The position numbers and the translations under genes were made by a program. A stretch of 64,000 bases of DNA from positions 1-64,000 of the forward strand of contig JAKPQA010000032.1 in assembly GCA_029547025.1 (NCBI GenBank), written 5' to 3'. The DNA is from Armatimonadota bacterium (lineage in GTDB: Bacteria; Armatimonadota; Zipacnadia; UBA1398; JAKPQA01). The notes below the pieces were generated by a model. That model was not told where the DNA came from. It did no database searches and saw only the letters and a list, made by a program, of their open reading frames with translations. This document shows, piece after piece, positions 1-64,000 of the stretch; positions within the stretch are counted from its first letter, which is position 1; each line of letters starts with the position of its first letter.

Positions 1-58
1 GACTCCGCGCATTCAGGCACTCCTTACCCATGTCGGCGCCGTGGGTGGCCGAAAACCA

Positions 59-106
59 GGGACAGGTATGGTTTTCCGTAAAGTACCGGAAAGCCACACC
101 TGTCCC
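59..106. repeat. Imperfect 19-bp inverted repeat (hairpin)
   Basis: Arms 59-77 and 88-106 pair at 17 of 19 positions around a 10-base loop; each arm carries gggacaggt. There is no T-run after it, so it does not look like an intrinsic terminator. It is better read as a REP-like palindrome. Confidence 0.75.
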
Positions 107-120
107 GAATGGCACGCACT

Positions 121-402
121 TAGGGTCGGCACCCACGCACACCCAACCGTAGGCGAGGCTTGAGCCTCGCGCGAAGTGGCTCTACAGGCCATTGTGAGCC
201 GAGGCTAAAGCCTCGGCTACAGCCCCGGCTACAGAGGTGATGCAACATACGCCTCTCGCATTGGGCTTAGGGGCGGCACCCACGCACACCCAACCGTCGG
301 CGAGGCTTGAGCCTCGCGCGAAGTGGCTCTACAGGCCATTGTGAGCCGAGGCTAAAGCCCCGGCTACAGAGGTGATGCAACATACGCCTCTGGCATTGGG
401 CC
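121..402. repeat. Two tandem direct repeats, each holding two palindromes
   Basis: Copy 1 (121-267) and copy 2 (268-402) are nearly identical apart from a 12-bp segment (extra ctacagcc-type unit) present only in copy 1. A third copy begins at 403 but breaks off after a few bases. Each copy holds two short palindromes; in copy 1 they lie at 153-170 (arms gcgaggct/agcctcgc) and 198-217 (arms gccgaggct/agcctcggc). No reading frame is conserved across the copies. Confidence 0.85.
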
Positions 403-470
403 TAAGTGCGGACCATTCATACCTGTCCCCGGTTCTCGGCTGTGTGTTTCCCCGCGCGGCCGGCGTCTCC

Positions 471-2033
471 CTACTCCCACTCGACCGTGGCGGGCGGCTT
501 GGAGCTGATGTCGTAGACCACGCGGTTGATGCCGGGCACCTCGTTGATGATTCGGTTGGAGATGCGTTCGAGCAGGTCATCGGGCAGGCGGGCCCAGTCG
601 GCGGTCATGAAGTCTTCGGTGGTTACGACCCGGAGGGCGGCCACGTTGGCGTAGGTCCGGTGATCGCCCATTACGCCCACGGTGTAGACCGGGAGCAGCA
701 CCACGAAGGCCTGGGCACATCGGTCGTACCAGTTGGCGTGGCGGATCTCCTCGATGGCAATGGCATCGGCCTCGCGCAGCGTGTCGAGCGACTGGGCGTT
801 CACCTCGCCCAGCACTCGGATGGCGAGGCCCGGTCCGGGGAATGGGTGCCGTGCGACGATGGTCTCGGGCAGGCCGAGCTCACGGCCGACTTGCCGGACC
901 TCGTCCTTGAATAGATCGCGAAGCGGCTCGATGAGCGGGAGTTTCATGGTCTCGGGCAGACCGCCCACATTGTGGTGGGTCTTGATGGTGGACGCGGCCC
1001 CGGTGCCGCTCTCGATGACATCCGGGTAGAGCGTCCCTTGGGCCAGAAAGGCGACATTGCTAAGCTTCTCGGCTTCGGCCTCGAAGACTCGGATGAACTC
1101 CTCGCCGATCCGTTTGCGCTTTTCCTCGGGGTCGGTGACACCAACCAGTCTCGAGAGGAAGCGTTCGCGAGCGTCGACATGGATCAGCTCGAGATCGAAT
1201 GACTGGCGGAAGACCGAGGCCACACGGTCGGCCTCGCCCTTGCGCATGAACCCATGGTCGACAAGGATGCAGGTGAGACGACTGCCGATGGCGCGTCCGA
1301 GTAGGGCGGCACACACGGAGGAGTCCACCCCGCCACTGAGGCCGAGGACGACCCGCTGGTGCGCATCTACTCGGGCACGGATGGCCTCGATGGCCTCCTG
1401 GATGAACCCGCCCATGGTCCAGGACGCGGTGCAGCCCGCTTCGTTGACAAGGAAGTTTTTGAGCAACGTCTTGCCAAACGGGGTGTGCGCGACCTCGGGA
1501 TGAAACTGGACTCCGTAGAGGCGTCGGGACGGGTCGGCCATGGCGGCCACGGGTGTATTCGGGGTTCGGGCGGTCACCGTGAAGCCCGACGGCGGCCGTG
1601 AGACCAGGTCCCCGTGGCTCATCCAGCAGGTGAGCGGGGCGGTGCCTCCGATGCCAGCGAACAGACCGCCGGTGTCGAGGACCTCCAGCGGCGTGCGACC
1701 GTATTCCTTGGTCGCGCCGCTGGCGACCTCACCATCGAGCAGGTGCGCGATGAGCTGATGGCCATAGCAGATGCCCAGGATGGGCACCCCCGAGGCCAGC
1801 AGGTCCGCGGCGCAGGCGGGGGCGCCGACCTCGTAGACACTGGCCGGGCCGCCGGAGAAGATGATGGCCGACGGACGGCGAGCGAGGATGCGTTCGGTCG
1901 GGGTGTCGAAGGGCAGGATCTCGCAGTAGACGCCACACTCGCGCACCTTGCGGGCGATCAGCTGGGCGTACTGGGCGCCGAAATCGAGAACGAACGCGGT
2001 CTCCCGGTCGGCCCCAGGGTTCGTCACGGTCAC
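471..2033 (-). CDS. guaA: GMP synthase (glutamine-hydrolysing)
   Basis: This enzyme converts XMP to GMP with ATP and glutamine, the last step of guanine nucleotide synthesis in the cytoplasm. At 520 residues it has the usual length. The N-terminal class I glutaminase carries the nucleophile in GICYGH (Cys89) and the His/Glu pair in FHPEV. The ATP pyrophosphatase part has the P-loop SGGVDSS, and the C-terminal dimerisation part has HPFPGPGLA and ends in KPPATVEWE. The reading frame is open further upstream, but GTG at 2033 is chosen: it has ggagga five bases before it and overlaps the polX stop as GTGA. It is the last gene of recO-polX-guaA, so coupled translation is likely. Confidence 0.96.
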
Positions 2034-3748
2034 GGGTTTCCTCCGTCCATGGTGAAGAACGCTCGCAGGCCGGCAACCGGCCGCGTGTTGAGTACACGAT
2101 CGGGCGTCGCCCACCCTCGGCGCGCGGTTTGTACACCGTAAGTGAGCCAGGACAGGCTCTCGGCTGAGTGTGCGTCGGTGCTGATCACCAGGTGAGCCCC
2201 CATCTCGAGGGCACGGCGCACGTCATGATCACACAAGTCCAGCCGCTGAGGTCCTGAGTTGACCTCGAGGGCGGTATGGGTGTCGACGCAAGTCCGGATG
2301 AGCGCGTCGAGGTCGAGGGCCGTGCGGTCCCGTTGCCCGATCAGGCGCCCGCTGGGGTGGCCAATGATGCAGACGTGGGGATGCTCGGCGGCCCGGACCA
2401 TGCGCCGGGTGATGGCTTCGCTGGGTGCGTTGAGTCCCGAGTGCACGCATGCGAGCACGATGTCGAGTTCGGCGAGCACCTCGTCGGCGATATCGAGCCG
2501 GCCGTCGGCGAGGATCTCGACCTCGCACCCGGCCAGCACGGTGAAGCCTTCGAGCTCTTGGTTGAGGGCTCGGATCTCGTCGATCTGCCTGAGCAGCCGA
2601 TCCTCATCCAGGCCGTTGGCGACACCCAGCGCCTTGCTATGGTCGGTGATCGCGATGTAGTCGAGTCCCCGAGCGCGAGCGGCCTCGGCCATCTGACGGA
2701 TGGTGTGAGCGCCATCGCTCCACTGGGAGTGCATCTGAAGGTCCCCGCGGACGTCGTGGAGTTCCACCAGTCGCGGCAGGGCATGCTCGGCAGCCCGGGC
2801 GACTTCCCCGGCGTCTTCACGGAGCTCCGGAGGGATCCAGTCCAGGCCCAGTGCCCCATACACCTCGGCCTCAGAGGCACCGGCGATTTGCCGATCATCG
2901 GCATCGAACAGCCCATACTCGCTGAGCCGAAGACCCATGGCCCCGGCACGTTCGCGGACGCGGATGTTGTGTTGCTGTGAGCCCGTGAAATACTGGAGGG
3001 CCGCGCCCATGCTGGGCCGGGGGATGACGCGAAGATCGACCTGGACGCCCCCCTTCACGACGACGCTGGAGCGGGTGTCGCCGTGTAGGAGCACCTGCTC
3101 GACCTCGGGCATGCCGGTGAATGCAGCCATGGGGTCCAGGCCTTGGACTTCGACTGCCAGGATGTCGATATCGCCGACGGTCTCACGCCCACGGCGGAAG
3201 CTGCCCGCCACCACGGGCTCGCACGGGGGGGGGAGCTGCTCGATGACGCGGGCGGCGATGGCAGCGGCTTCGCTGAGCAGGATGCGCCCGGCGGACCGCT
3301 GGAGCAGCGCGATCCCCTCGAGGATGCGCTCCTGGCTCTTGGCGCCCATACGCGGAAGCGCGGCGACGGCCCCCGACCGGCAGGCCTCCTCGAGCGATCT
3401 GATGTCGGTGACGTGGAGCTGGTGGAAGAGGGCCCCGGCAGTCTTGGGGCCGACGCCGGGCACTCTCAGCACATCGAGGAGGCCCTGCGGGATGACGGCA
3501 AGGAGCTGCTCGCGCAGTGGGCACGTGCCGGTGGCCGCTACCTCAAGGATGAGCTGGGACAGCGACTCGCCGATGCCGGGGAGTTCGCGAAGCTGCTCGG
3601 ACGCGGTGGCGCCGGTGATGGCGAAGCGGCAACGGCCGATGGTCTCGGCCGCGCGGCGGTAGGAGCGGACTTTGAAGACGTTCTCGCCCTGGATCTCGAG
3701 CATATCGCCGATCTGGTCCAGGACATCCGCGATCTCGCGGTTGGTCAT
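2030..3748 (-). CDS. polX: Family X DNA polymerase with PHP domain (PolX)
   Basis: This is a DNA repair polymerase of bacterial PolX type, 572 residues. The N-terminal lyase-like and helix-hairpin-helix parts ([18 protein letters not shown]) are followed by the palm with catalytic aspartates in GDIDIL and VDLRV. The C-terminal PHP domain has [31 protein letters not shown] and STDAH, the metal-binding set of a 3'-5' exonuclease. In the family these activities act in gap filling and base excision repair. The ATG overlaps the recO stop as ATGA, and the stop overlaps the guaA start, so this is the middle gene of a coupled operon. All key residues look intact. Confidence 0.94.
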
Positions 3749-4503
3749 GCGAGCAGCCCCTCAACTTGAAGGAGGAAGGAGAGTGTCTTGGGTTCGGCGT
3801 CGATATGATACCGCACGAAGGCCCGCACGAGGCCCTCGGCCTCGGCCACCGCCTGGCGGTCGAGGGACTCATCGTAGGCTGCGGTGGGCCGGGTGACGGC
3901 CCAGTGCCGAATGCAGTCCAGCGCCCGGTCGGACATGAGCCGAGATCCGGGCGTCGAGGCGGCACAGGCGCCGCACATGCACCCTCCGGCGGCGGCGGAC
4001 CATGCCGTGGGGCCCGCCGCGATCTCCCCGCCGCAACTCGCGCAGCGTGCCGACGACACCTCGAATCCGAGGAGGCGCAGCAGATGCAGCTGGAAATAGG
4101 CGGTCGCGGGCCACAGGTCCTCGACCACCGAGGCGATGCGAAGGCTTGTGTGCAGGAGGCGGAACACGCCCTCCGCCGGCTGGCCTTCCTCGACACTCCG
4201 CGCGACGAGGTCGACCCAGTAGGACGCGTGCGCCAGCTTCCGCAGGTTGTCCCGGATTCCCCGATGGGATTCCACCACCTGAGCTTGTGCGAGCACTAGA
4301 TGGCCACCGCGCCCGGAGGCGAGCAGGACGTCGGACTCGGCGAAAGGCTGGACGGCGGGCGCAAGCTTACTCCCTGACTTTCGGCTGCCACGGGCCAATG
4401 CGACCGCCACACCGCGCTCTGCGACGAGGAAGGTGACGAGCTGATCGGCGTCGCGAACGGGCCGCCGCACGAGCGTGATGGCGCGCATGCTGTGGGTAGC
4501 CAC
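3745..4503 (-). CDS. recO: DNA repair protein RecO
   Basis: RecO loads RecA and anneals single strands in the RecFOR recombination pathway. The product is 252 residues, normal for the family. The N-terminal OB-fold has [18 protein letters not shown], followed by the conserved VARGSRKS-like segment (here [13 protein letters not shown]). A zinc site is visible as CASC followed by CMCGAC. The frame is open 38 codons further upstream, but GTG at 4503 has ggagg six bases before it. An internal ATG at 4488 lies too far from any ribosome binding site. It is the first gene of the operon and is divergent from the cold-shock gene. Confidence 0.92.
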
Positions 4504-4610
4504 CGCTGTCCTCCATCCCGGACTGGTGTGGGAACTCGCCGGCGAGCGCCCGTCGACGGCGTACGAACGCCGGACCTCTTGGTCTCGACCTTTCTGGTTA
4601 CGGTAGAAGA

Positions 4611-4639
4611 TTGACACCAGTAGGGGGAGATGCTAAGCT
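4611..4639 (+). promoter_or_regulatory. Probable sigma-70-type promoter of the cold-shock gene
   Basis: A perfect -35 TTGACA lies at 4611-4616. Seventeen bases on is an extended -10, TGCTAAGCT (4631-4639). The -10 hexamer itself is weak. Transcription would start near 4646, leaving a leader of about 35-43 bases before the coding region. Confidence 0.5.
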
Positions 4640-4679
4640 CCGTACTGGAGTTTTGGACCAGATTGAACCCAAGGTAGGT

Positions 4680-4910
4680 ATGTGCACTATGCGCGGTACG
4701 GTGAAGTGGTTCAACAACGCCAAAGGCTATGGCTTTCTGCAGCCGGAAGGCGGCGGGAAGGACGTGTTCGTCCACTTCTCCGCCATCGTGGCCGACGGCT
4801 ACCGGTCGCTGGCAGAGGGCGATGAGGTGGAGTTCGAGATCGAGGACACCGAAAAGGGCCCCCAAGCCATCAACGTGTCCAAGACGGGCTCTGCGGCGGA
4901 TCTCGCCTAG
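4680..4910 (+). CDS. Cold-shock domain protein (Csp family)
   Basis: A small single-domain RNA/DNA chaperone that binds single-stranded nucleic acid. The cold-shock domain fills the protein: it begins [15 protein letters not shown] (RNP-1 KGYGF) and continues with VFVHFS (RNP-2). ATG at 4680 (MCTMRG) and ATG at 4689 (MRGTVKWF) are both possible. The second matches the usual family start; the first is better spaced from aaggtagg. The gene is monocistronic, has its own promoter candidate, and converges on the DUF72 gene. The 96 bases between them hold no obvious gene. Confidence 0.93.
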
Positions 4911-5006
4911 CCGTCGGGCTTCCGGACCACGGGCCACCCGGCTCGCGCCGACCGCCGACAGGGCGCTGTGGCGCGGGGAGGCTGCGCTTACGGCCCACAT
5001 CCCACA

Positions 5007-5807
5007 TCAAGCTCCCGCGACATCGAGGTTCGCCTCCACCAGCATCTCCATGAACAGGTCGGCGTTGGCCACGGCCTGGGCGTTGTAGTGGTTGTTGAAG
5101 AACACGAATAGATGATCGGTAGCCGCGGCGAGCTCCCCGACTTTCGGTACCCACTCGGCAAGCTCGTGCGGTTGGTAGAGGTAGTCATACCGTTCGAACG
5201 CCTCCTCATGATCGTACCACTTGGCTGCGTTCCGGCCGTGGAATCGCAGGTAGCCCAGCGGCGACGTGGCCACCGCAACCCGGGGCATGAGACCGGGAAT
5301 GGATGGTTCATCCACGCAGCAGTAGCCCAGATCGAGCTGGCGCAGCAGGCCCAGGGTGCTGTCGTCGGCCCACTGAGCGCTGCGGAACTCGCAGACGAGT
5401 GGCATATCGGGGAGCTGGTCGCGCACGAAAACCAGGTGGTCGCTGTTGGCGTCCGATAGCCCAAAGGACTGAGGGAACTGGAGAAGGACGCACCCGAGGC
5501 GGCCCGCCTCCTGGATGGGCTGGATGGCCTCCCGAAACTGCGGGAAGGCATCGAGACTGTCCGGGTTGTCGCGCTCATGGGTCATGAGCCGGTTTGCCTT
5601 GACTGCAAAGAGGAAGTCAGACGGCGTACGGCGGACCCATGCGGCGCACTGGCGTGGCGCGGGGATTCGATAGTAGGTCATGTTGATCTCGACGCACTGG
5701 AAGCGCTCCGCGTAGTGAGTTAAGAATTGGCTCTTGGGAAGGTCAGGCGGGTAGAAGGGGCCGATCCAGTCGTCGTAGCTGTACCCGGAAGTGCCCACAT
5801 AGACCAA
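5007..5807 (-). CDS. DUF72 (YecE-like) TIM-barrel protein
   Basis: DUF72 proteins are TIM-barrel folds of unsettled biochemical function. Family hallmarks are plain: the start VGTSGYSYDDW, then FYPP, VEINMTYYRIP, LLQFPQSF, CEFRSAQW and a final FFNNHYNAQAVANA. The 266 residues are full length. The start is TTG at 5807, with a GGGGGG run just upstream; no ATG lies nearby in frame. It follows the PilZ gene by 15 bases on the same strand, so the two are probably co-transcribed. Confidence 0.9.
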   Translation of the reverse strand: MVYVGTSGYSYDDWIGPFYPPDLPKSQFLTHYAERFQCVEINMTYYRIPAPRQCAAWVRRTPSDFLFAVKANRLMTHERDNPDSLDAFPQFREAIQPIQEAGRLGCVLLQFPQSFGLSDANSDHLVFVRDQLPDMPLVCEFRSAQWADDSTLGLLRQLDLGYCCVDEPSIPGLMPRVAVATSPLGYLRFHGRNAAKWYDHEEAFERYDYLYQPHELAEWVPKVGELAAATDHLFVFFNNHYNAQAVANADLFMEMLVEANLDVAGA

Positions 5808-5822
5808 GGGATCCCCCCCTGT

Positions 5823-6188
5823 TCAGGCTCCGGCGGCGAGCTGCGCGGCGATGAAGGCATCGAGCAGTGCCTGCTCGTCGGGCCCGATGCGATCGAAGAA
5901 CAGAGCGATGGCGTGGGTCTGGGCACCGTCGGCGGTGGTCCGGGCATCACATCGGACTACGACTCCGCCGCAGTGGAGCTGGTGGGATTCGGCGGACCCG
6001 CTGGGCACGCAGAGCGTCACCTCGAGGCGGGTGAGCTCGGGGATGGGGCGAGACACCTCGAAGTAGGCGCCACGGCTGCTGATGTTGCGTGTCTGAGCCT
6101 GAAGCTGGCCCTGACCACCGGTGGTGGCCTCGACGGCGACAGGCAGAGCGACTCGGATTCGCGGATGGCGCCGACGTTCGTGCCCCAT
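5823..6188 (-). CDS. PilZ-domain protein, probable c-di-GMP receptor
   Basis: A single PilZ domain of 121 residues. The cyclic-di-GMP binding signature is complete: an arginine-rich N-terminus, ERRRHPRIRVALPV (RxxxR), followed by NISSRGAYFEV (the D/NxSxxG motif). No second domain is attached, so it should act as a diffusible receptor or adaptor. In flagellated bacteria such proteins often affect motility, and motor genes occur later in this window. The frame is open to 6338, but ATG at 6188 is where the domain begins and follows a G-rich ribosome binding site. Confidence 0.88.
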   Translation of the reverse strand: MGHERRRHPRIRVALPVAVEATTGGQGQLQAQTRNISSRGAYFEVSRPIPELTRLEVTLCVPSGSAESHQLHCGGVVVRCDARTTADGAQTHAIALFFDRIGPDEQALLDAFIAAQLAAGA

Positions 6189-6359
6189 GGTGGTGGCCCC
6201 CTTTGAGCTCGGCTGCTCGGGACGCAGTATAGCCCGGCGCGGAAGTCGTGCGAACCCGGGGGATTGGTTCGGGCCGCCAGGAGGGGGCCGTCGGGTGTGG
6301 CGGCGAATACCCGACTGCCGGATGAACCCGCCCTTCACTCTGTCTATGGGAGTTCTGCC

Positions 6360-6848
6360 GTGGCCTTCATGATCCGCATTGACCGCCTCGACGCGAACAT
6401 CGAGGAGATCACCATCGGCGCCTGGCTCAAGGCCGAGGGTGACCCGGTGGCGCTGGGAGAGCCGGTGGTGGAGATCATCACCGACAAGATTACCTTCGAG
6501 TATGAGAGTGAGGCCGAGGGTATTCTACGGAAGATCGTCGCTGCGGAGAAAAGCATAGTCCCTGTTCACTACGTGATCGGGGTTATCGCAGGACCCGACG
6601 AGGACCTGCCCGACTATGAGGCGCGGAACGCGGAGCTCCGGGCGTCGCTGCAGGCGTCATCGGTCTCGGTGGGGGCGTCGCCGGCGGTGCGCGCCGCGCG
6701 CTCCGAGGGAGAGGGCGCCCGGAAGGCTCGGGCGACCCCGGCGGCCCGTCGGCGGGCCCGCGAGCTCGGTGTCGACATCGAGGCGGTTGCCGCCACGGTC
6801 GAGGGCGCGGTGTCCGTCGAGGACGTCGAGCGCTTCGCGGGGCTCTAG
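6360..6848 (+). CDS. Lipoyl-domain plus E3-binding-domain protein without acyltransferase domain
   Basis: The protein resembles the N-terminal half of a 2-oxoacid dehydrogenase E2. Residues about 5-80 form a lipoyl domain: WLKAEGDPVALGEPVVEI is followed by ITDKITFE, where the TDK lysine is the expected lipoylation site. A charged Ala/Ser-rich linker follows. Residues about 122-160 match a peripheral subunit-binding domain (ATPAARRRARELGVDI, then VSVEDVERF). The catalytic CoA-acyltransferase domain is absent and the stop is clean at 162 residues. GTG at 6360 has ggag seven bases upstream; ATG at 6369 is the alternative. It is 15 bases from acpS and heads the ketosynthase set. Its partner enzymes are not in the window. 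Confidence 0.85.
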   Translation: MAFMIRIDRLDANIEEITIGAWLKAEGDPVALGEPVVEIITDKITFEYESEAEGILRKIVAAEKSIVPVHYVIGVIAGPDEDLPDYEARNAELRASLQASSVSVGASPAVRAARSEGEGARKARATPAARRRARELGVDIEAVAATVEGAVSVEDVERFAGL

Positions 6849-6863
6849 CCAGGTGGGAGCGCG

Positions 6864-7247
6864 GTGACGGAGAGACTCGTCGGGGTCGGGGTCGACTTGC
6901 TCGAGATCGAGCGTATTGGCGACCTTATCAGCCGCTATGGCATGGTGTTCCTGCGGAAGGCTCTCACGCCCACGGAGCTTGCCGGGCTGGGCGGCCTCGC
7001 CTCGCAGCCCACGTACACGGCCCGGCTGATCGCGGCGAAGGAGGCCGTGATGAAGGCCCTCGGCACGGGTCTGCGGCGGGGGGCCAGTTGGCGGCAGATC
7101 GAGGTTCGGGATTCGAGTCCGGGGCACTGTTCGGTGCGACTCCTCTCGCCGGCGCACGAGAACCTGCGGATCCACGTGGCCATCTCTCGGCATGGCGACG
7201 TGGTGCTCGCCATGGCGACCATCACGGAACTGGAGGGATCGGCGTGA
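6864..7247 (+). CDS. acpS: Holo-[acyl-carrier-protein] synthase
   Basis: AcpS transfers phosphopantetheine from CoA to a serine of an acyl carrier protein. At 127 residues it has family length. It shows GVDLLEIERI (metal-binding Asp11), the LTPTEL segment, and ARLIAAKEAVMKALGTG (Glu60). It lies in an operon with fabG and two ketosynthase-like genes, which implies that a carrier protein is modified for this pathway, yet no ACP gene lies nearby. The start is GTG at 6864, and the stop overlaps the fabG start as GTGA. Confidence 0.93.
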   Translation: MTERLVGVGVDLLEIERIGDLISRYGMVFLRKALTPTELAGLGGLASQPTYTARLIAAKEAVMKALGTGLRRGASWRQIEVRDSSPGHCSVRLLSPAHENLRIHVAISRHGDVVLAMATITELEGSA

Positions 7248-7993
7248 GTGAGCCGATGCGCCGGGTGGCGCTGGTGACCGGTGGCTCGCAGGGCATTGGC
7301 CGGGCTACGGTGCTGCGCCTGGCCGGGATGGGGTGCGCCATCGCGCTGAACGACATTGCGCACACTCCGGCAACTGACGAGACGCTGGCGGCTCTGTCGG
7401 CTGCTGGCGCGGAGACCGGCGTGTTCATTGCGGACGTGCGGGACGAGACCGCCGTGAGGGCCATGGTTGATGAGATCCGGGCGACGCTGGGGCCCGTGGA
7501 CATTCTGGTAAACAATGCGGGAGTGCTCCGTGACACGTTCATTTCGTTCATGCGAGAGCAGGATTGGGACGACGTGGTGGACACGTCGCTGAAGGGCGCC
7601 TTCTTGTGCACGAAGGCCGTGGTGAGGGACATGGCCCGGCGGAAGTGGGGGCGCATCGTTAACCTGGCATCCGACGCGGGGCGGATGGGCGACGCCATGC
7701 GGGCCAACTACTCGGCGGCCAAGGCGGGCATGATGGGCCTCACGCGGGCGTGTGCCCGCGAGCTTGCGCGGCAGGGGATCACCGTGAATGCGGTGGCTCC
7801 CGGCATCGTGGAGACGCCGATGATCGCGGACCTGAAGGAGCAGCGGCTCGAGCAGTACCGCTCGCTGGTGCCTCTGGGGCGGTTTGGGCGTCCGGACGAG
7901 GTGGCGGCGGTGATCGCCTTCCTGGCGTCGGGGGAGGCCAGCTACATCACTGGGTGCACGCTGTCGGTCGATGGCGGAATGTGCATGTCCTGA
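7244..7993 (+). CDS. fabG: 3-oxoacyl-ACP reductase family SDR (FabG-like)
   Basis: A short-chain dehydrogenase that would reduce a 3-oxoacyl thioester with NADPH. It has 249 residues with TGGSQGIG (cofactor binding), NNAG, and the catalytic Ser143, Tyr156 and Lys160 (LASDAG, then YSAAK). It ends with the usual TGCTLSVDGG. GTG at 7244 is chosen because it overlaps the acpS stop and has ggaggg seven bases upstream. Its place between acpS and two ketosynthase genes points to fatty-acid or polyketide-like chain building, not general sugar or alcohol oxidation. Substrate is not shown by the sequence. Confidence 0.9.
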   Translation: MSEPMRRVALVTGGSQGIGRATVLRLAGMGCAIALNDIAHTPATDETLAALSAAGAETGVFIADVRDETAVRAMVDEIRATLGPVDILVNNAGVLRDTFISFMREQDWDDVVDTSLKGAFLCTKAVVRDMARRKWGRIVNLASDAGRMGDAMRANYSAAKAGMMGLTRACARELARQGITVNAVAPGIVETPMIADLKEQRLEQYRSLVPLGRFGRPDEVAAVIAFLASGEASYITGCTLSVDGGMCMS

Positions 7994-8027
7994 GCCGCTC
8001 TCGGCGGCGATGGCGAACGGGGGCGGA

Positions 8028-9251
8028 ATGCAGCTTCGGCGTGTGGGCATCACGGGTATGGGCGTGGTGAGTTGCCTTGGGGTGGGCGTGGAGGCGTTCG
8101 GCGAGGCCCTCTTTGCGGGGAGGTCCGGACTGTCCGTGATCGATCGCTTCGATCCCGCGGGGCTCCGGAACGGCTTGATGGGGGTGGTTCGCGACGTCCC
8201 TCCCCTACCCGACTGGGCTCCTGGAGGGACGTCGTCGCGGGACGTGGTCTATGCGTTTTCGGCGGCGGATGAGGCGCTTCGATCGGCGGGCCTGGTCCCG
8301 CCGTTGTCGGAGCCGCGGACGGGCTGTGTGCTGTCCACCAACTTTGCTGGGGCTGAGGCCATGACGCGTTTCGCCGAATGCCCGGAGGACGGTTCAGCCT
8401 TTGCGGCGTGCCGGTTCGACACGGTGGTGAGGGGTCTCGCGTCGGCGCTATCGATGCGGGGCCCGGCGTTCTGCGTGTCGGTCTCATGCGCGTCCGGCAC
8501 GGCCGCCATCGGGCTCGGGAGCGACCTGGTGCGAACGGGCCGGGCCCGGCGGGTGCTGGCAGGTGGGTACGATGTGCTCGCCCTTCTCACCCAGGCTGGG
8601 CTGTCGTGCATCCGGACGATCTCGACCGACACGGTGCGGCCCTTTGATGTGAACCGCAGCCAGACGATCTTCGGCGAAGGCGCGGCGATGGTTGTTCTCG
8701 AGGATCTGGAGGATGCGCGTGCGCGCGGTGCACCCGTGCGCGCGGAAGTGCTTGGGCACGGCATGAACAACAACGCACACCATCTGACGGCGCCCGACAA
8801 GGAGGGCGAGGGTATCGCGGCCGGCATGCGGATGGCGTTTGAGGACGCGGGCATCGATCCGGCCGAGGTGGATTACGTGAACGCCCACGGCACGGGCACC
8901 GAGTACCACGATGTGACCGAGGTGAAGGCCCTGAAGGCCGTGCTGGGCGCGCGGGCCCGGGAGATCCCGGTGAGCTCGACGAAGGCGGCGACCGCGCACT
9001 CGATGGGCGCGGCGGGATCGATGGAACTGGTGGCTTCGGTGCTCGCGATCGAGCGGAACATGGCCCCCCCCACGCTGAACCTGACGGATCCGGACCCGGA
9101 GTGCGACCTCGACCACGTACCGGGGGTCGGCAAGCCCTTCGCCATCGACGTGGTGCTCTCGAACTCGGCGGGGATCGGAGGCGGGAACGCCTCGATCGTC
9201 ATCGCCCGACCCGGGTGGCGCGACGCACGGACGGGCGGTGGGCGGGCGTGA
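8028..9251 (+). CDS. Beta-ketoacyl synthase, catalytically complete (FabF/KS-alpha-like)
   Basis: A condensing enzyme of 407 residues with the full Cys-His-His triad: Cys154 in VSCASGT, His287 in NAHGTGT and His324 in ATAHSMGAAG, plus the C-terminal SNSAGIGGGNASI glycine-rich segment. It should extend an acyl chain carried on ACP. ATG at 8028 (MQLRRVGITGMG) is preferred because of the G-rich ribosome binding site; ATG at 8010 is possible. The stop overlaps the next gene, an inactive homologue, as GTGA. That pairing resembles the KS-alpha/KS-beta (chain-length factor) heterodimers of type II polyketide and aryl-polyene systems. Sequence alone does not tell FabF housekeeping from specialised use. 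Confidence 0.9.
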   Translation: MQLRRVGITGMGVVSCLGVGVEAFGEALFAGRSGLSVIDRFDPAGLRNGLMGVVRDVPPLPDWAPGGTSSRDVVYAFSAADEALRSAGLVPPLSEPRTGCVLSTNFAGAEAMTRFAECPEDGSAFAACRFDTVVRGLASALSMRGPAFCVSVSCASGTAAIGLGSDLVRTGRARRVLAGGYDVLALLTQAGLSCIRTISTDTVRPFDVNRSQTIFGEGAAMVVLEDLEDARARGAPVRAEVLGHGMNNNAHHLTAPDKEGEGIAAGMRMAFEDAGIDPAEVDYVNAHGTGTEYHDVTEVKALKAVLGARAREIPVSSTKAATAHSMGAAGSMELVASVLAIERNMAPPTLNLTDPDPECDLDHVPGVGKPFAIDVVLSNSAGIGGGNASIVIARPGWRDARTGGGRA

Positions 9252-10327
9252 GCGAGCTATGGGTCACGGGTCTGGGTCCTGTGACGCCCATCGGGTCGGG
9301 GCTGGACGAACTCACGGCGGCTTGGGCGGGGCGCGAGTCCGGGCTTTCCGTGCCGGGAGAGGACGGTCCGCTGGCGGGCATCGAGGCGAGTGCCGTCGCC
9401 GAGGTGGGCGAGGTGCCCGAGTTCGACGTGGCCGATTACCTCGAGAGCGAGAAGACCTACCTGGACCGGTCGGCTGCGCTGCTGCTGGCTGGGAGCGCTG
9501 TTGCGAGGTCACATGCGCAGCTGACGATCAGCGAGGGCAACCGCCTGCGTGTTGGCGTGTGCGCCGGTTCGGCCTACGGGCCGCTGGCCAGCCAGGACCT
9601 GTTCAACCAGCGTGTTCTCGCCAAGGGGGCGCGGCTGGCCAACCCTCTGATCTTCGGCCACACGTACATCAACACGGCCGCGAGTCTGGTGGCGATCGAG
9701 TGGGGCCTGATGGGTTTCAACGAGGTGGTCTCGTGCGGGCTCGTCTCGGGGATGACCGCGATCGTGCAGGCCGCCGACGCGTTGCGACTGGGGCGGGCTG
9801 ATGCCTTGCTGTGCGGCGGAGCGGACGCGCTGAGCGTGCCACTCGTGCTCGGCTTGGCGGCGGAGGGCCGACTGGCGGTCGACGGCGGTGTGGGGCTGCG
9901 GCCGGCCGAGGGTGCGGGGGTGGTCGTGCTGGAGACGTCCGACTCCGCGTCGGCGCGCGGAGCCGACCCCGTTGGGTACCTGGAGGGCTCGGCCCTCGGG
10001 TATGGTGACGCCGCCGGCGATGCCCTGTGCGACGTGGTCTCCCAGACGCTGGAAGAGGCGGCGGCCAGGGCTTCGGACATCGATCTCGTGGTCGGTTGCG
10101 CCAACGGCGTCCCTGCAGTGGATGAAGCTGAGGCTGCTGTGGTCGATTGCTTCGGCTGGGCGGCGAGGCTGTGCTCGCCGAAGCGCTTGACGGGGGAGAC
10201 GTTCGGGGCGGCCGATGGCATCGGCGTGGCCATCGCGCTGCTGGCTCTTGAGGCGGACGGTCGGGCGGTTGTCTTGTCTTGCGACTGGTCGGGCGCGTGC
10301 GGGGCTCTTGTGGTCCGTCGCCGGTAG
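9248..10327 (+). CDS. Ketosynthase homologue lacking all catalytic residues (KS-beta/chain-length-factor-like)
   Basis: At 359 residues it is shorter than the adjacent synthase but has the same thiolase fold pattern. It begins SELWVTGLGPVTPIGSG and has VVSCGLVSG where an active synthase has a VSxxCSSG-type motif, so Leu165 replaces the nucleophile. The NAHGTGT position reads VGCANGVPA and the second histidine position reads RLTGETFGAADG, so both histidines are also gone. The frame is intact. GTG at 9248 overlaps the previous stop. In type II polyketide synthases an inactive partner of this kind pairs with the active synthase and sets chain length. That role is inferred from position and residue loss. 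Confidence 0.85.
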   Translation: MSELWVTGLGPVTPIGSGLDELTAAWAGRESGLSVPGEDGPLAGIEASAVAEVGEVPEFDVADYLESEKTYLDRSAALLLAGSAVARSHAQLTISEGNRLRVGVCAGSAYGPLASQDLFNQRVLAKGARLANPLIFGHTYINTAASLVAIEWGLMGFNEVVSCGLVSGMTAIVQAADALRLGRADALLCGGADALSVPLVLGLAAEGRLAVDGGVGLRPAEGAGVVVLETSDSASARGADPVGYLEGSALGYGDAAGDALCDVVSQTLEEAAARASDIDLVVGCANGVPAVDEAEAAVVDCFGWAARLCSPKRLTGETFGAADGIGVAIALLALEADGRAVVLSCDWSGACGALVVRRR

Positions 10328-10429
10328 GTGGACAGCAGGGGACTCGCCATTGGGAACACTGAAGGCTATGGCGGCGCGATGTGGTGGGTGCGCCGCCGCG
10401 GAGTCGCGGGATCTGGGAGGAGTTCATCG

Positions 10430-11326
10430 ATGAATCGACGGGAGTTCCTGGGGGCTTCAGCGGGCGCCCTCGCGGGTATCGGGCTGGGCGCGGGCCTTAC
10501 CGCTCAGGCGGAGGCGGCTGCGGCAGGTTACACGCTACCAGCCGGGCGCCGCAAGTGGCGCAAGGCCATGGTGGCGGGCATGCTGCCGGGTGACATGAGT
10601 CTTGACGAGCGTTTTGGTCTGGCCAAGCGTGCGGGTTTCGATGGCATTGAGGTACCGCCCATGAGTGAGGCCGAGGCTGCGGAGAACCGGGAGGCGGCGG
10701 AGCGGAACGGTCTGCGCATTCACTCGGTGATCTATGGTGGATGGGGGGCGCCGTTATCGTCGGGTGACGACGCGGTGGTGACTCAAGGCCTCAAGGAGGT
10801 CGAGGGGGCGCTTCGCGCGGCGAGAGTGCTGCGCGCGGACGCGGTCCTCCTGGTCCCCGCGGTGGTCAATGAGGGCACGAGCTACCCGGATGCGTATGAG
10901 CGGTCGCAGCGGAACATCCGCAAGTTGGTGCCGCTGGCCAAGGAGTTGGGTGTGGTCATCGGCATCGAGAACGTCTGGAACAACTTCCTGCTGAGTCCGG
11001 TGGAGTTCGCCCGGTACGTGGACGAGTTTGAGAGCCCGCATGTCCGGGCGTACTTGGACCTGGGTAACATGGTCAAGTTCGGCTGGCCGGAACACTGGGT
11101 GCAGGCTTTGGGCCCGCGCATCGCCAAGGTGCACCTGAAGGACTTCCGCCGTGAGGGGAACCAGTTCGTGAACCTACGCGAGGGCGACGTGAACTGGCCG
11201 TTGGTGACGGACTGGCTGGTTCGCGTGGGGTATGAGGGCTGGTTCACCACCGAGCTCGGTGGCGGCGACGAGGCCTACCTCAAGGATGTGGCTGACCGCG
11301 TCGACGCGATCTTCGCTGGCAAGTAG
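10430..11326 (+). CDS. Sugar phosphate isomerase/epimerase-like TIM barrel with Tat leader
   Basis: A 298-residue member of the xylose-isomerase-like/AP-endonuclease-2 superfamily. The leader MNRREFLGASAGALAG carries a twin-arginine motif, and an AEAAAA stretch is a likely cleavage region. The barrel follows, with metal-binding candidates in GIENVWNN, YLDLGNM, KVHLKDF and TELGGG. Exported members are known in polysaccharide-degrading bacteria, but the substrate cannot be read from the sequence. The frame is open further upstream; ATG at 10430 has gggagg nine bases ahead and starts exactly at the leader. It lies 102 bases after the ketosynthase set and may be a separate transcript. Confidence 0.85.
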   Translation: MNRREFLGASAGALAGIGLGAGLTAQAEAAAAGYTLPAGRRKWRKAMVAGMLPGDMSLDERFGLAKRAGFDGIEVPPMSEAEAAENREAAERNGLRIHSVIYGGWGAPLSSGDDAVVTQGLKEVEGALRAARVLRADAVLLVPAVVNEGTSYPDAYERSQRNIRKLVPLAKELGVVIGIENVWNNFLLSPVEFARYVDEFESPHVRAYLDLGNMVKFGWPEHWVQALGPRIAKVHLKDFRREGNQFVNLREGDVNWPLVTDWLVRVGYEGWFTTELGGGDEAYLKDVADRVDAIFAGK

Positions 11327-11346
11327 AGCCCGACCGGACGGGGGGG

Positions 11347-11399
11347 CTGGGGACCGGAGAGGCTTTCCGCACATCAGCCGCAGCTTTGCCGGTCCCCAG
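11347..11399. terminator. Perfect 11-bp hairpin between convergent genes
   Basis: Arms 11347-11357 (ctggggaccgg) and 11389-11399 pair perfectly across a 31-base loop. The hairpin sits between the stops of the TIM-barrel gene (plus) and the small ORF after the sigma factor (minus), where a bidirectional terminator would be placed. No T-run follows on either strand, so termination is inferred. Confidence 0.45.
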
Positions 11400-11417
11400 T
11401 TGCCGGGCGTCGGACGC

Positions 11418-11609
11418 CTACCCGGTCTGGAGGCTTTGTAGCGTGCGCAGCAGCCGTTCACGCAGGTCCGGCGGCAGTTCCTCGCGCTCGCCGGACAGCA
11501 GTGCTTCCGCCACCGCCCTGAGATCAGGATCCAGGGCGGACAAAGAGGCGTCGCTTCGGCTCATCCAGCGTCGGAGTTGGTCGATCAGCCGCCGATCTCG
11601 TCCTGCCAT
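11418..11609 (-). CDS. Small charged protein overlapping the ECF sigma gene
   Basis: A 63-residue, highly charged, probably helical protein of unknown function (it begins MAGRDRRLIDQLRRWMSR). It overlaps the 3' end of the sigma gene by 86 bases in another frame. Support for translation is a gaggggg ribosome binding site seven bases before its ATG. Its place is that of an anti-sigma factor, but it has no zinc-binding HxxxCxxC motif and no membrane segment. A regulatory role is only a guess from position. Confidence 0.55.
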   Translation of the reverse strand: MAGRDRRLIDQLRRWMSRSDASLSALDPDLRAVAEALLSGEREELPPDLRERLLRTLQSLQTG

Positions 11610-12174
11610 CGGTGGTCCCCCTCGTCTGATCCTCGCACAATGCGACCGCCAGGCGAGCCCGAAGAGTCTGGACCGCGTGTGACAGTCGCCACTTCACCGT
11701 CCCCAGAGGGATACCCAGAGCCTGCGCGACGTCCTTGAGGGACGCCTCGCCATAGCAGTGCATGACAACCACTTCACGGTAGATGGTCGGCAGTGCCGCC
11801 ACGGCGTTCCGGACGAGTCGTCGCGAGTCGGCGTCGACCACCGACTGGGCCAGATCGAAGGGCGAGGCGACATCGGGCGCCTCGCACTCGAGCTCGGCGC
11901 CACGCCGCTGAGTGCGCCGCAGGTGCTGGCGGTACTGGTTGAGCGCGATCTTGCGGATCCAGGTCGATAGCCGGCACTCGCCCCGGAACCGTCCCAACGC
12001 CCGCCAGACTTGGACCATGGTCTCCTGGGTCAGATCGGCCGCCGTCTCGCGGTCCTGGGTCAGCATCCACAGGAAATCATACGCGTCCCGCATGTGGCGG
12101 TCCACGATCTCGACCGGAGCCTGGCGGTCCCCGGTGCGCAGACGCTCAAGCAGCCTGTGGTCGTCGGGGAGCAT
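11524..12174 (-). CDS. ECF-type RNA polymerase sigma factor
   Basis: A 216-residue sigma factor with only regions 2 and 4, typical of extracytoplasmic-function sigmas. Region 2 includes YDFLWMLTQDRETAADLTQE and the following TMVQVWRALGRFRGECRLST; region 4 has LPTIYREVVVMHCYGEASLK, then AQALGIPLGTVKWRLSHA (the helix-turn-helix). A tail of about 35 residues after region 4 is unlike the family and coincides with the overlapping small ORF. ATG at 12174 has gaggggg five bases ahead; the longer frame upstream is not supported. It is divergent from a Tat-exported TIM-barrel gene. Confidence 0.9.
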   Translation of the reverse strand: MLPDDHRLLERLRTGDRQAPVEIVDRHMRDAYDFLWMLTQDRETAADLTQETMVQVWRALGRFRGECRLSTWIRKIALNQYRQHLRRTQRRGAELECEAPDVASPFDLAQSVVDADSRRLVRNAVAALPTIYREVVVMHCYGEASLKDVAQALGIPLGTVKWRLSHAVQTLRARLAVALCEDQTRGTTDGRTRSAADRPTPTLDEPKRRLFVRPGS

Positions 12175-12332
12175 TCGATCCCCCTCGGAGTGCCGTCTGA
12201 AGCTTCTCCACAATCGTAGACGACCGGACGCTGGCGTGGGTTGGGTCGGAGGATCAGAAGCCGGGCACCGGGAACAGCCAGATGGATGCCGAGGCCAGTC
12301 AGGCCGGCATGCGGATAGGGAGTTCGTGCCCG

Positions 12333-13274
12333 ATGGATCGGAAGTTGACGCGACGCGAGATGATGGCTGTTGGGGCCCTCGGGATCGCGGGGGTGGCGGC
12401 TCGTGGCGGCGCGGTGTCTGAGGGGGATGGCCGTCGAAAGGCCATGTCACTCAGTCTGAACTCGAGTGTCATCCGGCCGACGCCGCTCGAACGCAAAGTG
12501 CGTATCGCGGCCGAGATGGGCTATGACGGCATCGAACTGTGGGATGAGGAGCTCGAACGGTACCAGGGCGAGGGGCACTCGCTGACCGATCTGGGCCACC
12601 GAATCCGGGATCTGGGGCTGTTCGTGCCCAACATCATTGGGTTGTGGGACTGCATGCCGCCCGAGGAATCACAGCGGGCCAGCGCGGTGGAGGTGGCCAA
12701 GCGGCGGATGGAGCGCGGCGTCGCCGTAGGGGCGCGGTGCATCGCGGCGATCCCCGCGCCGGATCGGGAGGACATCGGCATCGAGTGGGCCGCGGAGCGC
12801 TATCGCGAGCTGCTCGAGGTGGGCCGGGAGATGGGGATTCGGGTCGCCGTGGAGTTTGTCGGCTTCCTGCGCGGAGTGCACCGCCTCGGCATGGCTACTG
12901 CCATCGCCATCGAGGCGGATGATCCCGACGCATGCCTGGTGTGCGATACGTTCCACCTGTACCGAGGCGGATCGGGTTTCCGCGGCATCAGGCAGCTGCG
13001 CGGGTCATTCCTTGCCGTATGCCACTTCAACGACGTGCCGGCATTTCCACCGCAGGAGCGGCTTGCGGATTCCGACCGCATTATGCCGGGAGACGGCATC
13101 CTCCCTCTGGTGCGGTTCGTCCGCGACCTGTGGGACATCGGTTTCACGGGGCCGCTGTCGCTCGAGACGTTCCATCGCGAGCACTGGTCCCGGGATCCAC
13201 GCAGCGTGGCGCGCGAAGGTATTCGCAAGGTTCGGGCGGTCCTGGACGCGGCGCGCGCCGACGGACATGCATGA
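12333..13274 (+). CDS. Second sugar isomerase/epimerase-like TIM barrel with Tat-like leader
   Basis: A 313-residue protein of the same superfamily as the gene at 10430. The leader MDRKLTRREMMAVGALGIAG has a twin-arginine pair and a hydrophobic core. The barrel shows AEMGYDGIELWDEE near the start and likely metal ligands in VAVEFVGF, VCDTFHLY, CHFNDV and LSLETFH. Sequence divergence from the first copy is large, so they are not a recent duplication. ATG at 12333 is chosen because the leader begins there; an upstream ATG at 12309 is possible. The 158 bases between this gene and the divergent sigma gene should hold both promoters, but no clear box was recognised. Confidence 0.85.
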   Translation: MDRKLTRREMMAVGALGIAGVAARGGAVSEGDGRRKAMSLSLNSSVIRPTPLERKVRIAAEMGYDGIELWDEELERYQGEGHSLTDLGHRIRDLGLFVPNIIGLWDCMPPEESQRASAVEVAKRRMERGVAVGARCIAAIPAPDREDIGIEWAAERYRELLEVGREMGIRVAVEFVGFLRGVHRLGMATAIAIEADDPDACLVCDTFHLYRGGSGFRGIRQLRGSFLAVCHFNDVPAFPPQERLADSDRIMPGDGILPLVRFVRDLWDIGFTGPLSLETFHREHWSRDPRSVAREGIRKVRAVLDAARADGHA

Positions 13275-13358
13275 GCCGCTGCAGGTCCGGCCCGGCCGCG
13301 CACGAAGTAGGTACGACGCAGACATGGGCCGCCACCGGCGGCCCTCAGGGGGAGACCG

Positions 13359-14798
13359 ATGGTAGACCTTGCCCAGAAAGCCGTGGAGACCGCCCTCAGC
13401 CGTGGTGCCACCTATGCCGACGCCCGGATATGCCGATACCGGGAGCAAGACCTCCACACGGAAGACGAGCGGGTTGCCGGCATCGGCGACTCGGAGAGCT
13501 TCGGCGTGGGGGTCCGCGTGATCGCGCAGGGCGCATGGGGTTTCGCGGCGTCCGCCACGGTCACGTCTGAGGCGGTGCAGGCTGCGGCGGCGCAGGCGGT
13601 CGCGATCGCTCGAGCCAGTGCCCGGGTGGCGAGCAAGCCGGTGGAGCTGGTACCGGAGCCGCCCCGCCAGTCCGAGTTCATTGGGTCGTGCGAGGTGGAC
13701 CCCTTCGCCGTGCCCGTCGAGGACAAGGTGGGTCTGCTACTGGAACTCAACAGGATGCTCCTATCGCACGCCGGCATCTCGAAGGCACATGCCCACATGA
13801 CCTTGCGGTCGTTCACGCGTACCTTCGTGAACTCCGACGGGTCTGTGCTCTCGAGCCGGATCTACACCTGTGGGGCCGGGTATACGGCCACGGCGGTGGA
13901 CGAGCACGATTCGAGATCCCGCAGCTTCGAGGTGCCCCCGATGACTCGAGGGTATGAGAACATCGATGCCGCGAGGCTTCGGGAGAACACGACGCGGGTG
14001 GCTGAACAGGCGGTGGAGCACCTTAAGGCGCCGACGATCGAGGATGGGCGAACGACACTGATCCTCGACCCGCATAACCTGGCACTCACCATCCATGAGT
14101 CGGTGGGGCATGCGACGGAACTGGATCGGGCCCTGGGCATGGAGGAGAGTCTTGCCGGCAGCAGTTTCGCGACACCCGACAAGCTGAACAAGCTGCAGTA
14201 TGGCTCGCCGATCGTCAACTTCGTGGCGTACAACACCCTCGAGCATGGTCTTGCAACCTGGGGCTTCGACGACGAGGGAGTGGAGTGCCAGACGTGGCAC
14301 ATCGTCCAGGATGGTGTGTTTCGAGGCTACGGCGCCAGCCGTGAAGTGGCGGGCGCCATTGGTCTACCTCGAGCGAATGGGACCTGTCGCGCCGACTCGT
14401 GGGCCTCGATCCCCATCGTTCGGCAGCCCAACCTGTGCCTCATGCCCGGCACAGAGCCGCTGTCACTCGAGGAGCTCATCAGCGACACCGATGACGGCAT
14501 CTACATTGAGGGAATGGGCAGCTTCTCGATTGACCAGAAGCGCCTGAACTTCCAGTTTGGTGGCGACGCGTTCTGGCGCATCAAGAGCGGCCGTTTGGCC
14601 GGCATGCTCAAGAACGTGACCTACCAGAGCATCACACCCGAGTTCTGGAACTCCTGCGATGCCATCTGTGATGAGCGTTTCTGGGTCAAGAACGGCGTCT
14701 TGAACTGCGGCAAGGGCGACCCGGGACAGGTCGCTCAGATGACCCATGCGGCAGCCCCGGCCCGTTTCCGAAACGTGACCGTTCGTCCCGCCAGGTAG
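13359..14798 (+). CDS. tldD: TldD-type metallopeptidase
   Basis: A zinc protease of the TldD/PmbA family, 479 residues. The catalytic site is plain in IHESVGHATELD: His246, Glu247 and His250 of the HExxxH motif. In the family TldD works as a heterodimer with TldE/PmbA, degrading unfolded peptides or maturing modified peptides. The non-catalytic partner is not next to it, which is unusual but not rare; it may lie elsewhere. ATG at 13359 has a G-rich ribosome binding site (ggggga). The gene lies 84 bases after the TIM-barrel gene on the same strand. Confidence 0.92.
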   Translation: MVDLAQKAVETALSRGATYADARICRYREQDLHTEDERVAGIGDSESFGVGVRVIAQGAWGFAASATVTSEAVQAAAAQAVAIARASARVASKPVELVPEPPRQSEFIGSCEVDPFAVPVEDKVGLLLELNRMLLSHAGISKAHAHMTLRSFTRTFVNSDGSVLSSRIYTCGAGYTATAVDEHDSRSRSFEVPPMTRGYENIDAARLRENTTRVAEQAVEHLKAPTIEDGRTTLILDPHNLALTIHESVGHATELDRALGMEESLAGSSFATPDKLNKLQYGSPIVNFVAYNTLEHGLATWGFDDEGVECQTWHIVQDGVFRGYGASREVAGAIGLPRANGTCRADSWASIPIVRQPNLCLMPGTEPLSLEELISDTDDGIYIEGMGSFSIDQKRLNFQFGGDAFWRIKSGRLAGMLKNVTYQSITPEFWNSCDAICDERFWVKNGVLNCGKGDPGQVAQMTHAAAPARFRNVTVRPAR

Positions 14799-14839
14799 GG
14801 GAGCACCGGGGTTGGCCCGCTGATGACGGAGGCGCGGGC

Positions 14840-15118
14840 TTGAACGTCGAGAGAGTCATTCGCGTCATCGCTGGGACTTTCGTGTTGGCCAGTGTCGCTC
14901 TGGGCTACTGGGTGAGCCCCTACTGGTTCCTGTTCACGGCCCTGGTTGGTTTGAACCTGGTCCAGTCGGGTTTCACCAACTGGTGTCTGATGGAGACCAT
15001 ACTCGTGCGGGCGGGCCTGCCGCGCGCCGGCGATGCCCCGAGGACTGCCCGGTTCACGGTCAAGCGCAAGCCCAAACGGGCAGCTCCGAGGCCCAAGGCG
15101 GGCAAGCGAGCATCCTGA
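14840..15118 (+). CDS. DUF2892 small inner-membrane protein
   Basis: A 92-residue protein with two hydrophobic segments (VIRVIAGTFVLASVALGYW and WFLFTALVGLNLVQSGF) matching the DUF2892 hairpin membrane fold. A lysine/arginine-rich tail (KRKPKRAAPRPKAGKR) would lie in the cytoplasm. Members are often fused to rhodanese domains; this one is stand-alone. The start is TTG at 14840, with cggagg eight bases upstream. Function is unknown. Confidence 0.82.
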   Translation: MNVERVIRVIAGTFVLASVALGYWVSPYWFLFTALVGLNLVQSGFTNWCLMETILVRAGLPRAGDAPRTARFTVKRKPKRAAPRPKAGKRAS

Positions 15119-15195
15119 TGGCCCGACGTCGCGACTCGAGGCGCTCACGGGTGTCCGATCGCCGGGTCACCGAACAGAAGGGGGTCTGCTGTCCT

Positions 15196-16068
15196 ATGCG
15201 TTCCGCCATGGCATGTACGCTTCTGTGCATACTGGTCGTCGTCGGCGCTCAGGCTCAGGATCGGGACGAGGATCAGGCGGCCGTCACCCAGCTCGTCCAT
15301 CAGGTAGTGGTTGCCTGCAATGCGAAGGACGCCACGGCGCTCGAGTCGCTGATGATTGAGGGCGCCGTTTTCGCCATGGACGCCTTCGGTGAGGCCGTGG
15401 TGCTGGACCGCGACGGGCTGATCTCGGGCCCCCAGGGGCTCGCCGCCATGCCCGGTGCCGTCCTCAAGGAGGAGGTCAACGAGGTCGACGTCGCCTCGAA
15501 CGTCGCATTCGTTCGCGCGCAGATCGAGGCGGGGGGGCTTGGATCGGCTTTGGCACTCTGTGCGGCCGTGAAGCTTGACGGCGCCTGGAAGCTTGCCGCT
15601 GCTGTCGCCCTGCCCGGGGGGACTATCAACGACGAGCTTCCGGAGAGCCTGGCTGACATCGTCGCCGACATCCAGGGAGAGGGCGAGACCGGCATGCAGG
15701 CTGCGCTCCAGTATCTTCGGAAGGAAGGTTGTCTCGCCATTCTGGGGCTCCCTGAGATCGCCATGGTCATGGTGGGGCCGGAGAACATACGCCAGACAGT
15801 GAATGGCTGGGACGCGCCCACCTCGGTGGCGCTTGAGGGCAAGCCCGAGGCGCGGGTTGCGGGGAGTGTGGCGGTGGCGACCTTCGACTCGGTGGTCGGC
15901 ACGCCTGCGACCAAACTGTCACTCCGCAACGCGGTGGCCTTCGTCAAACAGGGCACTCGGTGGGCGGTGCTGTGCTTCGCGGCCGCTGCGAAGAGCGTCG
16001 AGCCGGTGGCCCCGGCCGGGCAGCCACCTCAGCCGGCGGCCCAACCGGTGGCTCTGACCACACATTAG
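15196..16068 (+). CDS. Secreted NTF2-like (SnoaL/DUF4440-type) protein, function unknown
   Basis: A 290-residue exported protein. It begins with a signal peptide (MRSAMACTLLCILVVVGAQA). The segment DEDQAAVTQLVHQVVVACNA and the following KDATALESLMIEGAV have the pattern of NTF2-like domains, which start with a helix and line a small-molecule pocket. A second, weaker half (from about residue 190) ends in a similar strand pattern and may be a duplicate. A Pro/Ala-rich tail closes the protein. No catalytic motif is visible. The frame is open far upstream, but ATG at 15196 begins the signal peptide and has aaggggg upstream. Confidence 0.65.
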   Translation: MRSAMACTLLCILVVVGAQAQDRDEDQAAVTQLVHQVVVACNAKDATALESLMIEGAVFAMDAFGEAVVLDRDGLISGPQGLAAMPGAVLKEEVNEVDVASNVAFVRAQIEAGGLGSALALCAAVKLDGAWKLAAAVALPGGTINDELPESLADIVADIQGEGETGMQAALQYLRKEGCLAILGLPEIAMVMVGPENIRQTVNGWDAPTSVALEGKPEARVAGSVAVATFDSVVGTPATKLSLRNAVAFVKQGTRWAVLCFAAAAKSVEPVAPAGQPPQPAAQPVALTTH

Positions 16069-16083
16069 GGGCGAGGCCGGGGG

Positions 16084-16381
16084 CATTGGCGGTAACATCG
16101 GGCCGTTGGCCGGGCGGCTGGGTCTCGCGAAGGTCGCGCGGAACGCCCGCCTGGTCTTGTGGAGGGGCCGCACAGGGGTGCGCCCAGAGGGCGCGGGGCC
16201 CCTGACCGGCCCAGTCGGCCGGACGACGACACAGCGGCCCGGGATGCGGCTTCCTGCCGCATCCCGGCCTCCAGATCGGGCGCGTTGGGGGCCCACCACG
16301 CTGAAGCCCGCGTGGTTCCCCCCATGGCGCCCCTCCGCAACCAGGCCGATGGGCCACTGGAGCCCCAAGTTACCGCCAATG
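16084..16381. repeat. Large imperfect inverted repeat filling an intergenic gap
   Basis: The 397-base gap between the NTF2-like gene and pheS holds no convincing gene. Its ends are exact 13-bp inverted repeats, 16084-16096 (cattggcggtaac) and 16369-16381. Further in, about 16160-16185 resembles the reverse complement of about 16320-16350 (cctggt followed by ggaggggc), so the whole 300 bases could fold as one long broken hairpin. A perfect shorter hairpin sits in the middle. It may be a MITE-like element or a structured RNA; no second copy is seen in the window. Confidence 0.65.
16239..16267. terminator. Perfect 12-bp GC-rich hairpin with 5-base loop
   Basis: Arms 16239-16250 (ccgggatgcggc) and 16256-16267 pair perfectly around ttcct. 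It lies between the convergent stops of the NTF2-like gene and pheS and could stop transcription from either side. There is no T-run, so this is a likely but unproven terminator; it may equally be the core of the larger inverted repeat. Confidence 0.5.
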
Positions 16382-16465
16382 GAGGCGGGGGGCCTCCTTC
16401 GGCACTGCCAGACCGTCCCCGCTCGCGGCCCTGCAGCTAGAGGAGGGCGAGTGTTGCGGTGTGCA

Positions 16466-17488
16466 CTAGCCGAACTGCTCCAGAAACCGGATGTCGTTCT
16501 CATAGAACAGCCGGATGTCATCGATGCCGTACTTGAGCATTGCCATGCGTTCCAGCCCGAATCCGAAGGCGAAGCCCGTGTACTTCTCGGCATCATAGCC
16601 CACGTTCCGGAGCACATTCGGATGCACCATGCCGCACCCACCCAGCTCGATCCAGCCGGTGTACTTGCACGTGGGGCACCCCGGGCCATCGCATAGGTGG
16701 CAGCTGAAGGACACATCTCCGCCCGGTTCGACGAACGGGAAGAAGTCGGGGCGGATCCGCAGGCGGACGCGTGGGCCGTACATCTGGCGGAAGAACTGGA
16801 GGACAGTGCCCTTCAGATCGGCAAACGAGATCCCCTCGTCCACAACGAGCGCCTCGACCTGATGAAAGGTGTGCGTGTGCGTGGCGTCGACGGCGTCCCG
16901 CCGGTAGCAGCGCCCCGGCCCGAGGATGCGGACGGGAGGGGGCTGAGCCTCCATGACTCGCGCCTGGATGGCGGAAGTCTCCGTCCGCAAGAGCAGCCCG
17001 TCGGGGAGGAAGAACGTGTTCTTCTCGTCCATCACGGGATGGTCGTCGGGGATGTTCAGCGCCGAAAAGTTGTACCAGCGCGTCTCGATCTCGGGGCCCT
17101 CGACGATGGTGAAGCCCATGCCGATGAATATCTCGCACATCTCGTCGAGGACGCGTGCCATGGGATGTGGTCGTCCGGGCCGCCGGCCGCGCCCGGGCAG
17201 AGTGACATCCAACCGGTCGTGCTCGGCGGCGCGGCTGGCCTCGGCGGCCTCGAGCGTGGCCCGGCAGCGCTCGATGGCCTCAGAGACCTGTGCCTTGGCC
17301 TCATTGACGCGTCGGCCGAACTCGGGTCGCTCGTGGGCGGGCACGTCTTTCATACCCCGGAGCAGAAGAGTGAGTTCCCCCTTCTTGCCGAGGGCGCGCC
17401 GCTCGACGTCCGCAAGCTCTGCGGTCGAGCCGGCCGCGCTGATCTCGCCCAGCAGCTGGGCCACTAGCGCGTCGATCTGAGCGCTCAT
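16466..17488 (-). CDS. pheS: Phenylalanine-tRNA ligase alpha subunit
   Basis: PheS is the catalytic subunit that charges tRNA-Phe. It has 340 residues with an N-terminal coiled-coil arm, class II motif 2 region (GPGRCYRRDAVDATHTHTFH) and motif 3 (FGFGLERMAMLKYGIDDIR). A cysteine group, CHLCDGPGCPTCKYTGW, as found in several bacterial PheS proteins, may bind metal. The ATG overlaps the trmH stop as ATGA and has ggggag upstream. The beta subunit gene pheT, usually next, is not here: the following gene is on the other strand. The enzyme needs both subunits, so pheT must be elsewhere. Confidence 0.95.
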   Translation of the reverse strand: MSAQIDALVAQLLGEISAAGSTAELADVERRALGKKGELTLLLRGMKDVPAHERPEFGRRVNEAKAQVSEAIERCRATLEAAEASRAAEHDRLDVTLPGRGRRPGRPHPMARVLDEMCEIFIGMGFTIVEGPEIETRWYNFSALNIPDDHPVMDEKNTFFLPDGLLLRTETSAIQARVMEAQPPPVRILGPGRCYRRDAVDATHTHTFHQVEALVVDEGISFADLKGTVLQFFRQMYGPRVRLRIRPDFFPFVEPGGDVSFSCHLCDGPGCPTCKYTGWIELGGCGMVHPNVLRNVGYDAEKYTGFAFGFGLERMAMLKYGIDDIRLFYENDIRFLEQFG

Positions 17489-18324
17489 AACGTCTCCCCT
17501 GTAGGGCCAACCGCGGCGGCGGCACTGCGGCGTTGCCGCAGGAGCTCGAAGGCCAAGACGGCGGCCGTGGAAGCCACATTGAGGGACTCGGCGGCAGGGG
17601 CGATCGGCACGTGGATGCGCCCGTCGCACAACTCCACAGCCCGATCGGAGAGCCCGTGGGCTTCGTTGCCCAACCATAGCGCGCTGGGCCCGCGGACGTC
17701 AACACAGTGCCAGGCCTCCCCGCCGCCGGCGCAGGCCGCCCAGTGGCGCGCCCTCGGGAGGACGGTCCGAACTGCTTCCGGCTCCAGAACCGCGACCAGT
17801 GGCAGCCGGAAAAGGGCTCCACAGGCCGCCCGCACGGCCTTCGGCGAGAAGGGATCGGCGCAGTGGCCGGCGAGGACCACACCCGACATGCCCGCCGCGT
17901 GCGCTGTGCGGAGAATCGCGCCCAGGTTGCCCGGATCGCGGACATCCTCGAGGACGAAGGCCGCCAGCGGGCCCTCCGTCGCAAGGGGGGCGTTGCCCTG
18001 GGGTAGGTGCAACAGCCCCACGGCATCGACCGAGGCATCGACGTCGAGCGCAGAGTCGAGCACGTCGGCGGCGCAGGCGATAAGGCGAGCGCCCGCCTGA
18101 CGACAGTCCGTGGCCAGAGACTCGGCCGCGTGCTCGTCGCGGGCGGGACGCCGCAGGAGCACCGTGTGGACCGGCCAGCCGGCGCGCAGCGCCTCGCCGA
18201 CCAAGCGGTCGCCCTCAACCGCAAAAAGCCCCTCTCGCTGGCGAGCCTTGCGTTGGCTCAGCAGACCGCGGAGGAGCTTGATGGCTGGGTTCTGTCTGCT
18301 CGTGATGATCGATGGCTCGGACAC
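17485..18324 (-). CDS. TrmH/SpoU-family RNA 2'-O-methyltransferase
   Basis: A SPOUT (knotted) methyltransferase of 279 residues that would methylate a ribose of rRNA or tRNA with S-adenosylmethionine. An N-terminal substrate-binding part (SRQNPAIKLLRGL, EGLFAVEGDRLV) precedes the three SpoU motifs: VLEDVRDPGNLGAILRTA, LWLGNEAHGLS and VPIAPAAESLNVASTAAVL. The exact target cannot be told from sequence. Its stop overlaps the pheS start, and it follows rplT, a common arrangement in bacteria (rplT-spoU-pheS). Confidence 0.92.
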   Translation of the reverse strand: MSEPSIITSRQNPAIKLLRGLLSQRKARQREGLFAVEGDRLVGEALRAGWPVHTVLLRRPARDEHAAESLATDCRQAGARLIACAADVLDSALDVDASVDAVGLLHLPQGNAPLATEGPLAAFVLEDVRDPGNLGAILRTAHAAGMSGVVLAGHCADPFSPKAVRAACGALFRLPLVAVLEPEAVRTVLPRARHWAACAGGGEAWHCVDVRGPSALWLGNEAHGLSDRAVELCDGRIHVPIAPAAESLNVASTAAVLAFELLRQRRSAAAAVGPTGETL

Positions 18325-18369
18325 GGTATGGTCCGGGAGGCCTGGAGCGCCGCACGCAGTCGGCTTCCG

Positions 18370-18729
18370 CTAGGCTGCCAGGGCCTCCTCTGCGGTCTTC
18401 ACGATCTGAGCGAACGCTTCGGGGTCGGTGACGGCGAGATCTGCGAGGACCTTGCGGTCGAGTTCGATCCCTGCCTTCTTGAGCCCGGCGATGAACCGGC
18501 TGTAGGGCATGCCGAGGGCCCGCGTGCCCGCGTTGATCCGGGCGATCCACAGCTGACGCATGTCGCGCTTACGCTGACGCCGGTCGCGGTACGCGTAGCG
18601 ACCCGCATGCATGACCGCCTCTTTGGCGCTCTTGAACAGGTTGTGTCGCCGGCCCCAGTATCCCTTGGCCTGCTTGATGATCTTGCGGTGCCGCCGGTGG
18701 GCGGTCATGCCGCGCTTCACTCGTGCCAT
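18370..18729 (-). CDS. rplT: 50S ribosomal protein L20
   Basis: L20 binds 23S rRNA early in large-subunit assembly. The product is 119 residues, standard length, beginning [16 protein letters not shown] and including [13 protein letters not shown]. In many bacteria L20 represses its own operon by binding the rpmI-rplT leader. It follows rpmI in the conserved thrS-infC-rpmI-rplT order. Confidence 0.97.
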
Positions 18730-18801
18730 GGTGTCTCCTCGTTTCCCCGGCCTCGCAGTCCGGTAGGGCCCAGAGGCCTGCCTGTCTCCCTCTGCGCGCC
18801 G

Positions 18802-18999
18802 CTAGAGGTAGGGCACCATCGTCCGCACCAGGCGGCTGTCCGACTTCCCCACCGCAGAGCCTTTGCTCAGCCGCCGCTTGCGGCTCCCGGACTTCTTGAC
18901 CTTGAAGTGACCGTTGTTGGCGGCGCCGTGGATCAGCTTGCCTCCACCCGTCGCCCGGAACGTCTTCTTGGCCCTAGAATTGGTCTTCATCTTCGGCAT
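18802..18999 (-). CDS. rpmI: 50S ribosomal protein L35
   Basis: A 65-residue ribosomal protein. It begins PKMKTNSRAKKTFRATGGG and is lysine/arginine-rich throughout, as expected of L35. The frame is open 15 codons upstream, but ATG at 18999 is the family start and has aaggag nine bases ahead. It lies between infC and rplT. Confidence 0.96.
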   Translation of the reverse strand: MPKMKTNSRAKKTFRATGGGKLIHGAANNGHFKVKKSGSRKRRLSKGSAVGKSDSRLVRTMVPYL

Positions 19000-19171
19000 A
19001 TCCAGCCACTCCTTGGCACCCATCAACCCGGTACCCAGTCTCACACGGGGCCCGCGCTCGCCGCGGGCGAACGGGCAACCGTGACACGAACCAGCCCCCC
19101 GGTTGAGCCCTCTCGAACCTACCCGGGCGCTGGTGACGCACCGACTCAGCAGGGGGGTGTAGCCTGCAGTT

Positions 19172-19684
19172 CTAGCGGTTCTTGGGCGTCATGATCATAA
19201 TCATCATCCGCCCATCCATGGCCGGCCGCCGCTCCACTTCCGCGATGTCAGCGAGTTCCTCGGCGACCCGCAGGAGCTTGGCCGCGGCGCGGTCGTGGTA
19301 CTGGTGCTCACGCCCGCGGAACATCATGTTGAACTTCACTTTGCGGCCCTGCTCCAGGAACTTCCGTGCGATGTTCTTCTTGGTGTCCAGGTCGTGATCG
19401 TCGGTCGAGGGACGCACGCGGACGGTCTTCATTTCGGTGGTCCGCTGGGTCTTTGAGGCGTCCTTCTCCCGCTTCCGGAGGTCGTACTTGTACCGGCCGT
19501 AGTCCATGATCTTGCACACGGGCGGGTTGGTACCCGGCGAGACCTCGATCAGGTCTAGCTCCCGCTCCTTGGCGATTGCCAAGGCATCCCGCGGGTTCAT
19601 AATACCTAACTGCTCGCCATTCTCATCGATCACGCGTACCTCACGGGCGCGGATCCGGTCGTTCACCCGGAGCGTCCTGTTGAT
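19172..19684 (-). CDS. infC: Translation initiation factor IF-3, probable ATC start
   Basis: IF-3 keeps 30S subunits free and proofreads the start codon. Typical segments are IRAREVRVIDENGEQLGI at the N-terminus and RPSTDDHDLDTKK and KVKFNMMFRGREH in the C-terminal domain. The first ordinary start is GTG at 19666 (164 residues), but the family normally has several residues before RVNxxIRAREV. In frame, only ATC at 19684 supplies them (INRTLRVND), and a GGGGG run lies nine bases before it. Rare AUU/AUC starts are known for infC and let IF-3 repress its own synthesis. The thrS stop is three codons upstream in the same frame, so translation is probably coupled. Confidence 0.93.
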   Translation of the reverse strand: MNRTLRVNDRIRAREVRVIDENGEQLGIMNPRDALAIAKERELDLIEVSPGTNPPVCKIMDYGRYKYDLRKREKDASKTQRTTEMKTVRVRPSTDDHDLDTKKNIARKFLEQGRKVKFNMMFRGREHQYHDRAAAKLLRVAEELADIAEVERRPAMDGRMMIMIMTPKNR

Positions 19685-19690
19685 ACTACG

Positions 19691-21616
19691 TCACCCCCGA
19701 AGATTCGCAAAGAAGTCAGCGCAAAACGCCGCCAGTTCCAGGCGCCCTAGATCCTCGCCGGAGCGTTTCCTTACGGACACACTGGCCTCTTGCACCTCGC
19801 GGTCTCCGACCACGAGCATGTACGGAACCCGCTGGATCTCCGCGCCGCGGATCTTGTATGCCACCCGTTCCTGCCGCTCGTCGATCTCGGCGCGGATCCC
19901 GCGAGCCAGGAGATTCTGACGGACTTGGCGCCCGTAGTCAATATGGCGGTCTGCGATGGGAATGACCACGGCCTGCACCGGCGCGAGCCAGGTGGGGAAC
20001 GCGCCTGCATAGTGTTCTATCAATATCCCGATGAACCGCTCGATACCGGCCAGCACCACACGATGTACCATGACCGGCCGGTGGAAGCCACCATCCTCGC
20101 CCACGTAGGTCAGGTCGAACCGCTCCGGCAGGTTGAAGTCGCATTGGATGGTTGGCCCCTGCCAGTAGCGGCCGATGGCGTCCTTGAGTTTGATATCGAT
20201 CTTCGGCCCGTAGAATGCGCCGCCGCCCGGGTCTACTTCGTAGGGCAGTCCGGAGCGGGCCAGAGCAGCCTCGAGTGCGCGCGTCGCGCGCTCCCAGACG
20301 TCATCTGACCCTACTGACTTATCCGGTCGGGTCGCCAGGTAAACGCTGAACTCCTCGAACCCGAAACTTTTCAGCATCTCCCGGGCGAAATCCAGCACGC
20401 CGATGAGCTCGCTCTCGAGCTGTTCGGGGGTGCAGAAGATGTGTGCATCATCTTGCGTGAACCCACGGACGCGCAGCAGTCCGTGGAGAACGCCAGCCCG
20501 CTCGTGCCGGTACACCGTGCCGAGCTCGAACATCCGCAGCGGCAGATCGCGATAGCTCCGCGTCTGGCTGCCGTAGATGAGCAGATGCCCCGGGCAGTTC
20601 ATGGGCTTCACGCCGTACTCGCGTTCGTCGATCTCCGTGAAGTACATCGGGTAGCCCGTGTCGTAGTGTCCCGAGCGCTTCCACATGTCGGCCTTGATGA
20701 GGTGCGGCGTCCAGACGATCTGGTAGCCCCGTTCGAGGTGGCGGTCTGTGAGCCACTGCTCGATCGTCCGCTTGAGCACGGCGCCCTTGGGGAGGTAGAA
20801 GGGAAGCCCGGGGCCGGCATCGTCGAAGATGTGGAACAGCTCGAGCTCCCGCCCCAACTTGCGGTGATCGCGCGCCTCCGCTTCCTCAATGGCTTTGAGG
20901 AAACCCTCGAGTTCGTCCTTCGTGGGCCAGGCCGTGCCGTAGATGCGTTGCAGCATCTGCCGGCGCTCCTCGCCCCGCCAGTAGGCTCCGGCCAGACTCA
21001 GGAGCTTGAAGTGCTTGCCGAGCCTTTTCGTGTCCGGGACATGCGGACCCCGGCAGAGGTCGACGAAGGGGCCCTGGCGGTAGATGGTGATCGTCTCGTT
21101 CTCTGGCAGTTCGCGGATGATCTCCTGCTTGTACGGGTTGCCCGCGAACAGCTCCAGCGCCTCGTGGCGCGTAAGCTCCTGGCGGCTCACCGACAGGTTG
21201 CGGTCGACGATCTCGGCCATGCGTTGCTCGACGGCGATCAGGTCCTGTTCCGTCAGCGCCGTGGGTAGGTCGATGTCGTAGTAGAACCGGTCGGCCAGCG
21301 CTGGCCCGATGGCCAGTTTGGCCTCGGCAAACAGCTCCTGCACCGCTTGGGCCATGAGGTGCGCGGCGCTGTGCAGGAATACCTCACGCCCCTCGGCGTC
21401 CTGGGTCGTCACCAGCCGCACGTCGGCGTCGTCGCGGAGGGGAGTGGAGAGGTCCACCAGCACGCCATTCACATAAGCGGCCACGGCCGCCTGCGCCAGT
21501 CTGGCGCCGATCTGCTCGGCCAGCGCGAGCACCGTGGTGCCGCGGGCCACTTCCATCGGCGTTCCGTCGGGCAGGCGCACACTGATCGTGCCGCGCTCCT
21601 GAGATCCAGGACCCAT
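19691..21616 (-). CDS. thrS: Threonine-tRNA ligase
   Basis: A class II synthetase of 641 residues. Domains in order: TGS (ISVRLPDGTPMEVARGTTV), the editing domain (HSAAHLMAQAVQELF and the later DLCRGPHVP), the catalytic core (KPMNCPGHLLIYGS, YRHERAGVLHGLLRVRGFTQ, DDAHIFC) and the C-terminal anticodon domain (APVQAVVIPIADRH). The zinc-binding Cys of MNCPGH and the His of DDAHIF are present. ATG at 21616 has aaggagggg five bases upstream; the longer frame is not used. It is the first gene of the thrS-infC-rpmI-rplT run and has a structured leader. Confidence 0.96.
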   Translation of the reverse strand: MGPGSQERGTISVRLPDGTPMEVARGTTVLALAEQIGARLAQAAVAAYVNGVLVDLSTPLRDDADVRLVTTQDAEGREVFLHSAAHLMAQAVQELFAEAKLAIGPALADRFYYDIDLPTALTEQDLIAVEQRMAEIVDRNLSVSRQELTRHEALELFAGNPYKQEIIRELPENETITIYRQGPFVDLCRGPHVPDTKRLGKHFKLLSLAGAYWRGEERRQMLQRIYGTAWPTKDELEGFLKAIEEAEARDHRKLGRELELFHIFDDAGPGLPFYLPKGAVLKRTIEQWLTDRHLERGYQIVWTPHLIKADMWKRSGHYDTGYPMYFTEIDEREYGVKPMNCPGHLLIYGSQTRSYRDLPLRMFELGTVYRHERAGVLHGLLRVRGFTQDDAHIFCTPEQLESELIGVLDFAREMLKSFGFEEFSVYLATRPDKSVGSDDVWERATRALEAALARSGLPYEVDPGGGAFYGPKIDIKLKDAIGRYWQGPTIQCDFNLPERFDLTYVGEDGGFHRPVMVHRVVLAGIERFIGILIEHYAGAFPTWLAPVQAVVIPIADRHIDYGRQVRQNLLARGIRAEIDERQERVAYKIRGAEIQRVPYMLVVGDREVQEASVSVRKRSGEDLGRLELAAFCADFFANLRG

Positions 21617-21929
21617 TGAGACCCCTCCTTCTCCCTGCGGATGCAGTGCGCCACTATCAGTCACTATCGGCACCTGGGGGGTGTGTGTTCAGCGCCACAA
21701 GCGCAACAGCCCCCGGCCTCGCGGCCGAGGGCTCGGCTCCTTGTGGATGACGGCCCGGTTCGCGATCATGGACCAAGGCCCATGCTCGCACCCGCCCAAG
21801 CACCCATTAGTATAGCCGCCGAGTCAAGAACGCGTGCTCGGGGCACCGGTCATGCGGGCCGCGTCAAAGCCCGTGCGACATGGCGGAGACCCCCTCACAG
21901 CGGCAGCTCGGACGGGGCGGCGTCGGCCC
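21617..21929 (-). promoter_or_regulatory. thrS upstream region with long hairpin and a possible -10
   Basis: No gene is seen in this gap. At 21695-21746 a 7-bp outer stem (ccacaag at 21695-21701, cttgtgg at 21740-21746) encloses an 11-bp stem (21708-21718 with 21723-21733, one mismatch) with loop tcgc. Read in the thrS direction it lies 79 bases before the start, so it may be a leader structure that controls thrS; it could also terminate the upstream glycosidase gene. TATACT at 21814-21809 (minus strand) resembles a -10, but no -35 sits at a proper distance. No T-box sequence was recognised. Confidence 0.4.
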
Positions 21930-24900
21930 TCAGTCTGCCCGAACCAACGTCAGGCCCATCAGGCCCAAGACGGCCTCACTGCAGGTGGCGCGCAACTCCA
22001 CGCGGACCAGCCTCCGCGCCGGGTCGCACGGTAGCCGCAGCGCATCGGCGTGTGGCACGGACAGGCCGGGGTGAACGAACCCGCCTCCCTCGAGCCGCCC
22101 CAGAGGCACGGGGATCCCTTCCAGGCTGAAGTGCTGGAAGTAGGCATCGAGGTTGAATGGCGGTATGAGAGACGTCGTCTCGGGCTCGCCATCCGCATAG
22201 TGAAGCACGATCTCGCCGTTGGGGACGTAGTTGCGCATGGGGTGAACGTAGCTGAGCAGCAGCAGCCACACGGCTTGGGCGTGAGCGTCGACGCTCAGCG
22301 TTACGCCGGCCGGGAACGGCTGTGGTGCCCAACTGCACAGGGCGATGAGGCTGTCGGGTTCTGCGCCCAGAGCGGCCCGCGGCCATCCGGCCACCAGAAA
22401 GCGCACGCCGTTACCCGCCCTGAGCACACGCGGAGTACCCGGTCCCAGCGCGATGCCGGGGTTGCCCCACCAGCCCTCGAGCGGGGACGGACTATCGGCG
22501 TAGTCGAACACGAACGGCGTAGCCGCCATCCCAGCCGGTGTGGTGTTGTAGGCATGGGTCAGGTCCACCAGAACCTGCCGGTTGGCCTCCGCCTCGCCGA
22601 GCGGGGGAGCATCGGCTCCCAGCGGACGCCCGGGGTCCCCGGCAACCACGCGCACCGTCGGTGGGCCACCGGGCTGCTCCTGGACGGCTAGCTCGACCCG
22701 TACTTGCGGGCGAGGCCCGGGTTCCGGGGGCGCCGCAGGCGCTCCGACCCGAACGGTAACGGTCGATTCTGCCTCCGCCGGAGTCGTCACCGTCTCTCCG
22801 TCGACGCCCACTCGCACCCGCTTCGCAACTGGCTGCGGCGTCCGGATGTGCAGCGTCGCGTGGTCGCCGTCGCGGCGGTACTCGTACTCCACGTCGGGCG
22901 TGCGAATGCTCGCCGCGGTCCAGTCGGACGGCAGACCCGGAGTGATGTCGATCCGTGCCTCGTGCAGTGCCGGCTCGATGCCGAACAGCCCCCTGACCAC
23001 GACATGAGTGAACGGGTCATCGGAGTCCACATCCTCCCGGTCGCCTCCCCCCGCCCCGGTGTTGGCGATGCCCATGTTGATGCCAGGGAAGTCACTGCGG
23101 AACGATGACAGGACTGCGGTGCGGAGGTAGGGCCACCAGAGGTCGGCGTCACCGCACCGGATCCCCGCCAGCGCGGCGAGGCAGGTGTCGCCGGTAGGTA
23201 CCCACTGCGTGCTCCAGCGGATGGGGAACCACCCGCTGACTGCGAGCAGGTTCACGCCCGGGTTGGGCTCGAAGCCGTAGTGCCGCTCAATCCACCGCAT
23301 GGCGGCCCGGCCGCGATCGGGCGTCAGTAGACCCGCGTTGATCGCGAGGTACTGCTCCCAAGTCTGTCCCTGGGCGCGCCAGATGCCATCGGAGCCGATC
23401 GACCCCAGCCGGCCCCGGTCGTCTCGCCACAGCTCGAAGAGGATCCGCTCCCTGGAGCGTTGGGCTTGGCGCGCATACTCTGTGGCCGCGGCATCGTCTC
23501 CGGCCACAACTGCGAGCCTCGCCGCGCAGTCTAGCATGGCCCAGCCGGTGGCACTCGGCGCCGCGGCCTTCGGCCCCTTACCGTTGGAGTCACAGTTCCA
23601 GTACTCGTACCACGAGCGGAATAGCCCGTCGCCGTCCGGATCGTTCTGCCGGCACTCGCAGGCAACGGCCCGCTTCACTGCTGGCCAGAGGTCGCGCACG
23701 AACTGAGCGTCGCCCGTCCAGGCGTAGTGCCACCAGACCTGGTCCACCCAGTAGGGTGTGTTGTCCTCGGCCACGAACGGGGCTAGCGACGGCGACACCC
23801 AGCGGATGACCCCATCGTCGGCCTGCATCGCGCCGTAGAGCCGCAGGCAGTCGGCCAGTGCCTGATGGTCGCCGCCCCATTGCTTGCCCTTCCAGCCCGT
23901 GGAGATATGCGAGTACATGTGCCAGAAGTGGGCACCAAGCACGAGTCCCGGACCGTAGCGGTGGTACTCGCTGACACAGCGAGACCAGTTCACCAGGGCG
24001 TTGAGGTGCTCGTCGGGCGTGTGGACGTGGAACTCCCGTCGCCGCGCGTCCCAGTGCTGCCGCGTCCGCAAGAGCTCGGCCTCGGCGGACCGCCGGAGCG
24101 ACGCGAAGTGCGCCGCGGGCTCGAGAGCGGGCGCCATGTAGCAGTCGTACCACAACCGCTTGAGCCGGTCGCGCTCGTTTGCCCAACCGGAAGCGTTCGG
24201 CGTGTCGAGACGTGCCATGACCTGTTCGGCGAGCTCGTGATCATGCTCGGTGATGCCCCAGGTCGCGACGATGTGGTAGATCCGCTGTGGCTCCGACGCC
24301 GTGAACTCGGCTCCCTGACCGGAGCTCTCTTGTGTGATGCGCCCCTCGCTCGGGGTGTCCCATCCGGCCAACACCAGTCCGTTGGGGAGGTTCGCCTCCG
24401 TGATCCTCACGGCGCCGCCGGTCATCTCCGCCCGGTTCGCGTTGGCCTCGGTCGGATCCCACCAGATACCGCCAAACCGCCACTGCAGACGCGTGGGCTC
24501 ACCGAACTCGACGCGGCACACCATGCCGTGGAAGCTCAGGGTCGGTGCCACCCAGATCGTCGCCCGCCAGGAATCGTCCGGCGCGCGCACCGTGTAGTCC
24601 GTATAGCCCGGCCGGAACTCCGTGACCGTGTCCGTCAGCTCGTCGAGCCACACCGTTCGGCCGTCGCCGAGCGGAACGCCCAGCCGCAGCGTCCCCATGG
24701 CCGGATAGGTGCCGCCCTCCGAGGCCCTGGGGCGCGGCCACAGGGGGTACACCCGGTCCGTCGAATACGCGCCGCAGCCCATCACCGAGTCCATGCGAAA
24801 CAGGGGCACGTCACCGGTCCATAGGCGGTTCATGCCGTGGACGATGGGCCGGTTGAGCTGTCGCCGGCTGCCGGCGATTCGGAATCCGCCGTCTTCGATG

Positions 24901-26147
24901 GGCTCGTAGACCGGCGTGCAGTCGCCCAGGCCCTCACCGGGCGCCATGAAGGCCGATCGCCGGAGCACGACCGTGGTCTCGTCGTCTGGCCACTGACTCG
25001 GCGCCAGGGGCCCGGGAGTGAACGTCACTTCGGGCTGGATGATCGGCAGTCCGGCGATGAGTTGGGTCTCTTCGTCCCGCTGGCGCTGGTCCTCGGCTTC
25101 GCGCTGGGCTACGAACGCCTGTGCCGGCCGTTCTCTGGCCACCACGGTCAGTCCCAGGCCCCGGACGGGGTCGGCCAGCTCTGTTGCCTCTGCCTCGCGG
25201 ACGAATAGCCCGTGTCCGGCCGCTATGGCCCCCTCCCCCTCGGCAGTCAGCACTTCAGCCCATTCGCCCGGACGCGCCCCTCCGAGGGCCAGGTCTCCCG
25301 GCGCCGTCCCGCGGAAGAACGGCATGCCCAGGAATCGTTCATAGGTGGATTGGCCGGGCGGGCGCACCAGACGGCCGCGGTTTGTGTTGGTGTCCGCGAG
25401 GTAGTGCAGCAGGTTCGCGGTGAGGCGCTCGAGGTTGGGCCGGAACGCATCGTTGGCTGTGGTGAAGTCCGGGAGGCGCCAGCCGACAAACACCACGTGT
25501 CCGACGCCAACCTCATACTCGACCAGCGGGCGCTCACCGAGGCCGGCATTGCCCTCGGCGAGGAGAGTCCCGTGTGGACCCGCCGTGCCGTAGAAACCAG
25601 CGAGCGCGTTGCCGCCCACCGAGGTGAGGATGATCGGCTGTGTCGCGTCGAGCCCGGCGAAGGCCGGATGACCCCGATGCTCTGGCGGCACCAGCAGTCC
25701 CGACGTATAGGACGCCGCCGTCGGGCCCAGCACGCGGAGGCCGGTCGGCTCGATACCGGCCGTGTTCAGCACCTGGCCCGCCGCACCGGTCAGCAACAGG
25801 CTTCCGCCGCCATCGACGTACTCCCCCAGATCGGCGCAGGACTCCCGGTCGAGCCCGGCGTCGGTGGTGGAGTCGCCCTGGTGGTACCAGATGACATCGA
25901 ACTCCTCCGGCGCGTGTGGGGCGCCGGCAGCGTCAAGCCATCCTTTGCCCACTGCGAAGCGCAGGCGGACGGCCTCGCCCACCGACCCGGCGAAGGCCAG
26001 TGCAGCGGCGTTACGGGAGGGCGTCACTCCAGGCAGCGCGGGGTCGACAAACCCGATGCGCAGAGGCAGTGCCTGACCGGCGCTCGGTTCGAGCAGGAGC
26101 AGCAACGTCGCGCCCACGGCCAACGGGGGAATCCTCAGGAATGCCAT
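21930..26147 (-). CDS. Very large secreted glycosidase-like protein (six-hairpin barrel)
   Basis: A 1405-residue exported protein with a signal peptide (LAVGATLLLLLEPSAGQA). About residues 30-250 look like a ThuA/glutaminase-like Rossmann domain (FDVIWYHQGDS, VDGGGSLLLTGAAG, GVGHVVFVGWR). A beta-sandwich segment follows. About residues 700-1060 carry an alpha/alpha barrel (YWVDQVWWHYAWTGDAQFV, DPDGDGLFRSWYEYWNCDS) of the six-hairpin glycosidase superfamily, and beta-rich modules end the protein. The overall plan resembles rhamnosidase-type enzymes (GH78 and relatives), and a rhamnose mutarotase lies nearby, but the GH family and catalytic acids cannot be fixed by eye. A tRNA separates it from the other sugar genes on the same strand. 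Confidence 0.6.
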   Translation of the reverse strand: MAFLRIPPLAVGATLLLLLEPSAGQALPLRIGFVDPALPGVTPSRNAAALAFAGSVGEAVRLRFAVGKGWLDAAGAPHAPEEFDVIWYHQGDSTTDAGLDRESCADLGEYVDGGGSLLLTGAAGQVLNTAGIEPTGLRVLGPTAASYTSGLLVPPEHRGHPAFAGLDATQPIILTSVGGNALAGFYGTAGPHGTLLAEGNAGLGERPLVEYEVGVGHVVFVGWRLPDFTTANDAFRPNLERLTANLLHYLADTNTNRGRLVRPPGQSTYERFLGMPFFRGTAPGDLALGGARPGEWAEVLTAEGEGAIAAGHGLFVREAEATELADPVRGLGLTVVARERPAQAFVAQREAEDQRQRDEETQLIAGLPIIQPEVTFTPGPLAPSQWPDDETTVVLRRSAFMAPGEGLGDCTPVYEPIEDGGFRIAGSRRQLNRPIVHGMNRLWTGDVPLFRMDSVMGCGAYSTDRVYPLWPRPRASEGGTYPAMGTLRLGVPLGDGRTVWLDELTDTVTEFRPGYTDYTVRAPDDSWRATIWVAPTLSFHGMVCRVEFGEPTRLQWRFGGIWWDPTEANANRAEMTGGAVRITEANLPNGLVLAGWDTPSEGRITQESSGQGAEFTASEPQRIYHIVATWGITEHDHELAEQVMARLDTPNASGWANERDRLKRLWYDCYMAPALEPAAHFASLRRSAEAELLRTRQHWDARRREFHVHTPDEHLNALVNWSRCVSEYHRYGPGLVLGAHFWHMYSHISTGWKGKQWGGDHQALADCLRLYGAMQADDGVIRWVSPSLAPFVAEDNTPYWVDQVWWHYAWTGDAQFVRDLWPAVKRAVACECRQNDPDGDGLFRSWYEYWNCDSNGKGPKAAAPSATGWAMLDCAARLAVVAGDDAAATEYARQAQRSRERILFELWRDDRGRLGSIGSDGIWRAQGQTWEQYLAINAGLLTPDRGRAAMRWIERHYGFEPNPGVNLLAVSGWFPIRWSTQWVPTGDTCLAALAGIRCGDADLWWPYLRTAVLSSFRSDFPGINMGIANTGAGGGDREDVDSDDPFTHVVVRGLFGIEPALHEARIDITPGLPSDWTAASIRTPDVEYEYRRDGDHATLHIRTPQPVAKRVRVGVDGETVTTPAEAESTVTVRVGAPAAPPEPGPRPQVRVELAVQEQPGGPPTVRVVAGDPGRPLGADAPPLGEAEANRQVLVDLTHAYNTTPAGMAATPFVFDYADSPSPLEGWWGNPGIALGPGTPRVLRAGNGVRFLVAGWPRAALGAEPDSLIALCSWAPQPFPAGVTLSVDAHAQAVWLLLLSYVHPMRNYVPNGEIVLHYADGEPETTSLIPPFNLDAYFQHFSLEGIPVPLGRLEGGGFVHPGLSVPHADALRLPCDPARRLVRVELRATCSEAVLGLMGLTLVRAD

Positions 26148-26291
26148 GGCCCGACCTCCGCAGTCTTCCCTCAGCGCCGCGGGTGTTCGCCGGCTCGCGA
26201 CCGGGGGCCTCGCGGTGCCCGGATCTGGGGAGGATGTGGCGGTGGGCTGGCCGCGCGACGGATCGTGGATGGCTGGCCTGGTAACGCCAGA

Positions 26292-26315
26292 GCCCTCGAT
26301 CGCGCGACCGAGGGC
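26292..26315 (-). terminator. Hairpin downstream of tRNA-Val
   Basis: Arms 26292-26298 (gccctcg) and 26309-26315 pair perfectly; flanking bases extend the stem. It begins 21 bases beyond the tRNA 3' end, in the right place for a terminator, but has no T-run. Confidence 0.4.
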
Positions 26316-26336
26316 CCTTGAGGCTACCGCAGCAGA

Positions 26337-26412
26337 TGGTGGGCGGTGTAGGAATCGAACCTACGACCTCTTCCGCGTCAAGGAAGCATTCTAGCCCCTG
26401 AACTAACCGCCC
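26337..26412 (-). tRNA. tRNA-Val (anticodon GAC)
   Basis: Read on the minus strand, the acceptor stem GGGCGGT pairs with ACCGCCC. The anticodon stem CTTCC/GGAAG encloses the seven-base loop TTGACGC, giving anticodon GAC (valine). The T-arm has GGTTCGATTCC. Discriminator A and CCA are encoded at 26340-26337. It is 76 bases including CCA, with no intron. Confidence 0.95.
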
Positions 26413-26425
26413 CTGTGACGCGGTG

Positions 26426-26455
26426 ATTCTAGCAGACGCCGCCGGCCCATGTAAA
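26426..26455 (-). promoter_or_regulatory. Promoter of tRNA-Val
   Basis: On the minus strand, -35 TTTACA (26455-26450) and -10 TAGAAT (26431-26426) are 18 bases apart. Transcription would start near 26419, about seven bases before the tRNA. Confidence 0.7.
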
Positions 26456-26506
26456 GACGGACGCCTGGCGTGACACGGGGCGGATGTGGCGGGCCAGCCC
26501 GGTGGC

Positions 26507-27343
26507 TCACTGCCCGGGTGGCGCGAGGAAGGCGGCCTTGCTGTGGGTGACCACAACGGGCCGACGCCACTCGGCCGGGCCGCCCTCAGCAACCCACGGA
26601 TCGTCCGGTGGGGCCAGGACGACGGTTGCCGGGGCCTCGTGCGAATCGATGCCGGGCTCGCTGGCGAGCGTGCACGCGAACCGGAACGAGTTCTTGCACA
26701 TGTAGAGGTCATAGAACTCGTCGTAGCTCGCGCACTCGATCCCGCCGCAGCAGAGCGGGCCCCTGGCCTCCAGGTCGATGCGCCGGTGCCGGGGAACCTG
26801 ACCCGAGCGGTAGGCCCGCCGCGCCTCAACCACGTTGAGCATCGTCCCGTCTTCGGCGGAGAAGTAGGTGTTGAACGTCGGGTCAACGGAGACCCACTTC
26901 CCGACCGACGCCGCGTATGCCAGAGTGATCACGTGGCAATCGCCGTCGCTCACTGCCGGCAAGCACGTGACGTAGCGTGCCCTGAAGCCTACGGCCAGGA
27001 GAGCCTCACACAGGACGATGGCCTTCATCCGGCAGTTGACCCGCGCCCCGGTCGTCTCGCAGGTGCGCAGGATGTTCAGCGCATCCCGTGGGGCGGGGTT
27101 GTGCGCGCCGCCATCGTGCTCCACGATCCGGTAGGCCCAGTCCAGGAGGGCCCGTATCGCGTCGAGCTCCGCTCTGCCCTCGATAACCCGGGCGAGGCCG
27201 TACCGCTCCCGGAGTTCCGCCAGACGCGGATCATCGGGGGAGGCGTACGACCATGCAGGGACAGTCTCGCCGACGGCGAGGTCATCGCGGATGTCGGCAT
27301 GGCGCACCAGTACCTGGTAGAAGGGTGTCGTCAGGGCTTTCAC
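26507..27343 (-). CDS. Transglutaminase-like cysteine protease-fold protein
   Basis: A 278-residue protein with a transglutaminase-like core. The expected triad is visible: Cys in ARVNCRMKAIVLCEALLAVG, His in DGDCHVITLAY and Asp in WVSVDPTFNTYF. No signal peptide or membrane segment is evident. Such folds act as peptidases or amidases at least as often as cross-linkers. It lies last in a run with rhamnose mutarotase, a URO-D family protein and a GH4 glycosidase, which suggests a role in the same catabolic unit, but no substrate can be named. The start is GTG at 27343; its ribosome binding site is weak. Confidence 0.75.
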   Translation of the reverse strand: MKALTTPFYQVLVRHADIRDDLAVGETVPAWSYASPDDPRLAELRERYGLARVIEGRAELDAIRALLDWAYRIVEHDGGAHNPAPRDALNILRTCETTGARVNCRMKAIVLCEALLAVGFRARYVTCLPAVSDGDCHVITLAYAASVGKWVSVDPTFNTYFSAEDGTMLNVVEARRAYRSGQVPRHRRIDLEARGPLCCGGIECASYDEFYDLYMCKNSFRFACTLASEPGIDSHEAPATVVLAPPDDPWVAEGGPAEWRRPVVVTHSKAAFLAPPGQ

Positions 27344-27403
27344 TCCGGCCGCCTAACCATTCGCGGGGGCAGTCGCTGGCCGCCCGCCCGTTTGGGGGCG
27401 ACG

Positions 27404-27727
27404 TCAGTCCGTGTGGAAGACCTCGTCCATGTTCGCCCACCACTCGCCAGGGGCTCGCGTCTCGAGGGGCTCCTGGCATGGTTTGCACACATCCCACCAT
27501 CGCTGGGTCGTCGGGTCAGCGGCCATCTTGGCCATGTCAGCCTCGAAGTCATCGCCATGGTACTCGAAGTAGCTGAACAGCCAGCCGTCCTTATGGAAGA
27601 TGGAGTAGTTGCGAATGTTGCACTCGGCGATCATCTTGAGCACATCCGGCCACACCGCCGCGTGGAGCCGGGTGTATTCGTCGAGCTTGCCGGGTTTGAG
27701 CTTCAGCACCATGCCGTACCGCTGCAT
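27404..27727 (-). CDS. rhaM: L-rhamnose mutarotase
   Basis: This enzyme interconverts the alpha and beta anomers of L-rhamnose. The 107-residue protein matches the family closely: QRYGMVLKLKPGKLDEYTRL, then HAAVWPDVL, IRNYSIFHKDGWLFSYFEY and ADPTTQRWWDVCKPCQEP. The His and Trp/Tyr residues of the active site region are present. It lies 15 bases after the URO-D family gene. No rhamnose isomerase or kinase is in the window, so the rest of a rhamnose pathway must lie elsewhere, or the mutarotase acts on a related sugar. Confidence 0.92.
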   Translation of the reverse strand: MQRYGMVLKLKPGKLDEYTRLHAAVWPDVLKMIAECNIRNYSIFHKDGWLFSYFEYHGDDFEADMAKMAADPTTQRWWDVCKPCQEPLETRAPGEWWANMDEVFHTD

Positions 27728-27742
27728 ACGGATGCCTCCTCG

Positions 27743-28870
27743 CTAGACCGAGAGCGGGAACGTACCAAGATCCCTGAGCGTCGCCAGCGCCAGTTCGTAG
27801 CTCTCCGGGGCTACCTGGCTGGTCACCGAGTGATCCGACTGAAGCACATAGCCGCCGCCACGAGCCGCCTGGAGCTTGCGAGCTACCTCGGCGCGGATGG
27901 CCGTCGGCTCACCGGCCTCGAGCACGCGCATGTCGATGTTCCCGACGAATGCCAGCCTGCCAGCATAGCGGGGCTTGAGCTCGACGACGTCGAGCCCCGC
28001 CTTGGCCTCCAGCGGATTGTAGGCATCCAGGCCGTCCTCGACCAGGTCATCGAGGATGGCGCGGGCGTCGCCACAGCCGTGGTAGATGACGGGGAGGCCG
28101 TGCGAATGGCACAGGTGGATGAGGGCCTTCACGTGCGGCCGGAACAGGCGGCGCCACACGGCGGGAGAGAACAGCATGCCGCCGCGGTAGGCGACATCGC
28201 CCCAGATGTACATCCCCGAGAGGCGGCCGGCGCCCGCCGCGATCTGGGCCCGCCCGAGTTCGAGCATGAAGCGGCCGATGCGGTCCACGAAGGCCTCGAG
28301 CAGCTCCGGCTCCTGAGCCATCCACATCAGTGCGTTCTCCGTTCCCACGCAACGCCAGAGGTACTCATAGGGCTCGCAGAGGCCACCGAACACGGCGAAA
28401 TCGTCGGCGTAGGAGTTCACGCGGTCGGTCCACGCCGGGATGTCGCGTGCCAGCGCATCGCCCACTCCGTTCAGCTGATCGTCGCCGGCCTGCTCGAAGC
28501 GGCGCGGGTCCGCCGGTCCCTCAAGCGCGAAGTCGGCCATCTCCTCGGGCCGTGTCACGCTGAATGACTCGAACGAGGGCATGGGGTAGTCTTGCGATCT
28601 CCTGATCGTCGCCCCGAAACCCGTGCGAACCACGATCTCGCCATCGCTCTCGGAGAGCACGTCAAAGGGCATGATGCGGGGGTCCATGTTCGGGTTCATG
28701 ACGACGTAGTCCAGATCGAAGTGGCGATATGGGTCGAACCCCTCCCCCCATTTCGCCGTGCACCGGTTGAGGAAGCCCGTCCAGAAGAACTCGCCCGCGG
28801 GCACGCGATCCCCCTCGCGATGGGCCAGTGCGTCGTGGACGCGACGGATCTTCTCTGTGGCTCGTCCCAT
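27743..28870 (-). CDS. Uroporphyrinogen decarboxylase (URO-D) family protein, not a haem enzyme
   Basis: A 375-residue member of the URO-D/methyltransferase superfamily. The C-terminal part has LPVIYHGCGDARAILDDL and the later YVLQSDHSVTSQVAPESY, the pattern of the catabolic and corrinoid-methyltransferase-like branch; HxC and the later His could bind zinc. The usual HemE N-terminal active-site signature is absent. Such genes are commonly found beside sugar-catabolic genes in Armatimonadota, Lentisphaerota and relatives, and their substrates are mostly unknown. ATG at 28870 has aggaga upstream. It lies between GH4 and rhaM with gaps of 12 and 15 bases. Confidence 0.85.
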   Translation of the reverse strand: MGRATEKIRRVHDALAHREGDRVPAGEFFWTGFLNRCTAKWGEGFDPYRHFDLDYVVMNPNMDPRIMPFDVLSESDGEIVVRTGFGATIRRSQDYPMPSFESFSVTRPEEMADFALEGPADPRRFEQAGDDQLNGVGDALARDIPAWTDRVNSYADDFAVFGGLCEPYEYLWRCVGTENALMWMAQEPELLEAFVDRIGRFMLELGRAQIAAGAGRLSGMYIWGDVAYRGGMLFSPAVWRRLFRPHVKALIHLCHSHGLPVIYHGCGDARAILDDLVEDGLDAYNPLEAKAGLDVVELKPRYAGRLAFVGNIDMRVLEAGEPTAIRAEVARKLQAARGGGYVLQSDHSVTSQVAPESYELALATLRDLGTFPLSV

Positions 28871-28882
28871 GATGGTCTCCTC

Positions 28883-30184
28883 TCAGGCGAACTGCGGCAG
28901 GTGATCCCGGTGGGCCGCCAGCAGGTCATCGGCCAGCGATGCAGCGGCGGCCCGCGAGGTCACACAGCGGTCGTACAGCAGGGCCTGGATGAACAATTCA
29001 CGATCGCCGGTCAGCGCCGCATCAACGGTGATCTCAACCCCGTACAGCGCCTCGGTGGTCGTGGCCAGGACCCCCGCCGGCAGCTCGGGCAGACTCAGCG
29101 GAACGCATCCCGCCGCCGTGGCGGCCACCGGCATCTCCACCACGAACCCCCGAGGAATCCCCGGCACCGCCGTGTTGGGCACGTTCATCGGGAAGAGCTG
29201 CTGGCTGTCCTCCAACAGCGAACTGATGATGTCGATGAGTGCCTCGTGCTCGCCGAGGGCACGCTCGAACAGGTGATCACTAAGCGGTTCTCTTCCCGCG
29301 GCTTGAGCCGCCATGCGCTCGAAGGCCCGATCCCCGCCCTCGATCGTGTCCTCCATCGAGAACACATCCACTCCGAGCGTCTTCCCGTAGTAGTGCCCTC
29401 CCGGAAAACACTCGGGGAAGAACTCCGTCACGTGTCGGTCGAGCACGGCCGGGAACGCCCGGTACGCCCGATAGAGCTCCCAGCTGAACGGGTTGTCATT
29501 GTCGACCGAGCGCCTCTCGAGTGCTTCATCGATCCTCGGCCAGAGAGACCGGCCGTGGTGCGTCAGATGCGTGATCCAAGTGAGATGGTTGATCCCGCAG
29601 TAGAGCGCGTTCGCTTCAGACCAGGGCACGCCGGCGATGTCGCACAGATAGCGCAGCGTCCCCTGGACTCCGTGACACAGCCCGACCACTCGGGCCGGCG
29701 TGGCCTTACATATGGCCCGGCAGATGGCCGACATGGGGTTGGCGTAGTTGAAGAACCAGGCTCCGGGGCAGAGCCGATGGACGTCGTTGGCGATGTCAAC
29801 CATGGGTGGGATCTGACGTAGAGCGCGGGAGATGCCGCCCGCCATGACCGTGTCGCCCACTGGCTGGAACACGCCGTGGCTCCGGGGGATGTAGACGTCG
29901 TGCTCCCACGCCCGCCGTCCGCCGACGCCGATGGTGGTGACCACCACATCGGCCCCCGGAAGCACCTCGCGCCGGTCGGTGCTGGCCATCAGGTCCACCG
30001 GCGCCTCACGTGCGGCCACCATCCGTGCGGCCAGGCCCCGAGCGACTTCCAGGGCCTTTGGATTCGTGTCGACCAGGCCGATGGTCCACTCGTCGGCGAC
30101 CGTGGAGGAGAGGACGTCGGCCAAGAGTCCCGCGGTGAAGCTGGCGCTGCCCGCGCCGATGAGCACCATCTTGGTCCTGCGCAC
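28883..30184 (-). CDS. GH4-family glycosidase, NAD+- and metal-dependent
   Basis: GH4 enzymes cleave glycosides by a redox-elimination mechanism with NAD+ and Mn2+. The N-terminal dinucleotide site reads VLIGAGSASF, NYANPMSA is conserved, and the metal ligands are the Cys of GLCHGVQGT and the His of GINHLTW. At 433 residues it is full length. The pattern is nearer to the alpha-galactosidase/alpha-galacturonidase group than to phospho-beta-glucosidases, but substrate is uncertain. GTG at 30184 with gaggtga upstream is preferred; ATG at 30169 is possible. It heads the operon GH4 / URO-D / rhaM / transglutaminase-like. Confidence 0.9.
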   Translation of the reverse strand: MRRTKMVLIGAGSASFTAGLLADVLSSTVADEWTIGLVDTNPKALEVARGLAARMVAAREAPVDLMASTDRREVLPGADVVVTTIGVGGRRAWEHDVYIPRSHGVFQPVGDTVMAGGISRALRQIPPMVDIANDVHRLCPGAWFFNYANPMSAICRAICKATPARVVGLCHGVQGTLRYLCDIAGVPWSEANALYCGINHLTWITHLTHHGRSLWPRIDEALERRSVDNDNPFSWELYRAYRAFPAVLDRHVTEFFPECFPGGHYYGKTLGVDVFSMEDTIEGGDRAFERMAAQAAGREPLSDHLFERALGEHEALIDIISSLLEDSQQLFPMNVPNTAVPGIPRGFVVEMPVAATAAGCVPLSLPELPAGVLATTTEALYGVEITVDAALTGDRELFIQALLYDRCVTSRAAAASLADDLLAAHRDHLPQFA

Positions 30185-30356
30185 AGCCGGGTCACCTCTG
30201 CCTGCCCGCGCAGCCCGCGAGCGCGTGACAGCCGTGTTCGGCACCCGGGCCGCCGGGACCTGTGGGACCGAGTCTCGAGCCGGGGGCAGACCGGGTCCGA
30301 CTTCGGATGCAGGACTCGTTGCCTCCTCGGGCCGCGAGTGGACTGCCCGTGTGCGT

Positions 30357-30386
30357 TTGACGACGAGGCGGGGGCCCCGGTATCAT
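30357..30386 (+). promoter_or_regulatory. Promoter of tRNA-Ala
   Basis: -35 TTGACG (30357-30362) and -10 TATCAT (30381-30386) are 18 bases apart, and the tRNA starts 13 bases after the -10. The gap from the divergent GH4 start (30184) to here holds no other recognised feature. Confidence 0.82.
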
Positions 30387-30399
30387 ACGTTCCGTCCGT

Positions 30400-30473
30400 G
30401 GGCGAGTAGCTCAGTCCGGGAGAGCGACTGAATCGCACTCAGTAGGTCGGGGGTTCGAATCCCCCCTCGTCCA
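30400..30473 (+). tRNA. tRNA-Ala (anticodon CGC)
   Basis: The acceptor stem GGGCGAG pairs with CTCGTCC. The third pair is G3-U70, the classic alanine identity element. The anticodon stem ACTGA/TCAGT holds the loop ATCGCAC, so the anticodon is CGC, reading GCG. The T-arm has GGTTCGAATCC. CCA is not encoded. Confidence 0.95.
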
Positions 30474-30551
30474 CCCCTACCTCTCGCAGTCGGATCCGGC
30501 CCCGTGACCCTTGTGCCACATGCGTTGCTCTGCTCCCCGCTACTTCGTTCG

Positions 30552-30581
30552 TTGACGCTCGACGCCCGAATGGGGTAGAAG
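30552..30581 (+). promoter_or_regulatory. Probable promoter of the ABC/TPR operon
   Basis: -35 TTGACG (30552-30557) and -10 TAGAAG (30576-30581) with an 18-base spacer. The first coding region starts 63 bases after the -10. Confidence 0.6.
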
Positions 30582-30644
30582 TGGGTGTTCCGTAGCGGGC
30601 TGAGCCCGGCCGCGCCGGTACCAGCCCCGTGAGGAGGTGCTTGC

Positions 30645-31655
30645 GTGTCTGTGGACGTCGCACCGGCGGAGGAGGCTGGGATGAGCACGGCATCGGCCGC
30701 TCCGCAGCCCGTCGTGACGTGTGTGGGGCTGACGAAGACATACCGGCTGGCTCTGGGCCATGAGCTCACGGCGCTCTCGGGCTTGAACCTCGAGGTCATG
30801 CCGCGTGAGATCTTCGGGATCGTGGGCCCCAACGGTTCAGGCAAGACGACAACGCTCAAGCTGCTGCTCGGCCTCATTTTCCCAACGGCTGGCTATTGCA
30901 CCGTGCTCGGCCACCATCCCCGCAGCCCTCAGGGCAAGGAAAGCATCGGCTTCATGCCCGAGGGGCCGTTCTTCTACCAACACCTCAACGGCCAGGAAGT
31001 CATTGAGTTCTTCGGCCAATTGTGCGGCATGCCCAAGGCACTGTTGCGAGAGCGCACCGAGACTTTGCTGTCTCTGGTGGGCATGTCGGCGCGGCGTCGT
31101 GTGGTGATGTCGCAGTGCTCGAAGGGCATGGTGCAGCGCATTGGCCTTGCCGCGGCCATGGTCAACGACCCGTCGCTCATCATGATGGATGAGCCCACCT
31201 CCGGCTTGGACCCGATTGGCACCCGTGAGATCAAGGACCTGATCCTTGAGCTCCGGGAACAGGGCAAGACGGTGCTCCTGTGCTCGCATCTTCTCGAGCA
31301 GGTGCAGGAGATCTGCGACCGCGTCGCCATCCTCCACCGTGGCGAGCTCCTGCGCGTCGGCCGCGTCGAGGACATTCTGGCCCCTGTGGATGACACCGAG
31401 GTGGTGGTGGGCGGGGCATCGGCTGAGTTCCTGGCTCAGTGCAAGGAGATGGGCATCCGCATCGACACAGCCAAGCGCGATCCGACCCTGGTGGTCCCTC
31501 CATCGGTCCCGCTGTTCGACCTCATACAGGCCATTCAGAAGGATGGTGCCCGCCTGGTGGCCGTCAATCGCTTCCGTGAGACACTCGAGACCGTCTTCCT
31601 CCGTTCGGTCGCGGCGGTCGGGCAGACAGACAGTGTGAGGGGTGAGCACGATTGA
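30645..31655 (+). CDS. ABC transporter ATP-binding protein (ABC-2 type)
   Basis: A 336-residue ATPase with Walker A (VGPNGSGKTTT), a slightly altered signature (MSQCSKGMVQRIGLA in place of LSGG), Walker B (LIMMDEPTSGLD) and the switch His (CSHLLEQ). A C-terminal extension of about 90 residues follows. It would power the membrane protein encoded next, whose TTG start overlaps its stop as TTGA. The start is GTG at 30645, with aggagg eight bases ahead. Substrate is unknown; the altered signature is found in some polysaccharide and lipid ABC-2 exporters. Confidence 0.9.
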   Translation: MSVDVAPAEEAGMSTASAAPQPVVTCVGLTKTYRLALGHELTALSGLNLEVMPREIFGIVGPNGSGKTTTLKLLLGLIFPTAGYCTVLGHHPRSPQGKESIGFMPEGPFFYQHLNGQEVIEFFGQLCGMPKALLRERTETLLSLVGMSARRRVVMSQCSKGMVQRIGLAAAMVNDPSLIMMDEPTSGLDPIGTREIKDLILELREQGKTVLLCSHLLEQVQEICDRVAILHRGELLRVGRVEDILAPVDDTEVVVGGASAEFLAQCKEMGIRIDTAKRDPTLVVPPSVPLFDLIQAIQKDGARLVAVNRFRETLETVFLRSVAAVGQTDSVRGEHD

Positions 31656-32413
31656 GCGCCATCAAGGCCATGGCTCTCGCGAGTATCCGTGAGGCCACTC
31701 GCATGCGAGCCCTCCATATCGTTCTGGTCTTCGCGGTGGTCGCCATCGCGGCGGTGCGAGTCTTCGAGGCCTATTCGCCCGGTGAGGAAGCGAAGTTCAT
31801 CATCGATACGGGCATTAACCTCATCCGGCTCTTCGGACTGCTCTCCGGCCTCATGCTGGGGGCCATGCTGATCCCCACCGAGATCGAGCGCAAGACGATC
31901 CATGTCATCCTGTCGAAACCCGTCACCCGCGGCCAATTCCTCGTCGGCAAGTTCCTGGGGGCGTCCGCTGTGGTTGTGGGAAGCGCACTGGTGATGGGCG
32001 CGGTGTTCCTGGCGGTCTACTTCCATCGTTTCCATGCGAGTGGTTTCAATGTCGATGTGCTCAAGGCGACCCTGGTGGTGCCCTTCGAGCTGATGTTGTT
32101 CATGGCGATTGTCACATTTGCTTCGACGTTCTCGAGCCAGATATTCGTGATCATCTTCGCGGTGTCGGCGTGGATCCTGGGCCACGTGAATGACTTCCTG
32201 GGGATCCTGAAGGGCTCGGCACTGACGACCGGCATTCTGCACGTGGTCGGAGCGATCATCCCGCACTTCGACATGTTCGACCTGACACGGCCGCTGATGA
32301 TGGGCGACCCCGTGGCCACTGAGCTGGTGTGGAAGCCCATCGTGTATGCACTCGGATGGGTGGCGGTCATCCTGTCCTTCGGCTACCTGGTCTTCAACGA
32401 GCGCGAGTTCTGA
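31652..32413 (+). CDS. ABC-2 type permease
   Basis: A 253-residue membrane protein with about six hydrophobic segments (for example ALHIVLVFAVVAIAAV, LFGLLSGLMLGAMLI, VVGSALVMGAVFLAVYF, WVAVILSFGYLVF). The short cytoplasmic segment PTEIERKTIHVILSKPVTRG is typical of ABC-2 permeases. It pairs with the ATPase immediately before it. The start is TTG at 31652. Confidence 0.85.
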   Translation: MSAIKAMALASIREATRMRALHIVLVFAVVAIAAVRVFEAYSPGEEAKFIIDTGINLIRLFGLLSGLMLGAMLIPTEIERKTIHVILSKPVTRGQFLVGKFLGASAVVVGSALVMGAVFLAVYFHRFHASGFNVDVLKATLVVPFELMLFMAIVTFASTFSSQIFVIIFAVSAWILGHVNDFLGILKGSALTTGILHVVGAIIPHFDMFDLTRPLMMGDPVATELVWKPIVYALGWVAVILSFGYLVFNEREF

Positions 32414-32430
32414 GGGGGGAGGTACGCCCC

Positions 32431-33972
32431 GTGGGGTTCAAGAAGCGTGCCCAGCGATGGCTTGCGGGAGTGCTGCTCCTGGGATGCCTGGTGGGCCTGC
32501 AGTCATTCCACGACCACATCTCGCGGCGCCGAGGCGATCTGCGTGCCGCCCAGCCATGGGAACCGTACGCGACCGGTCCCGAGGGGATCAAGACGGAAGC
32601 CCTCAAGCTCCCGATCGAGGAGCTGACGGGTCTGGTCTTCGGTGGCCTTATTGCCGGGTTCCGCCATCAGGCCGCCAACATCACCTATTGGCGCATGCAG
32701 CGTTATTGGGAGGATGGTCACTGGCCGCGCGTTCTCGGCATGCTCAAACTGACCTGCTTCCTCGATCCACACTTCCAGGCGGCGTGGTCGATGCTCGGTT
32801 GGCACCAGGCCTACAACCTGTCGGCCGAGATGGACAAGCAGACGTTTCCTCCCATACCTCCCGAGCGGTACGTCTCCGACGGCATGAAGTCCTATGAGCG
32901 CGGCCTCGACTACAACCCGGGTTCCTACATGCTGTACGAGGATGCCGCCTGGACCGCATTTGACAAGGCCGGCGACATGCGGATTGCCACCGAGTTCCTC
33001 GAGAAGGCGTTGCTGACGTGGGACCCGGAGCCTGATGTTACGAAGAAGGGCCCCCTGGTGTACACCCGGATGCTGGGCCACGCGGGCGAGAAGGCGCTGG
33101 ACATGGAGGCCGCGCTTGAGGCCTATCAGCGCGTGCTGCGCATGGACCCCGACGACAGTGTGGGGATCGGGGCCACGTTCACCATCCGCGAGCGCTATCT
33201 GCCGGCCATACGGGCGGCTGAGCGTGGAGACATCGACCGAGCCATCCGTTTGCTGACCGAAGTGCAATGGCGGCGGCCTGGCGATCCGTTCGTGCCGGGG
33301 CTGCTCGCGAGGATCTATGAGAAGGCCAAGAAGGACAAGGGGGCAGCGCTGGCGGCCTGGGAGCGCAGCGGCCGTGAGTGGCGGCAGAAGGTCGCCCGGG
33401 CGGAGGCGTACCGTCTGATGGCTGAGCTCGGGCGGCTGGACGATCTGGGTCCCCTGGTCGCGGACTCCCAGGTCGATGTCCGAAAGCTCTATGAGTACGT
33501 CGTGTGGCAGATGAACCCGGGCGGCATGGGTGTGCTCATCAACATCCGCCTGGGGCCCGACGGCAAGACCATCTCCGATCCCCGAGTGGAGGACGGGCAG
33601 GTGGTTCGTATCGACCCCTCGCCCGACCCCATGGGCCGTGTGGCCTCGCTTCCTCCGGGTACGGCGCGCTGGTTCCTCAACGGGGTGCTGATCGCCGAGG
33701 ACAACACATCACCCTACACGTGCACACTGCCGCTCGAACCCTATCGTGGCAGCGAGATGGACAAGTTGCTGCTGAAGGTGGACTTTGTGCCCGATGGAGG
33801 CGGGCGTGTTCTGTGGGACGTGGTGGATCTGGTGCCGTCGTGGGTGAAGCCCAAGACCGAGGGGCGCCCCGGGGGACCGGGAATGCCCCAGAAGATGCAG
33901 ATGCCCGGCATGCCCGGGCCGGGCGGACCGGCGGCCCCGCCATCTCCGTCGGGCGGCGGGCAGTCCCACTGA
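32431..33972 (+). CDS. Membrane-anchored TPR-repeat protein
   Basis: A 513-residue protein. One N-terminal hydrophobic segment (WLAGVLLLGCLVGLQSF) should anchor it or be cleaved. Tetratricopeptide-like helices follow, such as ALEAYQRVLRMDPDDSVG and GMKSYERGLDYNPGSYML. A C-terminal beta-rich part (WFLNGVLIAEDNTSPYTC) and a Gly/Pro/Met-rich tail (GMPQKMQMPGMPGPGG) close it. The start is GTG at 32431 with a ggggagg site. It lies 17 bases after the ABC-2 permease and may be an extracytoplasmic partner of that exporter; this is inferred from position. Confidence 0.75.
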   Translation: MGFKKRAQRWLAGVLLLGCLVGLQSFHDHISRRRGDLRAAQPWEPYATGPEGIKTEALKLPIEELTGLVFGGLIAGFRHQAANITYWRMQRYWEDGHWPRVLGMLKLTCFLDPHFQAAWSMLGWHQAYNLSAEMDKQTFPPIPPERYVSDGMKSYERGLDYNPGSYMLYEDAAWTAFDKAGDMRIATEFLEKALLTWDPEPDVTKKGPLVYTRMLGHAGEKALDMEAALEAYQRVLRMDPDDSVGIGATFTIRERYLPAIRAAERGDIDRAIRLLTEVQWRRPGDPFVPGLLARIYEKAKKDKGAALAAWERSGREWRQKVARAEAYRLMAELGRLDDLGPLVADSQVDVRKLYEYVVWQMNPGGMGVLINIRLGPDGKTISDPRVEDGQVVRIDPSPDPMGRVASLPPGTARWFLNGVLIAEDNTSPYTCTLPLEPYRGSEMDKLLLKVDFVPDGGGRVLWDVVDLVPSWVKPKTEGRPGGPGMPQKMQMPGMPGPGGPAAPPSPSGGGQSH

Positions 33973-33998
33973 GCCCCGATTCCGTAGCGGGAACCGAC

Positions 33999-34985
33999 AT
34001 GCTGAGCGAGGGCAGCGCCAGGACCGGGTCGGCCGAAGGGCCGAGTTCGCGTGCGGTGCGGGTGCTTCGCGCGGATTTCGCCGGGTTCTGCCCGGGAGTG
34101 GAACGGGCATTGGCGCTGGTCGAGGCGGCGTTGGCTCAGGGCCATCCGCTGTGCAGTCTGGGCCCGCTGATCCACAACGACCAAGTGGTCCGGCGGCTGG
34201 CCGATGAGGGGCTTCGGTGCGCGGACGTCCTCGATGATGTGCGACCTGGCGAGACTCTCGTGGTGCGCACCCACGGAGTTCCGGCATCGGTGACCCGTCA
34301 GGCCGCTGCGCGTGGAGTTCGCGTGATCGACGCGACATGCCGGTTCGTGCGGCGCGCCCACCAGAGGGCCCACGACCTGGCGGAGGCCGGCTATCAGGTC
34401 TGCATCGTCGGGGACCGCGATCATCCGGAGGTCCTGGGTATCACCGGGTCAGTCAGCGCCGAGTGTCTCGTTCTTGAGACGCCCGAGCAGGCTGAAGCGT
34501 GCGCTCCCGGGCCCCGGGTCGGGGTCGTGGCTCAGACCACACAGACGGCCAGCAATTACCGCGACATCGTGGGCGTGCTGGCGACGAAGTGTCGCGAGTT
34601 GGTGGCGCACAACACACTCTGCAACGCCACCGCCGACCGGCAGTCGGCGGCACTTCGCCTCGCCCAATCCGCCGACGTCATGCTGGTGGTCGGTGGGCGA
34701 CACAGCGCGAACACGCGACGGCTTGTGGAGATCTGCGCGGCCACCGGGACGCCCACGTACCACGTTGAGGGCCCTGACGAGGCCAAGTCCGAATGGTTCG
34801 TGGGCGCCCGGGCCATCGGTGTGACGGCTGGCGCCTCGACCCCCAATGAGCACATCGCGGCCGTGGAGCAGCGCGTGGCGGAGCTCACCGGCGCCATGGT
34901 TGGCCCACCGCGACCGGCGTCGGCCCGGACCGGCGGTGGTGATGACGACGAAGGGGCGGCGGGATGCACTCCCTCGGGGGCCTGA
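33999..34985 (+). CDS. ispH: 4-hydroxy-3-methylbut-2-enyl diphosphate reductase
   Basis: IspH makes isopentenyl and dimethylallyl diphosphate at the end of the MEP isoprenoid pathway, using a 4Fe-4S cluster. The three cluster cysteines are Cys31 (GFCPGVERA), Cys114 (DATCRFV) and Cys208 (NTLCNATADRQ). Substrate-binding HND, RTHGV and GITGS segments are present. It has 328 residues including a short acidic tail. The frame is open far upstream, but ATG at 33999 gives the family start. The 3' end overlaps rimO by 22 bases. Confidence 0.94.
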   Translation: MLSEGSARTGSAEGPSSRAVRVLRADFAGFCPGVERALALVEAALAQGHPLCSLGPLIHNDQVVRRLADEGLRCADVLDDVRPGETLVVRTHGVPASVTRQAAARGVRVIDATCRFVRRAHQRAHDLAEAGYQVCIVGDRDHPEVLGITGSVSAECLVLETPEQAEACAPGPRVGVVAQTTQTASNYRDIVGVLATKCRELVAHNTLCNATADRQSAALRLAQSADVMLVVGGRHSANTRRLVEICAATGTPTYHVEGPDEAKSEWFVGARAIGVTAGASTPNEHIAAVEQRVAELTGAMVGPPRPASARTGGGDDDEGAAGCTPSGA

Positions 34986-36331
34986 GAGTTGGAGTCATCT
35001 CCCTCGGTTGCGCCAAGAACCTGGTGGACACCGAGGTGGCATTGGGTCACTTGGTCGCCGCCGGCGCCGTGATCACGACCGACGAACGGCAGGCCGATGT
35101 TCTTGTGGTCAATACCTGCGGGTTCATTGAGGCGGCTCGCGAGGAGTCCCTGGGTGAGATCCAGGCCGCTTTGCGGCTCAAGCAAGAGGGTTCGTGCCGT
35201 CATGTGATCGTCGCGGGCTGCCTGGTCCAGCGGTGGCCCGAGCGCCTGGCGCGGGATCTGCCCGAGGTAGATGCTTGGGCGGGAGTGGGTGACCCGGCCG
35301 AGATCGCGCGCTGCATCGGCCGGGTCGTGGGCGGGCAGACTGTGCCGGGTGCCCGATGCGACCTTGGCTACTTGTACGACCACCGGACTCCTCGTCTGCG
35401 TTCCACTCCACGGTGGACGGCGTGGGTTAAGATCGCGGAGGGCTGCGACCACCGCTGTGCCTTCTGTGTGATCCCCCGGATCCGGGGTCGGTACCGGAGC
35501 CGGACCATCGAGTCGGTCGTCGCCGAGGTCCGCGATCTGGAGAGCGAGGGCGTCCGGGAAGTCAACCTGATCGCTCAGGACACCACGCGCTTTGGGCGCG
35601 ACCTTCCCGGAGCCGATGGTCCTCAGTTGGCTCGCCTGTTGCGCACCTTGGCTACCCAGACCGAGGTTGAGTGGATCCGCCTGCTGTACTGCTTCCCCGA
35701 CCGGTTGACCGACGAGGTTATTGGGGTGCTCGCGGAGTACCCGCGGGTGGTGCCCTACATCGACCTGCCGCTTCAGCATGCGTCTCGTCGCGTCCTTCGG
35801 GCCATGCGACGCCCGGGGGATGCCGAGCGCTATGCCGAACTGCTGGCGAAGGTTCGCGACCGTGTTCCCGGCGTCGCAATACGCACCGCGTTCATCGTAG
35901 GTTTCCCGGGAGAGACGGAAGACGACTTCGCGCGCCTCCGGGCTTTCGTGGCGGCTCAGCGATTCGACCGCCTCTTTGTCTTCCAGTACTCGCCGGAGGA
36001 GGGTACGGACGCAGCGGGCATGCCCGACGCCGTGCCTCCTGAGGTCGCCGAGGAGCGCTTTCACGACCTCATGGCGCTCCAAGCGCGGATCTCGCTCGAA
36101 CGGAACGAGGCACGGGTCGGCTCGGAAGTCACCGTGCTGTGCGAACGCAGAGTTGCAGGGCCCCAGGGGACCGAGGTCGCCGTGGGCAGGTCTGAGGTCG
36201 ACGCCCCCGAAGTGGATCATGAGGTGCACGTCTTGGGCACGGAGGCCGAGCCGGGCCAGTTCGTGCGTGCTCGCGTCGCTCGCGCATTCGAGTACCAGCT
36301 GGTGGCGACTGCGCTGTCGGCCCCTTGGTAG
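34964..36331 (+). CDS. rimO: Ribosomal protein S12 methylthiotransferase
   Basis: A radical-SAM enzyme that adds a methylthio group to an aspartate of ribosomal protein S12. It has 455 residues. The N-terminal domain has cysteines in SLGCAKNLVD, NTCGFIE and AGCLVQR for the auxiliary cluster. The radical-SAM motif is CDHRCAFCVIP. RimO rather than MiaB is favoured by SLGCAKNLVD, VKIAEGCDHRC and YIDLPLQHAS; a C-terminal TRAM-like domain follows. ATG at 34964 has aaggggcgg upstream and overlaps the ispH end, so the two are coupled. Confidence 0.94.
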   Translation: MHSLGGLRVGVISLGCAKNLVDTEVALGHLVAAGAVITTDERQADVLVVNTCGFIEAAREESLGEIQAALRLKQEGSCRHVIVAGCLVQRWPERLARDLPEVDAWAGVGDPAEIARCIGRVVGGQTVPGARCDLGYLYDHRTPRLRSTPRWTAWVKIAEGCDHRCAFCVIPRIRGRYRSRTIESVVAEVRDLESEGVREVNLIAQDTTRFGRDLPGADGPQLARLLRTLATQTEVEWIRLLYCFPDRLTDEVIGVLAEYPRVVPYIDLPLQHASRRVLRAMRRPGDAERYAELLAKVRDRVPGVAIRTAFIVGFPGETEDDFARLRAFVAAQRFDRLFVFQYSPEEGTDAAGMPDAVPPEVAEERFHDLMALQARISLERNEARVGSEVTVLCERRVAGPQGTEVAVGRSEVDAPEVDHEVHVLGTEAEPGQFVRARVARAFEYQLVATALSAPW

Positions 36332-36359
36332 TGCTCGGAACGTTCGAGGTGATGGCCCC

Positions 36360-37562
36360 TTGCCAGAAAATGCCGAAGGCCCGCCCGCGCCCTCCCCGGG
36401 GCCAGAGGGGCCGCCCATGCCGCCCCCGCAGCCGCAGTGGGTGCCCGGTGACGGCGGCTGGTCAACACTTCCGCCTCCTGAGGGGCTCCCCGGTGCGGTC
36501 TCGGGACCTGTCCCGCCTCCACTGACCGGTCCCGGAGGCCCAGACACGCCCGAGGGTCCGCCCCCCCCTCGTGTGTGCATGGCGTGTGGGGCGATCTCTA
36601 TCTCCAGGCCGGGCGAAACCCAGTGTGGGGCCTGCGGCGCCCCTCTGACCGGCCTGGGTCCGCTGGGTCCCGAGGTGGGACCCGGCGTGGCAATCCCCCG
36701 GCCGTACCGGTTCATGGAAGCGCTGGACGCCGCCTTCCGCATTTACCGGCGCCACTTTGTGTCGATCGTGGGGTGCTATGCTCTCTATGGCGTTCCGGCA
36801 GGATCGGCGGCGGTCCTGGCGCTGATGCTATTCACCCGTGCGATGCCGCAGTTTTTCCTGAGCCAGCAGGCACTTGAGGCACGGCTGGACCCCAGCAACC
36901 CCTTGGCCGTTTTTCACGTGTCCAACCCGGTCGCCCTGGCGGGCGCTGGCGCCTTGGGCCTCTTGAGCTTGGGGCTGTTCCTCGTATCCGGCTGGTTCAA
37001 GATGGCTGCGCTGATCGTGGCGATTCAGGGTCTTCTGGGCCGTGCGCTCAGCGTGCGCGAAGCGGTCGAGCAGGCCAGGCCGTTCATGTGGCCGGCCCTG
37101 GGGTACTTGTTCCTCTCCTCACTGATGACTGGACTCGGGGTGTACTGCTGCATTGTCCCCTCGCTCTGGCTCACGGTGGCTCTGAGTTTGGGCCTGCCTG
37201 CCATGGTGGTCGAACGGTCGGGTACCATCGGCTCGATGGACCGGAGTTTCCGGCTGGCTCACGCGGACTTCTGGCCCTTGTGTGGGCGAGTCTTGCTGCT
37301 GGCATTGATGAAGACAGTCATCGTGCAGGCGCCGCAGCTTCTGATCCTGTTTCCCACCCAGCTCCTGAGTTGGGAGTCGACCGCGGCGGTACAGATCTGG
37401 GCCAGCGCCGTGACTCAGGTGGCCGACATCGCCCTGACCCCTCTGGTCCTGGCAGGGGCCGCAGTGTTCTACTTCGATCAGCGGTGCCGCGTGGAGGCCC
37501 TTGACCTCCTGGCGGCATTCCGGTCGGTCCGCGCGCGGTCGAGCGAGGGTCGGTCGCCATGA
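36360..37562 (+). CDS. Zinc-ribbon plus multi-helix membrane protein
   Basis: A 400-residue protein of unknown function. A proline-rich N-terminus of about 65 residues leads to a zinc ribbon, CMACGAISI then CGACGAPL (two CxxC pairs). Several hydrophobic helices follow (for example GALGLLSLGLFLVSGW, ALGYLFLSSLMTGLGV, VADIALTPLVLAGAAVFYF), the pattern of bacterial membrane proteins related to glycerophosphodiester phosphodiesterase membrane domains. The start is TTG at 36360 with aggtga seven bases upstream; no ATG or GTG is in frame there. Its stop overlaps the next start as ATGA, so it belongs with the DUF4129/DUF4350/MoxR/DUF58 set. Confidence 0.72.
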   Translation: MPENAEGPPAPSPGPEGPPMPPPQPQWVPGDGGWSTLPPPEGLPGAVSGPVPPPLTGPGGPDTPEGPPPPRVCMACGAISISRPGETQCGACGAPLTGLGPLGPEVGPGVAIPRPYRFMEALDAAFRIYRRHFVSIVGCYALYGVPAGSAAVLALMLFTRAMPQFFLSQQALEARLDPSNPLAVFHVSNPVALAGAGALGLLSLGLFLVSGWFKMAALIVAIQGLLGRALSVREAVEQARPFMWPALGYLFLSSLMTGLGVYCCIVPSLWLTVALSLGLPAMVVERSGTIGSMDRSFRLAHADFWPLCGRVLLLALMKTVIVQAPQLLILFPTQLLSWESTAAVQIWASAVTQVADIALTPLVLAGAAVFYFDQRCRVEALDLLAAFRSVRARSSEGRSP

Positions 37563-38302
37563 CACGGCTGCTGGGCCTGCTCGCCGCGCTGCTGCTGCTC
37601 GACGCTGCAACGGGGCAGGAGGCGCCGAGTGCGCCCGGACCGGAGGCCTGGCCCTCGGAGCGCGCCGCACCACAGGCGATCAAGGAGGCCGCGCGACAGG
37701 TGCTGCAGTCGCGGGAGTTTGCCACCGATCTGCGTTCGGCAGCGTTGCGCCAGGTCTACGAGCGGATCGTCCAGGCCATTCGGGAGCGTCTGGCGCGTCT
37801 GGCGGGGTTCCTATCGGCATCGTCCAGAATCGCTGCGGTGGCCGCGATCGTGATGGCGGCGCTCTGCGTGGTGGTGGCCGCGTACGTCATCTGGCTGGCT
37901 GTGCGCGGGCTTCCACGTGCCCGCACAGCGGGGGGTGGCTCGGCGGCCTCCGCCGATGAGGGGGAGGCCGAGGTCATTGAGCAGGCCTTCCCGTCCTCGG
38001 CAGAGCTGAGACGCCGGGCATCAGCACTGCACACAGCGGGTGATCTCACTGGGGCGGTGAGGTGGTACTTTCAGGCTTACCTGTCGCTGCTGCACGAACT
38101 CGGCCTGGTGTTCCTGGATCCGCGCCGCACAAACGCCGAGTACGTGGGCTCGCTGGGCGATGACACCGAGCATGGTCCGCGCCTGCGCGAGGCCGTTGAG
38201 CGGTTTGAGCGCGTCTGGTACGGCGGCCAGCCCGGGAAGGCGCGGGATGTGGAGGCCCTCGAGGTGCTATCGCGCCCTGCAGTGGGGAGGGCGCAAGCGT
38301 GA
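37559..38302 (+). CDS. DUF4129-domain membrane protein
   Basis: A 247-residue protein with a signal peptide (LLGLLAALLLLDAATGQ), an extracytoplasmic helical part, one membrane helix (VAAIVMAALCVVVAAYVIWL) and a cytoplasmic C-terminal DUF4129 domain (HTAGDLTGAVRWYFQAYL, then RRTNAEYV). DUF4129 proteins are regularly encoded with MoxR ATPases and DUF58 proteins, as here. It overlaps both neighbours by four bases. Confidence 0.85.
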   Translation: MTRLLGLLAALLLLDAATGQEAPSAPGPEAWPSERAAPQAIKEAARQVLQSREFATDLRSAALRQVYERIVQAIRERLARLAGFLSASSRIAAVAAIVMAALCVVVAAYVIWLAVRGLPRARTAGGGSAASADEGEAEVIEQAFPSSAELRRRASALHTAGDLTGAVRWYFQAYLSLLHELGLVFLDPRRTNAEYVGSLGDDTEHGPRLREAVERFERVWYGGQPGKARDVEALEVLSRPAVGRAQA

Positions 38303-39516
38303 ATGCCCTGCGCCGGTACCGTGCGGCTTTGGCCGGGCTGGTCCTACTCGTCGCGGTGCAAACTGTCGCCGTGGTCTGGAACCCGGGTGGCCGGATGGAC
38401 GCCGTGCCTGACCGGTCGACATATCGCTTCAACCGGTTCGGGTACTGCGCCGCCTACCGACTGCTCGGCCGTCTGGGGTACCCGGTGGAGCGGAACCTGC
38501 AGTCACTGGACCTGCTTCCCGATCGGATCCGTCAGCTCTGGCTCGTGAACCCGATGGTGCCCCTTGAGGCCAAGGAGCTTCGGCGGCTCCGAGCATGGGT
38601 CTCGGCTGGGGGGACGCTGGTGTGCGCGTTCGACAGTGCCCTGACGGCCGACGACGGAACTGAGGCCCCGGATGCGTTCCCCGAGCTGACGGAGTTCCGC
38701 GTGAGAGGCGGCCCGTATGCCATGCTGGGCCTCCTGGAGGCGCCGGGGCTCGTTCCACCTGAACCCAAGGTGGTCGACTATGCGGCCGGCGCGGCCTATG
38801 GTACCGACGTTGTGCGCATCGCGGTGCCGCACGGGGCGCGGCTCGATGGCAATGCCGCCGATCGATGGCGGTCGGTGCGCGACGAGCAGGGCACGGTTCT
38901 GGCCCGGCGCCCGGTTGGTGAGGGCAATCTGGTGGTGACGAGCGAGACTGACCTGTTCTGCAACGCCAACCTGGCGCGCGAGGATAACGCCGTTCTCATC
39001 GCCAATCTTGCACACGCGGCGGGCGGCCCCATCGCATTCGACGAGTACCACCACGGGTTCCGCTCCCTGCGCTCGCCCGGCGACGCGCTGGGCGTGTTTG
39101 GCGGCAAGGTGGGTGTGTATCAGCTGGCGGTAGCTGCCACGATGATGCTGGTGGCCTCTTCCCGCCGGCTGGGCTCGCCGAGGAGGCTGAAGCCTCCGTC
39201 GCGCCGGTCGGCGCTGGAGTTCGTGGACTCGATGGCGGCCCTGTACCAGTTGTCAGGGGCCCGGGACACCGCCCTTCAGTCCGTGGGCCGCGGCGCCCGG
39301 CGACGCCTGGCACGGCGTCTGGGACTACCGATGACATCATCTGACGAAGAGATCGCTGCGCGCATCCGGCTGCTGGAGCCCCACGGGACACTCCGCCCGG
39401 ACGAGGCCATCGGGCTGCTGGCGCGCTCCGCCGAACCTGTCGCCAACGATGCGCAGCTCGTGGCGGTGGCACGGCGACTGGATGACTTGGGAGGGGGCGG
39501 ACGACCCGTTGGCTAG
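38299..39516 (+). CDS. DUF4350-domain membrane protein
   Basis: A 405-residue protein of unknown activity. It has an N-terminal membrane helix (LAGLVLLVAVQTVAVVW), a glutaminase-like DUF4350 domain (LWLVNPMVPLEAKELRRLRA and the following WVSAGGTLVCAFD; NLVVTSETDLFCN; IAFDEYHHGF) and a second membrane segment near residue 275. A cytoplasmic helical end follows. DUF4350 commonly accompanies MoxR/DUF58 systems. The start is GTG, overlapping the previous stop as GTGA. Confidence 0.85.
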   Translation: MNALRRYRAALAGLVLLVAVQTVAVVWNPGGRMDAVPDRSTYRFNRFGYCAAYRLLGRLGYPVERNLQSLDLLPDRIRQLWLVNPMVPLEAKELRRLRAWVSAGGTLVCAFDSALTADDGTEAPDAFPELTEFRVRGGPYAMLGLLEAPGLVPPEPKVVDYAAGAAYGTDVVRIAVPHGARLDGNAADRWRSVRDEQGTVLARRPVGEGNLVVTSETDLFCNANLAREDNAVLIANLAHAAGGPIAFDEYHHGFRSLRSPGDALGVFGGKVGVYQLAVAATMMLVASSRRLGSPRRLKPPSRRSALEFVDSMAALYQLSGARDTALQSVGRGARRRLARRLGLPMTSSDEEIAARIRLLEPHGTLRPDEAIGLLARSAEPVANDAQLVAVARRLDDLGGGGRPVG

Positions 39517-40468
39517 CCTCGAGGCTGTCTGGATTACCGGGGAAGCGATCCGCAACGAGATCGCCAAAGCCGTGGTGGGCCAGGAGGATGTGATCGAGCA
39601 TCTTCTGATCGGCCTACTTTCGGGTGGGCATGTGCTCCTCGAAGGCGTGCCCGGCACAGCGAAGACGCTGATGGTGAAGGCTCTGGCCCTGTCGGTAGGC
39701 TGTGAGTTCAAGCGGGTGCAGATGACCCCGGACCTGATGCCGTCGGACATCCTCGGGGTGTCGATCTACGACCGGGCGGCGGACCGTTTCACGCTGCGGA
39801 AGGGCCCGGTCTTCACGAACCTGCTGCTGGCCGATGAGATCAATCGGGCCCCGGCGAAGACCCAGGCCGCCCTTCTCGAGGCCATGGAGGAGGGAGTGGT
39901 CACCATCGACGGTGAGGACCATCGGTTGTCCCCGCCGTTCATGGTCTGCGCGACACAGAACCCCATTGAGCATGAGGGGACCTACATGCTCCCGGAGGCA
40001 CAGCTGGACCGGTTCATGTTCAAAGTGCTCGTCCCCTACCCGCCCGAGGCAGTCGAAGCGCAGATGCTCCAGCGGCATCACCAAGGATTCGACCCGCGTC
40101 GGTTGGGTGACCTGGGTCTGTCCCCCAAGGCCGATGGCCACACGATTGAGTCCTGCCGCATCGCCCTGAGGGACGTCCAGGTGCATGATGATGTGGCCCG
40201 CTACGTGCTGGCGATCGTGCGAGGCACGCGGGAGCGCCAGTTCCTGTCGCTGGGGGGGAGCCCTCGAGCCAGTGCCGTGCTGCTGATGGCCAGCAAGGCC
40301 CGCGCGGCGCTGCATCGGCGCACCTTCGTGACTCCAGATGACGTCAAGGCGATGGCAAAGCCCACGCTGCGCCACCGCGTGCTGCTCGAGCCCGAGGCGG
40401 AGCTCGATGGCCTCACGCCGGACCGCGTGATCGACGGCATCGTCTCGCAGATCCCCGTGCCTCGCTGA
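39509..40468 (+). CDS. MoxR-family AAA+ ATPase
   Basis: A 319-residue AAA+ ATPase thought to act as a chaperone for maturation of partner membrane or metal-binding proteins. Walker A is LEGVPGTAKT, Walker B is LLLADEINRAP, sensor 1 is ATQNP and the sensor 2 region includes GGSPRASAVLL. TTG at 39509 is favoured: a gggagggggcgg site lies eight bases upstream, and it overlaps the DUF4350 stop. ATG at 39482 is the alternative but has no good site. It is followed by the DUF58 gene, its usual partner. Confidence 0.92.
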   Translation: MASLEAVWITGEAIRNEIAKAVVGQEDVIEHLLIGLLSGGHVLLEGVPGTAKTLMVKALALSVGCEFKRVQMTPDLMPSDILGVSIYDRAADRFTLRKGPVFTNLLLADEINRAPAKTQAALLEAMEEGVVTIDGEDHRLSPPFMVCATQNPIEHEGTYMLPEAQLDRFMFKVLVPYPPEAVEAQMLQRHHQGFDPRRLGDLGLSPKADGHTIESCRIALRDVQVHDDVARYVLAIVRGTRERQFLSLGGSPRASAVLLMASKARAALHRRTFVTPDDVKAMAKPTLRHRVLLEPEAELDGLTPDRVIDGIVSQIPVPR

Positions 40469-40479
40469 GGAGCGCTGCC

Positions 40480-41793
40480 GTGCCGTTCCCGACACAGAGA
40501 CTGGCCCTGCTGGTCGCCGTGGCCGGACTGCTCCCACTGGCGGCGGGCCGAGTGCCTGGCGCCCTGCCCGCCGGCCTGGCGTTGGATGCCGCACTGGTTG
40601 CGCTGGTGATTGTGGATGCCTTGCGGTCAGTTCGTCGGCACAACCTGGCAGCCTTCCGCGCCCTGCCGACGCGCCTCTGCACAGGCCAACCGAACCGCGT
40701 GACGCTCCGCATCGAGAACCGTAGCCGACGAGCTGTCCGCGGCGTGGCCGTCGATGACTGCCCCATCGACCTCGCCACCGACCGTGAGCTACTCCCCTGG
40801 GAGGCGGGAGCCGGGACGCGCGTCTCACTCCGCTACACGGTTACGGCATCGGGCCGCGGGGAGTTCGCCTTTGGCGATGTCCACCTGCGTTGGCTCAGTC
40901 CGTGGGGGCTGCTCTCGTGGCAGGCCAAGTGGCCCGGTGCGACCCCGGTCCGCGTCTATCCGCGCTATGTGGATTTCTCCAGATACCATCTTGAGTATCG
41001 CTCGACGCTCTTGCGGGAGGCCGGTCCGCAGCGCATCCGCAGCGTTGTGCGCGGCGGCGAGTTCGAGAGCCTTAGGGACTATGTCCCTGGCGATGACACC
41101 CGCCAGATCGACTGGAAAGCCACGGCCCGGCACCAGCGGCTGACCGTGCGCAACCACGACGAGGAGCGCAGCAAGAGCGTGCTGCTGGTCCTGGACGCGG
41201 GCCGGATGATGTCGCCGGTGTCGGGCGGTCTGTCGAAGCTCGACCACGCCATCAACGCGGCCCTGATGTTGTGTTCAGCCGCGATCACCAAGGGCGACCG
41301 GGTCGGCCTGATGGTGTTCGATGAGGCGGTGCGGCTCTACCTGCCGCCGCGGACGGGTGTTGCGCAGAGCCGAAGGGTCGTCGACGCATTGTGTGACGTG
41401 CATGCCGAGCTCATCGAACCCGACTACGGCGCGGCATTCGCCTATCTGAGCCGACGCAGCCGGCGACGAAGCCTGACCGTGCTGTTCACCGACCTGGTGG
41501 ACTCGGCGGCGTCCGAGGCACTGCTCGCTGGCGTGGCCTCGCTCCGTCCCCACCATCTCCCCATGCTGGTCTCCATTCGCGACCAGAGCCTGGAGCGGGC
41601 GACCACGGATCCGGTAGTGGATGCGGCCGGCGTCTACCGGCGGGCTGTCGCCGAAGAGGTGCTCGAGGACCGTGAGCGCGCGCTGGCCCGGCTTCGAGCG
41701 CGCGGCGTGGTGGTCGTCGACTCCGCACCGGAGCAACTCTCTGTTATGACAGTGAATAAGTACCTTCTCTTGAAGGCCGAGAACAGGCTCTAG
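40480..41793 (+). CDS. DUF58 membrane protein, MoxR partner
   Basis: A 437-residue protein with two N-terminal hydrophobic stretches (LALLVAVAGLLPLAAG; AALVALVIVDAL), a beta-sandwich region and the DUF58 signature FESLRDYVPGDDTRQIDWKA. The C-terminal part has a von Willebrand A-like fold (VLLVLDAGRMMS, TVLFTDLVDSA) with an incomplete metal site. It is the last gene of the set. Start: GTG at 40480. Confidence 0.9.
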   Translation: MPFPTQRLALLVAVAGLLPLAAGRVPGALPAGLALDAALVALVIVDALRSVRRHNLAAFRALPTRLCTGQPNRVTLRIENRSRRAVRGVAVDDCPIDLATDRELLPWEAGAGTRVSLRYTVTASGRGEFAFGDVHLRWLSPWGLLSWQAKWPGATPVRVYPRYVDFSRYHLEYRSTLLREAGPQRIRSVVRGGEFESLRDYVPGDDTRQIDWKATARHQRLTVRNHDEERSKSVLLVLDAGRMMSPVSGGLSKLDHAINAALMLCSAAITKGDRVGLMVFDEAVRLYLPPRTGVAQSRRVVDALCDVHAELIEPDYGAAFAYLSRRSRRRSLTVLFTDLVDSAASEALLAGVASLRPHHLPMLVSIRDQSLERATTDPVVDAAGVYRRAVAEEVLEDRERALARLRARGVVVVDSAPEQLSVMTVNKYLLLKAENRL

Positions 41794-41899
41794 GTGGGGC
41801 ACGGCGGAGGAGTCCGGCAGTGCGGTGCGAATAGGTGGCGCCCGCGGGGTCGCCACGGATCGCTTCTGACGACCACTTCATACTGCTGGGGCTGTTGAC

Positions 41900-43255
41900 A
41901 TGCGTTTCCACTGGCTTTGGGGCCTGCTGCTGGTCACTCTCGGAGCTTCGGTCTGGCCACCAGAGCGCCTGGCTGCCGCGGCCGGCCGCCCTGAAGTCCC
42001 CGCCGCGCCCGCAACCTTGGCGGCTTGCATCGACCGTGCGCTCGAGCGTAGCCCCAGGCTGGCCCTGGCCCACGCCGCCGCCCGGGCGGCGGACACGGGT
42101 GTCGACCTCGCCAGAAGCGCCGGCGGACTGCACGCAGCCCTGAGCGGCGAAGTGCGGGGCACCACGCCTACTCCGTTGGTGCAGATCCCGGGCCAGGAGC
42201 CGCGCGAGGTCATCCCGGCGCTGGATGCCAGCCTGGGCCTGGCCATCGAGGTGCCCTTGGACGTGGGCCGTCGGCTGCGGAGCGAGCGGCGGGCGGCGCA
42301 GGCAGGCGCCGACGCGGCCTGGGCGCGATATGAGCAGGCCCGGGACCAGCTGGTGTTCGAGGTCGTTCGGGCCTACTACGGCGTGCTCCAGGCCGACGCC
42401 TTCCGCGACGCCACAGCGGCGGCCGTTGACGCTGCGGAGGAATCCCGCCGGGTGACTCGGGCCCGCGTCGCGGCGGGGATGGCCAATGACCTGGAGTCGC
42501 AGCGGGCCGATACCGCGTTGGCAAAGGCCCGCGAACAGCTGGCGCTGGCCGAGAGCCGCGCCGCCGAGGCCCGTGCGGCCTTGGCCACCGTGATCGGCAT
42601 GCCCGGCGCACCAGTTGGGGAACTACAGATCGTGTTCCTCGAACCCGACCGGATTCCCGATCCGGAAGAGAGCATCGCGCGGGCACAGGCAGAGCGCCCT
42701 GAGCTGGCGGCGGCCCTGGCCGATCTGAGGCAGGCGGCGTCTCGCCTACGGGCCGCTGATGCGGCAGATCGCCCGGCCTGGGCGCTCTCGGGCGGTGTCA
42801 AGGCCCAGCGCGCCAGCCTGATCCGCGTGCCCTTCGCGGCGACGATCGGACTCGGGTTCACGTGGCCTTTTGGTGATCACGGCCGGGCGGACGCGCTGGT
42901 TGACCAGGCGGAAGCATCCCGGGACGGTGCCCGTTCAGCGGTGGCCGACACGGCAGCGGCCATCGAGCTGCAGGTACAGCAGTCCGTGCTGGCCATCGCG
43001 GACGCGCGATCACGCATTGACTCGGCCATGATGGTTCGGACTGAAGCGGAGCAGGCTCTGGCTGAGGCCGAGGCCGCCGAGCGCCGAGGCGCCTCACTGC
43101 CGATGGGGACCTTGAGGGCCCGCGCGTCACTGGCCGAGGCGGTGGCGCTCGAGCGCGCCAGCCGCTATGCGCTGTCGGTGGCCTATGCCGCGTGGGCGCG
43201 GTCCACCGGCGCCACCGCCGAAGTGTTTCTGACCGCAGGACCTCCCGAGGGGTGA
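41900..43255 (+). CDS. TolC-family outer membrane efflux protein
   Basis: A 451-residue outer-membrane channel protein. It has a signal peptide (WGLLLVTLGASVWPPERLAAA), then the two long helical hairpin repeats of the family; ACIDRALERSPRLALAHAAA and the later RAQAERPELAAALADL are the equivalent starts. It would form the trimeric exit duct for the HlyD/ABC genes that follow and directly implies an outer membrane. A 106-base gap separates it from the DUF58 gene, so a new transcript may start here. Confidence 0.9.
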   Translation: MRFHWLWGLLLVTLGASVWPPERLAAAAGRPEVPAAPATLAACIDRALERSPRLALAHAAARAADTGVDLARSAGGLHAALSGEVRGTTPTPLVQIPGQEPREVIPALDASLGLAIEVPLDVGRRLRSERRAAQAGADAAWARYEQARDQLVFEVVRAYYGVLQADAFRDATAAAVDAAEESRRVTRARVAAGMANDLESQRADTALAKAREQLALAESRAAEARAALATVIGMPGAPVGELQIVFLEPDRIPDPEESIARAQAERPELAAALADLRQAASRLRAADAADRPAWALSGGVKAQRASLIRVPFAATIGLGFTWPFGDHGRADALVDQAEASRDGARSAVADTAAAIELQVQQSVLAIADARSRIDSAMMVRTEAEQALAEAEAAERRGASLPMGTLRARASLAEAVALERASRYALSVAYAAWARSTGATAEVFLTAGPPEG

Positions 43256-43280
43256 GGAGGATGTTGAGGAGGATTCCCGA

Positions 43281-45131
43281 GTGCCAAAGCGGCGCGGGGT
43301 GTCGATAGCCGTAAGCGCGGCAGTGACTGTCGTGGTCGTCGGGGGCCTGTTGGCCACCCGCAGACCTTGGGGGGCCCGCGCCGGTGCGGCGGTCACCTCC
43401 GGGAGCGGCACGATCGAGGCGACTGAGGTTGAGGTCTCGGCGAAGATCCCGGGGCGATTGGCCCAGGTTCTGGCACGCGAGGGTGACACGGTCCACAAGG
43501 GCGATGTCATCGCCGTTCTGGATCACGGCGACCTCGATGCCGAGGTTGAGCGCGCGGAGGGCGCCCTGGCTTCGGCCGAGGCGTTTGTGAAGGAGCTTCG
43601 GCGGGGATCCAGGTCGCAGCAGATTGCCGCGGCGCGGGCGAGGGTGGCTCAGACCCAAGCCGCACTGAACGGCGCGCGCAGCCAGCTAAGCATCGCGCAG
43701 GCAAGCTACGACAAGAGTACGGAGCTCAAACAGACGGTCGACCAGGCCCAGGCGCAGGTTGCCTCGGCCGAGGCGGCCCTCGCGGCGGCCCGGGCCCGGC
43801 GGGACGAGGCCCTGGCCGGGCCACGCCGGCAGGAGCGTCAGCGGGCCGATGCCGAGCGGCGCCGCGCCCAGGCAGGGCTGGAGGGTGCCGAGGCTGGCGC
43901 GCGGGACGCCGAGGAGCTGCTGCGGCTTCAGCGTGACTTCACCGGCCCCACCACCGAGGCGGAGACCGCGGAGCGCACCGCCCGCCTGGCGGTCGGGATT
44001 GCGGAGGAGCAGCGGAGGCTGGTGGACGAAGGGGCGCGCAGTCAGCAGGTGGCTCAGGCAGAGTCTACCCTAGAGGCGGCGACCATCGCCTACGAGAATG
44101 CCCGGCAGCGATATGCGCGGGTCAAGGGGCTGTTCGAGGACAAGGCGGCGACGCAACAGGACTACGACGACGCCAAGGCGAGCCTCGACGGCGCCCGCGC
44201 CCGCAGGGATGCCGCGCAGGCGGCGCTGGCCGACCTTCGCAGTGGCGCCCGGCCGCAGGAGCGGCGCTCCGCGGCCCTGTCAGTCGAGCGGGCGTCGGCG
44301 GCGCACGCGGGGGCCGAGCGGGGTGTGGACAACGCGCGCATCGCCCAGGAGCAGGCGGTCCTGACCGCCCAGATGAAGGCGGCCGCTGCCCAGGCAGAGC
44401 GCCGGGCGGCCCAAGCGGCTCTGGAGGCTGCCGATGCGACGGTGGACATGGTAAACGAGGGAACGAGGCCCGAGCAGGTGGCCCAGGCCGAGGCGGCAGT
44501 GCGGCAGGCTGAAGCCCTTCTGGATGGAGCGCGCACGGCCCTCGCCAACGCGAAGGAAGCGCGGGCCGATCGCTTCTTGGCCCAACAGCAGCTCGAGACG
44601 GCGCGCACCCAGCTCGCTCTGGCCGAGGCCCAGCAGACGGCGGCCCAGGCCGAGTTAAGCCTGGTGATGGAGGGCAGCACGGCCGAAGCCATCGAGGCGG
44701 CGGAAGGCCAGGTTCGCCAAGCCAAGGGCGCGCTGGACGCGGCTCGGATTCGGCGGCAAGAGGCGGAGGTGCGCGCACCGTGCGCGGGCACCGTATCCGA
44801 CGTCGTCGCCGAGGCCGGCGAAGTGGTTGCGGCCGGCGCTGCCATCGTCTCCATGCTGGATCTCGAGCACATGTGGCTGAAGGTCTACTTGCCGGTGTCC
44901 CAGCTCCATCGTGTGGCCGTGGGCGACCGGGCCACGGTGCGAATTGACGCGGAGCCCCGTGAACGCATACCCGGAACGGTCACCGCCGTGGCTCGCGAGT
45001 CGGAGTTCACGCCCAAGAACGTGCAGACCATCGAACAGCGGACCCGCCTCGTCTACTGGGTGAAGGTGGGCGTCGGAGACGGGCGGGGGCTTCTCCAGCC
45101 CGGGATGCCTGCCGACGCGACGTTCGAATGA
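43281..45131 (+). CDS. HlyD/YbhG-type membrane fusion protein with expanded coiled coil
   Basis: A 616-residue periplasmic adaptor, much longer than the usual 330-400. An N-terminal membrane anchor (AVSAAVTVVVVGGLLA) precedes the first half of the lipoyl-like domain (EVSAKIPGRLAQVLAREGDT), and the second half (VRAPCAGTVSDVVAEAGEVV) comes only at about residue 497. The roughly 410 residues between are almost pure Ala/Gln/Arg/Glu coiled coil, with a related motif recurring every 70-72 residues (near 109, 180, 250, 321, 393 and 464). Start GTG at 43281 has aggagg eight bases upstream. The stop overlaps the next gene as ATGA. Confidence 0.9.
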   Translation: MPKRRGVSIAVSAAVTVVVVGGLLATRRPWGARAGAAVTSGSGTIEATEVEVSAKIPGRLAQVLAREGDTVHKGDVIAVLDHGDLDAEVERAEGALASAEAFVKELRRGSRSQQIAAARARVAQTQAALNGARSQLSIAQASYDKSTELKQTVDQAQAQVASAEAALAAARARRDEALAGPRRQERQRADAERRRAQAGLEGAEAGARDAEELLRLQRDFTGPTTEAETAERTARLAVGIAEEQRRLVDEGARSQQVAQAESTLEAATIAYENARQRYARVKGLFEDKAATQQDYDDAKASLDGARARRDAAQAALADLRSGARPQERRSAALSVERASAAHAGAERGVDNARIAQEQAVLTAQMKAAAAQAERRAAQAALEAADATVDMVNEGTRPEQVAQAEAAVRQAEALLDGARTALANAKEARADRFLAQQQLETARTQLALAEAQQTAAQAELSLVMEGSTAEAIEAAEGQVRQAKGALDAARIRRQEAEVRAPCAGTVSDVVAEAGEVVAAGAAIVSMLDLEHMWLKVYLPVSQLHRVAVGDRATVRIDAEPRERIPGTVTAVARESEFTPKNVQTIEQRTRLVYWVKVGVGDGRGLLQPGMPADATFE

Positions 45132-46123
45132 GCCCCGTGGCGCCCGGTGCCAGCGGCGATGGCCTGCTGATCGCTCCCGCGGCCCCCATCGTGGCGGTGG
45201 AGCACCTGGCGAAGCGGTTCGGGACCATTGAGGCTGTCCGCGACGTCAGCTTCGCCGTGGCGCCTGGTGAGGTCTTCGGGCTCGCGGGCCCGGACGGCGC
45301 GGGCAAGACGACCACCATGCGCATCCTCGCGGGGATCATGGCGCCCGACGGCGGCTCGGCCGTCGTAGCCGGGATTGATGTCCTGAGGCGGCCGGAGGCC
45401 GCCAAAGGGCAGATCGGCTACCTCTCCCAGGCATTCAGCATGTACAGCGACCTCACCGTGGCCGAGAACGTCGCCTTCTTCGGTGATCTGTACGAGGTTC
45501 CGCGCAACACACTGGCCGAGCGGCGGGAGATGCTGCTGCGGATGACGGGTCTCGAGCCATTCCAGCGGCGGCTGGCCGAGCATCTCTCAGGGGGAATGAG
45601 GCAGAAGCTGGCCCTGTGCTGCACGCTGATTCACCGACCCCGGGTGCTGCTGCTGGATGAGCCGACCACCGGAGTGGATCCGGCTTCGCGTCGCGACTTC
45701 TGGCGCCTCCTGCTCCGTTTCACGCGTGAAGGTGTCACGCTGGTCGTCAGCACGCCGTACATGGACGAGGTTTCCCGGTGTGACCGGGTAGGGCTGATGT
45801 ACGCGGGGTCGGTGTTGGCTCTGGATACCCCCGATTCACTGCCCGCGACGGCCGGCCCTGTCGTTGAGATCACTTCAGACCATCCGCTGGAGCTGCAGGC
45901 GTCGCTGCGCCAACGGAGCGACGTGTGGGCGGCAGAGGTGTTCGGGGGCGGACTGCATGTCTACCCGCGGCCCGACGGGCCTGACGCCCGGCTTCTGGCT
46001 GAGACGCTCCGGCGCTCAGAGTCCGCGGTCGGCCACGTGGAAGTCGTCCGCCCGGGGCTCGAGGATGCATTCATCGTTGCTCTGCTGGGCGCCGGGCCGG
46101 ATGGAGGGAGCCATGCCTCCTAG
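45128..46123 (+). CDS. ABC exporter ATP-binding protein 1 (YbhF-like first half)
   Basis: A 331-residue ATPase: Walker A AGPDGAGKTTT, signature HLSGGMRQKLAL, Walker B VLLLDEPTTGVDP. The Q-loop Gln is in YLSQAFSMYSDLTV. Together with the next ATPase it forms the two nucleotide-binding halves that are fused in YbhF; here they are separate genes. A C-terminal extension of about 80 residues ends in the LEDAFIVALLG motif common to this exporter group. Confidence 0.92.
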   Translation: MSPVAPGASGDGLLIAPAAPIVAVEHLAKRFGTIEAVRDVSFAVAPGEVFGLAGPDGAGKTTTMRILAGIMAPDGGSAVVAGIDVLRRPEAAKGQIGYLSQAFSMYSDLTVAENVAFFGDLYEVPRNTLAERREMLLRMTGLEPFQRRLAEHLSGGMRQKLALCCTLIHRPRVLLLDEPTTGVDPASRRDFWRLLLRFTREGVTLVVSTPYMDEVSRCDRVGLMYAGSVLALDTPDSLPATAGPVVEITSDHPLELQASLRQRSDVWAAEVFGGGLHVYPRPDGPDARLLAETLRRSESAVGHVEVVRPGLEDAFIVALLGAGPDGGSHAS

Positions 46124-47048
46124 CCCTGCGGTCTGGTGCCGCGGCCTGACGAAGCGATTCGGCCGGTTCACGGCCGTGGCGGGCCTCACGTTTGAGGTCG
46201 AACAGGGCGAGGTATTCGGTTTCCTGGGGCCCAACGGTGCGGGCAAGTCGACCACCATCCGGATGCTCTGTGGCCTCTTGCTGCCCTCAGAGGGCGCCGG
46301 CGAGGTCGCTGGTCTCGATGTGGTCCGTCAGGCCGAGGCCATCAAATCGCGGATCGGCTACATGTCGCAGCGATTCTCACTCTACGGGACGCTGACGGTA
46401 CAGGAGAACCTCGAGTTCTACGGTGGCGTGTACGGGCTCGAGGGATCCGCGTTGGTCCGACGGATCGGCGCCGTGATGGAGCGACTGGACCTGGGCCATG
46501 TCCGCCCTCACCTGGCGCGCACGCTGTCCGCCGGGATCCGTCAGCGCCTGGCCCTGGGGTGCGCGATTCTCCATGAGCCACGGATCCTGTTCCTGGACGA
46601 GCCTACCAGTGGCGTGGATCCACTTACGCGCCGGCGGTTCTTCGAGCTGATCGGCGATCTGCGCGCCCAGGGGGTTACGGTGTTTGTGACGACCCACGTG
46701 ATGGACGAGGCCGAGTTGTGTACGCGCGTGGCCCTGATCCGCCGACGGCTGATCGCGCTCGGCACGCCGTCCGAGCTCAAGCGCCGAGTTGGGGGGTCGT
46801 TCTTCCGTGTGCGCGCGGACCACCCCGGCCCCGCTTTCGAGGCCCTCCAGCAGCGTCCTGACGTCGCCGACGTGAGCCTCGTGGGTGGGGCGTTGCACGT
46901 CCGCCTGCGCGACTCGAGCGCCGACCCCAAACGATGGGCCACCGAGCTCCCCGAGGCGGGCATCACGGATGTGGAACCGGCTGAGCCGACCATCGAGAGC
47001 GTGTTCCTGGCTCTGATGGACCCGGCGGACGAGGATGAGGCCTGGTGA
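46113..47048 (+). CDS. ABC exporter ATP-binding protein 2 (YbhF-like second half)
   Basis: A 311-residue ATPase: Walker A LGPNGAGKSTT, Q-loop YMSQRFSLYGTLTV, signature TLSAGIRQRLAL (Ala for the first Gly), Walker B ILFLDEPTSGVDP, and His in THVMDEAE. ATG at 46113 overlaps the end of the first ATPase gene by 11 bases. The pair probably works as a heterodimer. Confidence 0.92.
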   Translation: MPPSPAVWCRGLTKRFGRFTAVAGLTFEVEQGEVFGFLGPNGAGKSTTIRMLCGLLLPSEGAGEVAGLDVVRQAEAIKSRIGYMSQRFSLYGTLTVQENLEFYGGVYGLEGSALVRRIGAVMERLDLGHVRPHLARTLSAGIRQRLALGCAILHEPRILFLDEPTSGVDPLTRRRFFELIGDLRAQGVTVFVTTHVMDEAELCTRVALIRRRLIALGTPSELKRRVGGSFFRVRADHPGPAFEALQQRPDVADVSLVGGALHVRLRDSSADPKRWATELPEAGITDVEPAEPTIESVFLALMDPADEDEAW

Positions 47049-48181
47049 GTCTCCGCCGTCTGCGCGCCATCGCCCGCAAGGAGTGGATCCAGATCCGGCG
47101 CGAGCCGCGAACTCTGGCCATCGCATTCGCCATGCCGGTCGTGCTGCTGTTGCTATATGGTTACGGACTCAACCTTGATCTCAAGAACCTGCGGGTGGCC
47201 CTGTATGACCAGGACCAGTCGTCGTCCAGCCGGGCGATGCTCGATGCGCTGACACACACCGGGTATTTCACCGTGTGCGAGGTCCTCACATCGGCTCCGC
47301 AGATCGAGGACGTGATGCTTCGGGGGCGGTGCCAGGCGGTTCTCGTCATCCCCCCAAGCATGCAGCGGAACCTGGCTTCGGGGAGCACGGTATCGGTTCA
47401 GATCATCCTGGACGGGACCGATGCCACGATGAGTAACATCGCGCGCGGCTACTTCGAGGCCGCCCTGCAGGGCGTCTCGAGCCGCTGGGCGCATGACACG
47501 GTCCATCGGCAAAACCTACCTCGAATGCTGATCGACTCCCCTATCGACCTGCAGGTCCGGTTCCTCTACAACCCGGGGCTCAGCAGCACCGAGTTCATCG
47601 TCCCGGGGCTCATCGCCATCATCCTGTCAATACTGGCGGCACTGCTCACCTCAGGCACCATCGTGCGGGAGCGCGAGCGGGGCACCTTCGAGGCATTGGC
47701 CTCGAGCCCGGTGCATCCTGGTGAGATCATGGTGGGTAAGGTCGCCCCATACGTCGCCATCGCCTTCGGCGACGTGCTCCTGGCGTTGGCTGCCGGTCGT
47801 GTGCTCTTCGGGGTCGTCCCACAGGGAAACCTCGTGCAGTTGTTCGCGCTGTCGACGCTATTCGTGATGGGCGTCCTCTCCATCGGCCTACTGGTCTCAA
47901 CGATCGCGTCGAGCCAGTTGGTGGCGTCGGTCGTGGCCTTCGTCTCCACCGTGCTGCCCACATTCATGCTGTCCGGGTTCGTGTTCCCGATTCGCAATAT
48001 GCCGGTAGCCCTGCAGGTTGTGGCGCAACTGCTGCCCACCACGCACTTCCTCACCATCGTGCGCTCACTCGTGATCAAGGGCGTGGGGATCGAGTACCTG
48101 TGGCGGCCCACGCTGGCGCTTGCCCTGTTCTCGCTGGTGGCCATGGCGGGGGCCACCCGCCAGTTCCGGAAGACACTCTAG
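47045..48181 (+). CDS. ABC-2 exporter permease (YbhS-like)
   Basis: A 378-residue permease. One N-terminal helix (LAIAFAMPVVLLLLYGYGL) is followed by a periplasmic domain of about 130 residues (LRVALYDQDQSSSSR, LVIPPSMQRNLASG) and five C-terminal helices, the YbhS/YbhR plan. IVRERERGTFEALASSPVHP marks the cytoplasmic coupling region. GTG at 47045 overlaps the ATPase stop as GTGA. Confidence 0.92.
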   Translation: MSLRRLRAIARKEWIQIRREPRTLAIAFAMPVVLLLLYGYGLNLDLKNLRVALYDQDQSSSSRAMLDALTHTGYFTVCEVLTSAPQIEDVMLRGRCQAVLVIPPSMQRNLASGSTVSVQIILDGTDATMSNIARGYFEAALQGVSSRWAHDTVHRQNLPRMLIDSPIDLQVRFLYNPGLSSTEFIVPGLIAIILSILAALLTSGTIVRERERGTFEALASSPVHPGEIMVGKVAPYVAIAFGDVLLALAAGRVLFGVVPQGNLVQLFALSTLFVMGVLSIGLLVSTIASSQLVASVVAFVSTVLPTFMLSGFVFPIRNMPVALQVVAQLLPTTHFLTIVRSLVIKGVGIEYLWRPTLALALFSLVAMAGATRQFRKTL

Positions 48182-48202
48182 CGCGGGAGGAGGTGTAAGG
48201 CA

Positions 48203-49321
48203 TTGAGAGCCGGATGGATCATCCGCAAGGAGTTCCAGGAGATGCGGCGCGACAAGGTCATTGTTCGGGCGATCCTGTTGACGCCCATACTGCAGCTCGT
48301 GGTCCAGGGCTATGCCGCGAACCTGGAGGTTAGGAACGTCCCCGTGGCGGTGTGCGACCAGGACCAGTCGGACCAGAGCCGTGCGCTACTGGCCGAGATC
48401 GCGCAACAGCCCTACTTCGTTCTGGCCATCGCTACTCAGCGCACCGAGGACCTCATCGCCCACCTGGATGCCCGGCGCGCATTGGTAGCGCTGACGATCC
48501 CGCCGGATTTCGGCCGCAAGCTGGGCCGCAGGACTGCCGAGCTGCAGCTGCTGGTGGATGGGAGCGACGCAACCAGCGCCGGCCTGGCGGCGGCGTACCT
48601 GTCGGGCCTCCTGACCGAGCACGGCGTGAAGGCCACGCGCCAGCGGCTGGCCCGGCTCAGGGCAGCCGACCCCCGCTTACCGCGAGTGGTACCGGACATA
48701 CGCGTTTGGTACAACCCAGACCTACGCAGTGTTTACTACTATGTGCCCGGCGTGGCCGCACTGATCCTACTCATCCTGACACAGATACTGACCGCACTGG
48801 CCATCGTGCGCGAGCGCGAGCTGGGCACGTTGGAGCAGCTCATGGTAACACCCATCCGGCCGTGGGAGCTGATCGTGGGCAAGATGGTCCCGTTCGCACT
48901 CGTGGGCATCGTCGACTTCACGCTGGTGGTGCTCGTGGCCACCTTGTGGTTCCGCGTCCCGCTGCGCGGGAGCATTCCATTCCTGTACGGGGCGGCGCTT
49001 CTGTTTCTGCTCCCGGTCCTCGGACTGGGGCTCCTGGTCTCGACGACCTCGCGGACCCAGCAGCAGGCGGTGCTGCTCAACTTCTTCATGACCATGCCCG
49101 CCGTGTTGCTGTCGGGGTTCATCTTCCCAATTGCGAACATGCCGCAGTGGCTTCAGTATATGACCTATGCGGTTCCCCTGAGGTACTTCCTGCAGATACT
49201 CCGGGGCGTCTTCCTCAAGGGCGCTGGCCCCGACGTGCTTTGGCCCCAGTGCCTGGCTATGGTGGGGTTGGGAGCGTTATTCCTGACGGCGGGCATCGTC
49301 CGGTTCCGCAAGCGGCTGTGA
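48203..49321 (+). CDS. ABC-2 exporter permease (YbhR-like)
   Basis: A 372-residue permease homologous to the preceding one, with the same plan: N-terminal helix, periplasmic part (VPVAVCDQDQSDQSRAL), five helices and IVRERELGTLEQLMVTPI. The start is TTG at 48203 with aggagg ten bases ahead. The two permeases likely form a heterodimer. The 3' end overlaps the convergent DUF951 gene by 45 bases. Confidence 0.92.
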   Translation: MRAGWIIRKEFQEMRRDKVIVRAILLTPILQLVVQGYAANLEVRNVPVAVCDQDQSDQSRALLAEIAQQPYFVLAIATQRTEDLIAHLDARRALVALTIPPDFGRKLGRRTAELQLLVDGSDATSAGLAAAYLSGLLTEHGVKATRQRLARLRAADPRLPRVVPDIRVWYNPDLRSVYYYVPGVAALILLILTQILTALAIVRERELGTLEQLMVTPIRPWELIVGKMVPFALVGIVDFTLVVLVATLWFRVPLRGSIPFLYGAALLFLLPVLGLGLLVSTTSRTQQQAVLLNFFMTMPAVLLSGFIFPIANMPQWLQYMTYAVPLRYFLQILRGVFLKGAGPDVLWPQCLAMVGLGALFLTAGIVRFRKRL

Positions 49322-49516
49322 GAACCGGCCCCGCTGTGTCGGCGTGCGCACCCTGCGCTCAAACTCGCGGCGCGCAAGGGTGACGAGCCGGCCGCACTGG
49401 GCACACCGCAACCTCACGTCCGCCGAGAGGCGCAGGACTTCCCATTCGTTGGCGCCGCAGGCGTGGGGCTTCTTCAGCGCGACGTGATCGCCGGGCTGGG
49501 CGGCCTCGCGAGACAT
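49277..49516 (-). CDS. DUF951 small zinc-binding-type protein
   Basis: A 79-residue protein matching DUF951 along its length: KKPHACGANEWEVLRLSADV, then CAQCGRLVTLARREFERRV. The cysteines (CG and CxxC) look like a metal site. Function is unknown; members are best known from Firmicutes, Chloroflexota and Armatimonadota. It follows motA/motB on the same strand with a 13-base gap after motB, and its end overlaps the last permease gene tail to tail. Confidence 0.85.
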   Translation of the reverse strand: MSREAAQPGDHVALKKPHACGANEWEVLRLSADVRLRCAQCGRLVTLARREFERRVRTPTQRGRFSQPLAEPDDARRQE

Positions 49517-49529
49517 CCCGCACTCCCGA

Positions 49530-50360
49530 TCAGGTGACCGGCCCTGCCGGTGTGGTCGACGGCCCGCCGGGCGGCGCCGCCGTGGGCGTGGCCTGGGTGC
49601 CTTCGAGGAACGGCCGGATGCCTTCCTGAAAGCCCTTTTGCACCAACAGGATCTCCACCCGCCGGTTCTGGCGCCTACCCTCCTCGCTGGTGTTCGGGCT
49701 CACCGGGTGCCACTCACCCATACCCGACGCCAGCATGCGCTTCGGATCGACTCCGCACTCGTTCACGAAATACCGTGCCACACTGAGGGCTCGGAGGCAC
49801 GAGAGCTCGAAGTTGTCCTCGAACAGGCCGGCGGCGCTGCGGACGGGGACGTTGTCGGTGTGGCCCAGCAGCAGGACGTCGTACCCGGGGTTCTTGTTGA
49901 TGGTATCGGCGACGATACGGATGGTCTCGATGGCCTGGGGCTTGAGGTCGGTGCTCGCGAAGTCAAAGAGGAGTTCGCCCGGCAGAGTGACCCGGAGGCC
50001 CCCCGAAATGCGCTCCACCTTGCCGCGTCCGCCTTCCACGCCGGCTTGGGCCAGCTGGCGAGCCAACGAGTCCACGAGCTGGCTGCCTTCCTTGAGCTGG
50101 ACGATGCTGTCCCCCGAATGCCCCCCCGAGTCCACAATCAGGACCCGGCCTCCGAAGCGGGCCGACAACGCCTGCGCCATCTGGTCAAAGCGCGAACCGC
50201 CGTCGTCGGCGGGGCCCGAGCGTTCGACCAGCGTGAGGCCATAGAGCATGACGAAGAAGGTTAGCAGTAGGGTGACCATGTCACCGTAGGTGATCAGCCA
50301 GATGCTCTGGACGTCATGTGCCGACGGAGGCCTCGGGGCGAGATCGGTCTGCACGGCCAT
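49530..50360 (-). CDS. motB: Flagellar motor stator protein MotB (OmpA-family)
   Basis: A 276-residue stator subunit. It has one N-terminal membrane helix (ITYGDMVTLLLTFFVMLYGL) with the proton-channel Asp in YGDMVT, a plug/linker, and the OmpA-like peptidoglycan-binding domain (VLLLGHTDNVPVRSA, RALSVARYFVNECGVDP, NRRVEILLV). The tail is Pro/Thr/Gly-rich. ATG at 50360 shares one base with the motA stop (TGATG). The same fold is used by other ion-driven stators, but the motA pairing supports a motor role. Confidence 0.92.
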   Translation of the reverse strand: MAVQTDLAPRPPSAHDVQSIWLITYGDMVTLLLTFFVMLYGLTLVERSGPADDGGSRFDQMAQALSARFGGRVLIVDSGGHSGDSIVQLKEGSQLVDSLARQLAQAGVEGGRGKVERISGGLRVTLPGELLFDFASTDLKPQAIETIRIVADTINKNPGYDVLLLGHTDNVPVRSAAGLFEDNFELSCLRALSVARYFVNECGVDPKRMLASGMGEWHPVSPNTSEEGRRQNRRVEILLVQKGFQEGIRPFLEGTQATPTAAPPGGPSTTPAGPVT

Positions 50361-51163
50361 CAGCCCTCCGTTGTGGGCATGTCCACCGAGACCAGATCGC
50401 GGCGCCCGGGGGGTAAGTAGGTTCTCAGCTTCTCCGCCACCATGCCGGGGTTCTCGCCACTCTGGATGGACATGATGCCTTCGAGGGTTAGCCGGTAGGC
50501 CACTAGTTCCTCTTCGCTTCGAAGCGAGAGTTTGTTGGCCATGGGGACGAAGACGAGGTTGGCCGCGACCACCCCGTAGAACGTGGCCACCAGAGCCACG
50601 GCCATGTTCTCGCCGATCTTGTTCGGCTCGTTGCGCAGATTGCGCAGCATCAGGACTAGGCCGATGAGTGTGCCCACCAGCCCGAACGCGGGACACACGC
50701 GAGCCATGAACTCGAGCATCGAGCGGCTCGAAGCGTGGCGCTCCCGCATGAGCGCGATGTCGGTTGAGAGGATATCCCGCAGCGACTCGGGATCGGCTCC
50801 GTCGATGACCAGCTGAAGACCGCGTCGCAGGAACTCGTTATCGATGCCCGGCATTTCGGCTTCGAGGGCCAGCAGACCCTCTCGGCGCGCCCTCCGGGCG
50901 AGCCCGACCAGAACGGGAATCAGCTGTTCGGGCTTGGCGCGGGGGCCGCGAAGCGTGTGAAACATAACGGAAACCAGTCGTCCGATGCGCTCGATAGGGA
51001 AAGCCACGAAGGCGGCCATGAGGCCGCCACCGATCACGATGAAAAACGCCGGCGCATCCCAGAACGAAAGAGGATTGCCCCTGCCAACCAGGATGCCCGT
51101 CATGATGGCCCCAAGGCCCAAGACTAGGCCGATCAGGGTGGCAATGTCCAAGTCTGAGCCCAC
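50360..51163 (-). CDS. motA: Flagellar motor stator protein MotA
   Basis: A 267-residue protein with four membrane helices: IATLIGLVLGLGAIMTGILV, FFIVIGGGLMAAFVAFP, and the C-terminal pair VCPAFGLVGTLIGLVLML and VALVATFYGVVAANLVFVP. Pro residues flanking the third helix and the large cytoplasmic loop (about residues 70-150) fit MotA/PomA. The start is GTG at 51163. Stator genes here, together with flagellar-operon-type genes at 58-60 kb, show that the cell is motile or was until recently. Confidence 0.92.
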   Translation of the reverse strand: MGSDLDIATLIGLVLGLGAIMTGILVGRGNPLSFWDAPAFFIVIGGGLMAAFVAFPIERIGRLVSVMFHTLRGPRAKPEQLIPVLVGLARRARREGLLALEAEMPGIDNEFLRRGLQLVIDGADPESLRDILSTDIALMRERHASSRSMLEFMARVCPAFGLVGTLIGLVLMLRNLRNEPNKIGENMAVALVATFYGVVAANLVFVPMANKLSLRSEEELVAYRLTLEGIMSIQSGENPGMVAEKLRTYLPPGRRDLVSVDMPTTEG

Positions 51164-51284
51164 CTCATGGCCGCGGAACGGGCTCGGCCGACCGCGGACC
51201 CGGCAGGATCCCCTGGGGAGCCGATGCGGCGCTCATCCAGAGCCGGGCCTTCGTGTGACTTATCGGACGGACGGCGCCCTAGCC

Positions 51285-51716
51285 TTAGCCGTCCGCGTCG
51301 GGCACGGTGCCCATCAGCGGCCGTCGGCGGATGCTGTCCGCCTGGGCTTCACACCCGGACAGCCCATCGAGGGCCCGCACAACCCACTGGGCGACCACCT
51401 CGGCAACCGTCTTCGGGCGACGACTGGGTTCGGCAGCCGGCACGTACCGTCCGCGAGGCCCGCCGGCACTCAACGACGTCTCGCCCTGCCGAATGTAGCC
51501 CCGGTCGCGTAGAGCGAGTTCCATGCCACGAGGGGTGTCCAACGCTTGGATCTGAGCCACGAGGACTCGGTTGGCCCGTTGGAGGTCGTCCATCGATCGC
51601 TGAATCGCGGCCCGCCGCGCATCCAGCCGACGGACCTCCAGGTACTCGGGATACCAGTCGACAACCATCCACGCCAGCAGCGCTGCCACGCCGCAGAGCG
51701 CCACCCCCCGAGACAT
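51285..51716 (-). CDS. FtsB/DivIC-type septum formation initiator
   Basis: A bitopic division protein, 143 residues. One helix (ALCGVAALLAWMVVDWY) is followed by a coiled coil (LEVRRLDARRAAIQRSMDD, LQRANRVLVAQIQAL) and the conserved end GMELALRDRGYIRQGE. A loose C-terminal tail of about 60 residues is extra to the family. ATG at 51716 starts just before the helix; GTG at 51785 would add 23 cytoplasmic residues, and neither has a strong ribosome binding site. It lies directly after eno, the eno-ftsB order also seen in Gammaproteobacteria. Confidence 0.82.
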   Translation of the reverse strand: MSRGVALCGVAALLAWMVVDWYPEYLEVRRLDARRAAIQRSMDDLQRANRVLVAQIQALDTPRGMELALRDRGYIRQGETSLSAGGPRGRYVPAAEPSRRPKTVAEVVAQWVVRALDGLSGCEAQADSIRRRPLMGTVPDADG

Positions 51717-51802
51717 GGAACCGGGCTGGAGGCCGCGGTTAGCAGCCTCCGGGCCCGGTCGTCCATAGCCACTCGTGTCCTGCACGCCTACGGCGAATCC
51801 CC

Positions 51803-53113
<1,311 letters not shown>

Positions 53114-53184
53114 CTATTCGCTAGGGGCCGCCTCAGCTAGACGGCGGCCCCTCCAGTATCGCGATGCGGTCACCGCTTGCAGCC

Positions 53185-55887
53185 CTAGCGAGGGTTCTTG
53201 ATCTGCTCGTGGGCGGCCTGCAGGATGGAACGGTAGATCCCGCCCGGCGACATGCTGGTTCCAGTGAAGCCCATGTCATGCAGCCGGCCGATCGTGTACA
53301 GGTCGCCGCCGTGCTCGCCGCAGATGAAGATCTCGAACTTCGGGTCAACCTGTCGCGCCGCCGCCACGAACTGGCGCACGATGCGCTCCACGACGGGGTG
53401 AAGAGACAGGAAGGGATGGAGCGCGAACATCCCGTCTTCCACATACCGGGGCAGGAAGCGGTCGGCGTCATCACGGCTGATGGCCAGCGTGGTCTGGGTC
53501 AGGTCGTTGGTCCCGAAGGACGCAAAGCCCTTGGCCGACTGCGCCTCGGCGGGGACACCACACACGGGCGCCTCCAGAGCCCTGACCATCTCGGTGCCCT
53601 GCAGAGCGGCGGCCGGAGTCTCGACCATAATGCCCAGGCCGTAGTGCACCCAAACCCCCGTCTCCTCGTGAACCTTCACTGCCACCTCGGCCACGAGTTT
53701 CTTGAAGTAGGCCACCTCCTCCGGGATGATGACCAGAGGCAGCTCGATCTCCGGATGGGGGTCCAGTCCCTCCTTCTGAAGCTCGGCCGCGGCGGTGAGA
53801 ATGGCCCACGCCTGCATCCTGGCAATCTCGGGGTTCAGGTAGCACATGCGCACCGACCGGAAGCCCAGCATCGGGTTCTCCTCGCGCTCGAGGTGCGAAT
53901 CCTCGGGGAAGAACTCGTGCAAGGGAGCATCCAGCAAGCGGATGGTCACGCCGTAACCATTCATGATACGCAAAGCATCTTTGAAGTCGGACTTGGAGAA
54001 CTGGGCGATGCGGTCGAGGGCTGCCACCTTGGCTGCCTCATCGGCACCAAACAGCACGGTCTGAATGTCCCCGAGGCGCTCTCCAAGGAACATGTGCTCG
54101 GTGCGGAACAAACCGATGCCCTCGGCTCCGCGGTCGGCGGAGATCTGAGCCTCGGCGCGCTCGGCATTGGCGCGGATCTGGAGTGATTTGAGCTTCTTGG
54201 CCCACTCGATGATCTGTTCGGCCTCGGGGCTCAGATCGCTCGGTTTCTCGCTGGGCAGCGCACCCAGGAAGATCTCGCCCGACGCGCCATCGATGGTGAT
54301 GACATCGCCGCGGCGAAGCTTGGTGCCATCGATCTCAAGGAAGCGCCCCTCACTGTCCTCACCAAATGATACACACGACGCCCCGACGACCGCAGGCACG
54401 CCCCAGGCCGTGGCCATGATGGCGGCATGCGAGACTTTGGTGCCGGTGGAGGTCAGGATGCCGACTGCGGCCTTCATGCCGGGGACATCGTTCTGGTTGG
54501 TCATCACGGTGCAGAGGACAACGTCCTTGGTTTTGGAGTCCTCAAGTGCCTGGTCCTTGGTGAAGGTGATCGCACCCGCTGCCGGGCCCGGAGAGGCCGC
54601 CGTGCCCTTGCCGAGGAGGCGCGCCGACTGCTTTGCGCTGGACGGGATTCGTGGGTAGAGCTGCTCCTCAAAGCGCTTGGGGTTCACCATCAGGACCGCT
54701 TCAGCCTCGGTGATGATGCCCTCCTTGGCCAGGTTGACGGCGATCACGGACTCGGCCAGGGCCGAACGCTTGCCGTCACGGATCTGCAGCCAGTACAGGA
54801 TGGGCACGCCTTCGGCGTTCTCCTCGATGGTGAACTCGGTGTCCTGCATGTTGCGCTCCGCGCGCTCGAGCAGGTCGCCCGTCTCCTTGATCTCGTTGTA
54901 GATAGCGCGCAGGTGCTCGTTCTCCGACTCGAGGAGCACCTCCAGCGGCTCGGAGTTGCGCCGGCCGGCGACCACGTCCTCGCCCTGTGCCTGGAAGAGC
55001 ACCGTGCCGTCCAGTTTGCCCGGGGTCTTGTGGCCCGTGGACTTGTCGCGCGTGAAGAAGACGCCCGTGCCCGACAGCGGGGTCTTGTTGCCGAACACCA
55101 TCTCCTGGATGTTGACGGCGGTGCCCAGATCGTCGGGAATACCGTCTTCCTTGCGGGTGAAGATGGCGCGCGGGGTGTTCCACGACCGGAAGACGGCCTC
55201 GGCGGCCAGACAGACCTGCTCCACGGGGTCAGAGGGGAATTCCTGGCCCTGGGACTTGTAGATCTCCTTGAACTTGCCGCACAGGGTCTTGAGGTGGTCC
55301 GCCGTCAGCTCCGCGTCGTTGGTCACCCCCGCGGCATGCTTGACCTGCTCCATGGCCTCCTCGAAGCGGTCCTTGGTCTCCTCGCCCGCGTCGTACTCCG
55401 CGATGCCGTAGACCACGTCACCGATCATCTCGAGAAGACGTCGATATGCGTCATACCAGAACCGAGCGTTGGCCGGCTGGGCTTTCACGAGCGCCTCGAC
55501 GATCTCGTCATTGAGGCCGATGTTCAGGATGGTGTCCATCATGCCCGGCATCGAGAACTTGGCGCCCGAACGGGCGGAGACCAACAGCGGGTTCTCGGGG
55601 CTCCCGAACTTCTTGCCCGTAGCCTTCTCGAGGAGCGCGATGTTCCGGCACACCTCGTCACGCAGCTCAGGGGTGAGCTTCCCCTCGGCCAGGTTGTTGG
55701 CATGGTACGTCGGCAGGTTGAACATGGCGGGGCACTTCAGCCCCAGCTGGCAGATCATACGGTACACGCCATAGCCTTTGCCGCCGAGGATGGTCTTCAG
55801 TTCATCCTTAGAGAGCTTGCTCAGATAGGGGTGTTCCTCGCCCCGTGCAAAGAAGAACGAGAGCGGAGCACCTGCAGGAATGGCCAT
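53185..55887 (-). CDS. ppdK: Pyruvate, phosphate dikinase (divergent)
   Basis: PPDK interconverts pyruvate/ATP/phosphate and phosphoenolpyruvate/AMP/diphosphate. The 900 residues include the nucleotide-binding start LGGKGYGVYRM, LVSARSGAKFSMPGMMDTIL, and the PEP-binding domain with GLFRTEHMF, RLLDAPLHEFFPED, FGTNDLTQTTLAISRDDADR and ICGEHGGD (catalytic Cys). The phosphohistidine site reads TGTKVSHAAIMA (His487), where most members have GGMTSHAA followed by an Arg; the His is kept but surroundings differ. The extreme C-terminus (SPGGIYRSILQAAHEQ) also differs. The frame is intact, so it is read as an active but diverged PPDK. Start ATG with gggagg. Confidence 0.92.
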   Translation of the reverse strand: MAIPAGAPLSFFFARGEEHPYLSKLSKDELKTILGGKGYGVYRMICQLGLKCPAMFNLPTYHANNLAEGKLTPELRDEVCRNIALLEKATGKKFGSPENPLLVSARSGAKFSMPGMMDTILNIGLNDEIVEALVKAQPANARFWYDAYRRLLEMIGDVVYGIAEYDAGEETKDRFEEAMEQVKHAAGVTNDAELTADHLKTLCGKFKEIYKSQGQEFPSDPVEQVCLAAEAVFRSWNTPRAIFTRKEDGIPDDLGTAVNIQEMVFGNKTPLSGTGVFFTRDKSTGHKTPGKLDGTVLFQAQGEDVVAGRRNSEPLEVLLESENEHLRAIYNEIKETGDLLERAERNMQDTEFTIEENAEGVPILYWLQIRDGKRSALAESVIAVNLAKEGIITEAEAVLMVNPKRFEEQLYPRIPSSAKQSARLLGKGTAASPGPAAGAITFTKDQALEDSKTKDVVLCTVMTNQNDVPGMKAAVGILTSTGTKVSHAAIMATAWGVPAVVGASCVSFGEDSEGRFLEIDGTKLRRGDVITIDGASGEIFLGALPSEKPSDLSPEAEQIIEWAKKLKSLQIRANAERAEAQISADRGAEGIGLFRTEHMFLGERLGDIQTVLFGADEAAKVAALDRIAQFSKSDFKDALRIMNGYGVTIRLLDAPLHEFFPEDSHLEREENPMLGFRSVRMCYLNPEIARMQAWAILTAAAELQKEGLDPHPEIELPLVIIPEEVAYFKKLVAEVAVKVHEETGVWVHYGLGIMVETPAAALQGTEMVRALEAPVCGVPAEAQSAKGFASFGTNDLTQTTLAISRDDADRFLPRYVEDGMFALHPFLSLHPVVERIVRQFVAAARQVDPKFEIFICGEHGGDLYTIGRLHDMGFTGTSMSPGGIYRSILQAAHEQIKNPR

Positions 55888-56001
55888 TCATGTTCCTCCC
55901 TGTTCGCATCGTATCGGGGTCCCGTCTTGCGCGAGCGGGCGAACCCCGAGATCGCCGATTCCACCGCGGTGTGGACCGCGGGTTTCCGTGCGCGTCCGCC
56001 C

Positions 56002-56268
56002 CTACCAGTCGGGGTTGACGGTCTCCTCGACCAAGCGGACGAGCTCGTCCCTCTCCTCTTTCCGCACCGCTCCTTTCGGAACCCGCAAGACCTCGTAGGT
56101 CGCCGTCTTGCGGCCCAGATCAACGCGGATGCGCTGACCGGGACGTATCTCTGACGATGCCTTGGCCGGCCGGCCGTCGACTTCGACGTGACCCGCTACA
56201 GCCACATCCTTGGCTACGGTTCGCCGCTTCAGGATCCCGCTGGTCTTCAGGAACTTGTCGAGCCGCAT
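56002..56268 (-). CDS. S4-domain RNA-binding protein (RqcP/YabO or Hsp15 type)
   Basis: An 88-residue S4 protein: RLDKFLKTSGILKRRTVAK and then VAVAGHVEVDGRPAKASSE with PGQRIRV. In Firmicutes the equivalent gene, beside mazG, encodes RqcP, which helps ribosome-associated quality control on stalled 50S subunits; Hsp15 is the proteobacterial relative. Position after mazG supports the RqcP reading. ATG at 56268 overlaps mazG by 22 bases; GTG at 56310 is a longer alternative. Confidence 0.85.
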   Translation of the reverse strand: MRLDKFLKTSGILKRRTVAKDVAVAGHVEVDGRPAKASSEIRPGQRIRVDLGRKTATYEVLRVPKGAVRKEERDELVRLVEETVNPDW

Positions 56269-57083
56269 GAGGGCGGCATTCCCTCCGGGCGCAGCTTGGC
56301 TCGTTCCCACAGCTCGTCCATCTCGTGGACCGGCATCCGCTCCAGCTCCACGCCCTGGTTGGCCGCTTCCTGCTCGATGTACGAGAACCGCCGCTCGAAC
56401 TTCCTCAGCGTCTGCCTCAGGGCGCCGTCCGCATCCACGTTGAGGAACCGCGCGATGTTCACGGCCGCGAACAGCACGTCGCCCAGCTCGGCGGCCGCCT
56501 CGTCGCTGGCGCCTCGGTCGATGGCTTGGGCCAGTTCCTCGATCTCCTCACGAAGCTTGTCCAGGGGCCCCCGGATGTCGTCCCAGTCAAACCCCACGCT
56601 ACCCGCCTTTTTCTGCACCGCCTGTGCCCGGGCCAGGGGACCCAGAGACCGCGGCACTCCCGAGAGCACCGATGGAGGGCCGGCGTCGCCGTTGCCGCGC
56701 TCCTCGCGCTTGATGGTCTCCCAGTTTCGCAGCACTTCGGCGGATCCGCTGACCGTGACCTCGCCGAAAACGTGCGGATGGCGTCGCACCAGCTTGTCGC
56801 AGATCGTCTGGCACACGGTATGGATGTCGAAGGCGCCGCGTTCGGCAGCGAGCTGGGCCTGGAACACGACCTGCAGCAACAGATCTCCCAGCTCCTCGGC
56901 GAGATGCGCGTCCGAGCCCTCCTCGATCGCGTCAATGACCTCGTGGGTCTCCTCCACCAGGTACCGAGTCAGGCTGGCGTGCGTCTGCTCGCGGTCCCAC
57001 GGACACCCGTCCGAAGCCCGCAATCGCGCCATGATCTCAACCAGACGGGAGAACGGATCCCCGTCCGCCGGTATGTCTGCCAT
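56247..57083 (-). CDS. mazG: Nucleoside triphosphate pyrophosphohydrolase MazG
   Basis: MazG hydrolyses (d)NTPs to monophosphates and removes aberrant nucleotides. The 278 residues carry two MazG domains: CPWDREQTHASLTRYLVEE and then THEVIDAI with LAEELGDLLLQVVFQAQL; and LREEIEELAQAIDRG with AAAELGDVLFAAVN. Metal-binding ExxE and ExxD motifs are kept in both. ATG at 57083 (MADIPADGDP) is chosen over ATG at 57101. It is part of the run PpiC / mazG / S4. Confidence 0.93.
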   Translation of the reverse strand: MADIPADGDPFSRLVEIMARLRASDGCPWDREQTHASLTRYLVEETHEVIDAIEEGSDAHLAEELGDLLLQVVFQAQLAAERGAFDIHTVCQTICDKLVRRHPHVFGEVTVSGSAEVLRNWETIKREERGNGDAGPPSVLSGVPRSLGPLARAQAVQKKAGSVGFDWDDIRGPLDKLREEIEELAQAIDRGASDEAAAELGDVLFAAVNIARFLNVDADGALRQTLRKFERRFSYIEQEAANQGVELERMPVHEMDELWERAKLRPEGMPPSCGSTSS

Positions 57084-57125
57084 GGATTCCCGTCGTCGCA
57101 TCCCGGGCGCCCGGCGCCCTCGGGC

Positions 57126-58268
57126 CTAGTGGCCCGTCGCCTTGCCCGACTGGCCTGGTGCATCACTGGAGGGCACCACGCGACCCGGCCGTGCCGAACT
57201 CTGGTCCGGGGAGGTCCCCGTCTCGGCGCCCTTCCCTCGGCCGCCCCCGGCCGCGTTCTTGCCGGCCGACGCCCCGGTACCTGCAGCTCCCTCCGTCTTG
57301 CCTTCCCCCGCCTGTTGCTGCATCTGCGGGAAGTCGGGGCTCAGGATCTGCACCTTGGCCTCACTCCGCAGTCGGGCGGCCACGGCCTCTTGCTTCTCCG
57401 CCTTGGGCGAGGAGATCAGCGCCTGGCGCTCCACCATGGCGCGGACCTTCGGGTCATCGAGCGATGCGAGCTTGGCCGGCTTCAACTCGTCGATCCGGAA
57501 CAGGCAGTAGACCTGGGTGCCGGTCTCGTTCTGCACGGGTGGCGCAAAGGGAATCGGGCCGATCAGGTCGCCCGCTTTGGCCTTGGCGTCGAAAATGGCC
57601 TCAGCGGCGGCCCGAGGCTGCAGGGCCGGCTGCATCACCCAGCCGATGTCGCCCCTCGGACTGCCTTCCAGCGCATACTCGGTGGCCACTGCATCGAAGT
57701 CGGCACCGGTCTTGAGCTTGCGGAGGGCATCGTTCGCCTGTTCCTTGGTCTTCGTGTAGACCACATGGAGTCGAGCCTGGGCCGGCTGGTCCCAGTTACC
57801 TTCGTTCCTGTGCTTCTCGAAGTACGCCTTGATGTCATCCTCAGTGAGCTTGACATTGCGGGTGCAGATCCGTGTCATGATGACCCCCAGGCGCAGTCTG
57901 GCCTTGAGGTCGTCAGCGCTCATGCCGTTGCGCTCGGCGTACTGCTTCATGTCCTCGGCGGATCCGAACTGAAGCTGGATCTCCTTCTCGATGTCCGCAT
58001 CGGTGACCTCAATACCCGCCTTCTTGGCCTCGCCTTCCCAGAGAACTCGCTCGACGGCGAAGCTCAGGGCCGCACTCTTCTGAGACATCGGGACGGCGCG
58101 CCACACGTCGTTCAGGGTGACGTTCTGCCCGTTGACCACCGCCACGGGCTTACTCCCGGAGCCCTGGCGACCGCACCCCACCACCCAGGCCGCCAGCGCC
58201 ACAACTGCCACCGCCAACCACCCGCAACGTGCCGCGGACCGCAACTGCCCCATAAGCGAGTCCAACAC
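57126..58268 (-). CDS. SurA/PrsA-type peptidyl-prolyl isomerase lipoprotein
   Basis: An exported foldase of up to 380 residues. A signal peptide ends in a lipobox-like AAWVVGC, so it is probably a lipoprotein. An N-terminal SurA_N-like helical part (NGQNVTLNDVWRAVP, ADIEKEIQLQF) precedes a parvulin domain (ARLHVVYTKTKEQANDALRK, FDAVATEYALEGSPRGDIGW). The tail is Gly/Ala/Ser-rich and disordered. The first start, GTG at 58268, has its G-rich site too close; ATG at 58253 gives the better signal peptide. The gene precedes mazG, as prsA/surA-like genes do in several phyla. Confidence 0.88.
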   Translation of the reverse strand: MLDSLMGQLRSAARCGWLAVAVVALAAWVVGCGRQGSGSKPVAVVNGQNVTLNDVWRAVPMSQKSAALSFAVERVLWEGEAKKAGIEVTDADIEKEIQLQFGSAEDMKQYAERNGMSADDLKARLRLGVIMTRICTRNVKLTEDDIKAYFEKHRNEGNWDQPAQARLHVVYTKTKEQANDALRKLKTGADFDAVATEYALEGSPRGDIGWVMQPALQPRAAAEAIFDAKAKAGDLIGPIPFAPPVQNETGTQVYCLFRIDELKPAKLASLDDPKVRAMVERQALISSPKAEKQEAVAARLRSEAKVQILSPDFPQMQQQAGEGKTEGAAGTGASAGKNAAGGGRGKGAETGTSPDQSSARPGRVVPSSDAPGQSGKATGH

Positions 58269-58342
58269 CCTTCCGAGTCACACCACGAGGGCGCCCCGTG
58301 GCCACCGCACGACATCGGCCTGTGGCGCCCACACTGCCATCC

Positions 58343-58951
58343 CTACGAGTCCAGGTTCGAGCCGGAGACCGCCGATGCCGCGACTCCCCTGTCCCGGCCC
58401 CGGAACTGGCGCTCCAGACACAGCACGGTCTCGACCTCTCCCACAGACATGTCCACTTCCGCCGCGATGGCCTCCATGGAAAGGCCCTCTTCCGATAGAG
58501 CAAGCACGCGCTGATGGCGCTTCTCAAACCCGCGCCAACGGGCCACCAGCTCCCGGGGCGGGGCCTCGGGAGCCTCCGCCAGAGCGGCAGGCTCTTGTGC
58601 CGGCGGCGCCTCAGGCTCGGCCGATGCCGAACCGGCCAGGCCGGGGGCTCGGGTTGGGGCTAAGGAATCCAGAACTTCCTGGGCCTCCCGCAGGACACGC
58701 TCGCACGAGGCCAGGAGATCCAGGAGCTCTCTCTGTCGCTCATCGAGGGCCCGTGAAGACTCCCGCGCGACGCGGTCCACCTCAGCCACGGCAACTTTCA
58801 GTGCCTCATGCAGGGCGTGGACACGCTCCTCGGCATCCATGTCCCTGGTGCCGTGTATGAGGCTGCGCTTCACCACGATGACCAGTCGGCACAGATACGC
58901 GATGATAGCCAGGTTGGCAATCAGAAGAGCCGCGATGAGAAGGCGATCCAT
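58343..58951 (-). CDS. DUF6115-like flagellar-operon protein
   Basis: A 202-residue protein: an N-terminal membrane helix (LLIAALLIANLAIIAYLCRL), a coiled coil (about residues 40-95), a Pro/Ala/Glu-rich linker and a C-terminal helix-turn-helix-like segment (QRVLALSEEGLSMEAIAAEV, then DMSVGEVETVLCLER). This plan is that of DUF6115 proteins, which sit in flagellar operons of Firmicutes and relatives; function unknown. ATG at 58951 lies four bases after the previous stop. Confidence 0.75.
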   Translation of the reverse strand: MDRLLIAALLIANLAIIAYLCRLVIVVKRSLIHGTRDMDAEERVHALHEALKVAVAEVDRVARESSRALDERQRELLDLLASCERVLREAQEVLDSLAPTRAPGLAGSASAEPEAPPAQEPAALAEAPEAPPRELVARWRGFEKRHQRVLALSEEGLSMEAIAAEVDMSVGEVETVLCLERQFRGRDRGVAASAVSGSNLDS

Positions 58952-58955
58952 GTCC

Positions 58956-59789
58956 CTACTGGGGGAACCGGGCGGCAATGAGAGTTCCGTCCTGCGAGCG
59001 GCGTCCGACCGCGAGGGTAAGCGTCGCCTTTGCCGCAGCCCCACGAGCATACCATATTAGCAAACAGCCCGAGTCGGCGTCCACTTCCATTCGCGCGGGC
59101 TCCGCGTCGGGCAGCGGGCCGTAGAACCCTTGCCACCGGATATCCCTCGGGGCGAGGCCGGATAGCCTCACCAGTGCCCGCATCCCGGCGGCCAGCCCGG
59201 CACCATGACCTCGGATGTGGGAGAGGGCGCGCCGCCTAACCGGGAGCGCGGCAGCGACCTCATTGGCTGCGACGACGCCACAGGCCGAACGGAGCGGCCT
59301 GCGCAGCACCGACACCGTCTTGGGGCGAGCGCGGACGGCCGACACTGCGGGAGGCGGCACGCTTGGCCGCACTCCATTTGGCTCGATGCAGGCAACCTCC
59401 AGGCCATCGCCGAGTGCACGTACAGCCACCGGTTCCAGCGTTCCCTCGGGTTGGCGCACGCCGGCCGTGAGCTCGAGAGGCACGGGGCCCGACACTGACA
59501 CGGTTTCCGAGGGGGGGGGCGTGCACACCACCTGGCCGGAGAGATCGAGGTCACCTGGCACAGCACTCGCGGTCTCCAACGTGGCTGCTCCGCCATGGAT
59601 GCCGCCAGCGGGCCGCATGTCGACCGGGCGTACGGGGCCGGGCACCCACTGCGGAACGCCGGCCACGTCGGCTTCGGGTATCCGGGGGACGATCTCCACC
59701 AGTGAGGGCAGGCCGAGCGCGCGGCGGAGAGTGTCGATCAGGTTGTCGACGATTCCGCGACGCCCTTCCCGTTCATCTCGGCTTCCCAT
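58956..59789 (-). CDS. Protein of unknown function in flagellar-type operon
   Basis: A 277-residue protein not recognised. It has a short amphipathic N-terminus (RGIVDNLIDTLRRALGLP), a long Pro/Val-rich middle probably without fixed structure, and a C-terminal part of about 90 residues with regular strand-like segments (FYGPLPDAEPARMEVDADSG, LLIWYARGAAAKATLTLAVG). No signal peptide or membrane helix. Its 5' end overlaps the upstream gene by 52 bases in another frame, and the DUF6115-like gene follows after four bases, so it is part of that operon. Confidence 0.65.
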   Translation of the reverse strand: MGSRDEREGRRGIVDNLIDTLRRALGLPSLVEIVPRIPEADVAGVPQWVPGPVRPVDMRPAGGIHGGAATLETASAVPGDLDLSGQVVCTPPPSETVSVSGPVPLELTAGVRQPEGTLEPVAVRALGDGLEVACIEPNGVRPSVPPPAVSAVRARPKTVSVLRRPLRSACGVVAANEVAAALPVRRRALSHIRGHGAGLAAGMRALVRLSGLAPRDIRWQGFYGPLPDAEPARMEVDADSGCLLIWYARGAAAKATLTLAVGRRSQDGTLIAARFPQ

Positions 59790-60319
59790 ATCAGCTCCAC
59801 TGCCTGCGCGACCCGATCCAGCGGCTCCAGGATGTCCATGGTCTCCGTGAGCTGCGCCAGCAGCTCGCCGACGCGGGAGAGGAGCGCCGGATCGTCGCGC
59901 GGTCCGGTGACGCGGATCGGCCCGCTCTTGGGGCGAAGCTGGACCAGGCGCTGCGTTGGGCTAAGCTCCTGGGTGTCGCCCACGTGGGCGAGGGGCTCTG
60001 AGTTGGTCTGCTGCACCCGCACGACTGGGCAACCCGCCTCGCCATCGAGGTCGAGCACGAGGTCGTCGGAGCTGATGACAAGAGCAGGCCGCTCTTTGAG
60101 CGCTTTCAGTAAGGGCGAGCCGATGACGTCGCGGCGAATATATGCGTCCAGAGCGCCACCGTACAGGACACGCTGCAGGCGAGTGGGGCGCACCGGAGGG
60201 CTGGTGTGAAAGAACTCGATAGGCAGACTCTTGTCGTCGGTGGTGAGCACAGCCCCCAGGTACGAGTCACGGTCTTCGGAGCAGCGGGTGATCAGGTAGG
60301 CGATGGCTTGGCGAGGCAT
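59738..60319 (-). CDS. Protein of unknown function in flagellar-type operon
   Basis: A 193-residue soluble protein not recognised. Residues 1-120 look compactly folded (QAIAYLITRCSEDRDSYLGA, PLLKALKERPALVISSDDLV, LDLDGEAGCPVVRVQQT). Residues about 145-185 form a helical region (LLSRVGELLAQLTETMDILE). It sits between a small flagellar-operon-type gene and another unknown gene, with the 3' end overlapping the latter by 52 bases. A role in flagellar assembly or control is inferred from location only. Confidence 0.65.
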   Translation of the reverse strand: MPRQAIAYLITRCSEDRDSYLGAVLTTDDKSLPIEFFHTSPPVRPTRLQRVLYGGALDAYIRRDVIGSPLLKALKERPALVISSDDLVLDLDGEAGCPVVRVQQTNSEPLAHVGDTQELSPTQRLVQLRPKSGPIRVTGPRDDPALLSRVGELLAQLTETMDILEPLDRVAQAVELIWEAEMNGKGVAESSTT

Positions 60320-60377
60320 CGGTCACGCCCCTCGGCACCCCAGGGCGCCGAAGGGCCACACACGAGGCCCGGCGGCG

Positions 60378-60695
60378 CTAGGCGCGCACATCGATATGCA
60401 GGCCCCCGGACTCCGCGGGGCTGACAGTCTCCGCGGCGGGCTCACCCTCATGGCGCCGGCGCTCCGGTTGGTCCTCCCGACGCCCGCCCTGCCCGCCGTC
60501 TTCATCCGCCCGCCGGGCGTTCTCGTCTTCAGGGGTCTCCGCCACCGACTCCTGGCGGTGCCGCGCAACGTCCTCGAGCTGCTGGGCGAACTGGTGCTGC
60601 TGCGATCGCGCGTGGCCATGCTCAGCCTGATTCACGCGTTCGGCGTGGTGGGTCTGGGCGATCGTCGTCTGCAGATCCACCGAACGGATAGACAT
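60378..60695 (-). CDS. Small charged flagellar-operon-type protein
   Basis: A 105-residue hydrophilic protein. The start MSIRSVDLQTTIAQTHHAER resembles a short conserved protein found in flagellar operons just before DUF6115 genes in Firmicutes and allied phyla. The rest is Gln/His/Glu/Arg-rich, likely helical then disordered (EDENARRADEDGG). ATG at 60695 has gggagggg upstream; the frame is open 19 codons further, but the conserved start is here. Function unknown. Confidence 0.7.
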   Translation of the reverse strand: MSIRSVDLQTTIAQTHHAERVNQAEHGHARSQQHQFAQQLEDVARHRQESVAETPEDENARRADEDGGQGGRREDQPERRRHEGEPAAETVSPAESGGLHIDVRA

Positions 60696-60869
60696 GGGAG
60701 TCCCCTCCCCTGCCGGCACGGCGTCCCCATGTGCCCGAAACACGGGCACCAAGTACTATGTTACCCGGCACCGACCGCGCCCTCAACCGCCAACAAGGCG
60801 AGCGCGGCTGCATGCGCCTCCCCCTTGGTTATCGGTTCCCGACCCGCGTGGGTGTAGCCCCCCGCCCGC

Positions 60870-62510
60870 TCACCTCGCACCTTCCTCGCGGCTGAACCAT
60901 CCGCCCCTGACATCATAATGAAACACCCGGCAGACGTCAGTCAGTTCGACAACGCCGGCCGTCCGTCCTCGCCCAAATCGGAGTTCACGCATGGGCACCT
61001 GGCGCACCACGAGGTATCGCTCGTCTGTGAACACAACGCGGTGCACACGGGGGGCGAAGGCCAGGGGCCGAGGGACCACGGGCTGAACGGGGACCATCTC
61101 ATCGAACTGCTCGCGGCCGTACCGCATCCCCCATTCCCCAACCTGGCTCCCGGGGTCATCGGCCCCAGGCGTAGCGAAGCCCGGGAGGGCGTACACCTGG
61201 AAATCGCGCAGATAGTAGCCCAAGAGGCGGAAGTCGGGGAAGTCAATAACAACCGTGTCGGCCGGGTCGAAATGCTGCTCGATGAAGAGGAGCTTGCCGC
61301 GCAGTGCCTCCACGTCGCTCCGGTCCTGAGGCGGATATAGAGCAATAAACAGACACGCGTTGCCCAGCGCGATGGCACCGACGATCCATCGCACCCGCAA
61401 GCGCAAGCGCATGGCGAGTCCAGCGGCGTTCGCGGCGGCAAGCACCAGCAAGACAGGCACCAGCGTCATCACGTAGCCCTTACGGGCCATGTGAACCAGG
61501 ATGTAGAAGGCACTCGCTGGCAACAGCACGACGGCGCAGAACCATCGACGGCCATGCCGGGCCGACGGCTCGGCGTCGTGCCAGCGTCCGAGTGGCAGGA
61601 GCAGCACCGCGGCGAGGGCTAGACCCCCGCCGAAGAGGGATCCGCACACGATATCGGTGTTCTGCGCCAGCTGGGCCAGAGCGGCCCTGCTCCCGGCTGC
61701 TCGCAGAAGCGCCGGTACGCTCTTGGCCAGAACGAGTCGTTCCGCCAGGGCGCCTGAGGCATCGACATAGCGGGCGTAGCCGCCGGTCAGCGCAATCGTG
61801 GGGCCCAACCAGGCGATGCAGCCGATCGCCAACGCAACCACGGCAACGAGCTTGGTACGCCGCCGCAGGGGCCAAAGCGCGTAGACGAGTGCGGGTAGCA
61901 GGAACAGGAGCAGGTTGGTTCGGAAGCCGGCTCCGAGACCGAGCACCAGCCCGGCCGCGATGGCATGGCGGCCGCTGCCCTGCCGCGAGTGCCACAACAG
62001 CCAGGCCACTGCTGCGCAAAGGGCGCCCTCGGCCGTGTAAGGGAGCGCCACCTCACCCAGCGCCCAGTGGAGGGGGCTAATGGCATAGAGTAGAGCGGCC
62101 GTCACGCCGACGCGGCCGTCGAACATCGCCCGCCCCAGGCCGTACACCGCGATGACACCGAGCATGCTGAAAACGATGGCGACGAGCACCAGCGATGCGT
62201 TGGCGTCATGGACCAGGAGGTCGATGGCTCTGGCCGCGGCCACCAGGGGCAGGTAGCCTGGCGGGTGCGGGCGGTGCCGGGCGACATCGAAGTCCTCCAT
62301 GGCCAACGCGAACTGAGCCGCGTCCCATGAGGTCAGCATGGGCGTACGGAATGGCAGCCGGCTGACGCAGACGAGTACACAGAGGCCGCCAACGACCCGC
62401 CAGGGATGGTCCCACCAAGCCCGCCGAGGTACTTGAACGGGCGCGCCGGCTGGTGGGCCGGCACGCCCGCTTGCGGTGTTCTCGCGCTTGGCCTCAGGGT
62501 CTGGGCCCAT
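60870..62510 (-). CDS. GT39/ArnT-like polytopic glycosyltransferase
   Basis: A 546-residue membrane protein with about ten or more hydrophobic segments (VVGGLCVLVCVSRLPF, LVLVAIVFSMLGVIAVYGLG, FYILVHMARKGYVMTLVPVL). The first loop holds SWDAAQFALAMEDFDVARH, where an acidic residue after the first helix fits the GT-C fold of lipid-linked sugar transferases (PMT/ArnT). RPHPPGYLPLV is also typical. A C-terminal soluble domain of about 150 residues follows. Acceptor and sugar are unknown. ATG at 62510 or TTG at 62516 may start it; the DUF4340 gene ends 14-20 bases upstream. Confidence 0.8.
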   Translation of the reverse strand: MGPDPEAKRENTASGRAGPPAGAPVQVPRRAWWDHPWRVVGGLCVLVCVSRLPFRTPMLTSWDAAQFALAMEDFDVARHRPHPPGYLPLVAAARAIDLLVHDANASLVLVAIVFSMLGVIAVYGLGRAMFDGRVGVTAALLYAISPLHWALGEVALPYTAEGALCAAVAWLLWHSRQGSGRHAIAAGLVLGLGAGFRTNLLLFLLPALVYALWPLRRRTKLVAVVALAIGCIAWLGPTIALTGGYARYVDASGALAERLVLAKSVPALLRAAGSRAALAQLAQNTDIVCGSLFGGGLALAAVLLLPLGRWHDAEPSARHGRRWFCAVVLLPASAFYILVHMARKGYVMTLVPVLLVLAAANAAGLAMRLRLRVRWIVGAIALGNACLFIALYPPQDRSDVEALRGKLLFIEQHFDPADTVVIDFPDFRLLGYYLRDFQVYALPGFATPGADDPGSQVGEWGMRYGREQFDEMVPVQPVVPRPLAFAPRVHRVVFTDERYLVVRQVPMRELRFGRGRTAGVVELTDVCRVFHYDVRGGWFSREEGAR

Positions 62511-62530
62511 GGCCAAGAACCACCATCTCG

Positions 62531-64000
62531 CTACTTGGGCTTCTTGGACTGGCTCTTGGTTGTTGCCTTCGAGTCACCCTTGGGCGGCATCGGCACCGAT
62601 GCCGGGCCCTTGGACGAGTCCACGCCCGTTTCGGAGTCGGGCTTCTTGGGTGCTTCCGCCTGGAAGTCCGAGATGGCCTTCGGGAACCGGTCGACACTGG
62701 TGGACAGGACGCGAACGATTGAGGCGTCGTCCCCGACCTGGGCGTAGTACTTGTCGCCCTCCTTGTTCCCGATCTTGACCAGCACCGGCTTCTTGCCGCG
62801 GGCCATGGAGAGCTCGAGCGTGATGGCCGGTTTGTCAAGCCCGTACTGACTGAGGGCACCCGGTTTCTCGATAAACTCGGCCGCCTCGAGGTTCTTGGTG
62901 TCGTAGAGCAGGTCCTCGGTCTTGAACTTGTCGGCCTTGATGGCCTTGGCGCTGCCGGCACTGACTTGCCAGTCTTCCCCCGCCTTCTTCCCCGTGAAGC
63001 TGGCACCGTCGCGGCGCTTGAGGGAGAAGCCTTCGACGTCCTTGATCTCGAACTCGGCCAGCTTCTTGTCCCGGAGGTCATTGGCGGTTTTGCGCAGGTC
63101 CTTCAGCACGTCTGCCTTGACCAGGAACACCTCGTCGCGCCCCATCCGTTGGCAGTAGACCAACTTCTGTGGTGTGGTGGTGGACGATGTGGTGCTCGTT
63201 GTGCTCGACGTATTGTCCTTCTTCTTCTCAATCTCTTTACCGAAGATAACCGTGATCTCTTTGTTGCCCTTCTCGAGCCGGGCGATGGCCTTCACACTGG
63301 GCTTGGCGAAACCATAGGGGTCATCGCCGCTAGCCGGGCTATCGACGAACTCCTCGACCATGAGGTTCTGAACCTTGCGCACCAGGTCGTCCGCCGCGGT
63401 TGTGCTGGCTTTGGCCTTGACCGGTTGCGTCAGCGTCCAGTGGTTCGGACCGGGGATCTGCTTGGTCTCTCCGGGCTCGGGATCGTTCTCCATGGCAATG
63501 TCATTGCCGTCAAACTGCACCTGGAACCGGCGGACCTCCTCGAGCTTGAAGCGGGCGACGTTCTTGTCGCGCAGGTCCTCGGGCTTCTTCTCCAGGTCGG
63601 TCTTCGTCATCGAGGAGACGAAGTAGAGCTTCGGGTCGCCTGGAATCGAGGCGTAGAACTCGCTGCCCGCCGTCTCGGCCCCGATGTGGAGTGAGACCTT
63701 GCGACTGCCGAACCACGCGGTGGCTTTGATGGCCGCATTGGTCAGACCGTAGTGGGCATCGTTGAGGTCCTCGCCCTCACGCGAGCCCGTGGGCTTGAAG
63801 CGGGCCAGGGCCTTGATCATGTTTTCGACCGTGTCCGGGTTCGCCACACCCTTCACCGGCTGGGTCATGACCCAGTCATCGCCTTGCTTCTCAATGACGA
63901 GGGTATCGCTACCCCGGACTACTTCAAGCTTGGTGGCTGACTTGACGTCGAAGTTGAGGATCTGGCCCTCAACAGGTTTCTCGCCGCGCTCAAAAACGGC
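62531..64000 (-). CDS. DUF4340-repeat protein (5' end beyond window)
   Basis: The frame runs off the right edge, so only the last 489 residues are visible. At least three DUF4340-type units can be seen, each with a central Trp strand: GDDWVMTQPVKG, NHWTLTQPVKAK and EDWQVSAGSAKA, spaced about 146 and 156 residues. RDKNVARFKLEEVRRFQV and RDKKLAEFEIKDVEGFSL are a clear repeat pair. A Ser/Thr run (NTSSTTSTTSSTTTP) lies between units. The tail is Lys/Ser/Pro-rich. DUF4340 proteins usually go with GldG/ABC-2 gliding-type transporters; any such genes would lie beyond 64000. Confidence 0.85.
   Translation of the reverse strand, partial: AVFERGEKPVEGQILNFDVKSATKLEVVRGSDTLVIEKQGDDWVMTQPVKGVANPDTVENMIKALARFKPTGSREGEDLNDAHYGLTNAAIKATAWFGSRKVSLHIGAETAGSEFYASIPGDPKLYFVSSMTKTDLEKKPEDLRDKNVARFKLEEVRRFQVQFDGNDIAMENDPEPGETKQIPGPNHWTLTQPVKAKASTTAADDLVRKVQNLMVEEFVDSPASGDDPYGFAKPSVKAIARLEKGNKEITVIFGKEIEKKKDNTSSTTSTTSSTTTPQKLVYCQRMGRDEVFLVKADVLKDLRKTANDLRDKKLAEFEIKDVEGFSLKRRDGASFTGKKAGEDWQVSAGSAKAIKADKFKTEDLLYDTKNLEAAEFIEKPGALSQYGLDKPAITLELSMARGKKPVLVKIGNKEGDKYYAQVGDDASIVRVLSTSVDRFPKAISDFQAEAPKKPDSETGVDSSKGPASVPMPPKGDSKATTKSQSKKPK

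Follow-up and report, generated by a model that had tools for sequence, protein, structure and literature searches.

A 64,000-nucleotide stretch of Armatimonadota DNA (the window) carries, at positions 6360–10327, five plus-strand genes that encode a lipoyl protein (LIP), AcpS, FabG, a ketosynthase (KS) and a chain-length-factor-like partner (CLF). What does a lipoyl carrier do at the head of a chain-building gene set? We read the locus as the first half of a conserved pathway that would assemble acyl groups for a surface glycan, passing them from E1 and LIP to KS–CLF and on to a dedicated ACP. Judging from sequence comparisons, we give this reading a probability of roughly 0.55.

Composition of the five-gene locus

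LIP (positions 6360–6848) combines a stand-alone lipoyl domain (residues ~1–80; Biotin_lipoyl, 33.1 bits) with an E3/E1-binding PSBD (residues ~125–160; E3_binding, 31.8 bits). Pfam found no 2-oxoacid_dh domain (PF00198) in the protein, in agreement with the preliminary description, which took the leading gene for the carrier half of an E2 without its transferase. The AlphaFold model (mean pLDDT 89.6) has two confident domains and a low-confidence linker between them. The start codon is a GTG at 6360, with an alternative ATG possible at 6369. Lys43, the predicted lipoylation site in an ITDK motif (codon 6486–6488), is invariant in 29 of 29 aligned LIP proteins, all of which also retain the PSBD. 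The window's own genome (G000) encodes LipA and, outside the cluster, a lipoamide-dehydrogenase-like protein (G000:C2:29900) whose full-length match scores 323.8 bits against an NCBIfam cut-off of 408.8; no E3 gene was recognised within LIP clusters.

AcpS (6864–7247; PF01648, 56.7 bits; TIGR00516, 69.5 bits, above the 59.8 cut-off) is the second 4′-phosphopantetheinyl transferase of the genome, which has another AcpS-family gene at G000:C288. It is followed by a FabG-type 3-oxoacyl-ACP reductase (7244–7993; adh_short_C2, 214 bits). KS (8010–9251) and CLF (9248–10327) each contain the N- and C-terminal ketoacyl-synt domains. By Pfam, alignment and tree, KS is a FabF-type ketosynthase with an intact Cys-His-Lys-His set (Cys160, codon 8487–8489; His293, Lys325 and His330); the active-site Cys, like the rest of the triad and the Lys, is conserved in 35 of 35 relatives. 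In CLF, Leu165 (codon 9740–9742) occupies the position of the active Cys and both His residues are lost, and other residues replace this Cys in 33 of 33 relatives. The CLF model has a ketosynthase fold (pLDDT 93.5, TM 0.92 to FabF), and the protein is a putative heterodimer partner of KS. In the tree, KS groups with relatives that come from three phyla (SH-aLRT 99) and CLF forms its own clade (SH-aLRT 100), both separate from the FabF of the same genome.

Pfam and residue checks thus identified every member of the set as initially proposed, the active and inactive ketosynthases included. The genes are tightly packed, with spacings of +15, −4 (GTGA), +16 and −4 (GTGA) from LIP to CLF; the reported 15-base gap stands, and the three reported GTGA overlaps become two, alongside two gaps of 15–16 bases. 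Inspection by eye of the 20 kb of flanking sequence revealed no recognisable dehydratase, ligase, thioesterase or ACP, and a search of the entire window found no homologue of E1 or ACP.

A larger cluster in three phyla

We surveyed 61 Armatimonadota genomes. LIP, CLF, a distinct PDH-type E1β and a dedicated ACP are present together in 35 and all absent from 18; the remaining 8 have a partial set, with gaps mostly at contig ends. Relatives carry the genes as a single run of LIP, in some cases AcpS, FabG, KS, CLF, E1α, E1β, GT2, ACP, two hydrolases, glycosyltransferases and a flippase. The order LIP–FabG–KS–CLF–E1α–E1β–GT2–ACP–HYD2–HYD1 recurs as single runs in several Armatimonadota families, and its first part, LIP to E1β, is also found in one Planctomycetota MAG and one Lentisphaerales MAG. 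We recognised AcpS at few of the loci; in one of these, L189, it has the same position as in the window. The flippase is of the MurJ type and is encoded with further glycosyltransferases, and the two hydrolases are of the α/β type, related to exosortase-A-associated hydrolases 1 and 2. The five genes do not stand alone: they form the first half of a longer cluster, which continues with glycosyltransferases, hydrolases and a flippase. Its order is kept across one phylum and extends to two others, well beyond the window, and LIP does not sit in an ordinary E1/E2/E3 operon.

The preliminary description had also raised the possibility of distant ACP and E1 genes. Both are co-inherited with LIP and CLF, and G000 has its own copies on other contigs, with TPP-enzyme domains in both E1 subunits: E1α on C131 (E1_dh, 275.5 bits), and E1β on C137 (Transket_pyr, 146.7 bits; Transketolase_C, 127.8 bits) beside the dedicated ACP, which bears a GIDSV motif. 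The lack of a carrier protein therefore holds for the window and not for the genome, and neither a system without ACP nor one without E1 can be maintained. All 30 of the 30 CLF-adjacent E1α proteins fall in one clade (SH-aLRT 99), and the C131 protein lies inside it; the orthologous E1β, separable by score, occurs with LIP and CLF, the C137 copy included. E1α is nearest to PDH E1α, at a score below the cut-off for that subfamily, and the E1β of locus L152 exceeds the PDH E1β cut-off. Orthologues of the dedicated ACP adjoin KS and E1 genes in relatives. Because the parts of the pathway lie on three contigs in G000, their joint function there is deduced from these relatives.

Could these simply be duplicate fatty-acid genes that became neighbours by chance? 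Every family but LIP is common, as this would have it, but the idea is scarcely credible: a fatty acid synthase (FAS) locus with FabH, FabF, FabG and ACP exists elsewhere in G000 (C176), the KS and CLF clades stand apart from the genome's own FabF, the arrangement is conserved over three phyla, and LIP and ACP co-occur in the 61 genomes with a Fisher p of about 1e-12, a value not corrected for genome relatedness. A role for the set as a FabH replacement was ruled out because FabH occurs in 59 of the 61 genomes, and nearly every LIP-bearing genome is among them. It is also highly improbable that LIP acts as a redox carrier, or in some other lipoyl role of the H-protein or LbpA kind, serving E1 as an electron acceptor only and donating no acyl group. 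Some stand-alone lipoyl proteins do have other roles, for example LbpA (PMC6067878), but LIP has a PSBD, and conserved PDH-type E1α and E1β travel with it.

A proposed route from 2-oxoacid to glycan

In the pathway that we propose, E1 would dock on the binding domain of LIP and decarboxylate a short 2-oxoacid, for which pyruvate is the likeliest candidate. It would thereby reductively acylate the lipoyl group on Lys43, probably with an acetyl group. In the KS–CLF pair, the active Cys of KS would then accept the acyl group from the dihydrolipoyl thioester, a step that would replace the E2-catalysed transfer to CoA. KS–CLF would carry out one condensation with malonyl bound to the dedicated ACP, a carrier that the extra AcpS may supply with its phosphopantetheine arm. 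Reduction by FabG would give a 3-hydroxyacyl-ACP, which with pyruvate as the substrate would be 3-hydroxybutyryl-ACP. LIP could be re-oxidised by a lipoamide dehydrogenase encoded elsewhere, and the hydrolase-fold proteins or glycosyltransferases may move the acyl group onto the glycan.

The preliminary description had suggested, as one of two options, that a starter derived from a 2-oxoacid is brought in by the lipoyl arm. In relatives LIP lies beside E1 without E2, which fits such delivery; the hand-over itself, from lipoyl to KS, is a step that we infer. The more specific proposal, that a truncated 2-oxoacid dehydrogenase uses its lipoyl arm to acylate the ketosynthase-pair Cys directly, by-passing CoA and E2, in at least three phyla and for a hydroxyacyl group on a surface glycan, we hold tentatively, at a little short of even odds. 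We know of no precedent for lipoyl-to-ketosynthase transfer. Open-access literature on lipoyl domains or PSBDs combined with ketosynthases or CLFs yielded nothing relevant and no description of this system, and a paper on the Zipacnadia/Armatimonadota class leaves ketosynthases and polyketides unmentioned (PMC10290634).

The main rival to direct transfer is a split 2-oxoacid dehydrogenase, in which LIP, E1 and a separate E2 core make acyl-CoA, and the KS pair uses this or a derived acyl-ACP. LIP has the ordinary lipoyl-plus-PSBD layout, and most genomes of the class, G000 included, carry an ORF of ~235–290 amino acids that is a 2-oxoacid_dh domain alone and could use LIP. However, the G000 core (C189, 244 amino acids) lies close to a fused E1 of its own, distinct from the LIP-clade E1, and cores also occur in the LIP-less genomes G008, G011, G018 and G029. 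The LIP runs examined, the Planctomycetota and Lentisphaerales loci included, yielded no E2, and G054, which is 96% complete and has LIP, KS, CLF, E1 and ACP, gave no PF00198 match at all. We regard a split dehydrogenase as unlikely.

Type II polyketide synthase (PKS) KS–CLF pairs can self-prime by decarboxylation of malonyl-ACP. KS–CLF here might do so to make one acyl group, with E1 and LIP making a second, acetyl-type group that hydrolase-fold proteins pass directly to ACP or sugar. ACP, HYD2 and HYD1 do lie near E1β in the latter half of the cluster, and KS–CLF and E1β are on different contigs in several genomes. Such parallel acylation is distinctly unlikely, given that E1α nearly always adjoins CLF and not the hydrolases or ACP, and that KS has LIP and FabG nearby.

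Relation to known systems and implications

The proposed direct-transfer route shares PDH-type E1α and E1β, a lipoyl domain and a PSBD with the pyruvate dehydrogenase complex, but no E2 acyltransferase is fused to or beside LIP and a ketosynthase pair takes its place. Unlike type II fatty acid synthase, the window set is without FabD, FabH, FabZ, FabI and ACP. With type II PKS systems (actinorhodin 1TQY, ishigamide 6KXD and AntDE 6SMO) the pathway has in common an intact KS triad, a CLF that has lost its Cys, overlapping genes, the ketosynthase fold and a dedicated ACP (on C137 in G000 and in relatives). It differs from aromatic and highly reducing type II PKSs in its single FabG and its E1–lipoyl loading module, and no dehydratase or cyclase was recognised. 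The best relative in a profile search with CLF was PDB 9S5H, in which two KS chains are paired; its chain C and FabF both lie closer to CLF than do 1TQY, 6KXD and 6SMO.

The acyl side, KS–CLF with E1 and LIP, also differs from the acyl genes of exosortase-A (PEP-CTERM) EPS loci. Those loci resemble the cluster in having two α/β hydrolases (TIGR03100 and TIGR03101) beside ACP and glycosyltransferases, although both hydrolases here score below the corresponding cut-offs.

The cispentacin/coronafacic acid system (amcB–amcF–amcG–amcH) uses an AmcF–AmcG heterodimer for one C2 extension of a 2-oxoacid-derived starter, and its adenylating enzyme AmcH loads 2-oxoglutarate that is kept intact (PMC10698177). 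A dedicated ACP (nearest NCBIfam model AmcB), an active KS with a degenerate partner and, as proposed here, one round of C2 extension on a starter that comes from a 2-oxoacid are shared features. Scores of 233.8 of 325 for AmcF and 56.4 of 80 for AmcB are both under the curated cut-offs, and CLF gave no AmcG match in NCBIfam, which may hold no AmcG model, even at an E value of 10. E1α, E1β and the lipoyl carrier stand in place of AmcH, the runs that we examined showed no recognisable adenylating gene, and the surroundings are those of a surface-glycan cluster. Membership of the cispentacin family was ruled out on AmcG and AmcH.

In little-known environmental bacteria, half a PDH-like machine, consisting of the decarboxylating component and its swinging lipoyl arm but not the usual transferase, is inherited jointly with a small set of chain-building genes and with genes for sugar transfer. 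This suggests that acyl groups are loaded onto a cell-surface sugar chain in a way not yet described. To our knowledge, the priming of ACP chains in known systems draws on CoA thioesters, on adenylates or on the decarboxylation of malonyl. If correct, direct transfer would be a new way to prime chains built on ACPs, joining the lipoyl and phosphopantetheine swinging-arm systems in one reaction and sparing one CoA step. Uncultured Armatimonadota conserve this compact gene set, MAGs of Planctomycetota and Lentisphaerales have it too, and at about seven small proteins the system is within reach of reconstitution. For Armatimonadota, a poorly known phylum in which this glycan cluster is common, our proposal offers a first hypothesis of how its acyl group may be assembled.

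The five genes of the window

Five plus-strand genes occupy 6360-10327, with gaps between neighbours of +15, -4, +16 and -4. Pfam and NCBIfam identified a protein with lipoyl and E3-binding (PSBD) domains and without an acyltransferase domain (LIP); AcpS; FabG; and two ketosynthases, one intact (KS) and one degenerate (CLF). The KS retains Cys160, His293, Lys325 and His330, whereas the CLF has Leu in place of the active Cys and has lost both histidines. The CLF is modelled by AlphaFold as a confident ketosynthase fold (pLDDT 93.5; TM 0.92 to FabF), and LIP as two confident domains with a loose linker between them (pLDDT 89.6). The lipoyl Lys was present in 29 out of 29 LIP sequences. In the PDB, the CLF profile was closest to the recently solved KS-like pair in 9S5H (chains B and C); the aligned active position of chain C also has no Cys.

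Immediately upstream of LIP, a divergent gene (5823-6338, minus strand) encodes a small protein that appears PilZ-like by eye. It could tie the gene set to c-di-GMP control of surface polysaccharide; it was not seen as a conserved neighbour in the relatives' loci. Two signal-bearing proteins encoded after the cluster (10328-11326 and 12282-13274, plus strand) resemble sugar-phosphate isomerase/epimerases by eye, and these genes are not conserved neighbours in relatives either.

Gene order and co-occurrence in relatives

A relatives-level search found LIP in 40 out of 61 Armatimonadota genomes, adjoined by FabG and KS homologues in most small loci. Loci of up to 20 kb resolved the neighbourhood into two modules: LIP-(AcpS)-FabG-KS-CLF-E1alpha, and E1beta-GT2-ACP-hydrolase 2-hydrolase 1-glycosyltransferases-MurJ-type flippase (Pfam MurJ match, 218 bits), in which GT2 is a glycosyltransferase. 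Both are joined as a single run in G004, G005, G038 and G039. With all five genes identified and their order kept in relatives, the five-gene observation of the preliminary description is confirmed, and more strongly than sequence alone could show.

A scan of GTDB genomes (84,980 species) placed the group in Armatimonadota (Zipacnadia / WS1 and relatives). Locus L189 reads LIP-AcpS-FabG-KS-CLF-E1alpha-E1beta-GT2-ACP, with one more gene, of the alpha/beta-hydrolase fold, inserted between FabG and KS. Two MAGs, one Planctomycetota (L193) and one Lentisphaerales (L206), carry LIP-FabG-KS-CLF-E1alpha-E1beta, and LIP-KS-CLF with GT2 occurs in a Brocadiaceae MAG (L198); the phylum of these loci is given as labelled in the records, because they are binned MAG contigs. 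In one relative, both exosortase-A-type hydrolases are fused into one 588 aa ORF (L166:11225-12991). In two distant relatives, FabG is followed by a large secreted-looking protein (L189:11703-13826 and L048:11718-13934), with an S9/esterase-like domain in L189 and a counterpart similar by eye in L048.

Scoring LIP, CLF, E1beta and ACP with cut-offs chosen by eye at visible gaps, we found all four together in 35 of the 61 genomes, none in 18 and a partial set in 8. The cluster runs into a contig end in G012, G020, G022, G023 and G030, the G043 genome is 59% complete, and G031 may be a similar case. The only clear exception is G018, which has the dedicated ACP (G018:C147:14449-14703) and for which no LIP, CLF or E1beta orthologue was shown. 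Family f8 includes genomes with the whole set and others with none, so the pattern does not reduce to a single split separating two lineages. Uncorrected for relatedness among genomes, the Fisher values were about 1e-10 to 1e-13.

Partner genes and the E2 question

The set had been described as lacking a carrier protein; however, genes for one and for an E1 lie elsewhere in the same genome (G000), in which the window is on contig C284. A single E1alpha clade (SH-aLRT 99) takes in all 30 CLF-adjacent E1alpha sequences, and its G000 member (L158:7630-8637) stands by itself on C131. C137 carries the E1beta orthologue, which matches the L152 query at 439 bits with 64% identity; genomes lacking all four markers score 358 bits at most. 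This E1beta adjoins a dedicated ACP of 88 aa with a GIDSV motif (L167:8149-8415), followed by two hydrolase-fold and three glycosyltransferase-like genes. The two hydrolases of the cluster resemble exosortase-A-associated hydrolases 2 and 1, with scores under the cut-off. G000 also encodes two AcpS-family proteins, LipA, a lipoamide-dehydrogenase-like protein scoring below the cut-off and, on C176, an ordinary FAS locus with FabH, FabF, FabG and ACP.

LIP might instead be served by a separate E2 catalytic core, and most members of the class do have a short ORF encoding such a core alone; that of G000 (C189; L068:9499-10233, minus strand) is 244 aa, has no lipoyl or binding domain and lies near a fused E1 of ~800 aa. 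This split-E2 explanation keeps some probability but is weakened by the presence of the core in genomes without LIP (G008, G011, G018 and G029). Moreover, none of the matches to the E2 acyltransferase domain (PF00198) in the 61 genomes falls inside a LIP cluster, and G054 (96% complete) has no match at all, yet carries LIP, KS, CLF, the E1 pair and ACP. We classify the pathway as type II PKS-like acyl assembly whose 2-oxoacid loading module is new and has no E2.

Proposed loading and extension

PDH-type E1 enzymes reductively acylate a lipoyl domain; FabF-type ketosynthases accept acyl groups from carrier thioesters and condense them with malonyl-ACP, the ACP being activated by AcpS and the 3-oxo group reduced by FabG. 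With parts, order, co-inheritance and catalytic residues established at the sequence level, we propose that the acyl group would pass directly from LIP to KS-CLF. The E1 substrate is probably pyruvate, because the L152 E1beta scores above the PDH E1beta subfamily cut-off and E1alpha is nearest to PDH E1alpha, although it scores below the PDH E1alpha cut-off. A single chain extension seems likely, as the examined runs showed neither a recognisable dehydratase nor an enoyl reductase. The product, 3-hydroxybutyryl given pyruvate and one extension, would then acylate a surface glycan. The initial idea of a lipoyl arm serving a minimal chain-building set pointed in the right direction, but took one half of a larger pathway, linked to glycans, for the whole.

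Among described systems, the closest is cispentacin/coronafacic acid biosynthesis, in which the adenylating enzyme AmcH loads a 2-oxoglutaryl starter and AmcF-AmcG extends it by a single C2 unit on AmcB (PMC10698177). The ACP and KS described here resemble AmcB and AmcF, both below curated cut-offs; by contrast, the KS partner gives no AmcG match, and E1 and LIP take the place of AmcH as the loader. None of the open-access full texts searched describes a ketosynthase that is fed by a lipoyl or PSBD protein. Direct lipoyl-to-ketosynthase transfer, if true, would constitute a new kind of priming.
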